DNA of 36,027 nt, from positions 1 through 36,027 of the forward strand of contig JAQUSS010000013.1 in the NCBI GenBank assembly GCA_028710135.1. Reading direction: 5' to 3'. A model generated the notes under the pieces. The model made no database searches and was not told the DNA's origin. It saw nothing but the letters and a program-made list of their open reading frames with translations. The translations under genes were made by a program, and so were the position numbers. The stretch comes from Gemmiger sp. Its GTDB lineage: Bacteria > Bacillota > Clostridia > Oscillospirales > Ruminococcaceae. This document shows, in pieces, positions 1-36,027 of the stretch; position 1 is the first letter of the stretch, and each line of letters opens with the position of its first letter.

Positions 1-36
1 CAGCGCGTAGCAGAGCAGGGTGATGAATATAACCAC
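1..36 (-). CDS. N-terminal fragment of an unidentified, probably membrane or exported protein
   Basis: A GTG codon at 36-34 lies 7 nt after a strong AAGGAGG-type ribosome binding site (complement of 44-53). It opens a reading frame running off the left edge: M-V-I-F-I-T-L-L-C-Y-A-L. The twelve visible residues are strongly hydrophobic, as at the start of a membrane segment or signal peptide. The gene lies downstream of the proS terminator in the same orientation, so it is probably a separate unit or fed by read-through. No family can be assigned from this fragment. Confidence 0.5.
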   Translation of the reverse strand, partial: MVIFITLLCYAL

Positions 37-82
37 GCCGGGGCACCTCCTTCAGCAAAAAAACAACGGCCCAGATACGGCA

Positions 83-112
83 AAAAGCGCCAACGCGGGG
101 TTTGGCGCTTTT
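83..112 (-). terminator. Intrinsic terminator after proS
   Basis: A perfect 11-bp inverted repeat (AAAAGCGCCAA with TTGGCGCTTTT, 8-nt loop) sits 15 nt beyond the proS stop. Read on the minus strand it is followed by a T run (TTTTTGCC), so it terminates leftward transcription. Confidence 0.85.
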
Positions 113-127
113 GCAATCGTATTTCAA

Positions 128-1573
128 TTAGTAGGCTACACCCCACACCACCATTTTGGTGGCGGGTTTGCCGCACAGGGGGCACACATCGGCCAAATGC
201 TCCTGCGCAAAGGGCATATTGCGGCTGGAAAGCCCGGCCTCGGCCTTCATGGCTTCCTCACAGGCAAGGCTACCGCACCACATGGTTTTGATAAAGCAGG
301 TTTTTTTGGCGGCCAGGGCCTTCACCTCGTCCATGGTGGTGGCGGAGAAGGTGCGCTGCTCGCGGTTTTCAAGCGCGCGGGCGTACAAATCCTTCGCCAG
401 GGCATCCAGCGCGGCGGGGATGGCGGTGGGCAGCTCGTCCAGGGTGATAAACTGTTTCTCGCGGGTATCGCGGCGCACCAGCACACACTGGTTCTTTTCC
501 AGGTCACGCGGGCCAACCTCAATGCGCAGGGGCACGCCCTTCATCTCCCACTGGCTAAACTTCCAGCCGGGGGCCTTATCGCTGTCATCCAGCTTGACGC
601 GGGCGTATTTGCCAATACCCTCGGCCAGCTCGCGGGCTTTCTCCAGCACGCCGGGCTTGTGGGCCGCCACCGGGATGATTACCACCTGGATGGGGGCGAT
701 GGCGGGGGGCAAAATCAGCCCGTCGTCATCGCCATGCGTCATGATGATGGCGCCAATCAACCGGGTGGAGGCACCCCAGCTTGTTTGGTAGGGGTATTGC
801 AGGGTGTTATCGCGCCCGGCAAAGGTTACATCGTAGGCGCGGCTAAATTTATCGCCAAAATAGTGGCTGGTGCCGCTTTGCAGGGCCTTGCCGTCCTTCA
901 TCATTGCCTCGATGGAATAGGTAGCCTCGGCCCCGGCAAACTTTTCTTTCTCGGTTTTGCGGCCCTTTACCACCGGCATACAAAGGTCTTGCTCGCAGAA
1001 ATCGGCGTAGCAGTTTAGCTGCTGCTCGGTTTCGGCCATGGCCTCCTCGGCGGTTTCGTGGATGGTGTGGCCTTCCTGCCACCAAAATTCCCGCGTGCGC
1101 AGGAAGGGGCGGGTCGATTTTTCCCACCGCACCACGCTGCACCACTGGTTGTAAAGCATGGGCAGATCCCGGTAGGAGTGCAGCACATGGTTAAAATGGT
1201 CACAGAAGAGGGTTTCGCTCGTGGGGCGCACGGCCAGGCGTTCCTCCAGCGGCTCGCTGCCACCCATGGTAACCCAGGCAACCTCGGGCGCAAAGCCGTT
1301 CACCAGCTCGCCCTCCTTTTGCAGCAGGCTCTCGGGGATCAGCATGGGCATGGCAACATTCTCGTGCCCGGTGGCCTTAAAGCGGGTATCCAGGTTTTTC
1401 TGGATGTTTTCCCAGATGGCGTAGCCGTAGGGGCGCACCACCACAAAGCCTTTTACGCTGGAATACTCAACCAGCTCGGCCTTGGTGCAGATATCGGTGT
1501 ACCACTGCGCAAAATCTACCTCCTGCGCGGTGATGGCTTCCACTAACTTTTTTTTATTTTCCATTTTCTCCAT
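128..1573 (-). CDS. proS: Prolyl-tRNA synthetase (archaeal/eukaryote-like type)
   Basis: Class IIa synthetase that charges tRNA-Pro with proline in the cytoplasm. At 481 aa it is the short form without the bacterial INS editing domain. Class II motif 2 is visible as RPTSET (about 116-121) and [10 protein letters not shown] (161-170). The motif 3 region [10 protein letters not shown]...GLILPP follows, then an anticodon-binding domain. The Cys-rich C-terminus (CPLCGKP) ends in VVWGVAY, and an aromatic C-terminal Tyr is typical of this ProRS type. The start at 1573 has GGAAAGAG upstream; the ATG three codons later (1564), preceded by GGAGAAA, is an alternative. It lies 62 nt downstream of acpP, beyond a terminator. 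No T-box leader is visible in that gap, so transcription is probably read-through or from an unrecognised promoter. Confidence 0.95.
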
Positions 1574-1592
1574 TCACTCTTTCCGGTTTCAT

Positions 1593-1622
1593 AAAAAGTC
1601 CCCTGCGCAGGTGGGGCAGGGG
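1593..1622 (-). terminator. Terminator between acpP and proS
   Basis: CCCCTGC (1600-1606) pairs with GCAGGGG (1616-1622) around a 9-nt loop. On the minus strand it is followed by ACTTTTTAT. It lies just after the acpP stop and before proS, so it probably lowers proS expression from the acpP promoter instead of isolating it fully. Confidence 0.75.
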
Positions 1623-1635
1623 GCTGCATGGCGTA

Positions 1636-1872
1636 TCAGATGCGATCCTCAATATAGTGTACCACATCGCCCAAGCTATGGAAATTTTCAATCTCCTCGT
1701 CCGGGATGTCTACGCCAAACTCGTCCGATAACGTGGTGACCATATCGATAACATCCAAGCTATCGGCACCAAAATCCTCCACAATGTCGCTGTTCATAGT
1801 AATTTTCTCGGGGGCTACATCCAATTGGTCGGCCAAATATTCCCGGATGCGGTCAAATACCTCGGAATCCAT
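1636..1872 (-). CDS. acpP: Acyl carrier protein
   Basis: A 78-aa acidic protein that carries acyl chains on a phosphopantetheine arm for fatty acid and phospholipid synthesis. The attachment motif GADSLD gives Ser38 as the modified residue. Length and the mostly acidic helices match ordinary bacterial ACP. GGAGA lies 8 nt before the ATG. The gene stands alone between divergent dapF and terminated proS, under an almost perfect promoter, as expected for a very abundant protein. In many Firmicutes acpP sits between plsX/fab genes and rnc. Here plsX and rnc are 27 kb away and adjacent without an ACP gene between them. Confidence 0.96.
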   Translation of the reverse strand: MDSEVFDRIREYLADQLDVAPEKITMNSDIVEDFGADSLDVIDMVTTLSDEFGVDIPDEEIENFHSLGDVVHYIEDRI

Positions 1873-1943
1873 AACGAAAATCTCCTTTATATTGATATCC
1901 TGTATTGCAGGGTTTGCAGGGGATGCCCAATAGGGTTATAATT

Positions 1944-1972
1944 TTTATAACGTATCCATGGGCCGTTGTCAA
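1944..1972 (-). promoter_or_regulatory. Strong sigma-A type promoter for acpP
   Basis: On the minus strand TTGACA (1967-1972) is separated by exactly 17 bp from TATAAA (1944-1949). Transcription should start near 1937, giving a leader of about 65 nt before acpP. Confidence 0.85.
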
Positions 1973-2001
1973 GGCACTAATAAATTTTTTGCATACTTTT
2001 C

Positions 2002-2030
2002 TTGTACTAAAAAGAGCAAAACGCTATAAT
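2002..2030 (+). promoter_or_regulatory. Promoter for the dapF operon
   Basis: A perfect TATAAT at 2025-2030 lies 17 bp after TTGTAC (2002-2007). The -35 is weak (TTG only) but the spacing is right and dapF begins 31 nt later. It is divergent from the acpP promoter. Confidence 0.65.
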
Positions 2031-2060
2031 ATAGTAAAACAACCAAAAAGGGGTGGGAAT

Positions 2061-2918
2061 ATGCAGCTGTCTTTCACAAAAATGCAGGGGGCCGGTAACG
2101 ATTATATTTATCTGGATTGCCGGGCAACCGGCCTGCCCGCCGGGGTGCCGGGGTGGAGCCAAAAGCTTTCGGCCCGGCATTTTTCGGTAGGGGCGGATGG
2201 CATCATCTGCATCTGCCCGCCCACGCTGCCGGGGGGCGATGCCACCATGCGGATGTTTAACGCCGATGGCTCGGAGGGCAAAATGTGCGGCAACGGGGTG
2301 CGGTGCGTGGCAGAATTTTTGTACACCCACGGCCTGCCCCACGATACCCTGCAAATTGATACCGCCGCGGGGCGCAAGGTTTTGCAGCGGCTGCGCCCCG
2401 GCTACTGGCAGGCTGATATGGGCCGGTTTTCGGCCATGGCGGCCGATGTGCCCGCCGTGGGCCTGGGCGCGGGGCCGCTGTGCCGGGTGCCCCTTACCGT
2501 GGCGGGTACAAGCTGGGAGGTTAGCTGCATCAGCATGGGCAACCCGCACTGCGTGGTGGTGTGGCCGGCGGATAGCGGGGCACCCCTGCCCACCGGCGGG
2601 GCGCTGGCGGAAATTGGCCCGGCGTTTGAACACGCCGCCGCCTTCCCCGAAGGGATAAACACCGAGTTTGTGCAGCAGCAAAGCCCGACCAGCCTGGTGA
2701 TGCGGGTGTGGGAGCGGGGCAGCGGCGAAACGCTGGCCTGCGGCACCGGGGCCTGCGCCACCGTGGCGGCCATGGTGCTGCGCGGGGCCTGCCCGCGCGA
2801 TACCCCGGTGGAGGTACACCTGCTGGGCGGGGTACTGAGCATTACCGTAAAGCCGGAGGATACCGTGTGGATGGCCGGGCCCGCCGCCGTGGCCTTTACC
2901 GGCCAGGCCGAGGTTTAA
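2061..2918 (+). CDS. dapF: Diaminopimelate epimerase
   Basis: Converts LL-diaminopimelate to meso-diaminopimelate, the peptidoglycan cross-linking residue and lysine precursor. It is a PLP-independent two-cysteine epimerase. Both catalytic cysteines are present: Cys76 in MCGNGVRC and the second near residue 222 in ACGTGACA. N-terminal FTKMQGAGND is characteristic. Length 285 aa is normal. The frame is open upstream to 1905, but ATG 2061 is chosen because the family begins here, GGGGTGGG lies just before it, and the promoter TATAAT is inside the upstream extension. It is followed after 58 A/T-rich bases by dapL, the enzyme that makes its substrate. Confidence 0.97.
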   Translation: MQLSFTKMQGAGNDYIYLDCRATGLPAGVPGWSQKLSARHFSVGADGIICICPPTLPGGDATMRMFNADGSEGKMCGNGVRCVAEFLYTHGLPHDTLQIDTAAGRKVLQRLRPGYWQADMGRFSAMAADVPAVGLGAGPLCRVPLTVAGTSWEVSCISMGNPHCVVVWPADSGAPLPTGGALAEIGPAFEHAAAFPEGINTEFVQQQSPTSLVMRVWERGSGETLACGTGACATVAAMVLRGACPRDTPVEVHLLGGVLSITVKPEDTVWMAGPAAVAFTGQAEV

Positions 2919-2976
2919 AAAAACCAAAAATATAATTAAAAATAAAAATTAAGATAAACAGGATGGGAGCCGACAA

Positions 2977-4167
2977 ATGCAGCTGAATAAACATTTTTCC
3001 GAAATTAGCGAAAGCTACCTTTTTAGTACCATCGGGCACAAGGTGGCCGCCTACCAGGCCGCCAACCCGGATGCTGATATCATCCGGCTGGGCATTGGGG
3101 ATGTTACCCTGCCTTTGGCAAAATCGGTAATCGAGGCATTGCACAGGGCGGTGGAGGAGATGGGCCACAAAGAAACCTTCCGCGGTTATATCCCCAGCGA
3201 GCAGGGGTACGACTTTTTGCGGGAGGCCATCCAGGGCTACTATGCGGGGCATGGGGTGGCGGTGGGCACCGACGAAATTTTTATTTCGGACGGTGCAAAG
3301 AGCGACCTTGGCAATTTTTTGGATTTGTTTGATGTAAACAATACCGTGCTGGTGCCGAACCCCGTTTACCCCGTGTATGTGGATGATAACGTGATGGCCG
3401 GGCGCAAAATTTTGTATATGCCCGCCACGGCCGAGAATGCGTTTTTGCCCATGCCGGACGATGCTGTACACGCCGATATCGTGTACCTGTGCAGCCCCAA
3501 CAACCCCACCGGCGCAACCTATACGGTGGCACAGCTTGAAAAATGGGTGGCCTGGGCCAAAAAAAACCAGGCGGTTATCTTGTTTGATGCCGCCTACGAG
3601 TGCTTTGTAACCGAACCCGGCTGCGCCCGCAGCATTTACGAGGTGCCCGGCGCGAAGGAATGCGCGGTGGAGGTATGCAGTTTTTCAAAAATTGCGGGCT
3701 TTACCGGCACCCGCTGCGGCTACACGGTGGTGCCCCAGGCCCTGGCGCAAGATGGCACGCAGCTCAACAAGCTGTGGATGCGCCGCCAAACCACCAAGTT
3801 TAACGGCGTGCCCTACATTGTGCAGCGCGGCGCCGAGGCCGTGTTTACCACCGAGGGGATGCGGGAGATACAGCAAAACCTCGATTATTACCGCAACAAC
3901 GCCGCCGTGATTGCCGCCGCGCTGGACGAGGTTGGCGTGTGGTATTGCGGGGGCAAAAACAGCCCCTACATTTGGCTGCGCTGCCCTGCCGGGATGAAAA
4001 GCTGGGACTTTTTTGATTGGCTGCTGGAAACCGCCCATGTGGTGGGCACCCCCGGCGAGGGCTTTGGCAGCTGCGGCGAGGGCTATTTCCGCCTGACAGC
4101 CTTTGGCGATGCCGAAAAAACCAAGGAAGCTGCCCGCCGCCTGAAAGAGGCAATCAAAACTCTGTAA
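2977..4167 (+). CDS. dapL: LL-diaminopimelate aminotransferase
   Basis: PLP enzyme that makes LL-diaminopimelate directly from tetrahydrodipicolinate with glutamate as amino donor. It bypasses the succinylase/acetylase steps. The 396-aa fold type I aminotransferase shows SPNNPTGA (173-180), the FDAAY aspartate and tyrosine (about 203-207), and the PLP lysine Lys238 in SFSKIAGFTG. N-terminal IRLGIGDVTLPL is typical of DapL. Pairing with dapF gives the last two steps of the DapL route to meso-DAP. The ribosome binding site (GGATGGGAG) is modest and well spaced from the ATG. Co-transcription with dapF is likely, as the short gap holds no terminator. Confidence 0.96.
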   Translation: MQLNKHFSEISESYLFSTIGHKVAAYQAANPDADIIRLGIGDVTLPLAKSVIEALHRAVEEMGHKETFRGYIPSEQGYDFLREAIQGYYAGHGVAVGTDEIFISDGAKSDLGNFLDLFDVNNTVLVPNPVYPVYVDDNVMAGRKILYMPATAENAFLPMPDDAVHADIVYLCSPNNPTGATYTVAQLEKWVAWAKKNQAVILFDAAYECFVTEPGCARSIYEVPGAKECAVEVCSFSKIAGFTGTRCGYTVVPQALAQDGTQLNKLWMRRQTTKFNGVPYIVQRGAEAVFTTEGMREIQQNLDYYRNNAAVIAAALDEVGVWYCGGKNSPYIWLRCPAGMKSWDFFDWLLETAHVVGTPGEGFGSCGEGYFRLTAFGDAEKTKEAARRLKEAIKTL

Positions 4168-4200
4168 ACAACATAACGTAACAGAAAAGGAGCAGGTACC

Positions 4201-4602
4201 ATGGAAGAAATGATGGAGTTTTTGAAGGATAACCCGGTATTTTACCTTGCCACGGTGGAGGGCTACCTGCCGCGCGTTCGCCCCTTGGGGTTTGCCATGT
4301 GGTATGGCGGGCACCTTTGCCTGGCCATTGGCAAGCACAAGGCTGCCTACAAGCAGCTTTTGGATAACACCAACCTGGAAATTTGCACCGCCAACGACCG
4401 TGGCGAGTGGCTGCGGGTGCAGGGCACCGCAAACTTTGATAACACCGAGGCTGCCCGGGCGGCCGCCTTCCAGCAGATGCCCCAGCTGGCGGATTTGTAC
4501 AACGAGGAAACCGGCAACAAGCTGGGCATCGTTTACCTGGACCATATCTCGGCCAAGCTGTTCTCAATGTCGGGGGCCGTTAAAAATTTGATCGCCTATT
4601 AA
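4201..4602 (+). CDS. Pyridoxamine 5'-phosphate oxidase-fold protein (putative flavin-binding)
   Basis: A 133-aa single-domain protein of the split-barrel PNPOx-like/flavin reductase type. The pattern is an N-terminal helix, then PVFYLATVEG, VRPLGFAMW and a C-terminal strand LDHISAKLFSMSG. Such small proteins bind FMN or F420-like cofactors. The substrate cannot be deduced, and it is too short and divergent to be true PdxH. AAAAGGAG lies 8 nt before the ATG. It starts 33 nt after dapL and is probably in the dapF operon. A link to PLP supply for DapL is tempting but unsupported. Confidence 0.75.
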   Translation: MEEMMEFLKDNPVFYLATVEGYLPRVRPLGFAMWYGGHLCLAIGKHKAAYKQLLDNTNLEICTANDRGEWLRVQGTANFDNTEAARAAAFQQMPQLADLYNEETGNKLGIVYLDHISAKLFSMSGAVKNLIAY

Positions 4603-4640
4603 AACCACACAAGTATGCTGTAATGAAAGGGGGTGGGCAG

Positions 4641-6008
4641 ATGCCCAACCAACAGGGAGGCTATGGGGGCGACCCAAGCCGCCGCCCGGGGCGCACCGGG
4701 CGGCAGGTAAAAGCGCCGGGTACCGGCAGCATCCGCCCGGGTGCCGCTGCGCCCCGGGCCGACCAACCCGCCCGCCCGCCAGCCCCCCCGCCGGTGCCGG
4801 ACGAAGTGACCCGCCGCACCCAGGAATTTAAAGATACCTATGGGTTTGACCCCCCGCGTGAATTTACCGAGTCTTGGCAGCGGGCCTACACCCAGGCCAC
4901 GCAGGAGCGGGCAAACCCTGCCCCGCCGCCGGCACCCGGCCCGGGCAGCCCGCCCACCCGCCACCGCGCCCAGCCCCAGCGCCCCCCCATGACCGAGGCA
5001 CAGGCCCGTGCCGCCGCCCGCCGTGCGCGTGAGCGCCGCCGTGCCCGCCAGCGCCTGACGGTGCTGGGCACCGCGGTTTGCGTGCTGGGCCTGGCCGGGG
5101 TGATTACCCTGCTGCTGCCCAAAACCAACACCCGGCTGAACACCGGCGCCGCCACCAGCGAGAGCAGCAGTGCGCTGACACAATCGATGGTGGCACCCCA
5201 GCCCTATGCGGGCAGCGGCCAGGGCACCGAGGCCCAGGCCGCCAAGGATTGGGGCACCGTTGGCCCGGTGCGCCAGGTGGATAGTTATACCCTGGCTGCC
5301 GCCCCGGCCGCCCCCGGCCCCACCCTGCCTGCCTTTGGCAAGGTGACCACCGGCTGGTTTGCCGATGCTGCCTTTTTGGGGGATTCCCTCACCGTGGGGC
5401 TTGCCTACTATGATATCAATGTGGGGGGCGCGCTGATTTGCGGCTACGAGGGGACAAGCCCCAACCAGATTGTGAACCGCACCACCCTGACAAACGATGA
5501 ACGCGGCGAGGAGATACCGCTGGATGTTTTGGCGGCGGCCCCGCCGGCCAAGCTGTATGTTTTGCTGGGCACCAACGCCCTGGTGGGCACCGGCAACGAC
5601 GAGGGCTTTTTGAACTACTACGCCCTGATGCTGGACGCGCTGAAGGAAACCCTGCCAAACACCACCCTTTTTGTACAATCGGTGTTGCCGGTGCGGCCCG
5701 AAGCGCTGGAGGATGCCCCCGGCCTTACCCCCGAGCGCCTTGCCACCATCAACGATGGCATCCGCCAGCTTTGTGCCGAGAAGGGCTGCTATTACCTGAA
5801 TTTAACCGAGGCCCTGGCCGGGGAGGATGGCTATTTGCAGGCGGAAATTGCCCAGACGGATGGCATCCACCTAACCCCCAGCGGCTATGCCGCGTGGGTA
5901 TCCTACCTGTGCACCCACCTGCCCTACAACAAAAATAACCCCTACCAGCCGGGTAGCGCGTATTATTTGACGGATACCATCCGGCAACTATTGGCGGATC
6001 TGCCGTAG
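4641..6008 (+). CDS. Membrane-anchored SGNH/GDSL-family hydrolase
   Basis: A 455-aa protein in three parts. An N-terminal Pro/Gly/Arg-rich, low-complexity stretch (about 1-135) ends in an Arg-rich patch, then one membrane helix (about 139-160), then an extracellular SGNH hydrolase domain. Catalytic blocks are GDSLTVG (nucleophile Ser about 249), LLGTNAL (block III oxyanion region, usually GxND) and DGIHLT (Asp about 407, His about 410). The Arg-rich patch before the helix predicts N-in topology, with the enzyme outside. Related domains act as esterases or O-acetyl/acyl modifiers of cell-surface polymers. ATG 4641 is preferred over 4623 because AAAGGGGG lies between them at correct spacing. 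The substrate is unknown. Confidence 0.8.
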   Translation: MPNQQGGYGGDPSRRPGRTGRQVKAPGTGSIRPGAAAPRADQPARPPAPPPVPDEVTRRTQEFKDTYGFDPPREFTESWQRAYTQATQERANPAPPPAPGPGSPPTRHRAQPQRPPMTEAQARAAARRARERRRARQRLTVLGTAVCVLGLAGVITLLLPKTNTRLNTGAATSESSSALTQSMVAPQPYAGSGQGTEAQAAKDWGTVGPVRQVDSYTLAAAPAAPGPTLPAFGKVTTGWFADAAFLGDSLTVGLAYYDINVGGALICGYEGTSPNQIVNRTTLTNDERGEEIPLDVLAAAPPAKLYVLLGTNALVGTGNDEGFLNYYALMLDALKETLPNTTLFVQSVLPVRPEALEDAPGLTPERLATINDGIRQLCAEKGCYYLNLTEALAGEDGYLQAEIAQTDGIHLTPSGYAAWVSYLCTHLPYNKNNPYQPGSAYYLTDTIRQLLADLP

Positions 6009-6051
6009 CCACACCACCCAAATAGCGCCCAACTAAGGAGCATGAACAACA

Positions 6052-7509
6052 ATGCCGTATCAACCGTATGACGAGGAACAAAACCGCGCGGGGGGCCAAC
6101 CGCCCCGCCAACCCTATGACTATGGCAACCCGCGCGACCCTGGCCACCCCTACCAAAACGGGCCGCGGTACAGTAATGCTGGCCGTGATTCGGATTTTGC
6201 CAAAATATTTGGCGGCCAAAATGGGCAGCCGTTTCAGTTCCCCTGGTGGGCCATTGTAATCGGGTTTGCCAGCTGGTGGCCGCTGGGCTTTATTTTCATG
6301 GGCATCAACAGCTACCTGCGCAACCATGGCGATGCCCAGCAGATGGGTACGGATGCCGCCAGGGCGGCCCAAAAGCTGGAACAGCAGGCCAAAAAAGCGG
6401 CGGAAAAGCTGCGGGAAAAGGCCGCTCAGGCCCAAAACCGGCAGCAGAACGGCACCAACATCCCCTATAACGAGCCGCCCCAGGCGCAAAATGGCCCCGC
6501 ACAGGCGCAAAAGCAGGCGGAGCCTGCCGCCCGCCCGGCCGCGGCCTACACCGCCAGCAATGCCGCTGCCACCGCAAAGGCCGCCGGCAAAGGCGGCGCG
6601 GGGAGCGATGCCGCCTTTGTGCTGGCAATTTTGGGGATTGTTTTTGCCGGGGTGGGCGCCCTTGTTGGGGTGGAAGCCCTGGTGGGCGCGCTGACCAGCG
6701 GCGCCGGCCTGCTGCCCTTTTTGGAAGATTTGGTGGTGGGCGGGCTGTTTATGGTTGGCAGCGTGGGGATGTGGGTTGGCGCGGGGCGGCTGCGTGCCTC
6801 CCGCCGGATCCGCCGCAAAATTGCCAACCTGGTGGGCGATGCCGACACCATGTTTATTGAGGATATTGCCGGGGCCATCCCCTGCAATTACGAAAAATGC
6901 TGCAATTACCTGGAAGATTGCATTGAAAAAGGCGTGTTTGACCAGGGCGCTTACCTGGATATGCGCACCCGCTGCCTGGTGGTGCGGGGCAAGGCCCCCG
7001 CGCCCGCCCAGCAGGCCCAGCCCACCCCCGAAACCACGGGGGGCGCACAGTACCAAGCCACCCTGCAAGAGCTGGAGCGGGTGAACCGTGCGATACCGAA
7101 CGCGGAGATGAGCGGTAAAATTGCGCGGCTACAGGCAATTTCGGAAAAAATATTTGAGCAAGCCGAGCACAACCCCGAAAAGCTGCCCCAGATGCGCCGC
7201 TTTATGGATTATTACCTGCCCACCGCGCTAAAGCTGCTGAAAACCTATGCCGAGTTGGATGCCCAGGGCATTGAGGGGGACAACATCAGGGAATCCAAAC
7301 GGCGGATTGAGCAGGTGATGGATACCATGGTGACGGCCTTTGAGAACCAGTTGGACAAGCTGTTCCAGGCCGATGCAATGGATGTTTCCTCCGACATTGA
7401 TGTGATGGAAAATATGCTCAAGGCCGATGGCCTTGCGGCAGATTCCGCCGACCCGTTTGATTTATACCACAAAACCGCCCCGCAAGGCCCCCAGCCGCCC
7501 ACCCTGTAA
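6052..7509 (+). CDS. XpaC-like membrane protein (5-bromo-4-chloroindolyl phosphate hydrolysis family)
   Basis: A 485-aa protein. Residues 1-60 are Pro/Gln/Tyr/Asn-rich, followed by a membrane helix (about 64-86), an Ala/Gln/Lys-rich charged linker (95-180) and two hydrophobic segments (about 186-245). The C-terminal third contains MRRFMDYYLPTALKLLKTY and DVSSDIDVMENMLKADGL, which match my memory of the XpaC family. XpaC genes are often next to the tellurite-resistance protein TelA in Firmicutes, but telA is not next door here. The start at 6052 follows GGAG at a long spacing (about 12 nt). Like the preceding SGNH protein it carries a low-complexity cytosolic N-terminus. Function in the cell is unknown; an envelope role is inferred from context. 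Confidence 0.7.
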   Translation: MPYQPYDEEQNRAGGQPPRQPYDYGNPRDPGHPYQNGPRYSNAGRDSDFAKIFGGQNGQPFQFPWWAIVIGFASWWPLGFIFMGINSYLRNHGDAQQMGTDAARAAQKLEQQAKKAAEKLREKAAQAQNRQQNGTNIPYNEPPQAQNGPAQAQKQAEPAARPAAAYTASNAAATAKAAGKGGAGSDAAFVLAILGIVFAGVGALVGVEALVGALTSGAGLLPFLEDLVVGGLFMVGSVGMWVGAGRLRASRRIRRKIANLVGDADTMFIEDIAGAIPCNYEKCCNYLEDCIEKGVFDQGAYLDMRTRCLVVRGKAPAPAQQAQPTPETTGGAQYQATLQELERVNRAIPNAEMSGKIARLQAISEKIFEQAEHNPEKLPQMRRFMDYYLPTALKLLKTYAELDAQGIEGDNIRESKRRIEQVMDTMVTAFENQLDKLFQADAMDVSSDIDVMENMLKADGLAADSADPFDLYHKTAPQGPQPPTL

Positions 7510-7553
7510 CGGTAGGAGGCGGGGCAAGGCGCGGCTTTGGCGGGGCGTACTTG

Positions 7554-7620
7554 AAATGCCTTTGGCGCAAATGCCTTTAGCGCAAATACCTTTCATTCCA
7601 TGATTTAAACATGATTTAAA
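7554..7620. repeat. Short tandem repeats: three 15-bp and two 11-bp units
   Basis: Units AAATGCCTTTGGCGC (7554), AAATGCCTTTAGCGC (7569) and a degenerate AAATACCTTTCATTC (7584) follow each other directly. Two exact copies of CATGATTTAAA (7599, 7610) come next. They lie between the XpaC-like stop and the convergent terminator. Confidence 0.7.
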
Positions 7621-7630
7621 ACAAAACAAC

Positions 7631-7673
7631 AAAAAGCAAACCGCCCTGGCCAATTTTGGCCGGGGCGGTTTGC
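7631..7673 (-). terminator. Intrinsic terminator of the metG-tatD operon
   Basis: A 16-bp stem (7636-7651 with 7658-7673, one G-U pair) encloses the 6-nt loop AATTTT. On the minus strand it is followed by TTTTTGTTGTTTTG. It faces the 77-aa gene and, as a strong hairpin, may also stop the convergent dapF transcript. Confidence 0.85.
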
Positions 7674-7750
7674 GGTGATGCGGGGTCGGTGCGGGGATAG
7701 TGGGGGGACGGGGTTATTGGGAAATTGGCTTTACCGGGGGGGAAACCGGG

Positions 7751-7984
7751 TTACTGGTTTTCCTGCACGGTGTAGGTAAAGCCATACTCGGCTTGCAGGG
7801 CCTTAACGGCAGGCTCACAATCCTCAATGAAGGTGGGGGCATAAACGCTTTGGCCGTTGTGTTCTTTTTTGTAATCCTCCACCAGTTGGTTCAGCTTGCC
7901 CCAACCCTCGTTGGCCTTTTCCTCGCTAACTTCTTTGGGGAAATCAATGATAAATTCGCGGTGTTTGGGGATACGTGCTTTCAT
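7751..7984 (-). CDS. Small protein of unknown function (77 aa)
   Basis: I do not recognise this protein. The 77-aa product is soluble and rich in Glu and Lys, with no Cys, no signal peptide and no membrane segment. The middle (residues about 20-45, Lys/Glu/Gln-rich) looks helical. ATG 7984 is chosen over the upstream in-frame start at 8059 because AGGAGAG lies 8 nt before it and the upstream extension overlaps the end of tatD. It is the last gene before a strong terminator, 64 nt after tatD, so it is probably the distal cistron of the racemase-metG-eamA-tatD operon. The good ribosome binding site and clean start argue that it is a real gene. Confidence 0.7.
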   Translation of the reverse strand: MKARIPKHREFIIDFPKEVSEEKANEGWGKLNQLVEDYKKEHNGQSVYAPTFIEDCEPAVKALQAEYGFTYTVQENQ

Positions 7985-8012
7985 AATAAACTCTCCTGTA
8001 ATATAAAATTGG

Positions 8013-8031
8013 AATATACGGTTTGTATATT
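8013..8031. repeat. 7-bp inverted repeat between tatD and the 77-aa gene
   Basis: AATATAC (8013-8019) and GTATATT (8025-8031) flank GGTTT. It could be a small processing hairpin or an operator. No convincing -35/-10 pair accompanies it. Confidence 0.35.
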
Positions 8032-8048
8032 TTGGCCGGCGGTTGGGG

Positions 8049-8840
8049 CTACAGCCCAAACAAACGCCGGGCGTTGGCGGTGGTACAATCGGCCACCTGC
8101 TGGGGGGTTACCCCCCACAGCGCCGCAATATGCTCGGCCACGTAGGTAAGGTTGCGGCTATCGTTGCGGGTGCCGCGCAGGGGGGTGGGGGCCATGTAGG
8201 GGCAATCGGTTTCCAGCACGGCGGCCTCGTGCGGGATGGCGGCCAGCACCCGGCTGGCACGCTTGGCCCCCTTAAAGGTGACGGCCCCGCCAAAGCCCAG
8301 CAGCAGCCCCTGGCCAGTTAGCCAGGCGGCATCCTCGGCGCTGCCGCTATAGCAGTGCAAAATGCCACGGGGCTTGTAGCGGCGCAGCAGCTCGTAAATT
8401 TCGGCGTGGGCTTCGCGGTCGTGCACCAGCACCGGCTTGCCCAGCGCGGCGGCCAACTGTAGTTGGGCCTCAAACAGTTCATACTGTGCCTGCGCGGGGA
8501 TGGGCCAGTGGTGGTCTAACCCAATTTCGCCAATGGCCACCACCCGCTCGTCCTCCAGCAGGGGGCGCAGGGCGGCCAGCTCTGCCCGCCAATCGCCCCC
8601 GTAGGTGGAGAGGGTGGTGGCATCGGGGTCACCCAGGCTCTCGGGGTGGATGCCCAGCGCGGCGTACACGTAGGGGTGGGCGTGGGCCAGGGCCAGGGCC
8701 GCCCCGGCATTGCCAAAATGGGTGGCACATTCCACCACACCGCACACCCCGGCGGCGGGCAGGGCCGCCAACAGGGCGGCACGGTCGGGGTCAAAGGGGG
8801 CGCTGGTGTAGTGGGCGTGGGTATCAAACAGGTTTATCAT
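8049..8840 (-). CDS. tatD: TatD family metal-dependent hydrolase/DNase
   Basis: A 263-aa TIM-barrel amidohydrolase of the TatD family, whose members act as metal-dependent 3'-5' deoxyribonucleases. Metal-ligand motifs are in order: FDTHAH (His8, His10), GEIGLDHHW (Glu near 98), LVHDREA, LHCYSGS and ETDCPYM. The start is ATG 8840, giving the family's usual MINLFDTHAHY beginning. An in-frame upstream Met (8921) would lie deep inside the preceding permease gene. Its ATG overlaps the permease TGA by four bases (ATGA), so translational coupling is likely. TatD genes often follow metG in Firmicutes; here the permease separates them. Confidence 0.93.
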   Translation of the reverse strand: MINLFDTHAHYTSAPFDPDRAALLAALPAAGVCGVVECATHFGNAGAALALAHAHPYVYAALGIHPESLGDPDATTLSTYGGDWRAELAALRPLLEDERVVAIGEIGLDHHWPIPAQAQYELFEAQLQLAAALGKPVLVHDREAHAEIYELLRRYKPRGILHCYSGSAEDAAWLTGQGLLLGFGGAVTFKGAKRASRVLAAIPHEAAVLETDCPYMAPTPLRGTRNDSRNLTYVAEHIAALWGVTPQQVADCTTANARRLFGL

Positions 8841-9808
8841 GGGGCGGCAGGCTCCTTTTTGGGGCGGTTCACCAGCCAAATGCCCCCGCAAACCAGCACC
8901 AGTGCCCCAATATACTGCCATTCAAACAGCGGTTCGCCGTTGAGCAGGGCGGAAAGCAGAACGTTGATGACCGGAATCAGCAGCCCAAATACGCTGATGC
9001 GGGACACGGGGTTGTTTTTCATCAGCAGGGCCCACAGCACGTACCCCGCCCCCGAAACAAAGGCCAGGTAGAGCAGCACCGGGATGGCCAAGGGGCTTTG
9101 GGGGTGGAGCTGCCCGCCCATGGCCAGGCCCATGACCAACAGCGCCAGCCCGCCAACACCCAGGTTGATGCAGCAGACCGAAAAGCTATCGGCCTGCTTG
9201 GTTACGGCCTTGTTCCAAGGCCCGGCAACCGCAAAAATGGCCGAGGCAGCCAGCATACAGCCAATGCCCCACCCGCTGCCGCCGCCGTGGTTGCCAATGG
9301 TGGCAACCAGCACCCCGCCAAAGCCCAGGGCACAGCCCAGCGCCTTGCGGGGGGTTAGCCGGTCGGCCCGGCCATAGAGGAAGTGGGCCAAAATAACGCC
9401 CATAAAACTTTGGGTGCTGTTTAAAATGCCGCCCAGTGCCCCGGTTAGGGCGGCCACCGCGGCATAGTAAAAGAAATACTGGGCCGTGGTTTGCCACAGG
9501 CCCAACCCGCAGCAGGAGGCAAGCACCCGCCCGCGCGGGAAGGTGAGGGGGCGGCGGTGGAGCAGCAGCCCACACAAATAGACTAGGGCGCTGCCCATCA
9601 TAAACCGAACCCCCGCAAAGCAGAGGATGGAGGGGGTATCGGCGGCATCCATCGCAAACAGGCGGTAGCCCATTTTGATAAAGGGGAAGGCCGAGCCCCA
9701 CAAAATGTTGCAGAGCACCGCCAGCAGCACGGCGGCAGCAGGGGCGGAAAATAAAATGTCCAGCCGGGATTTTGGGGGAACCGGCGCTTGTGTTACGGTT
9801 TCAGTCAA
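8837..9808 (-). CDS. EamA/DMT-family permease, TTG start
   Basis: A 323-aa integral membrane protein with about ten hydrophobic helices in two homologous halves, the drug/metabolite transporter (EamA, RhaT-like) arrangement. N-terminal NILWGSAFPFIKMGY and the C-terminal half with PVSRISVFGLLIPVINVLLS match the two repeats. The start is a TTG at 9808, six bases after AAGGAG; there is no nearby ATG in frame. The metG stop (9823-9825) is only 14 bp upstream, so the ribosome binding site sits at the metG end. The gene is in the metG operon. The substrate is unknown; amino-acid or metabolite export would suit the racemase-metG context but is only inference. Confidence 0.88.
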   Translation of the reverse strand: MTETVTQAPVPPKSRLDILFSAPAAAVLLAVLCNILWGSAFPFIKMGYRLFAMDAADTPSILCFAGVRFMMGSALVYLCGLLLHRRPLTFPRGRVLASCCGLGLWQTTAQYFFYYAAVAALTGALGGILNSTQSFMGVILAHFLYGRADRLTPRKALGCALGFGGVLVATIGNHGGGSGWGIGCMLAASAIFAVAGPWNKAVTKQADSFSVCCINLGVGGLALLVMGLAMGGQLHPQSPLAIPVLLYLAFVSGAGYVLWALLMKNNPVSRISVFGLLIPVINVLLSALLNGEPLFEWQYIGALVLVCGGIWLVNRPKKEPAAP

Positions 9809-9822
9809 GATATACTCCTTCG

Positions 9823-11880
9823 TTAGTGGATGCGGGTGCCAACCGGCACATCGGCACCATAGAAGGCGATGGCGCAGCCGCCGTCCGCGGTATCGGCGGC
9901 CACAATCATCCCTTCGCTGGTGTATTTGCCCTTCATCATGGGGCGGGGGGCAAGGTTTGCCACAATGGGTAGGCGTTTGCCAACCAAATCCTCCGGCTTA
10001 TACCATTTGGCAATGCCGGAAAGGATGCAACGCTCCCGCTCGCCGTCAAACACAGTTAAATGCAGCAGCTTTTTGCTCTCCTTCAAGTTCTCGCAGGCCC
10101 GTACCTCGGCCACGCGCAGCTCAATTTTGGCAAAATCGTCGTAGGCAATTTTCGGCTCATGCTCGCCAATCAGCTCGGCGGTGGCAACGCCGGGGGCGGG
10201 GGCTGCGGGCGCATCGGCCGGCGCGCTATCGGCGGCGGCCTGTTTTTGTGCCTCCTGCAACGCATCCAGCGCGGCAAGCTCCTTGGCGGCATCAATGCGG
10301 GGGAAGATATTTTCGCCTTTGTGCAGGGTGGCGGTGGCGGGCAGCGCCCCAAAGGTGGCCACGCTGGCCCAGGTTTGCAGGGTGGGGTCTACGCCAAGCT
10401 GGGCAAAAATTTTATCGCAGCTTTCGGGCATAAAGGGCTTGAGCAGCACCCCGCAAAGCCGCAGCGTTTCGGCCAGGTTATACAATACACGCGACAGCCG
10501 GGGCAGGGTATCGGGGCTTTTGGCAAGCACCCAGGGGGCGGTTTCGTCAATGTATTTGTTGGCGCGGGCAATCACCCCAAACACCTCGGCCAAGGCGGTT
10601 TGGAAGGCGTATTTTTCCATCGCGGCCTCGTACCGGCCACGCAGGCCGCCCGCCAGGGCCAAAAGCTCCTCATCCTCAGGGCCGGTGGCCTGGGCGGCAG
10701 GCAGGGTGCCGCCAAAATATTTATCGGCCATGGCGGTAGTGCGGGAAAGCAGGTTGCCAAGGTCGTTCGCTAAATCCATATTGATGCGGTTGATCAGCAG
10801 CTCGTTGGAAAAATTGCCGTCGGTGCCAAACGGAAAATCGCGCAGAAGGAAATAGCGCAGGGCATCGGCGCTGTAGCGCTCGGCCAGCAGGTAGGGGTCC
10901 ACCACGTTGCCCTTGGATTTGCTCATTTTGCCGCCATCCAGCAGCAGCCAGCCGTGGCCAAACACCCGTTTGGGCAGGGGCATATCCATGCTCATCAGCA
11001 TGGCAGGCCAGATGATGGAGTGGAAGCGCACAATCTCTTTACCCACAAAATGCACATCGGCAGGCCAAAATTTTTGGTAGTCGGCATCGGGGTAGGCATC
11101 GTTCAAAAAGCCCAGCGCGGTGGTGTAGTTGAACAGGGCATCAATCCACACATACACAACGTGCTTGGGGTCAAAATCAACCGGCACACCCCAGGTAAAG
11201 CTGGTGCGGGAAACACAAAGGTCCTCCAGCCCCGGCTCAATAAAGTTGTGAATCATCTCGTTCACGCGGGAGCGGGGGAGAAGAAAATCGGTATTTTCAA
11301 GCAAATCGCGCACGGGGGCGGCGTATTTCGATAGCCGGAAAAAGTAGGCTTCCTCCTCGGCATCCACCACGGGGCGGCCACAGTCGGGGCAACAGCCGTT
11401 TACAAGCTGGCTCTCGGTCCAAAAGCTCTCGCAGGGGGTACAATACTTGCCCTTGTAGGTGCCCTTGTAAATATCGCCCTTATCGTACATTTTTTTGAAA
11501 ATTTTCTGGATGGCGGCAACGTGGTAGGTATCGGTGGTGCGGATAAAACGGTCGTAGCTGATGTTCATCAGCTTCCAAAGGTCTTTTACGCCCTGCTTGC
11601 CCTCCACAATGTTATCCACAAACTGCTGGGGGGTAACGCCCGCCTCGGCGGCTTTGGTTTCAATTTTTTGGCCATGCTCGTCGGTGCCGGTCAAAAACAT
11701 GACATCGTAGCCCTGCAAACGCTTGTAGCGGGCCATGGCATCGGTTGCCACCGTGCAGTAGGTGTGGCCGATGTGCAGCTTGGCGCTGGGGTAGTAGATG
11801 GGGGTGGTGATATAAAAGGTGTTTTTGCTATCCTTTTTGTCTTTCTTGTCCTTCTTTTCCATAGTGTCCATAATGGTCAT
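9823..11880 (-). CDS. metG: Methionyl-tRNA synthetase with C-terminal tRNA-binding domain
   Basis: Class I synthetase charging tRNA-Met and initiator tRNA. The 685-aa protein has HIGH at 36-39, a zinc-binding insert with CTPC and CCPDCG cysteines (about 145-165), KMSKS at about 317, the helical anticodon domain, then an Ala/Pro-rich linker. A C-terminal Trbp111/EMAPII-like domain starts near DDFAKIELRV and supports dimerisation and tRNA binding. The N-terminus is unusually Lys/Asp-rich for about 20 residues before TFYITTPIYYP. ATG 11880 overlaps the racemase stop (ATGA); ATGs at 11871 and 11862 are alternatives. It is the second gene of the racemase operon. Confidence 0.96.
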   Translation of the reverse strand: MTIMDTMEKKDKKDKKDSKNTFYITTPIYYPSAKLHIGHTYCTVATDAMARYKRLQGYDVMFLTGTDEHGQKIETKAAEAGVTPQQFVDNIVEGKQGVKDLWKLMNISYDRFIRTTDTYHVAAIQKIFKKMYDKGDIYKGTYKGKYCTPCESFWTESQLVNGCCPDCGRPVVDAEEEAYFFRLSKYAAPVRDLLENTDFLLPRSRVNEMIHNFIEPGLEDLCVSRTSFTWGVPVDFDPKHVVYVWIDALFNYTTALGFLNDAYPDADYQKFWPADVHFVGKEIVRFHSIIWPAMLMSMDMPLPKRVFGHGWLLLDGGKMSKSKGNVVDPYLLAERYSADALRYFLLRDFPFGTDGNFSNELLINRINMDLANDLGNLLSRTTAMADKYFGGTLPAAQATGPEDEELLALAGGLRGRYEAAMEKYAFQTALAEVFGVIARANKYIDETAPWVLAKSPDTLPRLSRVLYNLAETLRLCGVLLKPFMPESCDKIFAQLGVDPTLQTWASVATFGALPATATLHKGENIFPRIDAAKELAALDALQEAQKQAAADSAPADAPAAPAPGVATAELIGEHEPKIAYDDFAKIELRVAEVRACENLKESKKLLHLTVFDGERERCILSGIAKWYKPEDLVGKRLPIVANLAPRPMMKGKYTSEGMIVAADTADGGCAIAFYGADVPVGTRIH

Positions 11881-12644
11881 CCCTTCCTCTTGGTTCCATA
11901 TTGTTCGTCAAAACCGATGGGCTTAACGCCGCAGGCGAGCAGGGTGTGTTTGCACAGCACCTCGGTACTATCCAGGTAAAAGCTGCCCAGTTGTTCGTCC
12001 CGTTTTACAAGGCTCAACTCGGTGCAGCCCAGCACGGCCATGGTGCAGCCCTGGGCTTTTAAATCGTCCGCCGCGGCGCAAAACATTCGCATATCGGCCC
12101 GGTGCCCCTGCTTGATTTGCTCGTAGATAACCGCCATCACATCCCGCTGCCGTGCTTCGCTTGGCACGGCCCAGGGCAGGCCCGCTTCCTCACAAATCAA
12201 CTGGTAGGTGCCCGAGGTTAAGGTGCCATCGGTGGCCAGTATCCCCAGCTTGGTGCAGCCTGCGGCCTTGGCATCGGCCACCGTTAGGCGGGGCATATTC
12301 AGCACCGGCACCGGCAGGGTGGCGGCCAACCGGTCGTAAAAATAGTGGGCGGTGTTGCAGGGGATGGCCAGCAGGGTGGCCCCATATTTTACCAGCATCT
12401 CGCCATCACGCTGCATCACGGCAAAGGGGTCTTCCTCGCTTTGGCCGGTGATGAAGGCCGTACGGTCAGGGGTGGAGGCACGGCTGGATATCACAATATC
12501 CAGATGGTCTTGGTCGCAGGTGGCGGGGGTATGGTCGGTCAGCATCTGGTACAGGTAGCAGGTGGCAGCAGGCCCAAGCCCCCCCAAAATGCCCAGCACA
12601 GGCTTTTTGGGGCTATTCAAATTACACGCCGGGCTATTTTCCAT
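11877..12644 (-). CDS. Aspartate/glutamate racemase family protein
   Basis: A 255-aa PLP-independent amino acid racemase of the Asp/Glu/hydantoin superfamily. N-terminal GILGGLGPAAT is the aspartate racemase signature. The two catalytic cysteines are in IPCNTAH (near residue 95) and LGCTEL (near 206). It is distinct from the murI gene at 19237, so the window encodes two racemases of this superfamily. Aspartate is the likely substrate, but broad-spectrum activity is possible. A strong GGAGGT lies 7 nt before ATG 12644. It is the first gene of the metG operon and its stop overlaps the metG start. Confidence 0.87.
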   Translation of the reverse strand: MENSPACNLNSPKKPVLGILGGLGPAATCYLYQMLTDHTPATCDQDHLDIVISSRASTPDRTAFITGQSEEDPFAVMQRDGEMLVKYGATLLAIPCNTAHYFYDRLAATLPVPVLNMPRLTVADAKAAGCTKLGILATDGTLTSGTYQLICEEAGLPWAVPSEARQRDVMAVIYEQIKQGHRADMRMFCAAADDLKAQGCTMAVLGCTELSLVKRDEQLGSFYLDSTEVLCKHTLLACGVKPIGFDEQYGTKRKG

Positions 12645-12768
12645 TATGTTACCTCCAGGTTGCCATATACAACAAACGGCCTAAAAACATAGCGTTTGCG
12701 GGCGCAGAACAGCAAAGCTGCCGCAGCCTTTGGCAAATGCAACTTTTTTAGACGGTTTGACAAGTTCT

Positions 12769-12797
12769 ATTATACGGCGATAAACCAAATTTTGCAA
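12769..12797 (-). promoter_or_regulatory. Promoter of the racemase-metG-eamA-tatD operon
   Basis: On the minus strand TTGCAA (12792-12797), 17 bp, then a perfect TATAAT (12769-12774). Transcription should begin near 12762, giving an approximately 118-nt leader before the racemase gene. No T-box or SAM riboswitch signature is recognisable in that leader, although it contains a GCTGC/GCAGC inverted repeat. Confidence 0.8.
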
Positions 12798-12799
12798 GG

Positions 12800-12834
12800 A
12801 AAAAGCCTGCCCACGGCGCACCGGGGCAGGCTTT
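12800..12834 (-). terminator. Terminator after the P-loop kinase-like gene
   Basis: AAAGCCTGCCC (12802-12812) pairs perfectly with GGGCAGGCTTT (12824-12834). The minus-strand continuation is TTTTTCC. It separates this gene from the metG operon promoter immediately downstream. Confidence 0.85.
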
Positions 12835-12847
12835 GTGGCAGGTAGAA

Positions 12848-13447
12848 TCAGCGTACGGCCTCCAATTGGTCAATCAGGGTGTGCATGGAGGCGGCGTACT
12901 CCTCGTCGGAGGAATTTTGGAAGATGAAAAAGCAATCTTTATAGGTGGGGGTCAACAGGTAGGGCGGGATGTCATAATCAATGGTTTTTACATACTCGTC
13001 CCAGTGCTCAAGCTTCCAGGTGTCACGGTCGGAGTTGCGCTCAATCATCCGCTGGTGGCAAACCTCGGGTGCGGTTTGCACCCAAATAATCACCAGGCTG
13101 GCGTTGCACTGGGCATGGAGGCGGGCGCGCAGCTTTTTGATATAGTGGGCATCGTGCAGCTCCCGGGTGAAGGGGGCGTTCACCAGCACGTTATCCTCGT
13201 AGGTTAGGGCATCAAAGGCAAGATCCAAAATTACATCGTACTCGGGGTTGCGCACCCAGGTTTCAAAAAAATCAGAGCTACGGTCAAACGGGTGGCCCGC
13301 AGCCTCAAAAATTTTGCGGGAGAGGGGAATCAGGGTGTCTTTATCGAGGTAGACGATGTGGTGCATATTCTCGGCAATTTTTTTGGAGATAAAGGTTTTG
13401 CCGGAGGCTGGCGGCGATACCACCAGAATGAGTTTTTTACGGTTCAC
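12848..13447 (-). CDS. P-loop nucleoside-triphosphate-binding protein, kinase-like
   Basis: A 199-aa protein with an N-terminal Walker A loop, VSPPASGKTFISKK (about residues 8-21). YLDKDTLIP follows near 36-44, in the position of the Asp-containing substrate-binding strand of zeta-toxin/shikimate-kinase-like enzymes. VIIWVQTAPEVCHQRMIERN resembles the LID region of small-molecule kinases. The start is GTG 13447, six bases after GGAGGG; an upstream in-frame ATG (13522) lacks a ribosome binding site. The gene is monocistronic with its own terminator. A TATAAT-like -10 exists on the minus strand at 13559-13564 without a convincing -35. Substrate unknown. Confidence 0.7.
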   Translation of the reverse strand: MNRKKLILVVSPPASGKTFISKKIAENMHHIVYLDKDTLIPLSRKIFEAAGHPFDRSSDFFETWVRNPEYDVILDLAFDALTYEDNVLVNAPFTRELHDAHYIKKLRARLHAQCNASLVIIWVQTAPEVCHQRMIERNSDRDTWKLEHWDEYVKTIDYDIPPYLLTPTYKDCFFIFQNSSDEEYAASMHTLIDQLEAVR

Positions 13448-13663
13448 AAAAATCCCTCCCACGGGTGAAAGGCGGATGGCAGGCCAGCCGGTACGCACCG
13501 GTACCATAAAAAGGCCCGCCATCGCCCTAAAAATATGTTAAACAATTAACTATATACTATTATACACAAATAAACGCGAAAATCTATATGCAAAACACCC
13601 TACATTTTGCACTTTTGCGCAGATAGAAGTTGTGAATCCGCCTAAAAAGCCGCATTTTGCCAA

Positions 13664-13737
13664 GGTGGCGGCAGGGAGGGCTTTCGCCACCCGGCGGGGG
13701 GCTGCCCCCGCTGCCGCGCCGGGGCAAACGGTTTGCC
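13664..13737. repeat. Cluster of three GC-rich hairpins in the kinase-argF gap
   Basis: The 443-bp gap (13448-13890) contains no gene I can support. Its middle holds three consecutive inverted repeats: GGTGGCG/CGCCACC (13664-13670 with 13685-13691), GGGGG/CCCCC (13696-13700 with 13705-13709) and GGCAAAC/GTTTGCC (13723-13729 with 13731-13737), the last followed by TTTT. The flanks are A/T-rich. They lie upstream of the argF promoter, so they are not part of its leader. They may be an extragenic repeat element. Confidence 0.5.
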
Positions 13738-13768
13738 TTTTGGACGGGCTGGCCAGGCGGGGAAGCTG

Positions 13769-13820
13769 CGTGAATAAATATGCGAATAAACTTGAATATA
13801 ATGCAAATTTTGTGAATAAA
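13769..13820 (+). promoter_or_regulatory. Candidate ArgR/AhrC operator region (three TGAATA boxes)
   Basis: Three TGAATA cores begin at 13771, 13793 and 13813, spaced 22 and 20 bp, about two helical turns. The first box (13769-13786) agrees with the Bacillus ARG-box pattern CATGAATAAAAATKCAAK at about 14 of 18 positions. The second (from 13791) continues into ATGCAAAT. They sit immediately upstream of the argF -35 box. The binding protein is inferred. Confidence 0.5.
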
Positions 13821-13824
13821 ACCC

Positions 13825-13853
13825 TTGCAGACCAAGCGGGATTGTGCCATAAT
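13825..13853 (+). promoter_or_regulatory. argF promoter
   Basis: TTGCAG (13825-13830), 17 bp, CATAAT (13848-13853). The predicted start near 13860 leaves a leader of about 30 nt with the GGGAGG ribosome binding site. Confidence 0.75.
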
Positions 13854-13890
13854 AAAGTATATTGTTTACAAAACCGGGAGGAATATGAAA

Positions 13891-14880
13891 ATGAACCTAC
13901 AAGGCAGAGATTTTTTGACACTGCTGGATTATACCCCGCAGGAGATTGCCGGGCTGCTGGCCCTGGCGGCGGAGCTGAAGGCAAAAAAGAAGGCGGGCAT
14001 CCCCCACGATACCCTGCGCGGCAAAAATGTGGCGCTGATTTTTGAGAAAACCTCCACCCGCACCCGTTGCAGCTTTGAGGTAGCCGCCCACGATTTGGGG
14101 ATGGGCACCACCTACTTAAACCCGAAAGACAGCCAAATTGGCAAGAAGGAGAGCATTGCCGATACCGCCCAGGTGCTGGGGGGGATGTTTGATGGGATTG
14201 AATACCGCGGCTTTGGCCAGGCCATTGTGGAGGAGCTGGCCCAGTATGCCCCGGTGCCGGTGTGGAACGGGCTGACGAACGAATACCACCCCACCCAAAT
14301 TTTGGCCGATTTTTTAACCATACAGGAACATTTTGGGCATTTGCAGGGGATAAAATTTGTTTACCTGGGCGATGCGCGGTATAACATGGGCAACTCGCTG
14401 ATGATTGGCTGCGCCAAAATGGGGCTGCATTTTGTGGCCTGCGCGCCAAAAGCCTACCAGCCGGATGCCGCCCTGGTGGAAACCTGCCAAAAAATTGCCG
14501 CCGAAACCGGCGCTACGCTGGAATTTTTGGAGGATACCGCCCAGGCGGTAAAAAATGCCGATGTGCTGTACACCGATGTATGGGTGAGCATGGGCGAGCC
14601 CGAGGCCGTGTGGGCCGAGCGCATCCGCGCGTTGGGCCCCTACCAAATTAATGCGGCGCTGATGGCGCAGGCCGGGCCGCAGGCGGTGTTTATGCACTGC
14701 CTGCCCGCCTACCACGACCATAAAACCGAGGTTGGCCGGGTGATGGGCGAAGCGTTTGGCCGCGATGCCATGGAGGTGACGGACGAGGTGTTTACCGGGG
14801 CACAGTCCATCGTATTCCAGGAGGCAGAAAACCGGATGCACACCATCAAGGCCGTGATGGCCGCCACCCTGGGCGGGTAA
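13891..14880 (+). CDS. argF: Ornithine carbamoyltransferase
   Basis: Transfers the carbamoyl group from carbamoyl phosphate to ornithine, giving citrulline in arginine synthesis; the reverse reaction serves arginine deiminase pathways. The 329-aa protein has the carbamoyl phosphate loop STRTRCSFE (about 53-61), HPTQILADF (about 131-139) and HCLPA near 270, which carries the catalytic Cys. ATG 13891 is chosen because GGGAGG (13876-13881) is 9 nt away; ATG 13885 (two residues longer) is only 3 nt from it. No other arg gene is in the window. Upstream ARG-box-like repeats favour the biosynthetic role under arginine control. The promoter is a good sigma-A match. Confidence 0.96.
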
Positions 14881-14903
14881 ATGCAGCCCACCGGCAACCG
14901 GCC

Positions 14904-14932
14904 TTGAAAAACACGCGCCCCTGCGGTATACT
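14904..14932 (+). promoter_or_regulatory. Promoter for the ECF S-component gene
   Basis: TTGAAA (14904-14909), 17 bp, TATACT (14927-14932). The -10 falls in the loop region of the hairpin at 14914-14948, so the promoter and the probable argF 3' hairpin overlap. Confidence 0.65.
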
Positions 14933-14948
14933 ATACGGCAGGGGCGCG
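14914..14948 (+). terminator. Long inverted repeat after argF (possible terminator or operator)
   Basis: CGCGCCCCTGC (14914-14924) pairs perfectly with GCAGGGGCGCG (14938-14948). The loop contains a further GTATA-C-TATAC symmetry. It lies 33 nt after the argF stop but has no U run, so termination would be inefficient. Its symmetry around a -10 box would also suit a repressor site. Confidence 0.5.
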
Positions 14949-15010
14949 GTTGCGTACCCACAAATTGCGCTGTACTTTGCAGAAAAGACGGCAGCAGGAG
15001 GAAATTGAAT

Positions 15011-15628
15011 ATGAAAACATCCAAGGCAAATGTCCGTGGCATGACCCAGCTTGCGCTTTTGGTGGCGCTGGTTTTGGTGATGGCCTACACACCGCTGGGC
15101 TACCTGCCCGTTGGCCCGCTGAGTTTAAGCCTACTTACCATCCCGGTGGCCATTGGCGCCATGCTGCTGGGGCCGGGGGCGGGCGCGGTGCTGGGCACCG
15201 TGTTTGGCTTAACCAGCTTTTTAAGCGCCATGCAGGGCCAAAGTGTGATGGGCAGCGCGCTGTTTAGCGCAAACCCGTTTTTTTGCTTTATCAACTGTGT
15301 GGTGGCGCGGCTGCTGTGTGGGCTGCTGTGTGGGCTTTTGTACCGGGCGCTCCGCCGGGCACTGCCCGGGCGGACAAAAACGTCCTGTGCGTTGGGTGCG
15401 CTTTCGGCCCCGGTGCTAAACACCATTTTGTTTATGGGGTGCCTGGTGTTGCTGTTTTACCGCACCCCCTATGTGCAAAACCTGGCCGCCGGGCTGGGCA
15501 GCACCAACCCGTTTACCTTTGTGGTGGTGCTGGTGGGGGTGCAAGGGCTGGTGGAAGCCGTTAGCTGCTGCGCCATTGCCACCGCCGTGACCCTGCCGCT
15601 GCTGAAAATTTTGGGCAAAGAGAAATAA
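15011..15628 (+). CDS. ECF transporter substrate-binding (S) component
   Basis: A 205-aa very hydrophobic protein with about six membrane helices. The N-terminal pattern MTQLALLVALVLVMAYTPLG, then LLTIPVAIGAMLLGPGAGAVLGTVFGLTSF, is that of S components of energy-coupling factor vitamin importers, which work with a shared EcfA/A'/T module encoded elsewhere. The helix 1 region resembles S components that I associate with pantothenate-type or uncharacterised vitamins; the ligand cannot be assigned. ATG 15011 is 9 nt after GGAGG; a TTG two codons earlier is too close. It has its own promoter and a strong terminator. I see no known riboswitch in the approximately 70-nt leader. Confidence 0.85.
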   Translation: MKTSKANVRGMTQLALLVALVLVMAYTPLGYLPVGPLSLSLLTIPVAIGAMLLGPGAGAVLGTVFGLTSFLSAMQGQSVMGSALFSANPFFCFINCVVARLLCGLLCGLLYRALRRALPGRTKTSCALGALSAPVLNTILFMGCLVLLFYRTPYVQNLAAGLGSTNPFTFVVVLVGVQGLVEAVSCCAIATAVTLPLLKILGKEK

Positions 15629-15665
15629 AGCCGCGATGGCGGCTAAAAACTGAAACAATATAGCC

Positions 15666-15708
15666 AAACACCGTGTGCCGCAAAATAAAGCGGCACACGG
15701 TGTTTTTT
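15666..15708 (+). terminator. Terminator of the ECF S-component gene
   Basis: A 16-bp perfect stem (15666-15681 with 15690-15705) encloses the 8-nt loop AAAATAAA, followed by a run of six T (15703-15708). Confidence 0.95.
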
Positions 15709-15796
15709 GGTGGTTTTTAAAAATGCGGGGGCAGGGCGGTTGCAATGGATTTCCACGCCGGAACGTAGAAGGAGATTGGCAACAGCTGCAACAGCC

Positions 15797-15831
15797 AAAA
15801 AAAGCTGGCCGCACCTTTCGATGCGGCCAGC
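15797..15831 (-). terminator. Terminator of the large RNA
   Basis: GCTGGCCGCA and TGCGGCCAGC form a perfect 10-bp stem (15822-15831 with 15804-15813) with loop TCGAAAGG, followed on the minus strand by seven T (15803-15797). On the plus strand no T run follows, so the orientation is clear. Confidence 0.95.
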
Positions 15832-16613
15832 GAAGATTACTGCTTTGGACTCATAGCCTCTTACCCGGGGATTCCTATTTTTCGGACCAATCGCTCATCA
15901 TCATGAGGAAATCATCCTATCTTTTGGGAACCATGCCCTTTCTTTTTGATTTGCTTTCGTTACCTGTTTGTGTTCGTATGATGTTCGTACCAAAAGGTGC
16001 TTCTTTTACAAAATTGACCGACCCGGTGCCTGGGGTAGATCGAGTAGCCAGAAATCACTTGCCGGAATCCACTTCGTAGGGGTACTGAAAACTTCCAAAA
16101 CTTCTATGGTTGGAAACTTAGAAATCTGAGAAACTTAGAAACCTTAGAGAACTGCGAAGGAATTTTGAATGGTACCTTAAGCACTTACCGAGTATCTTGC
16201 AATACGGGGGTTATTACTGAATGGGTACTACCGGGTCGGTTCCTGGGGTTTCAATTTACTCGCTGTCCGCCAGCGGATTGGAAATTTGCCTGTTTACACA
16301 TGGGAAGCAGTTTCGAGAACTTGTAGAACCAGGGTAACGGCATTTCTATTGGGGTAGGAGCTTTGAAACTCCGTTTTACTTAGTACATTGGAGTTATTAC
16401 CTTTCCAAGCTTTTTGTTTATTGGCGATATGCCATAAAATTTAGGTTGGGTTATTTTTTGCTGTTTTGTTTGCATTTGGTTTTGCGTTTATATTCTAAAT
16501 GCGGGCTCTTTGTAGCAGAACCTGGGCTTGTTATCGGTATTTGTAAGAACCTTACCATCAAGTAAATGCTTTTTACAGGTTATGACCTGCGGCTTTGATG
16601 TGGTCCTTTCGCC

Positions 16614-16664
16614 TTAGCAAGCCCAGGCCTGCTGGTGGTGAATGGGATCTTTGAAGTTAACCAT
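16614..16664 (-). CDS. Possible 16-codon small ORF inside the large RNA
   Basis: AAGGAAGGAGG lies 9 nt before an ATG at 16664 that opens M-V-N-F-K-D-P-I-H-H-Q-Q-A-W-A-C followed by TAA. The spacing is ideal, but the ORF is short and its last codons fall in one arm of the 15-bp long-range helix. It may be a leader peptide, a bait for ribosomes, or chance. Confidence 0.25.
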   Translation of the reverse strand: MVNFKDPIHHQQAWAC

Positions 16665-16768
16665 CGGCCTAAGCCTCCTTCCTTACGAATCCAGCCGACC
16701 CCTTTTGCCCTTTGCAAAAGAACTTGGAACTTTAGCGGTTCCTTATCTTCGGCTGTTTTCTTTCTGTG

Positions 16769-16802
16769 ACTATACTATACCATGCCCCTAAGGAACTGTC
16801 TA
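16769..16802 (-). promoter_or_regulatory. Promoter of the large RNA
   Basis: On the minus strand TAGACA (16797-16802), 17 bp, TATAGT (16774-16779). A second overlapping TATAGT follows at 16769-16774. The upstream 100 bp are A/T-rich and include two AGCTTG repeats. Confidence 0.8.
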
Positions 16803-16861
16803 TTCGCAAGCTCCACAAGCTTTTAGAATTATGTTTGTGCACTATTTATCCATAAAATGGA

Positions 16862-16891
16862 TTGAAAGTATATTGACAAATATGATATAAT
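16862..16891 (+). promoter_or_regulatory. Plus-strand promoter facing the argS terminator
   Basis: TTGAAA (16862-16867), 18 bp, TATAAT (16886-16891), with an extended -10 TGA directly before it. Transcription would start near 16898 and meet the hairpin at 16912-16955 followed by T7, giving an RNA of about 60 nt with no coding capacity. Confidence 0.5.
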
Positions 16892-16911
16892 TAAATAGTT
16901 GAGTGTACCTA

Positions 16912-16959
16912 AAAGCAGGAAGCCGCCCCGGCGTTGCCGGGCGGCTTCCTGCTTTTTTT
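16912..16959 (-). terminator. Bidirectional terminator downstream of argS
   Basis: A roughly 20-bp stem (16912-16932 with 16936-16955, one bulged C) closes on GTT. The minus-strand side ends in TTTTAGG, serving argS. The plus-strand side ends in TTTTTTTG, which would stop rightward transcripts. Confidence 0.9.
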
Positions 16960-16973
16960 GCGTTATAGCGTGG

Positions 16974-18731
16974 TTACATAACCTCGGGCACGGTGATTTT
17001 GAACATGGTCAACACATTGAAAATCACGTTTTTAACGCCCAGGCAAAGGGCAATCCGCCCTTGCTGCACCCCGGGCTCCGCACCCAGGATGCGGCAGGCG
17101 TTATAGAACTTGTGGAAGGCCCCGGCCACATCAATCACATAGCGGGTGATGCGGGCAGGGTCGTACCGGTCAGCCGCCGCGGCAATCTCGGCCGGGAAGG
17201 CCGAGAGCAGCCGAATCAGGGCTTGCTCGGCGGGGTCGGCCAGAAGGGTGGCATCCAGCGCTTCGGCACCACCAAAGGTGATGCCCTCGCTCTCCAGCTT
17301 TTTCAGCACCGAACAGATGCGGGCGTGGGCGTACTGCACATAGTAAACCGGGTTGTCGCTGTCGTTTTTAACCGCAAGGTCCAAATCAAAATCCAGCGTG
17401 CTGGAGCTTTCCCGCTGGTTGAAGAAAAAGCGGGCCGAATCGATGGGCACGTCCTCCAGCAAATCGGTCAAGGTGATGGCCTTGCCCGTCCGCTTGCTCA
17501 TCCGCACCGGCTTGCCATCCTTAATCAGGTTGACCATCTGCATCAGCACAACGTCCAACTGCTCGCCCGAAAGGCCCACCGCATCCATGGCGCCCTTCAT
17601 CCGGGCAACGTGGCCGTGGTGGTCGGCCCCCCAAACATCGATGGCCTTATCAAAGCCGCGCACGGCCAGCTTGTTATAATGGTAGGCAATGTCGGCGGCA
17701 AAGTAGGTGGGGATGCCGTTTGCCCGCACCAGCACCTCGTCCTTGGCTTCCTCCTCGCCGTCCTCGGTCTTTTTCTTGTTCACCACGCCGTATTTGGCGC
17801 TGTACTGGGCGCTGCGGTAGAGGATGGCCCCATCCTCGGCCCGGTAGCAGGCACCCTTCTCTAAAAGAAGGGCAATTACCTTATCCACCGCGCCGCTCTC
17901 GTGCAGGGTGCTCTCGTGGAACCAGGTATCGTACTCGATGCGGTACTTGCCCAAATCCCCCTTGAGGCCCGCAATGTTTTTGGGCAGGGCATCGTCAATC
18001 AGGGCCTGCTTCAGCTCCTCAAAATCGCGCTGGAGGTAGCTATCCCCGTGAACGGCGGCAAACTCCTTGGCGCGGGCCACAATGTCTGCGCCTTGGTAGC
18101 ATTCCTCGGGCAGGGGCACCGCTTCCTCACCTTTATAGAGTTGCAGGTAGCGGATGGCCAGGCTTTTGCCAAATTTTTGAATTTGGTTGCCGGCATCGTT
18201 GATATAAAATTCGCGGGATACCGTGTAGCCGGCCCAATCCAGGCAGGCGGCCAGGCAATCGCCCAGGGCACCGCCACGGGCATTGCCCATGTGCATGGGG
18301 CCGGTGGGGTTGGCGGAAACAAACTCTACATTGTATTTTTTGCCTGCGCCGGTATCGGTGCGGCCGTAGGCGGGGTTGGTGCAGGCAGCCTGCACCACGG
18401 CCGAGAACCAATCGGCCCCCAAAAACAGGTTGATGAACCCCGGGCCGGCAACCTCCACCCGGCCAAACAGGCTCCCGGTAAGGCAGAGGTGGGCAACCAG
18501 GGCATCGGCAATTTGGCGGGGCGCTTTGTGGAAGGCCCGGGCCCCCACCATGGCAAGGTTGGCGGCAACATCGCCGTTGTTGGTATCGGCGGGTACCTCC
18601 ACCGTAAAATCGGGCAGGGGGGCGGTGGGCAGGCTGCCATCTGCCATGGCGGCCTCGGCAGCGCGGGCTAACAGGGCGCGGGCAGCATCCAGCGCGGTTT
18701 GGCGGGGGTTGTAATTGCGGTAGTCGGTCAT
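16974..18731 (-). CDS. argS: Arginyl-tRNA synthetase
   Basis: Class I synthetase charging tRNA-Arg. The 585-aa protein has the N-terminal additional (tRNA D-loop binding) domain in about 1-110. The HIGH-like element is HMGN at 147-150 in the ArgRS pattern SANPTGPMHMGN. A degenerate KMSKS is seen as RMSKRTGK near 410, and the C-terminal anticodon domain ends in the aromatic/hydrophobic tail usual for ArgRS. ATG 18731 is used because the GTG at 18743 abuts the GGAG ribosome binding site. The ATG overlaps the DUF1934 stop (ATGA). It is the last gene of the ddl operon, ahead of a strong terminator. Confidence 0.96.
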   Translation of the reverse strand: MTDYRNYNPRQTALDAARALLARAAEAAMADGSLPTAPLPDFTVEVPADTNNGDVAANLAMVGARAFHKAPRQIADALVAHLCLTGSLFGRVEVAGPGFINLFLGADWFSAVVQAACTNPAYGRTDTGAGKKYNVEFVSANPTGPMHMGNARGGALGDCLAACLDWAGYTVSREFYINDAGNQIQKFGKSLAIRYLQLYKGEEAVPLPEECYQGADIVARAKEFAAVHGDSYLQRDFEELKQALIDDALPKNIAGLKGDLGKYRIEYDTWFHESTLHESGAVDKVIALLLEKGACYRAEDGAILYRSAQYSAKYGVVNKKKTEDGEEEAKDEVLVRANGIPTYFAADIAYHYNKLAVRGFDKAIDVWGADHHGHVARMKGAMDAVGLSGEQLDVVLMQMVNLIKDGKPVRMSKRTGKAITLTDLLEDVPIDSARFFFNQRESSSTLDFDLDLAVKNDSDNPVYYVQYAHARICSVLKKLESEGITFGGAEALDATLLADPAEQALIRLLSAFPAEIAAAADRYDPARITRYVIDVAGAFHKFYNACRILGAEPGVQQGRIALCLGVKNVIFNVLTMFKITVPEVM

Positions 18732-19198
18732 ATGGGTTTGCACTCCTTTATCGTTGGGTCGCTTTCCTGCGGAAGGCTTTTTACGGTGATATCCACCAAA
18801 TTCCAGCTTAAAAAGTTTTCGCTGCCGGAATCCAGGGTGTAACTGAAATGAAGGGAACCGCCACTTTCCCCCAGCTTGTGGGAAATTTCATCGGCGGCCA
18901 CCCCCAGCGAAACCGCGCCGTAGCCGGTTTCGTAGTGGCAAAGGTGGCGGGTGCCCTTCTCGATAATAAGCTGGCCGGGCACACGCCCATAGCGCAGCAT
19001 GGCCACGCGGCGGGCATCCTCCGCAATTTTCACGGTGGTGGTGCAGCCCGCGTAGCCGGAAGCTTCGGTTTCATCATACACAATATAATAGCTGCCGTCG
19101 CGGTGGGTGTACTTGCCGTGGGTCATCAGCTCTACACTGTCCCGCTGGCCGTCCCGCTCCATGGTGCCGGTGATGGTAATCAGATAATTTTCTTCCAT
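18728..19198 (-). CDS. DUF1934 family protein (YwiB-like)
   Basis: A 156-aa soluble protein built mainly of alternating beta strands (for example YLITITGTM, YYIVYDET, LHFSYTL, VDITVK). This fits the calycin-like barrel of DUF1934, whose Bacillus subtilis member ywiB lies directly upstream of argS. The same gene order here is the main support. ATG 19198 is preferred over an upstream Met (19237), with GAGGA about 10 nt before it. The stop overlaps the argS start by four bases, so the two are probably translationally coupled. Molecular function is unknown in the family. Confidence 0.85.
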   Translation of the reverse strand: MEENYLITITGTMERDGQRDSVELMTHGKYTHRDGSYYIVYDETEASGYAGCTTTVKIAEDARRVAMLRYGRVPGQLIIEKGTRHLCHYETGYGAVSLGVAADEISHKLGESGGSLHFSYTLDSGSENFLSWNLVDITVKSLPQESDPTIKECKPI

Positions 19199-19236
19199 TC
19201 TTTTGCGTCCTCTTGCGCGTATTGCATTCCTGTGCA

Positions 19237-20052
19237 TCAGTATTCCTCGATGGGGATTCGTTCTACGCTGCCACCGGCATAATCGCCCAAAAACAGGGCC
19301 TCGGCGGCGGCAAAACTTTCGGCGGTATCGCTTACATAAAAACGGGCGGTACCACCCGTTTTTCGGGGGTTGGCCAGCCCACGCGCGGCCAGGGCGGCCC
19401 CGGTGGCGTTGGCGGTAACCTTGCCGGGGTCAATTAAGGCAACGGCCTTGCCCATAAAATCCCCAATCATTTTTTTGAGCAGCGGGTAGTGGGTGCAGCC
19501 CAAAATTAAGGTATCCACCCCGGCATCCCGCAGGGGGGTAAGGTACTCGGCAATCACCAGGGTGGTTACGGGGTTGCCATCGTTCACATAGCCGTTTTCC
19601 ACCAGGGGCACCAGCAGGGGGCAGGGGCGGGCCATGGTTTGCACCCCCGGCACCAGCGTGTGCAGCAATGCCTCGTAGCTGCCGCTGCGTATGGTGGCGG
19701 CGGTGCCGATGACCCCCACCCGCCCGTTGCGGGTGGCAGCGGCGGCGGCTTTGGCGGCGGCTTCCACCACGCCCGTGTAGGGCACGGGCAGGGTGGCGGC
19801 CTCGGCGGCGGGGTAGGTGGAGCTGACCGTGCCGCAGGCGGCCAGGATATATTTTACGTTTTGGCGCAGAAGAAAGCGGATATCCTGCCGGGCATACTGG
19901 ACGATGATATCCCGCCCGTGGGAGCCGTAGGGCACCCGGCCGGTATCGCCAAAATAGATGATATCCTCGCCGGGCAGCACCCGGCGGAGCTGGCGCACGG
20001 CGGTAAGCCCGCCAAGCCCACTATCAAAAACGCCGATGGGGCGGTTATCCAT
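19237..20052 (-). CDS. murI: Glutamate racemase
   Basis: Makes D-glutamate for peptidoglycan. The 271-aa protein begins with IGVFDSGLGGLT and has the YFGDTGRVPYG loop and the second catalytic cysteine in LGCTHYPL. The first cysteine lies in AACGTVSS, where most glutamate racemases have CNT; a Gly replaces the Asn that usually contacts substrate. ATG 20052 matches the family start and lies 4 nt after the ddl stop; a GTG at 20067 is an alternative that overlaps ddl. Clustering with ddl supports a cell wall role instead of general amino acid racemisation. Confidence 0.92.
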   Translation of the reverse strand: MDNRPIGVFDSGLGGLTAVRQLRRVLPGEDIIYFGDTGRVPYGSHGRDIIVQYARQDIRFLLRQNVKYILAACGTVSSTYPAAEAATLPVPYTGVVEAAAKAAAAATRNGRVGVIGTAATIRSGSYEALLHTLVPGVQTMARPCPLLVPLVENGYVNDGNPVTTLVIAEYLTPLRDAGVDTLILGCTHYPLLKKMIGDFMGKAVALIDPGKVTANATGAALAARGLANPRKTGGTARFYVSDTAESFAAAEALFLGDYAGGSVERIPIEEY

Positions 20053-20056
20053 AGCC

Positions 20057-21151
20057 TTAATACGCACCCTTCCTTTTGTTTCGCGCCAAGGTGATCAGCC
20101 GGTCGGCCAGGGTGGTAAAATCCACCCCATCGTGGGCCATCAGCTTGGGATACATACTGATATCGGTAAAGCCGGGCAGGGTGTTCAGCTCGTTGCAAAG
20201 CACCCGCCCGGTGCCCCGCTCCACAAAAAAGTCGCAGCGGGCAAGGCCGGTGCAGCCCAGGGTGCGGTAGGCCCGTATGGCGGTGGCCCGCACTTCCTCA
20301 AGCTTGGCCTCGCTCAACCGGGCGGGAATCACCACCTGCGAAACCCCGTTTTTGTATTTATCGTCGTAGGTGTAAAACTCGGCTCCCGCCAAAATCTCGC
20401 CGGGGCGGGTGGCGGTGATATCGGCGGCGGTGTTGCCAATGGCGGCACATTCCACCTCCTGCCCGTCGATAAACTCCTCAAAAACAACCTTGTCATCCTC
20501 GGCCAGGGCAATTTCCACCGCCGTTTGCAGGCCGGTACGATCCTTCGCCTTGCTGATGCCCACGCTGGAGCCCGCGTTGGCGGGCTTTACAAAAATGGGG
20601 TAGGGCAGGGCAGCCTCCACCCGGCGGGCCAGGGCGGCAAAATCGGCCGCTTCATCGCGGGTGGCCCAGCACCAGCCGCAGTGGGGCACCCCGGCGGCAT
20701 CCATCAAGGTGTTGGCCACCGCTTTGTCCATGCAGGTGGCGCTTGCCAGCACCCCGCAGCCCACATAGGGGATGCCCGCCAGGCTGAATAAGCCCTGAAT
20801 CGTGCCATCCTCCCCGTTTTTGCCGTGCAGGATGGGCACCGCCACATCCAGCGGCAGCAGGCGGGTGGCCTCGCCATCCCGCAACAGCAGGCCATGGTCT
20901 TGGCGGTCGGGGCTTAAAATGCAGGGGCGGCAGCTTTCGTGGTGCTGCCAGCTTCCATCGGGCAGGGCATCGGCGGGGCCGTTATAATAGAGCCACCGCC
21001 CCGCCTTGGTGATGCCCACCAGTGTTAGGGCGTAGCGCTCGGCGCAAATGCCCTTTTGCAGGGCCCGTACCCAGGCCGCCGCCGAGGTGCAGCTAACCTC
21101 ATGCTCACTGGAAATGCTGCCAAAAAACAAACCGACACGAATCTTTTCCAT
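20057..21151 (-). CDS. ddl: D-alanine--D-alanine ligase
   Basis: ATP-grasp enzyme joining two D-alanines for the peptidoglycan pentapeptide. In the 364-aa protein GLFFGSISSEHEVS is the N-terminal substrate loop. HGKNGEDGTIQG and FVKPANAGSSVGISK bind ATP and phosphate, and CNELNTLPGFTDISMYPKL carries metal ligands. The omega-loop reads TYDDKYKNG, as in D-Ala-D-Ala ligases rather than the D-lactate type VanA. ATG 21151 follows AGGAAGGTG at 7 nt; the in-frame 21205 start would be longer without support. First gene of the ddl-murI-DUF1934-argS operon. Confidence 0.95.
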   Translation of the reverse strand: MEKIRVGLFFGSISSEHEVSCTSAAAWVRALQKGICAERYALTLVGITKAGRWLYYNGPADALPDGSWQHHESCRPCILSPDRQDHGLLLRDGEATRLLPLDVAVPILHGKNGEDGTIQGLFSLAGIPYVGCGVLASATCMDKAVANTLMDAAGVPHCGWCWATRDEAADFAALARRVEAALPYPIFVKPANAGSSVGISKAKDRTGLQTAVEIALAEDDKVVFEEFIDGQEVECAAIGNTAADITATRPGEILAGAEFYTYDDKYKNGVSQVVIPARLSEAKLEEVRATAIRAYRTLGCTGLARCDFFVERGTGRVLCNELNTLPGFTDISMYPKLMAHDGVDFTTLADRLITLARNKRKGAY

Positions 21152-21218
21152 CGGATACACCTTCCTACCTGCGGCCCCCAAACAGCGAGCCGCGCCTTCT
21201 TGCAAATGGTTTCTCTAT

Positions 21219-21227
21219 ACTATATCA
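21219..21227 (-). promoter_or_regulatory. Extended -10 promoter of the ddl operon
   Basis: On the minus strand TGATATAGT forms an extended -10 (TGn plus TATAGT). No good -35 is seen at 17 bp. The start near 21212 gives a leader of about 60 nt. Confidence 0.5.
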
Positions 21228-21289
21228 TAATTGCGTGGGCCTGACTATATGCTTTGCGCAAAAAAACTGCCGGGGTGGCAAAAAACTTC

Positions 21290-21318
21290 TTGACAGGGGC
21301 GGTGTGGCATGGTATGCT
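21290..21318 (+). promoter_or_regulatory. Promoter of infC-rpmI-rplT
   Basis: A perfect TTGACA (21290-21295), 17 bp, then TATGCT (21313-21318). It is divergent from the ddl promoter. Confidence 0.85.
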
Positions 21319-21324
21319 TAATGC

Positions 21325-21460
21325 TGTAAAAAAAGCAGCAACCGGCATATTGCCGTCGGCTCACCTTGCGGGCAACAGGCCCCGGGTCATACGCAGGCAC
21401 ACGTTATTTGCGTAATTGTGTAGTTTGGCGGCTGCTTTTTTCGGCAGCCGCTTTTATTTT
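21325..21460 (+). promoter_or_regulatory. infC operon leader with transcription attenuator
   Basis: The terminator hairpin is GCGGCTGC (21428-21435) with GCAGCCGC (21444-21451), followed by TTTTATTTTT. An early leader segment AAAAAAGCAGC (21329-21339) is perfectly complementary to GCTGCTTTTTT (21431-21441), which includes part of the terminator 5' arm, so it can act as antiterminator. This is the arrangement of Firmicute L20/infC leaders, where ribosomal protein L20 favours termination. The ligand here is inferred from the operon content. Confidence 0.75.
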
Positions 21461-21492
21461 TACTTTTATATTTGTGATGGAGGTGTATTCCA

Positions 21493-22032
21493 ATCGCCAG
21501 CAACAGCAATTCTAAAGAACTGGAAATCAACGAGCAGATCCGGGATAAAGAAATCCGGCTGATCGGCGCAGAGGGGCAGCAGCTTGGTGTAATGAGCCCG
21601 CGCGATGCTTTGCGTATGGCTATCGAAAGCGATTTAGACCTAGTTAAGGTGGCACCGCAGGCCAAGCCTGCCGTATGCAAAATCCTGGATTATGGCAAAT
21701 ACCGCTTCGAGCTGCAGAAAAAGGACAAGGAAGCCAAGAAAAACCAGAAGGTAATTGAGCTTAAGGAAATCCGCCTTTCTCTGAACATCGACACCAACGA
21801 TTTTAATACCAAGGTAAACCAGGCCGCCAAATTTTTGGAGCAGGGCCACAAGCTAAAGGTGACGATCCGGTTCCGCGGGCGCGAGATGGCGCACACCGGC
21901 TTAGGGCTTGAGGTGCATAAGCGCTTTGCCGCAGCACTGCCCGGCGTGGTGGTGGACAAACCCCCCAAGCTGGAAGGGCGCAGCATGATGATGTTCCTTT
22001 CCCCCAACCCCAGCACGAACCTGAACAAGTAA
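21493..22032 (+). CDS. infC: Translation initiation factor IF-3, non-AUG start
   Basis: IF-3 binds the 30S subunit, prevents premature joining and checks start codons. Two domains are visible: the N-domain (EINEQIRDKEIRLIG...GVMSPRDAL) and the C-domain (KVIELKEIRLSLNID...KVTIRFRGREMAH). The first AUG is at 21592, inside the conserved N-domain, so the true start must be upstream. ATC at 21493 (I-A-S-N-S..., 179 aa) is 9 nt from GGAGG. ATT at 21487 is only 3 nt away and less likely. Rare AUU/AUC starts allow IF-3 to repress its own translation in other bacteria. Confidence 0.93.
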   Translation: MASNSNSKELEINEQIRDKEIRLIGAEGQQLGVMSPRDALRMAIESDLDLVKVAPQAKPAVCKILDYGKYRFELQKKDKEAKKNQKVIELKEIRLSLNIDTNDFNTKVNQAAKFLEQGHKLKVTIRFRGREMAHTGLGLEVHKRFAAALPGVVVDKPPKLEGRSMMMFLSPNPSTNLNK

Positions 22033-22054
22033 CATTTTAGGAGGATTATTCAAA

Positions 22055-22258
22055 ATGGCTAAGATGAAACTCAAGACCCTGTCGGGCGCGAAAAAGCGTT
22101 TTAAGATGACCGCCAGCGGCAAAATCAAAAAGAACTCGGCAAACCGCCGTCACATCCTGACCAAAAAAACCACCAAGCTTACCCGGGGCCTGCGTATGCC
22201 CAGCTATGTGGATAAAACCAACGAAGCCGTTGTTAAAAAGATGCTTCCCTACGGCTAA
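22055..22258 (+). CDS. rpmI: Ribosomal protein L35
   Basis: A 67-aa Lys/Arg-rich 50S protein with the L35 pattern MKLKTLSGAKKRFK...ANRRHILTKK. AGGAGGATT precedes the ATG, 22 nt after infC. Order infC-rpmI-rplT is the standard IF-3 operon. The frame stays open for 54 codons after its TAA, most likely by chance in GC-rich sequence. Confidence 0.97.
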   Translation: MAKMKLKTLSGAKKRFKMTASGKIKKNSANRRHILTKKTTKLTRGLRMPSYVDKTNEAVVKKMLPYG

Positions 22259-22439
22259 AAGCAAAATCTCACAGCAGGGGCAGCCAAAAAACGCAAGCGG
22301 CGTTTGGGCGCAGGGCAGCTTTGCCGGTGCCGCCGCCGGGGCGTTTGGGCAGTTCGGCCACTGCTACAACTACTTCTGAATTTTGCGTTGAGCAGCTTTG
22401 GAAAAGAATTTGTGACTGTATAAAAGGAGATAAAGAACA
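22259..22439 (+). other. Unusually long, potentially structured rpmI-rplT gap (181 nt)
   Basis: These two genes are usually much closer. The gap has complementary ends GCAAAAT (about 22261) and ATTTTGC (about 22380). Nested pairs AGCAG/CTGCT and AACGC/GCGTT lie inside, with two copies of GGCGTTTGGGC. It contains no promoter or terminator I can support. A translational operator for L20 or an RNA-processing site is possible; no gene is seen. Confidence 0.5.
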
Positions 22440-22793
22440 ATGGCACGTATCAAAGGCGCAACCATGACGCACAAGCGTCGTACCAAAACCCTCAAGCTGG
22501 CCAAAGGCTACTATGGCTCCAAATCCAAGCATTTCAAGATGGCCAAACAGGCCGTTATGAAAAGCGGCAACTACGCATTTATCGGCCGCAAGCTGAAAAA
22601 GCGTGAGTTCCGCACCCTGTGGATTGCCCGCATCAACAGTGCGGTGCGCCCGCTTGGCATGAACTACTCTACCTTTATGAATGGCCTCAGCAAGGCCGGT
22701 GTCGCCCTCAACCGCAAGATGCTTTCCGAGATGGCGATCCACGACCCCAAGAGCTTTGAGAACCTGGTTGCCACCGCTAAGGCAGCACTGTAA
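22440..22793 (+). CDS. rplT: Ribosomal protein L20
   Basis: A 117-aa basic 50S assembly protein with the L20 pattern [22 protein letters not shown] at the start and [16 protein letters not shown] near the end. It binds 23S rRNA early in assembly and, in many Firmicutes, the leader of its own operon. AAAAGGAGATAAAG lies before the ATG. The operon ends 8 nt later in a terminator. Confidence 0.97.
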
Positions 22794-22800
22794 TAGCAAT

Positions 22801-22834
22801 AAAAAAGACGCTCGCGTGTGCGGGCGTCGTTTTT
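22801..22834 (+). terminator. Terminator of infC-rpmI-rplT
   Basis: GACGC (22807-22811) pairs with GCGTC (22824-22828), extended by CG/CG and by A-run/T-run pairing, and is followed by TTTTT. Confidence 0.8.
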
Positions 22835-22880
22835 GTGTATACAGGGGTTTTATTTTGGGCAGGGATATGGTTAAATAAGA

Positions 22881-23072
22881 AACGTGGTTCCCACAAAAGG
22901 GAACCGCGGCACCAAAATATCGTGATGTAATGCCATCACAAAACAGAACCGTGGTTCCCCACCGGGGGCCACGGTATCAAAAACGCTGTTGTACAGTGTT
23001 GTCACAAAACGTAAACGTGGTTCCCAAAAGGGGAACCGCTGCCCCAGTGGGGCAGGGAAACCGCAAAAACAG
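22881..23072. repeat. Three tandem copies of a 66-67 bp two-hairpin unit
   Basis: Units begin at 22881, 22947 and 23014. Each has hairpin A (GTGGTTCCC-type arm: 22883-22892/22899-22908; 22949-22960/22964-22974; 23017-23025/23031-23039) and hairpin B with a different sequence but intact pairing (GTGATG/CATCAC; ACGCTGT/ACAGTGT; CTGCCCC/GGGGCAG), joined by A-rich linkers ending in CAAAA-type runs. They fill most of the 306-bp gap between rplT and the methyltransferase gene, in which I see no gene. Confidence 0.75.
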
Positions 23073-23099
23073 GTGGAATAAACAGTGCCGGGGGTAGGT

Positions 23100-23873
23100 A
23101 TGGAATACATTGCAAGCCGCGAAAACCCAAAAATAAAATACGCCTGCAAGCTGGCCGCCAGCGCTGCGCTACGGGCTGAGGCGGATGCCTTTTTTGCCGA
23201 AGGCCCCCGCCTTTGCGCCGAGCTTGCCAAAAGCTGCCGGGCGCGGGCTGTTTATATGACAGCCGATGCCATGGCCCGCTGGCCCGCATTGGCCGGGGCC
23301 GAGGTTGCCGCCCAAATTAGCGAGCCGGCGGCCCAAAAGCTGGCCGGGGTGCAGGCCCACCAGGGGGTATTTGCCATTTTTGATACCCCCACCCCGGCCC
23401 CGGCCCGGTTTGCCACCGCCAAGCGCCTGCTGGCGCTGGAAAAGGTGCAGGACCCCGGCAACGTGGGCACCCTGCTGCGCAGTGCCGCCGCGTTTGGGTT
23501 TGATATGGTGGTGCTTGGCCCCGGCTGCGCCGACCCGTTTGCCCCCAAAACCCTGCGTGCCTCGGTGGGGGCGGCGGGGCGCATCCCCCTGTGGCCGGTG
23601 GCGGATTTGCCGGCGGCCCTAACCACGTTGCGGGGCCGTGGCGTTACCTGCCTGGCCGCCGCGCTGTACAACAGCAAACCCCTCAGCGCGTTGCAGGGGG
23701 GGCAACCGGGCGGGCTGTGCCTGGTGGTGGGCAACGAGGGCCAGGGCCTGACCGATGAAACCGTGGCCGCCTGCGATTTGGCCGTGCGCATCCCGATGAC
23801 CGACCAGGTGGAAAGCCTGAACGCCGGGGTGGCGGGCAGCGTGCTGCTCTGGCATTTCCGGGGGATTGACTGA
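23100..23873 (+). CDS. TrmH/SpoU-family RNA 2'-O-methyltransferase
   Basis: A 257-aa SAM-dependent SPOUT methyltransferase acting on rRNA or tRNA ribose. An N-terminal L30e-like substrate-binding domain (about 1-95, YIASRENPKIKYACKLA...FFAEGPRL) is followed by the knotted catalytic domain. Its motif 1 is KVQDPGNVGTLLRSA, motif 2 VVGNEGQGL and motif 3 IPMTDQVESLNAGVAGSVLL. The exact target is unknown; family members near rplT in Firmicutes are annotated as rRNA methyltransferases. ATG 23100 is preferred to the GTG at 23085. It is followed one base after its stop by dprA. Confidence 0.9.
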   Translation: MEYIASRENPKIKYACKLAASAALRAEADAFFAEGPRLCAELAKSCRARAVYMTADAMARWPALAGAEVAAQISEPAAQKLAGVQAHQGVFAIFDTPTPAPARFATAKRLLALEKVQDPGNVGTLLRSAAAFGFDMVVLGPGCADPFAPKTLRASVGAAGRIPLWPVADLPAALTTLRGRGVTCLAAALYNSKPLSALQGGQPGGLCLVVGNEGQGLTDETVAACDLAVRIPMTDQVESLNAGVAGSVLLWHFRGID

Positions 23874-23874
23874 T

Positions 23875-24975
23875 ATGGACGAAGCTTTATACTGGATGTG
23901 GCTGGCCGGGGCGCTGGGGCTGGACACCAGCTATACTGGCGCTCTGCTTGAAAAATACCACACCGCGCGGGAGCTGTACGAGGCCATGCGCTACCAGGAT
24001 ATCTCTCTGGATTTTACCCGCGCGGCCCTGCGCCGCCTGGGGGAAAGCCAGCCGGCAGATTACGAAGGGCAGCTGCTTGCCTGCGCGGCGGGCGGCATCA
24101 CCGTGTTAACCCCCGAGGATACCGCCTACCCCGAGCGGCTGCGCGCTTTGCCGGATTTGCCGCTGGTGCTGTATGTGACGGGCAGCTGCCTTTGCCTGAA
24201 CGGCGCACGCTACGCCGGGATGGTGGGCACCCGCCGCCCCACCGCCTACGGGGTGCAGGCCTGCCGCGCGCTATCCCGCACGCTGGCCGATAACGGGGTG
24301 ATCATCGTAAGCGGGCTGGCCGATGGGCTGGATGGCGAGGGGCAGCGCGCGGCGGTGGAAAGCGGCGCGCCCACCATCGGCTTTTTGGGCACCGCCATCG
24401 ACCATACCTACCCCGCGGGGAACGCCGGGCTTCGCCGCCGCATTGAGGGCGAGGTGGGCGGTGCCGTGGTGAGCGAGTACCCACCCGGCTGCCGCCTAGA
24501 TAGAAAAGCTACTTTTTTGGCCCGCAACCGGCTGATTGCGGGGCTATCGGAGGCACTTTGTGTGGCCGAAGCCCGTACCCGCAGCGGCACCATGAACACG
24601 GTGGGCCATGCAAAACGGTATGGCCGCCCGGTGTTTGCGGTGCCGGGCAGCATTTTTAGCCCGGTGAGCGAGGGCACCAACACCCTGCTGCAAAAAGGGG
24701 AGGCACAGCTTCTTCTGCGCGCGGAGGATGTGCTGGAGGCACTACAGGTGGGCAAAGCCCCCGCCCCGCCGCCCGCCCTTTTCAAAGTGGCGGCGGAGCC
24801 GCTTACCCCCGAAGCACAGGCGGTGTTGGCGGTGCTTGGCCCCACGCCCAAGGCGGTGGCCGAAATTTGCGCCGCCGCCGCCCTGCCCGCCGGGGCGGTG
24901 CTTGCCGCCTTGACCGAGCTGGAGTTCAGCGGTGCGGCGGTGGCTGCCGCAGGCCGGCGCTACGCGCTGGCGTAA
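23875..24975 (+). CDS. dprA: DNA-processing protein DprA (Smf)
   Basis: Loads RecA on single-stranded DNA during natural transformation; it is kept in many non-competent bacteria. The 366-aa protein has an N-terminal helical domain (1-75) and an extended Rossmann fold. That fold shows MVGTRRPTAYG (near 120), IIVSGLADGLDGEGQRAAVESG, FLGTAIDHTYPAGN, FLARNRLIAGLSEALCVAEA and SGTMNTVGHAKRYGRPVFAVPGS. A C-terminal winged-helix DML1-like domain is present. The segment usually written GIDxxAHxxAL is GLDGEGQRAAV here, so the common His is missing. Order dprA-topA-trmFO is frequent in Firmicutes. ATG 23875 is preferred to the TTG three codons earlier. Confidence 0.93.
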   Translation: MDEALYWMWLAGALGLDTSYTGALLEKYHTARELYEAMRYQDISLDFTRAALRRLGESQPADYEGQLLACAAGGITVLTPEDTAYPERLRALPDLPLVLYVTGSCLCLNGARYAGMVGTRRPTAYGVQACRALSRTLADNGVIIVSGLADGLDGEGQRAAVESGAPTIGFLGTAIDHTYPAGNAGLRRRIEGEVGGAVVSEYPPGCRLDRKATFLARNRLIAGLSEALCVAEARTRSGTMNTVGHAKRYGRPVFAVPGSIFSPVSEGTNTLLQKGEAQLLLRAEDVLEALQVGKAPAPPPALFKVAAEPLTPEAQAVLAVLGPTPKAVAEICAAAALPAGAVLAALTELEFSGAAVAAAGRRYALA

Positions 24976-25017
24976 AAACGCAAACAAACCAACAGGCAAT
25001 GAACAGGAGTTTAACGT

Positions 25018-27102
25018 ATGGCTAAATTAGTGATTGTGGAATCGCCCGCCAAGGCCAAAACCATTGGCAAATACCTGGGCAAGGATTACCGGGTGACGGC
25101 CAGCATGGGGCATATCCGCGACCTGCCCGCCTCCCAGTTGGGCATTGATGTGGAGCATGGGTTTACCCCCAAATACATCACCATCAAGGGCAAGGAAAAG
25201 CTGGTGCGGGAGCTGAAGGCCGAGGGCAAAAAGGCCGATGGCATCCTGCTGGCGACTGACCCGGACCGCGAGGGCGAAGCCATTAGCTGGCACCTGGCAA
25301 GCATTTTGGGGTTGGATCCTTCTGCCCCCAACCGCATTACCTTTGATGAAATTACCAAAAAGGGCGTGAAGGAGGGGATGAGCCACCCCCGCGCCATTGA
25401 TATGGATTTGTTCAACGCCCAGCAGGCCCGGCGGGAACTGGACCGGCTGGTGGGCTACAAGCTTTCGCCTTTTTTGTGGCGGAAGGTGCGGCGCGGGCTT
25501 TCGGCCGGGCGGGTGCAGAGCGTGGCCGTCCGCCTGATACGGGACAGAGAAGTTGAAATCGAAAACTTTAAGCCCGATGAATACTGGAACATCGATGCCA
25601 CCTTGCAGCCCAAGGGCGAAAAGGCCACCTTTACCGCCCGCCTGACCGCCACGGCGGCGGGCAAAAAGCTGGCCGTGAAAAACGGGGAGCAGGCACAGGC
25701 CATTGTGGATGCGCTGGCAGGCAAAAGCTACCAGGTTGCCACGGTGGATAAGGGCAAGCGGCACCGCGCGCCCGCGCCCCCCTTTATCACCTCCACCCTA
25801 CAGCAGGAGGCCAGCCGCCGGTACGGCTTTTCGGCAACCCGCACCATGCGGGCCGCCCAAACCCTGTATGAAGGCGTGGATATTGCCGACCATGGCACGC
25901 TGGGCCTTATCACCTATATGCGTACCGACTCGCTGCGCATCTCGGACGAGGCCGTGGCCGCCGCCAAGGAGTTTATCAGCAGCCGCTGGGGCGAAAATTA
26001 TATCTGCGGCAAAAAGCGGGTGTGGAAGAGCCGCTCCGCCACCGCCGCCCAGGATGCCCATGAGGCCATCCGCCCCTCGGTGCCGGGGCTTACCCCCGAG
26101 GAGGTAGAGCAGAATATCTCGGGCGATACCGCCAAGCTTTACCGCTTGATTTGGAGCCGGTTTATGGCAAGCCAGATGGCCGATTGTGTGCAGGATACCG
26201 TATCGGTCGGGGTGACGGCGGGGGAATATTTGTTCCGCGCCAGCGGGTACCAGGTGGTGTTCGACGGCTTCTCGGTTTTGTACGAGGAAGCCACCGAGGA
26301 AAAGGAAAAGAAGGAAACCGCCCTGCCCCCCCTCACCGCCGGGCAGGCACTGGCCTTAAAAAAGCTCAACCCCGAGCAAAAGTTTACCCAGCCCCCGGCC
26401 CTCTATTCGGAGGCGACCCTCATCCACGCGCTGGAGGAAAACGGCATCGGCCGCCCCTCCACCTACGCCCCCATCATCACCACGATTGTGGATAGAGGCT
26501 ATGTGGAAAAGGAAAATAAAAAGCTGAAAACTACCCCCCTGGGCCAGACGGTAAACCAGGTGATGCTGGAGCATTTCCCGAATATTGTGGATATCACCTT
26601 CAGCGCCGATATGGAAAAAAAGCTCGATACCGTGGAGAGTGGCAAGGCCGATTGGGTGGATACCGTAGGCCATTTTTACGAGGGCTTTGCGGGCAGCCTA
26701 GAGCAGGCCGAGAAGGATATGGAGGGGAAAAAGGTCAAGGTGGCCGATATCCCCACCGATGAAATTTGCGAAAAATGCGGCAAACCGATGGTGATAAAAT
26801 CGGGCCGGTACGGCAAGTTTTTGGCGTGCAGCGGCTTCCCCGATTGCAAAAATGCCCGCCCCCTTGTCAAGGATACCGGCGGCCTTTGCCCCCTTTGCGG
26901 TGGGCATATGCTGGTGCGCAAAAGCGCCAAGGGCCGCATTTACTACGGCTGCGGCAACTACCCCAACTGCAAATTTATGACCTGGGATGAGCCGGTAACC
27001 GATATCTGCCCCCAGTGCGGCACAACCCTGTTCAAAAAAGGCGGCCAACTGCACTGCCTGAAAGAGGATTGCGGCTACAGCAAAGCGGTGGAGAAAAAAT
27101 AA
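25018..27102 (+). CDS. topA: DNA topoisomerase I (type IA)
   Basis: Relaxes negative supercoils through a 5'-phosphotyrosine intermediate. The 694-aa protein has an N-terminal TOPRIM domain (KLVIVESPAKAKTIGKYLG and ATDPDREGEAISWH), the catalytic core with active-site Tyr300 in GLITYMRTDSLRIS, and the PSTYAPII block. The C-terminus has three zinc-ribbon motifs, CEKCGKP...CSGFPDC, CPLCGGH...CGNYPNC and CPQCGTT...CLKEDC. ACAGGAG precedes the ATG, 42 nt after dprA, probably in the same operon. A terminator follows. Confidence 0.97.
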   Translation: MAKLVIVESPAKAKTIGKYLGKDYRVTASMGHIRDLPASQLGIDVEHGFTPKYITIKGKEKLVRELKAEGKKADGILLATDPDREGEAISWHLASILGLDPSAPNRITFDEITKKGVKEGMSHPRAIDMDLFNAQQARRELDRLVGYKLSPFLWRKVRRGLSAGRVQSVAVRLIRDREVEIENFKPDEYWNIDATLQPKGEKATFTARLTATAAGKKLAVKNGEQAQAIVDALAGKSYQVATVDKGKRHRAPAPPFITSTLQQEASRRYGFSATRTMRAAQTLYEGVDIADHGTLGLITYMRTDSLRISDEAVAAAKEFISSRWGENYICGKKRVWKSRSATAAQDAHEAIRPSVPGLTPEEVEQNISGDTAKLYRLIWSRFMASQMADCVQDTVSVGVTAGEYLFRASGYQVVFDGFSVLYEEATEEKEKKETALPPLTAGQALALKKLNPEQKFTQPPALYSEATLIHALEENGIGRPSTYAPIITTIVDRGYVEKENKKLKTTPLGQTVNQVMLEHFPNIVDITFSADMEKKLDTVESGKADWVDTVGHFYEGFAGSLEQAEKDMEGKKVKVADIPTDEICEKCGKPMVIKSGRYGKFLACSGFPDCKNARPLVKDTGGLCPLCGGHMLVRKSAKGRIYYGCGNYPNCKFMTWDEPVTDICPQCGTTLFKKGGQLHCLKEDCGYSKAVEKK

Positions 27103-27122
27103 GGGCCCCACCCCCCGCGCCG

Positions 27123-27159
27123 CGCCGGGTGGGTAACCGCCCGCCTGGTGGCGTTTTTT
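27123..27159 (+). terminator. Terminator between topA and trmFO
   Basis: CGCC (27123-27126) pairs with GGCG (27150-27153), with GGTGGG/CCCGCC inside, followed by six T (27154-27159). The internal mismatches suggest partial read-through to trmFO. Confidence 0.65.
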
Positions 27160-27210
27160 GCCAAAAAACATGAAAAAAATATAGCCAACAACCGATAGAA
27201 GGGATACAAT

Positions 27211-28518
27211 ATGAAGGTAACCGTTCTTGGCGCGGGGCTGGCCGGGTGCGAGGCCGCCCTTTGGCTGGCAAACCACGGCGTGGCCGTGGCGCTATATGAG
27301 CAAAAGCCGGCCAAATTTTCGCCCGCACACAAAAGCGAAAATTTTGCAGAGCTTATCTGCTCCAACTCCTTAAAGGCCGAGCGGCCCGATTCGGCTTCGG
27401 GGCTGCTCAAGCTCGAAATGCGGGCAATGGGCAGCAGCCTGCTGCCCATTGCTGAGAAGGTGCGGGTGGCGGCGGGCGGCGCACTGGCCGTAGACCGTGA
27501 TGCCTTTGCCGCCGCCGTTACCCGCAAGGTGGAGGAAACCGAAAACATCACCCTCTACCGGCAGGAGGCCACCACCCTGGCCCCCACGCCCGATGCCCCG
27601 GTGCTGGTGGCCACCGGCCCCTTGACCGAGGGGGCGTTGGCCGAGGCCATTGCCGGGCTAACCGGGGGGCACCGGCTTTCCTTCTACGATGCGGTGGCAC
27701 CCATTGTTACAGCCGAAAGCTTAAATTACGATAAAGTGTTTGCCGCCTCCCGCTATGGCCGGGGGGAGGCCGATTACCTCAACTGCCCCTTCAACAAGGC
27801 CGAGTACGAGGAATTTTACGCCGCGCTATCCACCGCCGAGCGCGCCCCCCTGCACGATTTTGACGGCGATTTAACCGTTTACGAGGGGTGTATGCCCATT
27901 GAGGTGATGGCGGGCCGCGGGGCCGATACCATGCGCTACGGCCCCCTGCGCCCGGTTGGGCTGACCGACCCCCGCACCGGCCACCGCCCCTGGGCCAACC
28001 TGCAACTGCGGGCCGAAAACGCGGCGCGCACCCTCTACAATTTGGTGGGCTTCCAAACCAACCTCAAGTGGGGGGAGCAAAAGCGGGTGTTTTCGATGAT
28101 ACCGGGGCTTGAAAATGCCGAGTTTGTGCGCTATGGCGTGATGCACCGCAACACCTTTTTGGAAAGCCCGGCGGTGCTTACCCCGGCGCTTTGCTTAAAA
28201 GAACACCCGGATGTATTTTTTGCCGGGCAGATTACCGGGTTTGAGGGCTATATGGAAAGTGCGGCCAGCGGTTTGCTGGCGGCCCGCAACATTTATGCGC
28301 GGCTTTCCGGGCAGGTGCTGCCCCCACCCCCCGCCACCACCATGTGCGGGGCGCTGGTGGGCTACATCACCACCCCCACCAAGGATTTTCAGCCCATGGG
28401 GGCCAACATGGGCATCCTGCCGCCCCGCCACGATATCCGCGATAAGCGGGAGCGGTACGCTGCCCTTTCTGCCCTGGCCCAGGCTGATATGGCGGCATGG
28501 GCTGCCAAAATACAGTAA
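27211..28518 (+). CDS. trmFO: Folate-dependent tRNA uridine-54 methyltransferase TrmFO
   Basis: FAD enzyme using methylenetetrahydrofolate to make ribothymidine-54 in tRNA, the Firmicute alternative to SAM-dependent TrmA. The 435-aa protein has the FAD-binding VLGAGLAGCEAALWLA at 4-19 and the family signature FAELICSNSLKAE (about 45-57). YLNCPFNKAEYEEFY, CMPIEVMA and the C-terminal FAGQITGFEGYMESAASGL follow, and DFQPMGANMGILPP is near the end. AAGGGA lies 6 nt before the ATG. Located after topA as in many Firmicutes. Confidence 0.97.
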   Translation: MKVTVLGAGLAGCEAALWLANHGVAVALYEQKPAKFSPAHKSENFAELICSNSLKAERPDSASGLLKLEMRAMGSSLLPIAEKVRVAAGGALAVDRDAFAAAVTRKVEETENITLYRQEATTLAPTPDAPVLVATGPLTEGALAEAIAGLTGGHRLSFYDAVAPIVTAESLNYDKVFAASRYGRGEADYLNCPFNKAEYEEFYAALSTAERAPLHDFDGDLTVYEGCMPIEVMAGRGADTMRYGPLRPVGLTDPRTGHRPWANLQLRAENAARTLYNLVGFQTNLKWGEQKRVFSMIPGLENAEFVRYGVMHRNTFLESPAVLTPALCLKEHPDVFFAGQITGFEGYMESAASGLLAARNIYARLSGQVLPPPPATTMCGALVGYITTPTKDFQPMGANMGILPPRHDIRDKRERYAALSALAQADMAAWAAKIQ

Positions 28519-28550
28519 CAACACCTTTTAACGATAGAGGGAGCAACCGT

Positions 28551-29570
28551 ATGAAGATACTTTTGGACGCAATGGGTGGCGATAACGCGCCGCTTTGCAT
28601 TTTGCAGGGGGCAGCCGATGCCAAAAAAGAATTTGGCGGGGGGATGGACCTGGTGCTGCTGGGCAACGAACAAGCCCTGCGGGATACCGCCGCCCAGCAC
28701 AACATTGCCCTGGATGGCTTTACCCTGATCGATTGCCAGGAAACCGTGGATATGTGCGATGACCCTGTCAAGGCAGTGCGCCACAAAACGGATTCCAGCC
28801 TGGTGAAGGGGCTGACCATGCTGAAAAACGGTGAGGGCGACGCCTTTGTTTCGGCAGGCTCCACCGGGGCGCTGCACGTGGGCACCAGCCTGATTGTGCG
28901 GACGCTAAAAGGCATCAAGCGCCCGGCGCTGGCCACCTGTATGCCCGGCGGGCAGCAAAAATACCTGCTGCTGGACTGTGGCGCCAATGTGGAGTGCCGC
29001 GCCGCTACCCTGAACGCCTTTGGCACCATGGGCAGCGTGTATATGCAGCAGGTGATGGGCCGCACCCAGCCCGCCGTGGCCCTTGTGAACAACGGCGCCG
29101 AGGAGAGCAAGGGCACCCCCATCTACCGCGAAGCCCACGCCCTGCTCAAGGCAAACACCGCCATCCACTTTGTGGGCAACATTGAACCGCGGGATATCCC
29201 CTCGGGCCAGGCCGATGTGGTGGTTTGTGATGGCTTTGTGGGCAACGTGGTGCTAAAATTATCCGAGGGGATGGCCAAAACCCTGCTGGGGATGCTCAAA
29301 GATATTTTTATGTCGAGCGTGGCCACCAAGCTTTGCTACCTGGGGGTAAAGGGCGGCCTAAAAGGGCTGAAAACCAAGATGGACTCGGAGGAGGTAGGCG
29401 GCGCACCCCTGCTGGGCGCGGCCAAGCCGGTGATCAAGGCGCATGGCTCCAGCAAGGCGAAGGGCATCAAAAATGCCATCCGCCAGGCAAAAACCTGCGT
29501 TGCCAACGACCTTTGTGGCGTGATGGCCACCGCCCTGGCAACCACCCAGGCCGAGCCGGACGGGGAATAA
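28551..29570 (+). CDS. plsX: Phosphate acyltransferase PlsX
   Basis: Converts acyl-ACP to acyl-phosphate, the first step of the PlsX/PlsY route to phosphatidic acid; a peripheral membrane enzyme. The 339-aa protein begins MKILLDAMGGDNAP. SAGSTGALHVG (near 104), the block with DCGANVECR (near 142) and VVVCDGFVGNVVLKLSEG (about 222-239) are family hallmarks. ATG 28551 is 9 nt after GAGGGAG, 32 nt after trmFO. An upstream in-frame Met (28497) lies inside trmFO and is rejected. Its usual partner gene acpP is not adjacent; the next gene is rnc. Confidence 0.96.
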   Translation: MKILLDAMGGDNAPLCILQGAADAKKEFGGGMDLVLLGNEQALRDTAAQHNIALDGFTLIDCQETVDMCDDPVKAVRHKTDSSLVKGLTMLKNGEGDAFVSAGSTGALHVGTSLIVRTLKGIKRPALATCMPGGQQKYLLLDCGANVECRAATLNAFGTMGSVYMQQVMGRTQPAVALVNNGAEESKGTPIYREAHALLKANTAIHFVGNIEPRDIPSGQADVVVCDGFVGNVVLKLSEGMAKTLLGMLKDIFMSSVATKLCYLGVKGGLKGLKTKMDSEEVGGAPLLGAAKPVIKAHGSSKAKGIKNAIRQAKTCVANDLCGVMATALATTQAEPDGE

Positions 29571-29588
29571 GCCCGCCCGTATGTTGCC

Positions 29589-29661
29589 TTGCCCCCTAGC
29601 GGGGCAAAACGGCAGCGCAGCGCCCAATTGGCTCCGACCAATTGCCCCCGGCCTTGCCGGG
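29589..29661. repeat. Three consecutive hairpins after plsX
   Basis: TTGCCCC/GGGGCAA (29589-29595 with 29601-29607), CAATTGG/CCAATTG (29625-29631 with 29638-29644) and CCCGGC/GCCGGG (29647-29652 with 29656-29661) follow one another. None has a U run. They resemble the hairpin cluster upstream of argF in GC content and share GGGGCAAA, so both may be extragenic repeat elements. Confidence 0.5.
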
Positions 29662-29713
29662 CGCACGGCGCGGCAAGCCTTCAAGAAGTGATAGCAAAGC
29701 TTCCCACAAATTC

Positions 29714-29778
29714 ACTTTAGATACACTTTAGACAAGTTTTAGATAAGTTTTGATGAGTTTTAGATAAGTTTTAGAAAA
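29714..29778. repeat. Six 11-bp tandem repeats upstream of rnc
   Basis: Units ACTTTAGATAC, ACTTTAGACAA, GTTTTAGATAA, GTTTTGATGA (10 bp), GTTTTAGATAA and GTTTTAGAAAA run from 29714 to 29778, ending 12 bp before the rnc ATG. The T-tract in each unit repeats near the helical period. The ribosome binding site (AAAAGG) is in the last unit. Confidence 0.8.
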
Positions 29779-29790
29779 GGTCGAACATTC

Positions 29791-30474
29791 ATGAATAACC
29801 ATACACCCGAGGATTTTCAAAAAAATGTGCTGCACTATCAGTTCCGGGATATCGAGCTGCTGGTAACCGCACTTACCCATACCAGCTTTGCCAACGAATC
29901 CAAAACGCCCACCAGCCACAACGAGCGGCTGGAGTTTTTGGGTGATAGCGTACTTTCGGTGGTGGTGGCTGACCATCTGTTCCACCATTCCACCCGGCCC
30001 GAGGGGGAGCTGACCCGGATGCGGGCGGCCTTAGTATCGGAGGATGCCCTGTTCCAGTTTGCGCAGGAAATCCACCTGGGCGAGTATCTTCGCCTTGGCC
30101 GCGGGGAGGACCTTGGCGGCGGGCGCACCCGGCCCAGCGTGGTATCGGATGCGTTTGAGGCGGTGATTGCCGCCCAGTACCTGGATGGCGGGATGGAGCA
30201 GGCCCGCAAATTTATCCTGCAATTTATCACCGAGGGGAAAACCGCCGAGGAAGATTATAAAACCCGCTTGCAGGAGGTTATCCAGCAAAACCCCGAGGAA
30301 AAGCTATCCTACCAGGTGGAGGGCGAAAACGGCCCCGACCATAACAAAACCTTTACGGTGGCCGTATACCTGAACAACAACTGCATTGCCAAGGGCGAGG
30401 GCCGAAGCAAAAAGCTGGCCGAGCAGCAGGCGGCCCGCCAGGCCCTGTGCCTGATGGGCCTGCTGAAAAACTGA
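29791..30474 (+). CDS. rnc: Ribonuclease III
   Basis: Double-strand-specific endoribonuclease that processes rRNA precursors and regulates mRNAs. The 227-aa protein has the catalytic signature NERLEFLGDSVLS (about 48-60) with its conserved acidic residues, the second catalytic block SDAFEAVIAAQYLDGG (about 120-135) and a C-terminal double-stranded RNA-binding domain (about 153-225, DYKTRLQEVIQ...EGRSKKLAEQQAARQAL). It lies between plsX and smc, a common Firmicute order. The tandem repeats upstream are in or next to its translation-initiation region. Confidence 0.97.
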   Translation: MNNHTPEDFQKNVLHYQFRDIELLVTALTHTSFANESKTPTSHNERLEFLGDSVLSVVVADHLFHHSTRPEGELTRMRAALVSEDALFQFAQEIHLGEYLRLGRGEDLGGGRTRPSVVSDAFEAVIAAQYLDGGMEQARKFILQFITEGKTAEEDYKTRLQEVIQQNPEEKLSYQVEGENGPDHNKTFTVAVYLNNNCIAKGEGRSKKLAEQQAARQALCLMGLLKN

Positions 30475-30546
30475 GATGAAAGTGGCGTTGGCGGGCTGCG
30501 GCCTGCCCCCTACACGCTTGTACCTACGTTAAGGAGTAACGACTGA

Positions 30547-33500
30547 ATGCGCCTGAAAGAAATGGAAATACAAGGCTTTAAAAGCTTCCCGGATCGTACC
30601 AAGGTCACCATTGGGGTGGGTATTACCGGGGTGGTGGGGCCCAATGGCTCCGGAAAAAGCAATATATCGGACGCGATCCGCTGGGTTATGGGCGAAACCA
30701 GCTCCAAACAGCTGCGCGGTGCTGGCAAGATGGAGGATGTGGTTTTTGGCGGCACCCAAACCCGTGGCGCCATGGGCTACGCCGCTGTATCCCTAACCAT
30801 TGATAACAGCGACCATGGCCTCGATATGGATGCCGAGGAGGTAACCATCGGCCGCAAATATTACCGCAGCGGCGATAGCGAGTATACCATCAACGGCCAA
30901 AGCGTCCGCCTGAAAGATGTGTACGAGCTGCTGCTGGATACCGGCCTTGGCCGGGACGGCTACGCCATTGTGGGCCAGGGCCGCATTGCCGAGATTGTGG
31001 GCGCAAAATCTAGCGAACGGCGGGAAATTTTTGAGGAAGCCTCGGGCATTGCCCGGTACCGCTACCGCAAAAACGAGGCCGAGCGCCGCCTTGCCGCCGC
31101 CGAGGGCAACTTGGAGCGGCTGCGCGATATTTTGACCGAGCTGGAACACCGGGTTGGCCCGCTGGAAAAAGAAAGCAAAAAAGCCCAGCAATTTTTGGAA
31201 CTTTCCGAGCGGCGCAAGGACTTGGAGGTTACCCTTTGGGTGGATTCCATCCGCCGCGCCAAGGATGCCGTGCGGGACCAACAGCGCAAATACGAGGCTG
31301 CCGAGAGCGATTATACCCGCCTGACCGCCCAACTGGATGAATTTGACGAGAAAACCGATGCCCTGCGCAGCCAGGCCCAGCAGCTGATGCTGGGGGTGGA
31401 GGATGCCAACACCGCGATACGCACCCTGACCGAGCAGCAGGGCAGCAGCGATAGCGAAATTGCGGTGCTGAAAAACGAGATACTGCACAGCCAACAGCTG
31501 ATGGGTGATGCCACCGCCCAGCTTGCGCGGGGCAGCGCCGGGCAGCAGGATATTGAAAAGGAACGCGCCGCCCACACCGATGCCATGGCGGCAATACGCG
31601 CCGCCATGGCCGCCCTGGACGACCGTATGGCCGCCCTGCGGGCAGAGCTGGCCGCCCTGGAGGCGCAGGCCCTGCAAAGCGGCGAGCGCCGCGAGGTGGT
31701 AAGCGCCGAGATTGCCCGCCTGGCCGATGCACAAACGGCGGCCCGCGTGCGGGGAGCCGCTGCCGGTTCCGCCGCCGAGAACGCCCGCCCCCGGCTGGAA
31801 AATGCCCGCGCCGCCCGCGCGGACAGCGATGCCAACGCCGCGCGGCTGCAAAAGGAACAGGCCGCCATGGCAAGCCGGTTGGAAGCCGCCGAGGAGGCCG
31901 TTACCCGGCTGGATAACATCAAGGCTGGGCTAAAGCTAAAGCTGCAAAGCCGCAAAACCCAACTGGCCGATGCAAACACCGCCTTCCAGCAATGCGAGCG
32001 GGAGCAAAGCAACGTCAGCCAGCGCATCCGCATCCTGGAGGATTTGGAGCGGAACATGGACGGCTACCAGCAAAGCGTTAAGGCCGTTATGAAGGCCGCT
32101 GCCGGGGGGCGGTTGCGCGGGGTGATTGGGCCGGTGGCCGGGATACTCACCGTTAAAAAAGGCTACGAAACCGCCATTGAAACCGCCCTGGGCTTTGCCC
32201 TGCAAAACATTGTGGTGGAAAACCAATCGGCCGCCCGGGCTGCCATTGCTTTTTTGAAGGATGAACGGGCCGGGCGGGCCACCTTTTTGCCGCTGGATAC
32301 CATGCAGGGCAACCGCTTTACCGGCAACCTGACCGGCACCGCCGAGGTGGCCGCCGAGCTGGTTACCGCCGATGCCCGCTACCGCAGCATTGTGGATAAC
32401 CTGCTGGGCCGCATTATTGTGGTGGAGGATTTGGCCGAGGCCAGCACGGTTGCCAAAAACCTAGGGTACCGCAACCGCATTGTTACCCTGGATGGCCAGG
32501 TGATCAACGCGGGGGGCAGCTTTACCGGCGGCTCCACCGGGCGGAGCGTGGGCGTGTTCAGCCGCAAGCAGGAGCTGGAGGAGCTGCGCACCCGCCTAAC
32601 CGCGCTGGCCCAAAAGCGGGCCGCAGCCGAGCGCGCCGCCGAGGAGAAAAAGGCCGAGGTGGACAATTTGACCGCCCAGCTATCGGGTGCCGAGAGCGAG
32701 GGGATGAACGCGGCCTCCGAAAAACTGCGCGCCGGGCTGGAGCTGGATAGGTTGACGGCTGCCGTGGCCGATGCCGCCGGTGCGGGCCACAATTTGGATG
32801 ACGAAATTGCCACCCTGACGGCCCAGCTTGCCGCTGCCGCCGCCGAGGCTGCCGCCGCCGAGGTCGACTGCCAAAAGGCCGAGGCAGCGCTTGCCACCCA
32901 GCGGGCCGAATTGGCCGCGCTGGGGGCCAGCACCGATGGCTTTGCCGCCCGCCGCGAGGAACTTTCGGCCGAGCTTTCGGCCAAGCAGCTAGAGCGGCTG
33001 ACGGGCGAGAAGGATATTGACCTGCACACGGCGGGCTTGCAAACCTTAGCCAGCCGCACCGGCGAGGCCGAGGCCCGCGCCCGCGAATTGCAGGCAACCA
33101 TTGCCGCCAACCAGGCCAAAATTGAGGAAAATAAACTTCGCATCGAGAAGATTGAGGTTGCCCGCGCCGAGAGCGTGGATAAAATTGCAGCGCTGGAGGC
33201 CGAAATTAAAACGGCCAACGCGGCGCGGATGGAGAAGGAAGCCGAGATTACCCGCCTTGGCCAGGAGAACCGCGCCCTGAACGACCAGCGCGAGCGGATG
33301 AGCAGCGAGATGGCCCGCCTGGCCGAGCGCAAGGCCGCCGCCGAGGAGGAGCTGAACACAACCTCCACCAAATTGTGGGAGGAATACCAGCTTGCCGAGA
33401 GCGAGGCCGAAGCCCTTTGCGTCCCCTTTGATACGGTGACCGAGCTGCGCCGCCAGGTTGCCGAGGTGCGGGGGAAAATTCGCGCGCTGGGCAATGTGAA

Positions 33501-34104
33501 CGTGGGGGCCATTGACGAGTACAAAGAGGTGAAGGAGCGGTACGATTTCCTGCGTGGGCAGGTATCGGACGTTGAAAAATCCAAGGCGGAGCTCAACCGG
33601 ATGATTGGGGAACTTTCGGCCGAGATGGAGCAGCGCTTCACCGATAGCTTTAAAAAGATTAACCAGCATTTTGGTCATATTTTCCGGGAACTGTTCGGGG
33701 GCGGCAGCGCCAAGCTCTACCTTTCGGACGAAAAAAATGTGCTGGATAGCGGCATTGAAATTGAGGTGGCACCCCCCGGCAAGGTGATTAAAAACCTCTC
33801 CTCCCTATCGGGCGGGGAGCAGGCGCTGGTGGCCATCTCCATCTACTTTGCCATTTTGGCCGTGAACCCCGCGCCCTTTTGCATCCTTGATGAGATTGAG
33901 GCAGCGCTGGACGATGTGAACGTTACCCGCTACGCCCAATACCTGCGCCGCATGACCGATAACACCCAGTTTATCGTCATCACCCACCGCCGTGGTACCA
34001 TGGAAGCCGCCGATGTTTTGTACGGTGTGACCATGCAGGAGGATGGGGTTTCCAAAATATTAAAGTTGGATCTTGACCATGTATCCGCAGAGCTAATCAG
34101 CTAA
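30547..34104 (+). CDS. smc: Chromosome segregation ATPase SMC
   Basis: Condensin ATPase that loops and segregates DNA with ScpA/ScpB. The 1185-aa protein has Walker A GPNGSGKSNISDAIRW (about 32-47), a first Ala/Glu-rich coiled coil (about 165-500) and a hinge (about 515-670) with glycine-rich NAGGSFTGGSTG near its end. A second coiled coil (about 675-1020) follows, then the ABC signature LSGGEQALVAIS and Walker B CILDEIEAALDD. Length is normal. The coiled coils are unusually rich in Ala, reflecting GC content. AAGGAG lies 11 nt before the ATG. Neighbouring rnc and ftsY complete a classic Firmicute cluster. Confidence 0.98.
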   Translation: MRLKEMEIQGFKSFPDRTKVTIGVGITGVVGPNGSGKSNISDAIRWVMGETSSKQLRGAGKMEDVVFGGTQTRGAMGYAAVSLTIDNSDHGLDMDAEEVTIGRKYYRSGDSEYTINGQSVRLKDVYELLLDTGLGRDGYAIVGQGRIAEIVGAKSSERREIFEEASGIARYRYRKNEAERRLAAAEGNLERLRDILTELEHRVGPLEKESKKAQQFLELSERRKDLEVTLWVDSIRRAKDAVRDQQRKYEAAESDYTRLTAQLDEFDEKTDALRSQAQQLMLGVEDANTAIRTLTEQQGSSDSEIAVLKNEILHSQQLMGDATAQLARGSAGQQDIEKERAAHTDAMAAIRAAMAALDDRMAALRAELAALEAQALQSGERREVVSAEIARLADAQTAARVRGAAAGSAAENARPRLENARAARADSDANAARLQKEQAAMASRLEAAEEAVTRLDNIKAGLKLKLQSRKTQLADANTAFQQCEREQSNVSQRIRILEDLERNMDGYQQSVKAVMKAAAGGRLRGVIGPVAGILTVKKGYETAIETALGFALQNIVVENQSAARAAIAFLKDERAGRATFLPLDTMQGNRFTGNLTGTAEVAAELVTADARYRSIVDNLLGRIIVVEDLAEASTVAKNLGYRNRIVTLDGQVINAGGSFTGGSTGRSVGVFSRKQELEELRTRLTALAQKRAAAERAAEEKKAEVDNLTAQLSGAESEGMNAASEKLRAGLELDRLTAAVADAAGAGHNLDDEIATLTAQLAAAAAEAAAAEVDCQKAEAALATQRAELAALGASTDGFAARREELSAELSAKQLERLTGEKDIDLHTAGLQTLASRTGEAEARARELQATIAANQAKIEENKLRIEKIEVARAESVDKIAALEAEIKTANAARMEKEAEITRLGQENRALNDQRERMSSEMARLAERKAAAEEELNTTSTKLWEEYQLAESEAEALCVPFDTVTELRRQVAEVRGKIRALGNVNVGAIDEYKEVKERYDFLRGQVSDVEKSKAELNRMIGELSAEMEQRFTDSFKKINQHFGHIFRELFGGGSAKLYLSDEKNVLDSGIEIEVAPPGKVIKNLSSLSGGEQALVAISIYFAILAVNPAPFCILDEIEAALDDVNVTRYAQYLRRMTDNTQFIVITHRRGTMEAADVLYGVTMQEDGVSKILKLDLDHVSAELIS

Positions 34105-34198
34105 GGCGGGTGCTGCCGCGCGCCGGTTGCCGCAAAACATTGGGGCACACCGCCGCGCCGGGGGCACCGCACCCACACAAAACATAAAGGAGGCCGCC

Positions 34199-35146
34199 AT
34201 GGGCTTTTTTGACCGCAAAAAAAAGATAAAGGATGGGCTTGAAAAAACCCGCACGGGTTTTTTTGCAGGGATTGTAAACACCCTTACCCGCTCCCAAATT
34301 GACGATGATTTGTATAACGATTTGGAGGAACAGTTGATTTTGGCCGATGTAGGCCCCGACTGTGCCATCCGCCTGGTGGACGAGCTGCGCGACCAAGTGC
34401 AGGAAAACCACTTGAAAACCGGCGAGGAAGCCCTGAAAGCCCTGCGGGAAATTATCCGGCGGGAGATGAGCCCCACCGATGATATGGATATCACCGGCAA
34501 ACCGGCGGTCATTTTGGTGATTGGGGTAAACGGGGTGGGCAAAACCACCACCATTGCCAAGCTGGCCTATTTGTATAAAGACCTGGAAAAACGGGTGATG
34601 CTGGCCGCCGGGGATACCTTCCGCGCTGCTGCCAGCGAACAGCTGGAGCTGTGGGCCGACCGTGCCGGGGTGCCCATTGTGAAAGCGGGCGAGGGGGCCG
34701 ACCCCGCCGCCGTTATTTTTGATGCGGTGCAAAGCGCTGCCGCCCGTGGGTATGATATGGTTATTGCCGATACCGCGGGCCGGCTGCACAACAAAAAGGG
34801 CTTGATGGAGGAACTTTCCAAAATTACCCGCAGCGTTAAAAAGGCCAGCCCGGAGGCTAGCCTAGAGGTGCTGCTGGTGCTGGATGCCATCACCGGGCAA
34901 AACGCCATCAACCAGGCGCAGGAGTTTTGCCGCGCCGCCGGGGCCACCGGCGTGGTGCTGACCAAGCTGGATGGCACCCCCAAGGGCGGCTGCATTGTGG
35001 GCGTGCGCGAAAAGCTGGGCCTGCCCATCCGCTTTGTGGGCGTTGGCGAAAAAATTGACGATTTGCTGTTCTTTTCGGCAACCGATTTCTCGGAGGCACT
35101 TTTGCCCGAGGTACCCAGCCGGGCCAACCGGCAGGAGGAATTATAA
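34199..35146 (+). CDS. ftsY: Signal recognition particle receptor FtsY
   Basis: SRP GTPase that docks ribosome-nascent chain complexes at the membrane. The 315-aa protein starts MGFFDRKKKIKDGLEKT, with no long acidic A domain, as in many Firmicutes; an amphipathic/basic N-terminus suffices. N domain about 1-95, then the G domain with GVNGVGKTTTIAKLA (G1), DTFRAAASEQL, DTAGRLHNK (G3) and TKLDGTPKGG (G4). AAAGGAGG lies 6 nt before ATG 34199; the TTG-initiated extension from 34127 lacks support. Its stop overlaps the rdgB start by one base. Confidence 0.96.
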   Translation: MGFFDRKKKIKDGLEKTRTGFFAGIVNTLTRSQIDDDLYNDLEEQLILADVGPDCAIRLVDELRDQVQENHLKTGEEALKALREIIRREMSPTDDMDITGKPAVILVIGVNGVGKTTTIAKLAYLYKDLEKRVMLAAGDTFRAAASEQLELWADRAGVPIVKAGEGADPAAVIFDAVQSAAARGYDMVIADTAGRLHNKKGLMEELSKITRSVKKASPEASLEVLLVLDAITGQNAINQAQEFCRAAGATGVVLTKLDGTPKGGCIVGVREKLGLPIRFVGVGEKIDDLLFFSATDFSEALLPEVPSRANRQEEL

Positions 35147-35808
35147 TGATTATCTGCGCGGCAACCAACAACCCGGGCAAGCTCAAGGAGCTTTGCCGCA
35201 TTTTGGAGCAGGCCGGCCACACGGTAAAAAGCCTGCGGGCGCTGGGCGTTACCCTGGACCCTGAGGAAACCGGCACCACCTTTGCCGAGAATGCTATATT
35301 GAAGGCTACCGCCTTCTGCCAGGCCACCGGCCTTGCCACGGTGGCCGATGATTCGGGCCTTTGTGTGGAGGCGCTGGGCGGCGCACCGGGGGTGTACAGT
35401 GCCCGGTACGCCGGTACCCACGGCGACGATGCCGCCAACAACCGCAAGCTGATGGCGGCGCTGGCGGCGGTTCCGGCCGGGGCGCGGGGGGCAAAATTTG
35501 TGTCTGCCGTATGCCTGATGCTGCCCGGCGGGCAAAGCTTGCTGTGCGAGGGGGAATGCCCCGGCAGCATCGCCTTTGCCGAGAAGGGTGAGAATGGCTT
35601 TGGCTACGACCCGCTGTTTGTGCCCGATGCCATTGGGGTGCCGGGGCAAAATGCCACCGCCCCCAATGCCGAGGGCCGCAGCTATGCCCAGCTTGCCGAT
35701 GCCGAAAAAGATGCCATCAGCCACCGGGGCCGCGCCTTAAAGGAACTGGAAGCCGCCCTGCCGGGCTTTTTGCAAAAACAGCCTGCCGCCACAGTGGCCC
35801 AGGGATAA
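35146..35808 (+). CDS. rdgB: XTP/dITP diphosphatase (RdgB/HAM1 family)
   Basis: Removes deaminated purine nucleotides (dITP, XTP) from the precursor pool. The 220-aa protein has ATNNPGKLKEL at 6-16, ETGTTFAENAILKA (about 41-54), the catalytic DDSGLCVEALGGAPGVYSARYAG and GFGYDPLF, with SHRGRALKEL at the C-terminus. ATG 35146 overlaps the ftsY TAA by one base, so it is translationally coupled, with the ribosome binding site (GGAGGA) at the end of ftsY. Confidence 0.96.
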   Translation: MIICAATNNPGKLKELCRILEQAGHTVKSLRALGVTLDPEETGTTFAENAILKATAFCQATGLATVADDSGLCVEALGGAPGVYSARYAGTHGDDAANNRKLMAALAAVPAGARGAKFVSAVCLMLPGGQSLLCEGECPGSIAFAEKGENGFGYDPLFVPDAIGVPGQNATAPNAEGRSYAQLADAEKDAISHRGRALKELEAALPGFLQKQPAATVAQG

Positions 35809-36027
35809 AATACCCGGCCTGCCTGCGATAAGCGGGGATGCCAGGGGAGGGGAACGGCGCTGCCGCCCGCAAAAATTGGCTTAAAAAAATTGGCTTAGAA
35901 CAATTGCCTGCCGTGGGATTTTTGAAATTTAAAAAATTTGAGATGAATTTTAAATTAAATTTTGCGTTTGAAAATTGAAAACGCCGTGGATGCCACGGCG
36001 ATACAACAACACAAGGAGATTGCATAT
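35809..36027 (+). promoter_or_regulatory. Intergenic end region leading to a gene beyond the window
   Basis: A direct repeat AAAATTGGCTTA occurs at about 35873 and 35887. Then comes a very A/T-rich stretch (about 35920-35980) and a perfect hairpin CGCCGTGG/CCACGGCG (35982-35989 with 35993-36000). AAGGAG lies close to the right edge and the last bases are CATAT, so a further G would complete an ATG at 36026. On the minus strand the hairpin is followed by TTTTC and could be a weak leftward terminator. No gene lies inside. Confidence 0.4.

Follow-up and report, generated by a model that had tools for sequence, protein, structure and literature searches.

On the minus strand of a 36,027-nt stretch of Gemmiger sp. 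DNA (GenBank contig JAQUSS010000013.1, assembly GCA_028710135.1; hereafter the window), positions 16768-15797 hold a real RNA gene that stands alone, between a promoter and a terminator of its own. Comparison with relatives supports the conservation of the gene, its promoter and terminator, a long-range helix and the signatures of several very short open reading frames (ORFs). The reading tentatively preferred here, at a little short of an even chance, is that of a partly structured RNA with coding parts, which would work as a translation-gated regulator acting in trans. Transcription, translation, gating and activity in trans are what we infer from these features.

Genomic locus, promoter and terminator

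The element lies downstream of argS (16974-18743, minus strand; Pfam DALR_1 and Arg_tRNA_synt_N), which has a terminator hairpin of its own at about 16952-16915 (minus strand), read from the sequence and partly recovered by a terminator scan. On the other side, a convergent gene encodes the substrate-specific component of an ECF transporter (15005-15628, plus strand; Pfam PF12822, E 1.7e-21). The promoter, TAGACA-17-TATAGT with a TG ahead of the second hexamer (16802-16774, minus strand), had already been proposed in the initial annotation, as had the terminator; transcription probably starts near 16768. By count alone, promoter-like sites are at chance level (2 in the stretch, against a shuffle mean of 2.0); despite this, the site is conserved alongside the gene in aligned relatives. 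The terminator (15797-15831, minus strand) has a 12-pair stem at 15831-15804, of which the first 10 pairs are Watson-Crick, as described earlier, followed by seven Ts. The predicted transcript between the two (15797-16768, minus strand) is about 970 nt long.

The lower GC content claimed for the element is borne out: 200-base windows inside 15800-16799 have values of 0.36-0.49, against 0.545-0.665 in the flanks (inside 14500-15399 and 16900-18499). No minus-strand ORF of at least 60 aa lies wholly within the element, and a plus-strand ORF of 134 aa overlaps it. The initial statement that there is no convincing protein gene holds for ORFs of that size, but it overlooked a conserved chain of micro-ORFs. 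The absence of a phage setting was also correctly seen. The neighbours identified by Pfam are argS, DUF1934, Asp/Glu racemase and Ddl; one 19-base pattern gave 0 matches in viral contigs, and blastn found no match to the element in plasmids or phages. Elsewhere in the window (12848-13522 and 13825-14880) two genes are found close to each other: a small one for an AAA_33 / zeta-toxin-like kinase and one for an aspartate/ornithine carbamoyltransferase.

Known RNA families do not account for the element. The search with cmscan against Rfam that had been proposed as a check gave no match at gathering score at the element in the window or in 20 relatives, and the sub-gathering matches there are few and weak. 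GOLLD, ROOL and OLE are absent among matches to E 5 (window) and E 1 (three relatives). A group II intron is rejected, there being no Rfam intron domain match in the window, which agrees with the reported lack of a domain V; tmRNA and tRNA are rejected since ARAGORN finds 0 genes in the window.

Distribution in Gemmiger, Faecalibacterium and Fournierella

Homologues, which had been suggested as a test of the gene, are abundant among close relatives. Among 100 relatives searched with blastn, the element is present in 33/35 Gemmiger genomes (its own included) and in 1/65 others. A covariance model built on the 3' domain matches 28 of 31 Faecalibacterium genomes, including 22/22 of those of high quality; in sampled genomes of the family it has matches in 12/297, spanning 4/126 genera. 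A 19-base pattern drawn from the 3' block matches 33 stretches in genome contigs, which belong to Gemmiger, Subdoligranulum, Fournierella, Faecalibacterium and Oscillospiraceae bacteria. The human gut commonly harbours both Faecalibacterium and Gemmiger.

The genes downstream of the element vary, whereas the upstream neighbour is mostly argS (29 of 36 loci retrieved around the first matches). Of the seven loci without upstream argS, four are no more than 805 nt from a contig end; the other three are extra copies. From inferred start to terminator, the transcripts of relatives measure 495-1523 nt, with most of the length variation located inside a 5' helix, P1, and between a two-codon minigene and the 3' block. 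Nearly every copy closes with a GC-rich hairpin and a run of Ts, which is missing in L061.

Most genomes in the Gemmiger and Faecalibacterium searches have one copy. Gemmiger formicilis ATCC 27749 (G006) has three (L056, L057, L058) and G. formicilis strain DFI.6.10 (G028) has two (L034, L035); L034, L056 and L058 are short forms of 495-587 nt away from argS. The Fournierella-type genomes G046 and G202 (L066, 3173-4532; L068) carry a tandem pair of complete transcripts; promoter, ORF1, minigene and terminator are present in each. Certain Faecalibacterium loci (L103, L105/L117, L139, L149-L154) have an ORF pair twice per RNA, namely an ORF of 11-13 aa and then MY, MF or MI before a stop, as if the RNA had grown by duplication of a two-ORF module.

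A chain of micro-ORFs

In an alignment of short copies, the conserved blocks read SD, ATG, stop, and a listing of ATGs with an SD match shows the same ORFs recurring species after species. ORFs were picked as an ATG plus an SD match of 4-8 nt, with GTG and TTG starts left out. For ORFs of at most 25 aa, there are 266 with an SD match of 4 or more (87 in shuffles, 30 antisense), 123 with 5 or more (24.4 and 7) and 68 with 6 or more (6.9 and 2); these counts are taken over related sequences and are hence not independent.

The first ORF, ORF1, occupies 16614-16664 (minus strand) and encodes the 16-aa peptide MVNFKDPIHHQQAWAC in the window, behind the SD AAGGAGG at 16680-16674. In 18/35 Gemmiger copies the peptide is MANFKDPIHHRRAWAC, and in most copies ORF1 holds the longest SD match. 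The minigene follows (16380-16404, minus strand), with the SD AAAGG at 16404-16400 and ATG TAC TAA (Met-Tyr-stop) at 16388-16380. Further downstream are MMMSDWSEK, or a version with a shorter start, with the weak SD AGGA (15875-15904, minus strand), and the five-codon ORF MSPKQ (15837-15854, minus strand), which lies within the conserved GAGGCTATGASTCC block ahead of the terminator and for which no SD match of 4 or more was scored in the window.

ORF1, an MY-type minigene and the 3' block are each present in 37/37 transcripts (35 from Gemmiger and two tandem ones from Fournierella), some of the minigenes being one or two codons longer. Other ORFs recur less uniformly: many copies have an ORF ending in SEK, many have the PPN ORF, which is absent from the window copy, and the last ORF ahead of the terminator reads MTPKK, MTPII or similar, its early stop being lost in L050. 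Among 28 Faecalibacterium loci, one of which (L132) is truncated by a contig end, MTPKK is found in all 28, ORF1 in 27, the SEK type in 25, ORF2 in 24 and ORF4 in 19. ORF4 and PPN have weak SDs.

Coding signals

In Gemmiger, the retention of ORF1 at the protein level is supported by substitution patterns. The 32 copies of 17 codons (stop included) reduce to 15 distinct sequences, three 15-aa copies being left out, and pN/pS is 0.22 in frame compared with 2.79 and 0.72 out of frame. ORF1 was split for this analysis because its 3' half sits in a helix. Codons 2-10, the unpaired half, have a pN/pS of 0.14 in frame against 1.4 and 3.0; codons 11-16 have 0.54 in frame, with the other frames undefined and 0.07. 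The lower value in another frame indicates that the helix dominates in this half. When ten ORF1 sequences from three other genera are pooled, leaving out L181 and the L184/L185, L191 and L194 peptides, the ratios are 0.43 in frame and 1.29 and 0.86 out of frame.

For the minigene, the signal lies in its stop codon. A conserved SD is followed by AUG-NNN-stop, and an in-frame stop occurs within three codons in 52/52 distinct sequences, compared with 15 and 7 in the other frames; 12 of the 52 have lost the immediate stop and keep a near one. Stop codons swap among TAA, TAG and TGA.

Faecalibacterium gives a different picture. For ORF1, ORF2 and the SEK type, pN/pS is 0.67-0.89, like the other frames, with ORF1 itself at 0.89; the protein-level selection found for Gemmiger ORF1 is thus not found for its Faecalibacterium counterpart. 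ORF4 is under some constraint (0.44 against 0.93 and 1.78). ORF2 is open in frame in 21/21 distinct copies, with both other frames closed in 21/21; its stops are TAG, TAA and TGA, and its alignment gaps measure 3 and 6 nt. The frame test is weaker for ORF4, SEK and PPN, because only one other frame is closed; the remaining one is mostly open too (stops in 0/9, 3/17, 4/24 and 3/22). G153 was left out of these Faecalibacterium ORF, pN/pS and stop tests and read separately. Several peptides drift, yet start, stop and frame stay, which points to selection more on initiation, frame and termination than on the peptide product.

RNA structure

Compared with 20 dinucleotide shuffles, the full-length RNA has the better predicted fold (z = -3.1), and the helices described in the initial annotation are present in the window. 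The 7-bp multiloop closing helix, P1 (16692-16755, minus strand), pairs 16755-16749 with 16698-16692 and encloses hairpins at 16742-16726 and 16720-16701. Relatives have inserts of differing length in this region. Among 31 Gemmiger copies listed, 24 have GCCGG/CCGGC; in three (the window, L058 and L064) an A-U replaces a G-C pair, and four are unmatched. The 11-bp helix joining distant arms (16240-16230 with 16027-16017; 16017-16240, minus strand) is seen in the window sequence and lies in the stretch from minigene to 3' block, which varies in length and sequence by species. Behind the minigene, a hairpin at 16357-16374 (minus strand) has arms that differ among relatives and, judged by eye, stay complementary.

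Covariation is found around ORF1. The helix originally described as 15 bp long is really one of 10 + 5 bp, 16633-16618 with 16530-16514 (16514-16633, minus strand); the 3' half of ORF1 provides its 5' strand, and the partner strand lies about 90 nt downstream. Behind ORF1 is the covarying hairpin CAGGT-CATA-ACCTG (16576-16589, minus strand). The core alignment A2 comprises 27/37 transcripts, with those carrying long inserts and one near-duplicate left out. For helix and hairpin together, 89.1% of cells in these 27 sequences pair, against at most 44.7% when slid, and 10/21 pairs change on both sides, a number reached by 0/500 shuffles. One of the covariation measures, further pair types, is not above shuffles (18 against 19.0; 428/500). 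Changes at codons 11 and 12 of ORF1 (R to Q) are accompanied by changes in the partner strand. The equivalent helix in Faecalibacterium also covaries.

An elaborate fold common to relatives is weakly supported. RNAalifold gives 18 pairs at -16.9 kcal/mol for the Gemmiger core of 27 relatives; in 14 Faecalibacterium sequences there are 148 pairs, 17 of them with changes in both partners; against column shuffles, z is about -9.9. The idea of a structured RNA stands for the covarying long-range helix and hairpin, but much of the conservation across species consists of ribosome-binding sites and frames.

Wider distribution in the order

A further genus of the family (L121, L122, L124) has a 17-aa ORF followed by the minigenes MY, MR and MT, each ended by a stop. 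The element here lies between promoter-like and terminator-like sequences and is not beside argS. A search pattern taken from this genus, AAGGN{0,3}TGAGTCCRATG, occurs in 79/394 sampled genomes of the order and 43/169 genera; the reversed pattern was found in no genome among those listed. Some of these matches are ordinary gene starts, because the pattern is partly a strong SD. At phylum level, 13/299 genomes have the pattern (one of them in the order) and 7 the reversed pattern; 12 genomes outside the order against 7 reversed, of 299, are no evidence of spread beyond the order.

Among 30 order-level loci read, a stop follows within 30 codons in 26 and not in 4, although short ORFs are common by chance. 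L178, L182, L184, L187-L192 and L194 are among the loci with a TTGAC-type promoter 66-132 nt upstream. As in Gemmiger, CACAGAAA stands at the transcript start in 6/24 loci listed (L178, L182, L183, L190, L191, L195), with variants of it in others. ORF1-like peptides are kept within genera of the order, and in one genus (5 sequences) long conserved stretches lie behind ORF1. A related module of promoter and ORF1 thus seems to be present across the order. An order-wide class of this RNA is likely but not proven; its support in kinship comes from the promoters, CACAGAAA, the ORF1-like peptides and the conserved stretches. The long-range ORF1 helix is not claimed for the whole order, because a simple test for it is largely non-significant: p is 0.14-0.97 in 18 order-level loci, and the same test in Faecalibacterium gives p of 0.01 or less in only 2/7 loci.

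In 4/20 loci scanned, the order-level element has 6S RNA no more than about 1-1.5 kb away (L124, 7035-7244; L167, 2114-2307; L169, 633-822; L174, 606-801).

Comparison with known systems

The open-access literature yielded no report of this RNA among the matches listed. RNAIII and SR1 are regulatory RNAs that also encode a short peptide, and lambda bar is a two-codon minigene. VcdRP is likewise described as combining regulation by RNA with the coding of a short peptide (PMC8672173). The element resembles these dual-function RNAs (RNAIII/hld, SR1, VcdRP) in joining RNA structure, and a presumed regulatory role, to an ORF for a short peptide; they carry one ORF, whereas the element has a number of micro-ORFs behind SDs, some just two codons long. 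According to a survey of peptide-coding sRNAs, ORFs under coding selection are common there, with lengths of 10-50 aa (PMC5521070); the element also has ORFs of 2-9 codons, and several per RNA.

GOLLD, ROOL and OLE are, like the element, large stand-alone bacterial RNAs of unknown function, and GOLLD and ROOL are reported from phages and prophages (PMC12286853). The element differs from them in having conserved ORFs, no Rfam match and no viral, phage or plasmid match. Its smallest ORFs have the build of bacterial minigenes such as axe-txe mg2 and lambda bar: SD, start, one codon, stop. The two-codon minigene mg2 is reported to have a cis effect on the gene that follows it (PMC8708949), whereas the minigenes of the element share a stand-alone transcript with further micro-ORFs. 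The element is kin to dual-function RNAs in kind, to ornate RNAs in size and, in its smallest ORFs, to minigenes; none of the classes tested combines the three.

Possible modes of action

In the preferred reading, the gene would be transcribed from its own promoter into an RNA of about 970 nt that ends at its own terminator, and ribosomes would start and stop repeatedly at the series of tiny SD-led ORFs. Since the 3' half of ORF1 is one strand of the long-range helix, a ribosome reading through it would open that helix. The downstream micro-ORFs would load and release ribosomes, and so might hold the RNA in a given state or protect it. Ribosome occupancy of the micro-ORFs would in this way set the fold or stability of the RNA and hence its activity in trans; the ORF1 peptide possibly contributes alongside the RNA.

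Alternatively, the RNA may be a messenger whose product is the ORF1 peptide, perhaps with others, the remaining RNA being untranslated and controlling expression. The purifying selection on ORF1, in Gemmiger and in the three pooled genera, and its generally longest SD match suit this explanation. It nevertheless appears unlikely, as two-codon ORFs can hardly be products, ORF1 drifts in Faecalibacterium and long stretches outside ORF1 are conserved.

Minigenes can be toxic. It is conceivable, if improbable, that those of the element load ribosomes and release short peptidyl-tRNAs, thereby tying up initiation or a particular tRNA as a sponge or sensor, with the fold secondary. The strong SDs of the two-codon minigenes fit such a role, as does the choice of second codon, which is always UAC in the MY type and encodes Ile, Phe, Arg or Thr in other clades. 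Minigene effects are on record (PMC8708949). However, the single copy in most genomes and the covarying helix speak against this role.

The same low likelihood is given to a non-coding RNA that is structural throughout, like ROOL, GOLLD and OLE, with the SD-ATG words as structural motifs. Such an RNA would explain the covariation and the folding score, and GGA...UCC words could, judged by eye, pair beside the starts. Against it stand the retained in-frame stops and their switching, the pN/pS values and the excess of SD-led ORFs, along with the weakness of the fold shared by the Gemmiger core.

A cis-acting leader or attenuator of the next gene is very unlikely, because that gene is convergent in the window and the downstream ORFs differ elsewhere: the first ones are different among 26 loci listed (by eye, not by Pfam), so that no common regulated gene is found. 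In its favour, the last ORF stops a few bases ahead of the terminator, and a gene named by eye as MATE-like lies downstream in two unrelated copies, L138/L127 and L056. A CsrB-like sponge, binding CsrA through repeated GGA words, is hardly credible: many AGGA words do lie beside possible small hairpins, but CsrA (PF02599) was not found in the organism's own genome (0/1; 88% complete).

Implications

Beyond the preferred reading for the window, it is possible, though rather doubtful, that Gemmiger, Faecalibacterium and many families of the order share a class of large RNAs working by fragmentary translation, in which ribosomes would load on a relay of micro-ORFs, down to two codons in length, and their occupancy, more than the peptides, would set the state of the RNA. 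If true, such a class would be a sensor of translation status written as RNA. Nearly every Gemmiger and Faecalibacterium species examined has the RNA, which lies outside Rfam and has frames that appear to be selected down to two codons. Selected frames of two codons would widen what counts as a regulatory ORF, and the element would be an example of an object missed by gene finders and RNA finders alike.
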